DNA from: a bacterium
Lineage (GTDB): Bacteria > UBP18 > UBA7526
Direction of reading: 5' to 3'
DNA: 6,846 nt
NCBI GenBank assembly: GCA_030619985.1
Contig: JAUXAI010000058.1
Span: forward strand, 1 to 6,846
Part shown: piece after piece, positions 1-6,846 of the stretch
How the letters are laid out: each line of letters begins with the position of its first letter
Position numbering within the stretch: position 1 is the first letter of the stretch
The notes under the pieces: model-generated
What the model was told of the DNA's origin: nothing
Databases searched by the model: none
Seen by the model: only the letters and a program-made list of their open reading frames with translations
Translations under genes and position numbers: made by a program

Positions 1-185
1 GTCTGCATCAGGATAGCGGTCTCACTCGTCACATGGAGGCAGGCAGCGATTTGTAGGCCTTTGAAGGGCTTTTTCTTTATAAACTCTTTCTTAATGAGTC
101 GTAAAACAGGCATCTCCCCGGCTGCCCATTCAATACGCTTCCTTCCTTTCTCTGCTAATTTAATCTTCTTAATATGGTATCTCAT
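1..185 (-). CDS. ahcY: S-adenosyl-L-homocysteine hydrolase, N-terminal fragment
   Basis: The gene starts with ATG at 185-183 and runs off the left edge, so 61 complete residues are visible. AhcY is the cytoplasmic NAD-dependent enzyme that splits S-adenosylhomocysteine into adenosine and homocysteine, closing the methyl cycle begun by MetK. The visible part carries two family hallmarks: the stretch GRKRIEWAAGEMPVLRLI at residues 14-31, and IAACLHVTSETAILM at residues 46-60. In the second, His51, Thr53 and Glu55 match the substrate-binding His/Thr/Glu of characterised enzymes. The NAD-binding domain lies outside the window. The start is well supported: ATGA overlaps the pfkB stop, and a GGAGGT SD at 197-192 sits 6 bases upstream. 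Co-translation with pfkB and metK is the likely arrangement. Identity is confident despite the short fragment. Confidence 0.9.
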   Translation of the reverse strand, partial: MRYHIKKIKLAEKGRKRIEWAAGEMPVLRLIKKEFIKKKPFKGLQIAACLHVTSETAILMQ

Positions 186-1108
186 TCTATGACCTCCCCG
201 CTTAGATCCTCAAAATGGGTCATTCTCTTGAACTCCCGATATCTTTCGATAATCTCTTTATCCTTTAATCCCTTAAGTCTCTCTATACTGAAATCCTCCA
301 CATTATAGGAGGCCATGACGCTCCCAAAGACAATGGCCTTCCTTATATTCTCTTCACACAGGTCATTGGTATAGGCCAGGAATCCCAGGAAGCCTCCAGC
401 AAAGCTATCCCCGGCGCCGGTGGGGTCATTGATATCCTCTAAGGGGTATCCCGGGGCAGCGAAGTGAGAATTCTCACTCCACATCAGGGCCCCATGCTCT
501 CCTTTCTTTATGATTACTGTCTCTGGACCCATCTTCAGTATCCTGCGCGAGGCCTTGAACAGGCTGTGCTCTCCAGTCAGCTCCCTGGCCTCTGAGTCGT
601 TCAAGAGAAGGATATCGACCTCCTTCAGGGTAAGAAGCATCTCCTTCCTCTTCTTCTCAATCCAGTAGTTCATGGTATCGCAGAGAACGAGCTTGGGTTT
701 CTTGACCTGTCTCAAAACAGCGAGCTGTAATTGGGGATCGATATTGGCTAAGAAGATGTACTCTATTCTCTTATACTCTTCTGGTATCTTGGGGTGGAAG
801 GTGCGAAAGACATTCAACTCGGTCTTCTGGGTATGGGCCTGATTCAGATCGTACTCGTAGTAGCCCTTCCAGCGGAAGGTCTTGCCCTTCTTTATCTTCA
901 GTCCCCGGGTGTCGATCCCCTTTCTCTCAAAGAGGTCCAAGTGCTTCTTGGGGAAGTCGCTTCCCACAACTGCCACAAGGCTCACCTGGGTATAGTGATT
1001 AGCACTCAGAGCAAAATAGGTGGCACTTCCTCCTAAGGCTTCTTTTACTTCTCCAAAGGGAGTCTTCACAGTATCCAAGGCAATAGAACCTACTACCAAT
1101 ACACTCAT
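182..1108 (-). CDS. PfkB/ribokinase-family kinase, possible adenosine or nucleoside kinase of the methyl cycle
   Basis: This 308-residue cytosolic kinase belongs to the ribokinase/PfkB superfamily, which phosphorylates sugars or nucleosides using ATP. The N-terminal substrate lid and glycine motif are visible (GGSATYFALSA at 26-36, then VAVVGSDF at 45-52). The C-terminal signature DPTGAGDSFAGGF spans 228-240, with Asp233 as the expected catalytic base in an intact anion hole. Length is normal for the family. The start ATG at 1108-1106 shares one base with the metK stop (TAATG), and the stop overlaps the ahcY start, so it is translationally sandwiched between two methyl-cycle genes. AhcY releases adenosine, so salvage of adenosine to AMP is the most economical inference. 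The superfamily includes adenosine kinases, but sequence alone does not fix the substrate and a sugar kinase remains possible. No substrate-specific motif was recognised. Confidence 0.92.
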   Translation of the reverse strand: MSVLVVGSIALDTVKTPFGEVKEALGGSATYFALSANHYTQVSLVAVVGSDFPKKHLDLFERKGIDTRGLKIKKGKTFRWKGYYEYDLNQAHTQKTELNVFRTFHPKIPEEYKRIEYIFLANIDPQLQLAVLRQVKKPKLVLCDTMNYWIEKKRKEMLLTLKEVDILLLNDSEARELTGEHSLFKASRRILKMGPETVIIKKGEHGALMWSENSHFAAPGYPLEDINDPTGAGDSFAGGFLGFLAYTNDLCEENIRKAIVFGSVMASYNVEDFSIERLKGLKDKEIIERYREFKRMTHFEDLSGEVIE

Positions 1109-2316
1109 TACAATCCAGCTGCCTTGCGCAATATTTCTGCTTTATCTCCCTTCTCCCAGGTAAAACCTTCTTCTTCCCTTCCAAAGTGTCCATAGCAGGC
1201 GGTCTTTCTATAGATGGGTTGCCAGAGGTCAAGCTCCTTGATGATCCCTTCCGGGGTCAGTGAGAAGTACTCCTTCACTAACTCCACGATTCTTTTCTCA
1301 TTAATCCTTCCCGTACCATAGGTATCGACCATGATCGAGACCGGGTCCTTGACTCCAATGGCATAGGCCAGTTGGACGCAACACTCATCTGCTATCCCAG
1401 CAGCCACCAAGTTCTTGGCAATATATCTCGCTATATAAGAAGCGGATCTATCCACCTTGGTGGGGTCCTTTCCACTAAAGGCCCCTCCTCCATGCAGGGT
1501 CCTCCCTCCATAGGTATCGACAATGATCTTCCTTCCCGTCATGCCAGTATCAGACTTAGGGCCTCCAGTGATGAACTTCCCTGTGGGGTTAATTAAATAC
1601 TTCGTCTTTTTATCTAAGAACCTTTCCGGGATGACTTCCTTTATTACTAAATCGATCAGTTCCTCCCTCGCCTTACTCGTTATGTGGGTCTTCTTAGCAT
1701 CCAGGATTTTTTCTGTATGCTGGGTGGAGAGAACGATAGCATCCACGCGAACCGGCTTATCATTCCGGTATTCTACAGTAACCTGGCTCTTTCCATCCGG
1801 GCCGAGATAGTCCAGGACTCCTTCCCTTCTCACCTGGGCCAACCTCCTGGTTAATCCATGGGCGAGCATAATGGGCAGAGGCATGAGCTCCTTGGTTTCC
1901 TTACAGGCATAGCCGATCATACTACCCTGATCCCCGGCCCCTCCCGTATCCACCCCCAAGGCGATGTCTGGGGACTGTTTTCCAATGGCATTCAATACGG
2001 CACAGGTCTCATGCTCAAAGCCGAATTCTGGTCGGGTATAGCCGATCTCTTTAATCAGACCGCGCACCAGAATAGGGAGATCGACATAGCATTCAGTGGT
2101 GATCTCCCCTCCCACCACAACCAATCCCACAGTGACGAAGGTCTCACAGGCCACCCGGCTTCCCCTCTTTCCCCCTTTTTTCTTTCTATAGGGAGGGAGG
2201 TGGTTTTTCAGGTCATCTCTTAGGACCTTATCCAGAACAGCGTCCGAGATCTGATCACAGATCTTATCTGGATGACCCTCGGTCACGCTCTCCGAAGTAA
2301 ATAGATGTCTCTTCAT
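1108..2316 (-). CDS. metK: S-adenosylmethionine synthetase (methionine adenosyltransferase)
   Basis: MetK condenses ATP and methionine into SAM, the cell's methyl donor, in the cytoplasm. The 402-residue product carries the family landmarks: [13 protein letters not shown] at residues 6-18, GAGDQG at 126-131, the [21 protein letters not shown] region at 243-263, the phosphate-binding [16 protein letters not shown] at 276-291, and the C-terminal YGHFGRE. All expected blocks are present and in order, so it should be active. It is longer than typical bacterial MetK (about 384-397 residues), mainly because of about 15 extra residues between VLD and RVACET (see 2161-2211). The ATG start has an AAGGAG SD ending 6 bases upstream. 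The preceding 159-base gap holds a strong hairpin, and no SAM riboswitch was recognised there. The stop overlaps the pfkB start by one base. Confidence 0.98.
2161..2211 (-). other. In-frame insertion of about 15 residues in MetK
   Basis: MetK residues 36-52 read [17 protein letters not shown]. They lie between the helix VLDKVLRDD and the conserved RVACET strand, where characterised bacterial enzymes such as that of E. coli have about nine linker residues in place of the 24 here. On the coding strand the insert has a C-rich run (CCTCCCTCCC, 2200-2191), an A-rich centre and a G-rich run (2175-2162). This resembles an imperfect inverted repeat more than the surrounding coding sequence. It may be a palindromic repeat captured in frame, as described for Rickettsia palindromic elements, or simply a lineage-specific surface loop. 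The frame is intact, and the insert falls outside every catalytic motif named for MetK. Confidence 0.5.
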
Positions 2317-2334
2317 TCCTATCTCCTTGCAACC

Positions 2335-2375
2335 GCCCGTTCAGGATCCTGAGGATCCTTCAGGGTCCGAAGGGC
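2335..2375 (-). promoter_or_regulatory. Long imperfect hairpin in the metK leader
   Basis: In the minus-strand transcript, GCCCTTC (2375-2369) pairs with GAAcGGGC (2342-2335, one bulged C). GGACCCTGA (2368-2360) pairs with TCAGGATCC (2352-2344, one mismatch). One unpaired T at 2343 separates the two blocks, and the loop is AGGATCC (2359-2353), giving about 15 base pairs. The 3' end lies 7 bases before the AAGGAG SD of metK. The segment also contains the perfect 12-base palindrome TCAGGATCCTGA (2341-2352). No T-run follows on either strand, so it is not a classical intrinsic terminator. It could be an mRNA stability or translation-control element, or a REP-like intergenic palindrome. The structure is visible; any function is inference. 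Confidence 0.5.
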
Positions 2376-2458
2376 AAAAGCGCAAAAGAAAACTGAAAAA
2401 CGCAAAGAAAACATTACAAACATAGAGCCTGCAGAGAGTTATAGAAAATCACAGAATT

Positions 2459-2508
2459 CTCTGTGTTCTCTGGACTCACTTCAATGTCTTTTGTGACTCT
2501 GTGTTCTC
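2459..2508. repeat. 12-base direct repeat spanning the end of the nucleotidyltransferase gene
   Basis: CTCTGTGTTCTC occurs at 2459-2470 and again, exactly, at 2497-2508. The first copy also forms a small inverted repeat with the sequence before it (CACAGA 2450-2455, loop ATTC, TCTGTG 2460-2465). On the minus strand this reads as ACACAGAGAA-type sequence, a flavour I associate with dispersed intergenic repeats in bacterial genomes. That association is from memory and was not searched. The second copy lies inside the 3' end of the nucleotidyltransferase gene, so repeat DNA appears to supply that protein's last residues. The rest of the 2317-2475 gap is a T-rich stretch on the coding strand followed by the metK leader hairpin. 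No small gene or convincing promoter was seen there. Confidence 0.6.
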
Positions 2509-3252
2509 AGTGGTACTCTTTTTTCTGTATTCTAAATCTGCCTCTTTTAAGGATTCCAAGCTTCCGATATCATACCACTTCTCTTTGAAGACAAAGCCAT
2601 AGACCTCTCCCCTCTTGGCCAACCATTGGATATAGTAACCAGGAGCATCGCTACTTCTTTTCTCTTTGAGGTAGGTTGAGATAAGATTCAGGTCTTCTTT
2701 GGGGAAGAGATAGAGGCAGGTAGCGATGAGGGTAGAGGTAGGGCGGGGAGGTTTCTCCTCAAATTTGACGATCCTCTGATTCTCATCTACCGTTACCACC
2801 CCATAATTCCTGGCCCTTTTTCTATCTCCAATATTATAAAGAGCGATACAGGGGGCCTTCCTCTTTTCAAAGGATTTAATGAACCTTGAGAGGTCGAATT
2901 GGAAGAGATTATCTCCAGCAACGATTAGAAGGTCATCATCGATCTTCTCTTCCTCCAGAAAAAATCTAATATCTCCAATGGCTCCCAATCTATCATCATC
3001 ACATGTTGAACCATCATTCAGGATTTTTATCTTTTTTTTCGTCTCGAAGTTATCGAGCCAGTTCTGGAAGTTCAGGATGAATTTCTGATTGGTTACCAGA
3101 TAGAGAGCATCGATCTCTTCTGCTCTTTCCAATTTCTCCATAATGTATTCCAGGATGGGCTTGCCTGCGATGGAGAGAAGGGGCTTTGGCCTATCCTTGG
3201 TCAGAGGATAGAGTCTGGTGGCATAACCTGCAGCCAAGATTAATGCTTTCAT
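2476..3252 (-). CDS. Sugar-1-phosphate nucleotidyltransferase (NTP_transferase family)
   Basis: This 258-residue enzyme would transfer a nucleotide from an NTP onto a hexose-1-phosphate, giving an activated sugar for glycan or cell-envelope synthesis. The Rossmann-like core shows LILAAGYATRLYPLT at residues 4-18 (nucleotide-binding loop, Arg13), RPKPLL at 21-26, the metal-binding AGDN at 112-115, FEEKP at 164-168 and the C-terminal KWYDIGS at 225-231. The left-handed beta-helix of bifunctional GlmU-type enzymes is absent. Its start overlaps the isomerase stop (ATGA). Because that isomerase can make mannose-6-P, GDP-mannose synthesis is one plausible route, but a dTDP- or UDP-glucose enzyme cannot be excluded. 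Residues from about 246 (STTENTESQKTLK) fall in repeat-like DNA and look like a non-conserved tail acquired by loss of an earlier stop. Confidence 0.93.
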   Translation of the reverse strand: MKALILAAGYATRLYPLTKDRPKPLLSIAGKPILEYIMEKLERAEEIDALYLVTNQKFILNFQNWLDNFETKKKIKILNDGSTCDDDRLGAIGDIRFFLEEEKIDDDLLIVAGDNLFQFDLSRFIKSFEKRKAPCIALYNIGDRKRARNYGVVTVDENQRIVKFEEKPPRPTSTLIATCLYLFPKEDLNLISTYLKEKRSSDAPGYYIQWLAKRGEVYGFVFKEKWYDIGSLESLKEADLEYRKKSTTENTESQKTLK

Positions 3253-4304
3253 CCCTTGGCCAGCTCTTTCTTGAGATAGTCGATGGCCTCAACTGGGGTG
3301 GGGTCTATTCTATTGAGGATAGCGAGGTAATAACTCACCCAATCCCCGAGATAGATGAGAGAGAATAGGCGGGCGAGAAGGCTCTTTCCTCGAGAATAGA
3401 GGAAGTCCAGGCCACATGCCTTTCCTCTGATAATCTTGGAGGTAATCTCTATCCTCTTCTTTATTCTGGGAGAATCATACTTATCCCGCAGGATGATGAG
3501 ATAGCACCTCTTAAGAATCCCTGGTAGGCACCTCCAGCCAACGATCTCATTGTGGTTTAGTTCGGGAAAGGTATTGGAGAAGGCTAGGACCTTGCTATTC
3601 TCAGACAACTGTCCCTTCCAGCGCAGGCCAACTGGGGAGAGGGTGGGAGAGGTATAGATTAGAGGGAGATTCTTATGTAGTTTAAGGGCTATTCTCTTCG
3701 CCTGGTTGGAGCTTACCTTTGAGGAAAGAGAAAACTCCTTCCTTAAATCTTTGAGTAATCGAAGGGTCTCCTGGCATTCCCTCTTCTTACTCTTAACTAG
3801 TCCCAGGCGCTCTAAGGTGATAAGTAAGGAGAAGAAGAGATAGCCTAAAGAGGCCCGGGGAGGAAGCCCAGGAGGTATAGAAATTATGGGAACCTTGTCC
3901 CTCTTGGCTAATCTGCCCAATCTTCCTCCGGTAGTGATGGCTACCATCTTCGCCTTCTTCTTTGCTGCCTCTCGATAGGCAGAGAGGGTCTCTTCTGTAT
4001 TCCCCGAGTAGCTGACAAAGGAGACCAGGGTTTTAGAATCGACGAACTCTGGAAGGGAGTAATTCTTGTTGACCACCAAAGGGATTCTTAACTCTGGTTC
4101 TATCACGCTCTTCAATATCTCTCCCCCAATACCTGAGCCACCCATGCCACAGACCAGAATCTTGTCAATCTTCTTGTATGAAGGAAGAGAAGATTGAAGG
4201 GCTATCTCAATTGCTCGGGAGCATTGATCAGGAAAATCAGCCAAAAGGCGGGCCATATCTTCCTTATCATACTTCTCAAGATCTTTTAGGTTATCAAGGT
4301 TCAT
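3249..4304 (-). CDS. Bifunctional phosphoglucose/phosphomannose isomerase
   Basis: This enzyme interconverts fructose-6-P with glucose-6-P and with mannose-6-P. It belongs to the archaeal-type PGI/PMI family with SIS-domain folds, not to the classical large PGI family. Of its 351 residues, the diagnostic blocks are GMGGSGIGG (53-61, phosphate loop), SYSGNTEET (98-106, phosphate binding), PPRASLGY (148-155), RWKGQLSENSK (228-238) and FPELNHNEIVGW (246-257). The C-terminus has GDWVSYYLAILNRIDPTPVEAIDYLK. Glu235 and His251 are 16 residues apart, the spacing of the catalytic Glu203 and His219 as I recall them for Pyrobaculum PGI/PMI. The ATG start has a strong AAGGAGG SD at 4317-4311, both of which lie in a sequence complementary to the start of the preceding gap. 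The nucleotidyltransferase start overlaps its stop, pointing to a joint role in hexose-phosphate supply. Confidence 0.95.
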   Translation of the reverse strand: MNLDNLKDLEKYDKEDMARLLADFPDQCSRAIEIALQSSLPSYKKIDKILVCGMGGSGIGGEILKSVIEPELRIPLVVNKNYSLPEFVDSKTLVSFVSYSGNTEETLSAYREAAKKKAKMVAITTGGRLGRLAKRDKVPIISIPPGLPPRASLGYLFFSLLITLERLGLVKSKKRECQETLRLLKDLRKEFSLSSKVSSNQAKRIALKLHKNLPLIYTSPTLSPVGLRWKGQLSENSKVLAFSNTFPELNHNEIVGWRCLPGILKRCYLIILRDKYDSPRIKKRIEITSKIIRGKACGLDFLYSRGKSLLARLFSLIYLGDWVSYYLAILNRIDPTPVEAIDYLKKELAKG

Positions 4305-4354
4305 CCCGCCCCTCCTTCTCTAAAATTATCAATGTAATTTTTCCTATTTTTCAT
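4301..4354 (-). CDS. Possible 17-codon leader frame overlapping the isomerase start
   Basis: An ATG at 4354-4352 opens a 17-residue frame, MKNRKNYIDNFREGGAG. Its TGA overlaps the isomerase ATG (ATGA). AGGTGA lies 6 bases upstream as a reasonable SD. Translation through this frame would pass over the isomerase SD and deliver ribosomes exactly at its start, so it could be a coupling leader peptide that opens the stem at 4303-4402. The peptide resembles no family I know. Its last four residues, GGAG, match those of the small frame before ptsI, because both ends encode the downstream SD. It may simply be a chance frame. Confidence 0.25.
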   Translation of the reverse strand: MKNRKNYIDNFREGGAG

Positions 4355-4402
4355 ATATTCTCACCTTTTCTATGTAAATTAAATCGTATCGAGGGGTGGG
4401 AT
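4303..4402 (-). promoter_or_regulatory. Putative long-range RNA stem masking the isomerase SD and start codon
   Basis: In the transcript, ATCCCACCCCTC (4402-4391), just after the ptsI stop, is complementary to GAGGGGCGGGAT (4314-4303). The second segment contains most of the isomerase SD and the A and U of its AUG. Eleven of twelve positions pair, with one A-C mismatch (4397/4308). The 76-base loop between the arms is AT-rich. Free RNA would hide the start, while ribosomes finishing ptsI or translating the small frames inside would melt the stem, giving translational coupling. Alternatively the arms are terminal inverted repeats of a small element. The same design occurs before ptsI. Confidence 0.5.
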
Positions 4403-4409
4403 TCATCAT
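4344..4409 (-). pseudogene. Short frame directly after ptsI, possible broken copy of the ptsH-ptsI insert
   Basis: The frame starts with ATGATG immediately after the ptsI stop (TAA at 4412-4410) and encodes MMNPTPRYDLIYIEKVRIYEK, ending at TAG 4346-4344. Its first 20 bases match the start of the 46-codon frame at 6149-6289 at 16 positions, and the first residues agree (MMNP-x-P). Unlike that frame it does not reach the next gene, because the overlapping 17-codon frame is shifted. I read it as a possible frameshifted or decayed relative, kept for its ends and not for its protein. No GIY-YIG motif is recognisable here, and the coding claim is weak. Confidence 0.25.
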
Positions 4410-6152
4410 TTAAGTTACCGCTTCCGGCAAGATCTTCCTTACCTTTTCTTTAAGGAGGGCTTCGATCTCTTGGGCAGTAGAAAGATTCAAGGCCTTTCTG
4501 GAGAGTTCTTTTGCCTCCTTTAGGGTGAGAGAGCGAACGACTTCTTTCACTTCAGGAATGACGATGGGGCTCATGCTTAATTCATCCAAACCTAAACCCA
4601 ATAGGAGAGGAGTAAAGAGGGGCTCTCCGGCCATCTCCCCACACATCCCCACCCAAATCCCTGCCTTATGTGCCCCATCAATGATTCTCTTCAAGAGATG
4701 CAGTACCGCAGGATGGAGAGGCTGATAGAGATAGGCAATGTTCTCATTCACCCTATCGATGGCTAAGGCGTACTGAATGAGATCATTGGTTCCGATGGAG
4801 AAGAAGTCCACCTCTTTAGCAATGGATTCACAGGTGAGGGCCGCAGAGGGAATCTCGATCATGGCTCCTACTTCTAAGTTTTTGTTAAAAGGAATTCCCT
4901 TCTTCTTAAGTTCTTCTTTGACTTCGTTCAATATCTGATTTGCTTTTTTCACCTCCTCAACCCCGGAGATCATGGGATACATGATTTTTAAATCTCCATA
5001 GGGGCTGGCCTTCAGTATAGCCTGTAGTTGATCCTTGAAGAGGGGAATATCTGCCAGGCAGAGCCTGATGGCCCTTAGGCCCAAGAAAGGGTTCATCTCT
5101 GGAGCGAGATTGAGATAGGATAGGAATTTATCCCCTCCCAGATCCAGGGTCCTGATAATTACTGGATGGGGAGAAAGCTCTTGGGCCACCTCCCTATAGG
5201 CTTTAAACTGCTCATCGACAGAGGGAAGATCATCCCTTCCTAGATGAAGAAATTCTGTACGATATAGCCCGATCCCCTCCCCCCCATGCTCCTTGACATA
5301 TTTAATCTCATCCGGAACCTCAATATTTGCTGCTAAGATTATCCTGTGGCCATCGAGCGTCTGAGCAGGAAGGTTTCTTAACTTAACTAACTCATGTTCA
5401 AAGACTTCAAAGGACTCCCTATCCTTCCTATATTTCGTCAGGGTCTCTCTATCTGGATTTATGATTACCGAACCATGACTGCCATCCACAATCAGGGTAT
5501 CGAACGCTTGGGCTTCTTGAGTGATATCCTTTAATCCCACTACGGCCGGGATCTCCAGAGCCCGGGCCATGATTGCCGTATGGGAGGTCTTGGTTCCCAT
5601 ATCTGTGGCAAATCCGATCACCTTCTCCTTGTGCATGGATGCCGTATCAGAGGGAGAGAGGTCGTGGGCCACGACGATGACCTCTTCCTGCAGGGTAGCC
5701 AAAGTCTCCCTCTCCTTGCCCAGAAGGTTCCTCAATATCCTTCTTTCCACATCCTTAATATCTACCGCTCTTCCTTTTAGGTAGGAATCTTCCATGCTGC
5801 TGAAGGTCTCTCGGAAAGTCTCCAGGACCTGAGAAAGGATATACTCCACATTGACCAGTTCCTTCTTCACCCTTTGGGTAACCTTTTTTATTAAATAGGG
5901 GTCTTTCAGGATCAGGAGATGGGCATCGAAGATGTAGGCCTCCTCCTCCCCCAATCTTTTAGCGACCTGGGCCCTTATCTCTTTGATCTCTTCCTCTGTT
6001 TTGGCCAGGGCTTCTTGGAAGCGAGAGATATTTTTAGAGACCATGTCTTTCCTGATGCGTCTTCTCTTTATCTCGAACTCCTCCTTATCCAGGAAGAAAA
6101 CCTTTCCCACCATTACTCCGGGAGAAGCAGAGATCCCTTTTAATTCCTTCAC
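4410..6152 (-). CDS. ptsI: Phosphoenolpyruvate-protein phosphotransferase (PTS enzyme I)
   Basis: Enzyme I takes phosphate from PEP and passes it to His15 of HPr, the first step of the phosphotransferase system, in the cytoplasm. The 580-residue length is typical. The N-terminal HPr-binding and swivel domains lead to GTKTSHTAIMARALEIPAVVG (residues 186-206), with the phosphorylated His191. The C-terminal PEP-binding barrel has GLYRTEFL (Arg298), RTLDLGGDK (Arg334), metal ligands Glu433 in EIPSA and Asp457 in GTNDLIQY, and the catalytic Cys504 in GMCGEMAG. It looks fully functional. The start is GTG at 6152-6150, chosen because AGGAGGT lies 5 bases upstream and KELKGISASPGV is the usual N-terminus. 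It follows ptsH after a 133-base gap whose small frame overlaps the GTG. No EII gene is in the window, so its transported sugar or regulatory target is unknown. Confidence 0.98.
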   Translation of the reverse strand: MKELKGISASPGVMVGKVFFLDKEEFEIKRRRIRKDMVSKNISRFQEALAKTEEEIKEIRAQVAKRLGEEEAYIFDAHLLILKDPYLIKKVTQRVKKELVNVEYILSQVLETFRETFSSMEDSYLKGRAVDIKDVERRILRNLLGKERETLATLQEEVIVVAHDLSPSDTASMHKEKVIGFATDMGTKTSHTAIMARALEIPAVVGLKDITQEAQAFDTLIVDGSHGSVIINPDRETLTKYRKDRESFEVFEHELVKLRNLPAQTLDGHRIILAANIEVPDEIKYVKEHGGEGIGLYRTEFLHLGRDDLPSVDEQFKAYREVAQELSPHPVIIRTLDLGGDKFLSYLNLAPEMNPFLGLRAIRLCLADIPLFKDQLQAILKASPYGDLKIMYPMISGVEEVKKANQILNEVKEELKKKGIPFNKNLEVGAMIEIPSAALTCESIAKEVDFFSIGTNDLIQYALAIDRVNENIAYLYQPLHPAVLHLLKRIIDGAHKAGIWVGMCGEMAGEPLFTPLLLGLGLDELSMSPIVIPEVKEVVRSLTLKEAKELSRKALNLSTAQEIEALLKEKVRKILPEAVT

Positions 6153-6289
6153 CCCGCACCTCCTATATATTGAGAATGTTCTTGGAGATGTCGAGATAAA
6201 TCAGAAGCAAAGCCAACATAAATCCAGGTTTTCTCACAACTTTTCAGGAGATAAACATAGTATATCTTGGGAGGTGCGGGGTTCATCAT
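6149..6289 (-). CDS. 46-residue frame resembling a truncated GIY-YIG nuclease domain
   Basis: An uninterrupted frame fills the ptsH-ptsI gap. Its ATGATG overlaps the ptsH stop (ATGA) and its TGA overlaps the ptsI start (GTGA). The product begins MMNPAPPKIYYVYLLKS. Residues 10-38 resemble the first half of a GIY-YIG (URI) nuclease: the GIY strand as YYVYLLKS (10-17), the YIG strand as IYVG (23-26), then SDLSRHLQEH (29-38) with Arg33 at the position of the catalytic arginine. Complete domains run to about 80-90 residues and need a later metal-binding glutamate. Here the protein ends at SQYIGGAG, so nuclease activity is unlikely. It may be an internally deleted remnant kept because translating it carries ribosomes onto ptsI, or a miniature element. 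Family resemblance is by eye; whether the peptide is made is unknown. Confidence 0.55.
   Translation of the reverse strand: MMNPAPPKIYYVYLLKSCEKTWIYVGFASDLSRHLQEHSQYIGGAG
6151..6282 (-). promoter_or_regulatory. Putative long-range RNA stem masking the ptsI SD and start codon
   Basis: ACCCCGCACCTCC (transcript, 6282-6270) begins right after the tandem ptsH stops TGATGA. It is perfectly complementary over 13 bases to GGAGGTGCGGGGT (6163-6151), which contains the ptsI SD and the first two bases of its GTG. The 106-base stretch between the arms encodes most of the GIY-YIG-like frame. If it folds, ptsI initiation would depend on ribosomes arriving from ptsH or the small frame, which would help balance HPr and enzyme I output. 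The arms could instead be terminal inverted repeats of an inserted element. The complementarity is directly visible; the regulatory role is inference. Confidence 0.6.
6158..6164 (-). promoter_or_regulatory. Ribosome binding site of ptsI
   Basis: AGGAGGT, a near-complete anti-16S match, sits 5 bases before the GTG at 6152-6150 and decides this non-ATG start. Six of its seven bases lie in the 13-base arm complementary to the end of the ptsH region. It is also the last coding stretch of the overlapping 46-codon frame. Confidence 0.85.
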
Positions 6290-6552
6290 TCCTCTCCAAA
6301 TTTATCCAAGACTAATTCTTCTAACTTCCTGATGGCCTCTTCCTCATCGCTACCCTCTACCTTTATTCTTATTCTGGTTCCCTTCCCAGCAGCAAGCATC
6401 ATGATTCCCATGATGGACTTTCCGTTCACCTCGCGATCTCCTCGGGCTACTATTATCTGGGACTCAAACTTATTGGCCGTCTGAACAAATAATGCTGCCG
6501 GTCGAGCGTGAAGACCGGCCTTATTCTCTATGGCCAACTCTTTCTCTTGCAT
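6286..6552 (-). CDS. ptsH: Phosphocarrier protein HPr
   Basis: HPr is the small cytoplasmic carrier that accepts phosphate from enzyme I on a histidine and passes it to EIIA domains. The 88-residue product has the active-site block NKAGLHARPAALFV with His15 and Arg17 at the canonical numbers. It also has the regulatory block GKSIMGIMML with Ser46, the residue phosphorylated by HPr kinase in bacteria that have one. Both sites are therefore present, and an HprK-type control is possible, but no hprK is visible. The ATG at 6552-6550 lies 12 bases after the hpf stop, with a weak purine-rich SD. The gene ends in tandem TGA TGA, where the GIY-YIG-like frame begins. Confidence 0.97.
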   Translation of the reverse strand: MQEKELAIENKAGLHARPAALFVQTANKFESQIIVARGDREVNGKSIMGIMMLAAGKGTRIRIKVEGSDEEEAIRKLEELVLDKFGEE

Positions 6553-6564
6553 ACCTATTCTCTT

Positions 6565-6846
6565 TCAAAACCAGAACTCAGGCTCGATGAGGCCGTAGTT
6601 TCCATCCTTCCTCCGATAGACAATGTTGACCTGCTCTGTAGTGGGATTGAAAAAGACAAAGAAATTATAATCCAATAGCTCCATCTGCTCTGCGGCTTCT
6701 GATGGAGTCATGGGCTTTATGGCGAATCTCTTGCTCGCTATGATCTCGTGTTTCTCCTTCTTCATCTCAGAGGGGGTGATAACCTTCATCTTTGCCCCAA
6801 AGTGCTTCGGCTTATGCCTCCCCCTATGGCTTATCCTTTCCTTATG
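6565..6846 (-). CDS. hpf: Long-form ribosome hibernation promoting factor, C-terminal part
   Basis: The frame is open from the right edge to TGA at 6567-6565, giving 93 visible residues, so the gene begins outside the window. An internal methionine at 6789 is not the start, because codons remain open upstream and encode a basic linker ([12 protein letters not shown]). The last 55 or so residues match the C-terminal dimerisation domain of long [23 protein letters not shown], then [31 protein letters not shown]. In long-form proteins this domain pairs two 70S ribosomes into inactive 100S particles when growth slows, while the missing N-terminal domain blocks the decoding and tRNA sites. Its place directly before ptsH suggests co-transcription of translation silencing with PTS genes. 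Confidence 0.93.

Follow-up and report, generated by a model that had tools for sequence, protein, structure and literature searches.

Does a sequence that mirrors the ptsI ribosome-binding site directly downstream of ptsH act as a regulatory switch, or did it arrive there by another route? In the 6,846-nt stretch of DNA analyzed here (the window), ACCCCGCACCTCC (6282-6270, minus strand) and GGAGGTGCGGGGT (6163-6151, minus strand) are complementary without mismatch over 13 bases, with 106 nt between them. The left arm follows the ptsH stop codon (TGA, 6288-6286), and the right arm includes the ptsI SD, together with the G and T of the ptsI GTG. The original prediction regarded this pair as a built-in switch between HPr and enzyme I. 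The pairing itself was confirmed and exceeds chance, as a perfect 13-bp inverted repeat was obtained in 2 of 3000 dinucleotide shuffles of the 171-nt junction region. The analysis points to another origin, and the feature is very probably a 130-bp MITE-like mobile element that was inserted in the ptsI start codon, with a GIY-YIG element as its probable source. The junction contains the following features, all on the minus strand:

6286-6552, minus: ptsH (HPr), 88 aa, intact (tblastn to relatives)
6282-6285, minus: left TGAA target-site duplication, with TG from the old ATG start (read from the sequence)
6270-6282, minus: left terminal inverted repeat ACCCCGCACCTCC; its first A doubles as the end of the left target duplication
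6152-6281, minus: inserted element CCCCGC...GCGGGG, 130 bp, between ptsH and ptsI (terminal repeats, TGAA duplication, and an empty site in the same-genus G002/L131)
6149-6286, minus: mini-ORF MNPAPPKIYYVYLLKSCEKTWIYVGFASDLSRHLQEHSQYIGGAG and stop, from the displaced ptsI start codon; the stop overlaps the new GTG (partial match to Pfam GIY-YIG PF01541)
6151-6163, minus: right terminal inverted repeat GGAGGTGCGGGGT, with the ptsI SD GGAGG (6163-6159) inside
6150-6152, minus: new ptsI start GTG, composed of the last G of the element and TG of the duplication
6148-6151, minus: right TGAA target-site duplication (read from the sequence), which contributes TG to the new GTG and supplies the TGA at which the mini-ORF stops
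4410-6152, minus: ptsI (enzyme I), 580 aa, intact, 89-95% identity in same-family genomes

The whole insert comprises 134 bases, and the mini-ORF reads MNPAPPKIYYVYLLKS...GGAG and a stop, running from the old ptsI start through the element. Upstream of ptsH, an incomplete frame (6565-6846, minus) is truncated by the contig end; by eye, it presumably resembles the C-terminal part of ribosome hibernation promoting factor.

A dispersed repeat family with target duplications and empty sites

The host genome (G000; 1.25 Mb, 91 contigs, 84% complete) contained 56 and 48 matches (about 104) to the arm pattern ACCCCGCNCCT, vs. 1 and 2 for a reversed control pattern. Of the relatives that bear a lineage label, bacterium UBP18_UBA7526 (L132; 90% ptsI identity) is the closest. 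Five genomes of the same genus and family (G001-G005) had 25-90 arm matches each, and the arm counts of more distant genomes were mostly close to their own control counts. The matches pair as ACCCCGC...GCGGGGT elements of 25 to about 165 bp, with 61 pairs in G000 among the matches listed. Terminal inverted repeats measure 10-16 bp across the family, and the 13-bp repeat of the window copy is perfect. A perfect 4-bp duplication was found in 51 of 75 elements (null mean, 13.5; maximum, 22 in 1000), and the duplicated flanks are TNNA, chiefly TGAA/TTCA; 28 of the 81 elements in the window's family had no clean duplication.

The ptsH-ptsI junction of G002, a member of the same genus, has the predicted empty site (GAATGATGAAGGAG / TTTGGAGAGGAATGATGAAGGAG), with the ptsI ATG directly at the ptsH stop. 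In G001, a different element of 112 bp was inserted at the exact same base. This element is closer to other dispersed copies (up to 0.76 identity) than to the window copy, which itself has no match above 0.59, and the two ptsH-ptsI elements therefore seem to represent two independent insertions. Arm pairing was absent at the orthologous ptsH-ptsI junctions of G002, G003, and G004, as well as at nearly all distant junctions scanned. A comparison of ptsH-ptsI gaps among relatives had been proposed as a check on the switch, and its outcome, an empty site in one genome and an independent, different element in another, speaks against it.

The window contains a second, decayed element of the same family between ptsI and a gene encoding a SIS-domain protein that is phosphoglucose/phosphomannose isomerase-like:

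4402-4405, minus: left TGAA duplication of the second element
4304-4401, minus: second element, TCCCACCCCTC...GAGGGGCGGGA
4300-4303, minus: right TGAA duplication of the second element, from which the TG of the downstream ATG start comes

This element, the mini-ORF of which is out of phase, is common to the window genome and G002, and its site is empty in G001, G004, and G005. In G003, the left arm has decayed, and the right arm, SD, and ATG start are kept. The loss of the arm with retention of the SD, which the original prediction had itself named as counting against a switch, thus occurs in a sister genome, though at this paralogous site.

A second family was found in Omnitrophota. At the distant ptsH-ptsI junction of Omnitrophica bacterium RIFCSPHIGHO2_02_FULL_51_18 (L183), a 16-bp repeat, ACCCCACCACCTCCGT, that is unlike the window's in sequence was present together with an open mini-ORF. 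The Omnitrophota repeat ACCCCACCACCT is dispersed in this genome and its relatives (24, 18, and 16 arms vs. control 0), and its elements have 3-bp duplications, which read TGA in 25 of 32. A blind scan for trinucleotide-bounded inverted repeats in 1.28 Mb of fetched loci, which had partly been picked for such elements, returned 28 bounded by TGA/TCA, five by TTA/TAA, and between 0 and 2 by each further triplet tested. The scan also detected TCCCACC- or TCCCCAC-type ends in three further Omnitrophota genomes, and one of its elements lies at the ptsI start of an Omnitrophota locus (L175), with the exact ATG restored. These comparisons indicate that such repeat families are scattered in two little-known bacterial phyla, the hosts of which seem to have been recovered through metagenomics alone.

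Terminal inverted repeats, a target-site duplication, and a dispersed multicopy state with empty sites, which are features of MITEs, are all present. The mobility of the family is suggested by comparative evidence, namely the repeats, the 3-4 bp duplications, the strong preference for TGA/TGAA at start codons, and the empty sites.

Several smaller copies were also recorded. Short elements were nested or adjoining at L097, L014, L042, L051, L090, and other loci, as though insertion favored the ends of existing elements or their TGAA/TTCA sites. A 50-55 bp subfamily with the similar inner sequence TACTTTGAAGTATTTCTTCGTAGCAG was located mostly off start codons (L031 1846-1897, L038, L043, L048, and L044), and five loci (L077, L089, L095, L096, and L100) harbored near-perfect hairpins of 25-28 bp that consist of the two repeats only. 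The contig-end repeats of L002-L005 were considered as an autonomous element and rejected, as they have only about 120 bp in common, equal to a 77-bp copy plus flanks.

GIY-YIG genes and the origin of the element

The window mini-ORF matched the GIY-YIG profile PF01541 at profile positions 2-32 of 78 (residues 9-39 of 45; E 4.3e-4), with a score of 21.0 bits, which is below the 22.6-bit cut-off. When the surroundings of GIY-YIG genes were inspected for repeats, two full-length relatives of 321-376 bp were found, one in the same-genus G002 (L212) and the other in Omnitrophota (L277), each with a complete GIY-YIG gene between terminal repeats. Both domains are complete and score over the PF01541 cut-off (58.7 and 54.3 bits). 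L212 (G002:C35, minus strand, about 1451-1826) has the ends ACCCCGCACCTTTT/AAAAGGTGCGGGGT, and its 3' end contains a nested, shorter element, located at a further TGAA, by which the last part of the GIY-YIG gene is interrupted. L277 is 321 bp long and precedes a gene resembling glycine dehydrogenase subunit 2, and its GIY-YIG stop overlaps the new GTG. GIY-YIG is the sole gene in both copies, which come from two phyla and have different repeat sequences. Most simply, the window copy would have arisen from such an element by internal deletion; the source was probably an element that encodes GIY-YIG and has matching terminal repeats. With less certainty, this protein may also be what moves the family.

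A search of 53 genomes for the left repeat joined to the GIY-YIG start retrieved the window copy only, and most GIY-YIG genes examined were not flanked by terminal repeats, including those of G000 (L031-L036), G001, and G005. Because only two full-length copies were found and most GIY-YIG genes have no repeats, the nuclease could be cargo. The MITE would then be moved by a conventional DDE transposase of an unknown family, with the GIY-YIG genes as passengers or captured cargo, an explanation that competes with the proposed mover only and not with the mobile-element reading. Terminal repeats and fixed-length duplications are the usual signature of DDE transposition, and the element exhibits both; moreover, the repeats were found on two GIY-YIG copies only. 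However, no transposase was detected between these repeats in the fetched loci, and each full-length copy carries GIY-YIG alone. A DDE mover is therefore considered a serious possibility, but the less probable one. Among the GIY-YIG genes of G000, L031 lies near a 52-bp element but is not bounded by the repeats.

Start codons, mini-ORFs, and the stem over the ptsI SD

When placement was counted at the starts of frames of at least 55 codons, 23 of the 33 elements of at least 80 bp in the window's family were located at a start codon, as compared to 3 of the 48 shorter ones; among the long Omnitrophota elements, 19 of 21 were so placed. The long copies chiefly occupy start codons where two genes of an operon meet, and the end of an upstream ORF falls within -40 to +15 of the old start in 22 of the 26 long start-codon copies. 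The old start (ATG, GTG, or TTG) is now the first codon of an ORF that lies inside the element, and the new start consists of the element's last base joined to TG of the duplication, with an SD-like sequence in the right repeat of 25/26 copies in the window's family and 19/19 in the Omnitrophota family. Many genes of these lineages have start sites that come from an element.

The mini-ORF has the form (M/V)NPAP...GAG and a stop, the TGA of which overlaps the new GTG/ATG start. It is in phase in 20/26 copies of the window's family and in 14/19 of the Omnitrophota family, and 18/20 and 14/14 of these in-phase frames are open, vs. 1.0 and 5.6 expected by shuffles (pooled, 32/34 vs. about 6.6); these counts, like those of placement, are not independent because the element copies are kin to each other. 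Descent from a coding ancestor may explain part of this openness. The other two frames are never open in copies of the window's family, and for G000 alone, the mini-ORF is open in 9 among 15 such copies. Long start-codon copies that are out of phase (6/26 and 5/19), as well as a few in-phase ones with stops, show that the mini-ORF is optional. The differences between copies fall evenly on the three codon positions (81, 63, and 76), and it therefore appears that the frame is kept, but not the peptide. The same even spread makes it highly improbable that the mini-ORF is a functional GIY-YIG-derived small protein kept by selection, as the open frame, its conserved MNPAP...GAG ends, and the GIY-YIG similarity of the window copy might suggest, for the conserved ends are the terminal repeats themselves, and the 31-residue GIY-YIG stretch covers only the part of the profile given above.

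The mobile-element reading accommodates these observations as follows. Insertion at the ptsI ATG duplicated TGAA and turned the old ATG into the start of the mini-ORF. Ribosomes loading at this old start would translate the mini-ORF across the element, thereby opening the hairpin in which the ptsI SD is buried, and would terminate at the TGA overlapping the new start before re-initiating on the host gene. Insertion could thereby be tolerated within coupled operons.

The stem that was proposed to bury the ptsI SD does form in silico, with all 13 arm pairs in both the minimum-free-energy and centroid structures of the junction; the total folding stability of the region is ordinary relative to shuffles (z -0.90). 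The original prediction further held that a ribosome at the ptsH stop would cover the 5' arm and free the SD, but with the footprint of this ribosome masked, the SD remained paired, now to other bases (mean unpaired 0.0008). It was also still mostly paired when the left arm was shuffled (0.010 vs. 0.001). Given these two results, the folding data appear neither to prove nor to require the 13-bp stem. The arms do covary between element copies (positions 7, 11, and 12), as the proposed covariation test had anticipated; terminal repeats and an RNA stem would both lead to this pattern, and repeats read by one recombinase would suffice. A built-in RNA switch that ties enzyme I to the translation of HPr through a ribosome at the ptsH stop is highly improbable and is largely refuted by the empty site: the predicted perfect stem and the covarying arms are in its favor, but the insert is absent at ptsH-ptsI in sister genomes, the same arms occur at dozens of unrelated genes, masking of the footprint does not release the SD, and the G003 sister copy without the left arm retains its SD and start. 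Translational coupling across the junction remains plausible, whereas a locus-specific switch does not, as the insert is a dispersed mobile element absent in G002. Coupling via the in-element mini-ORF, the TGA of which overlaps the ptsI GTG, appears better supported than a trigger at the ptsH stop.

Comparison with known systems

The open-licence literature yielded nothing on start-codon-directed, SD-carrying elements or MITEs, or on bacterial GIY-YIG elements with inverted repeats. The chances are about even that these families represent an undescribed class of mobile element, in which a GIY-YIG gene bounded by inverted repeats enters the start codons of genes in coupled operons with a 3-4 bp duplication, its ORF uses the ribosome loading of the host, and the SD and start at its right end return the ribosome, with MITE-like derivatives that keep only this translation conduit. 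Such insertions show a way for a transposable element to invade operons that are essential and translationally coupled at little harm, by rebuilding the broken start signal and carrying its own mini-cistron. Annotation pipelines would overlook these elements or take them for regulatory hairpins or small genes, as in the present case.

The GIY-YIG homing endonucleases, free-standing or intronic, resemble the full-length relatives in that the only gene of the latter encodes a GIY-YIG domain (PF01541). Homing endonuclease genes are not known to be bounded by terminal inverted repeats or target duplications, or to give rise to MITE-like derivatives; the present interpretation, if true, would place GIY-YIG nucleases in an element that has both inverted repeats and target duplications. 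Those group II introns that sit in stop or start codons, such as that in Azotobacter groEL, are likewise mobile elements tolerated at a gene-boundary codon. However, introns splice out of the RNA, and an Rfam search at gathering thresholds matched no known RNA family at the window element.

Bacterial MITEs such as Correia/NEMIS, ERIC, and RUP are small and non-autonomous, with terminal repeats, target duplication, and high copy number, and the reported target of RUP is TA (PMC2229807, PMC10969869). In contrast to the present families, no start-codon targeting and no mini-ORF/SD arrangement feature in those parts of their descriptions considered here. Rickettsia palindromic elements (RPE) are dispersed sequences of about 105-150 bp with palindromic ends that keep an ORF, which makes them tolerable for host coding (PMC2229807, PMC10969869). 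The window's family is similar to RPE in size, palindromic ends, dispersal, and an ORF that keeps host expression tolerable. Unlike RPE, for which in-frame insertion inside protein genes is the defining feature, the long copies lie at start codons as a separate mini-cistron that rebuilds the SD and start, and the family has full-length GIY-YIG relatives.
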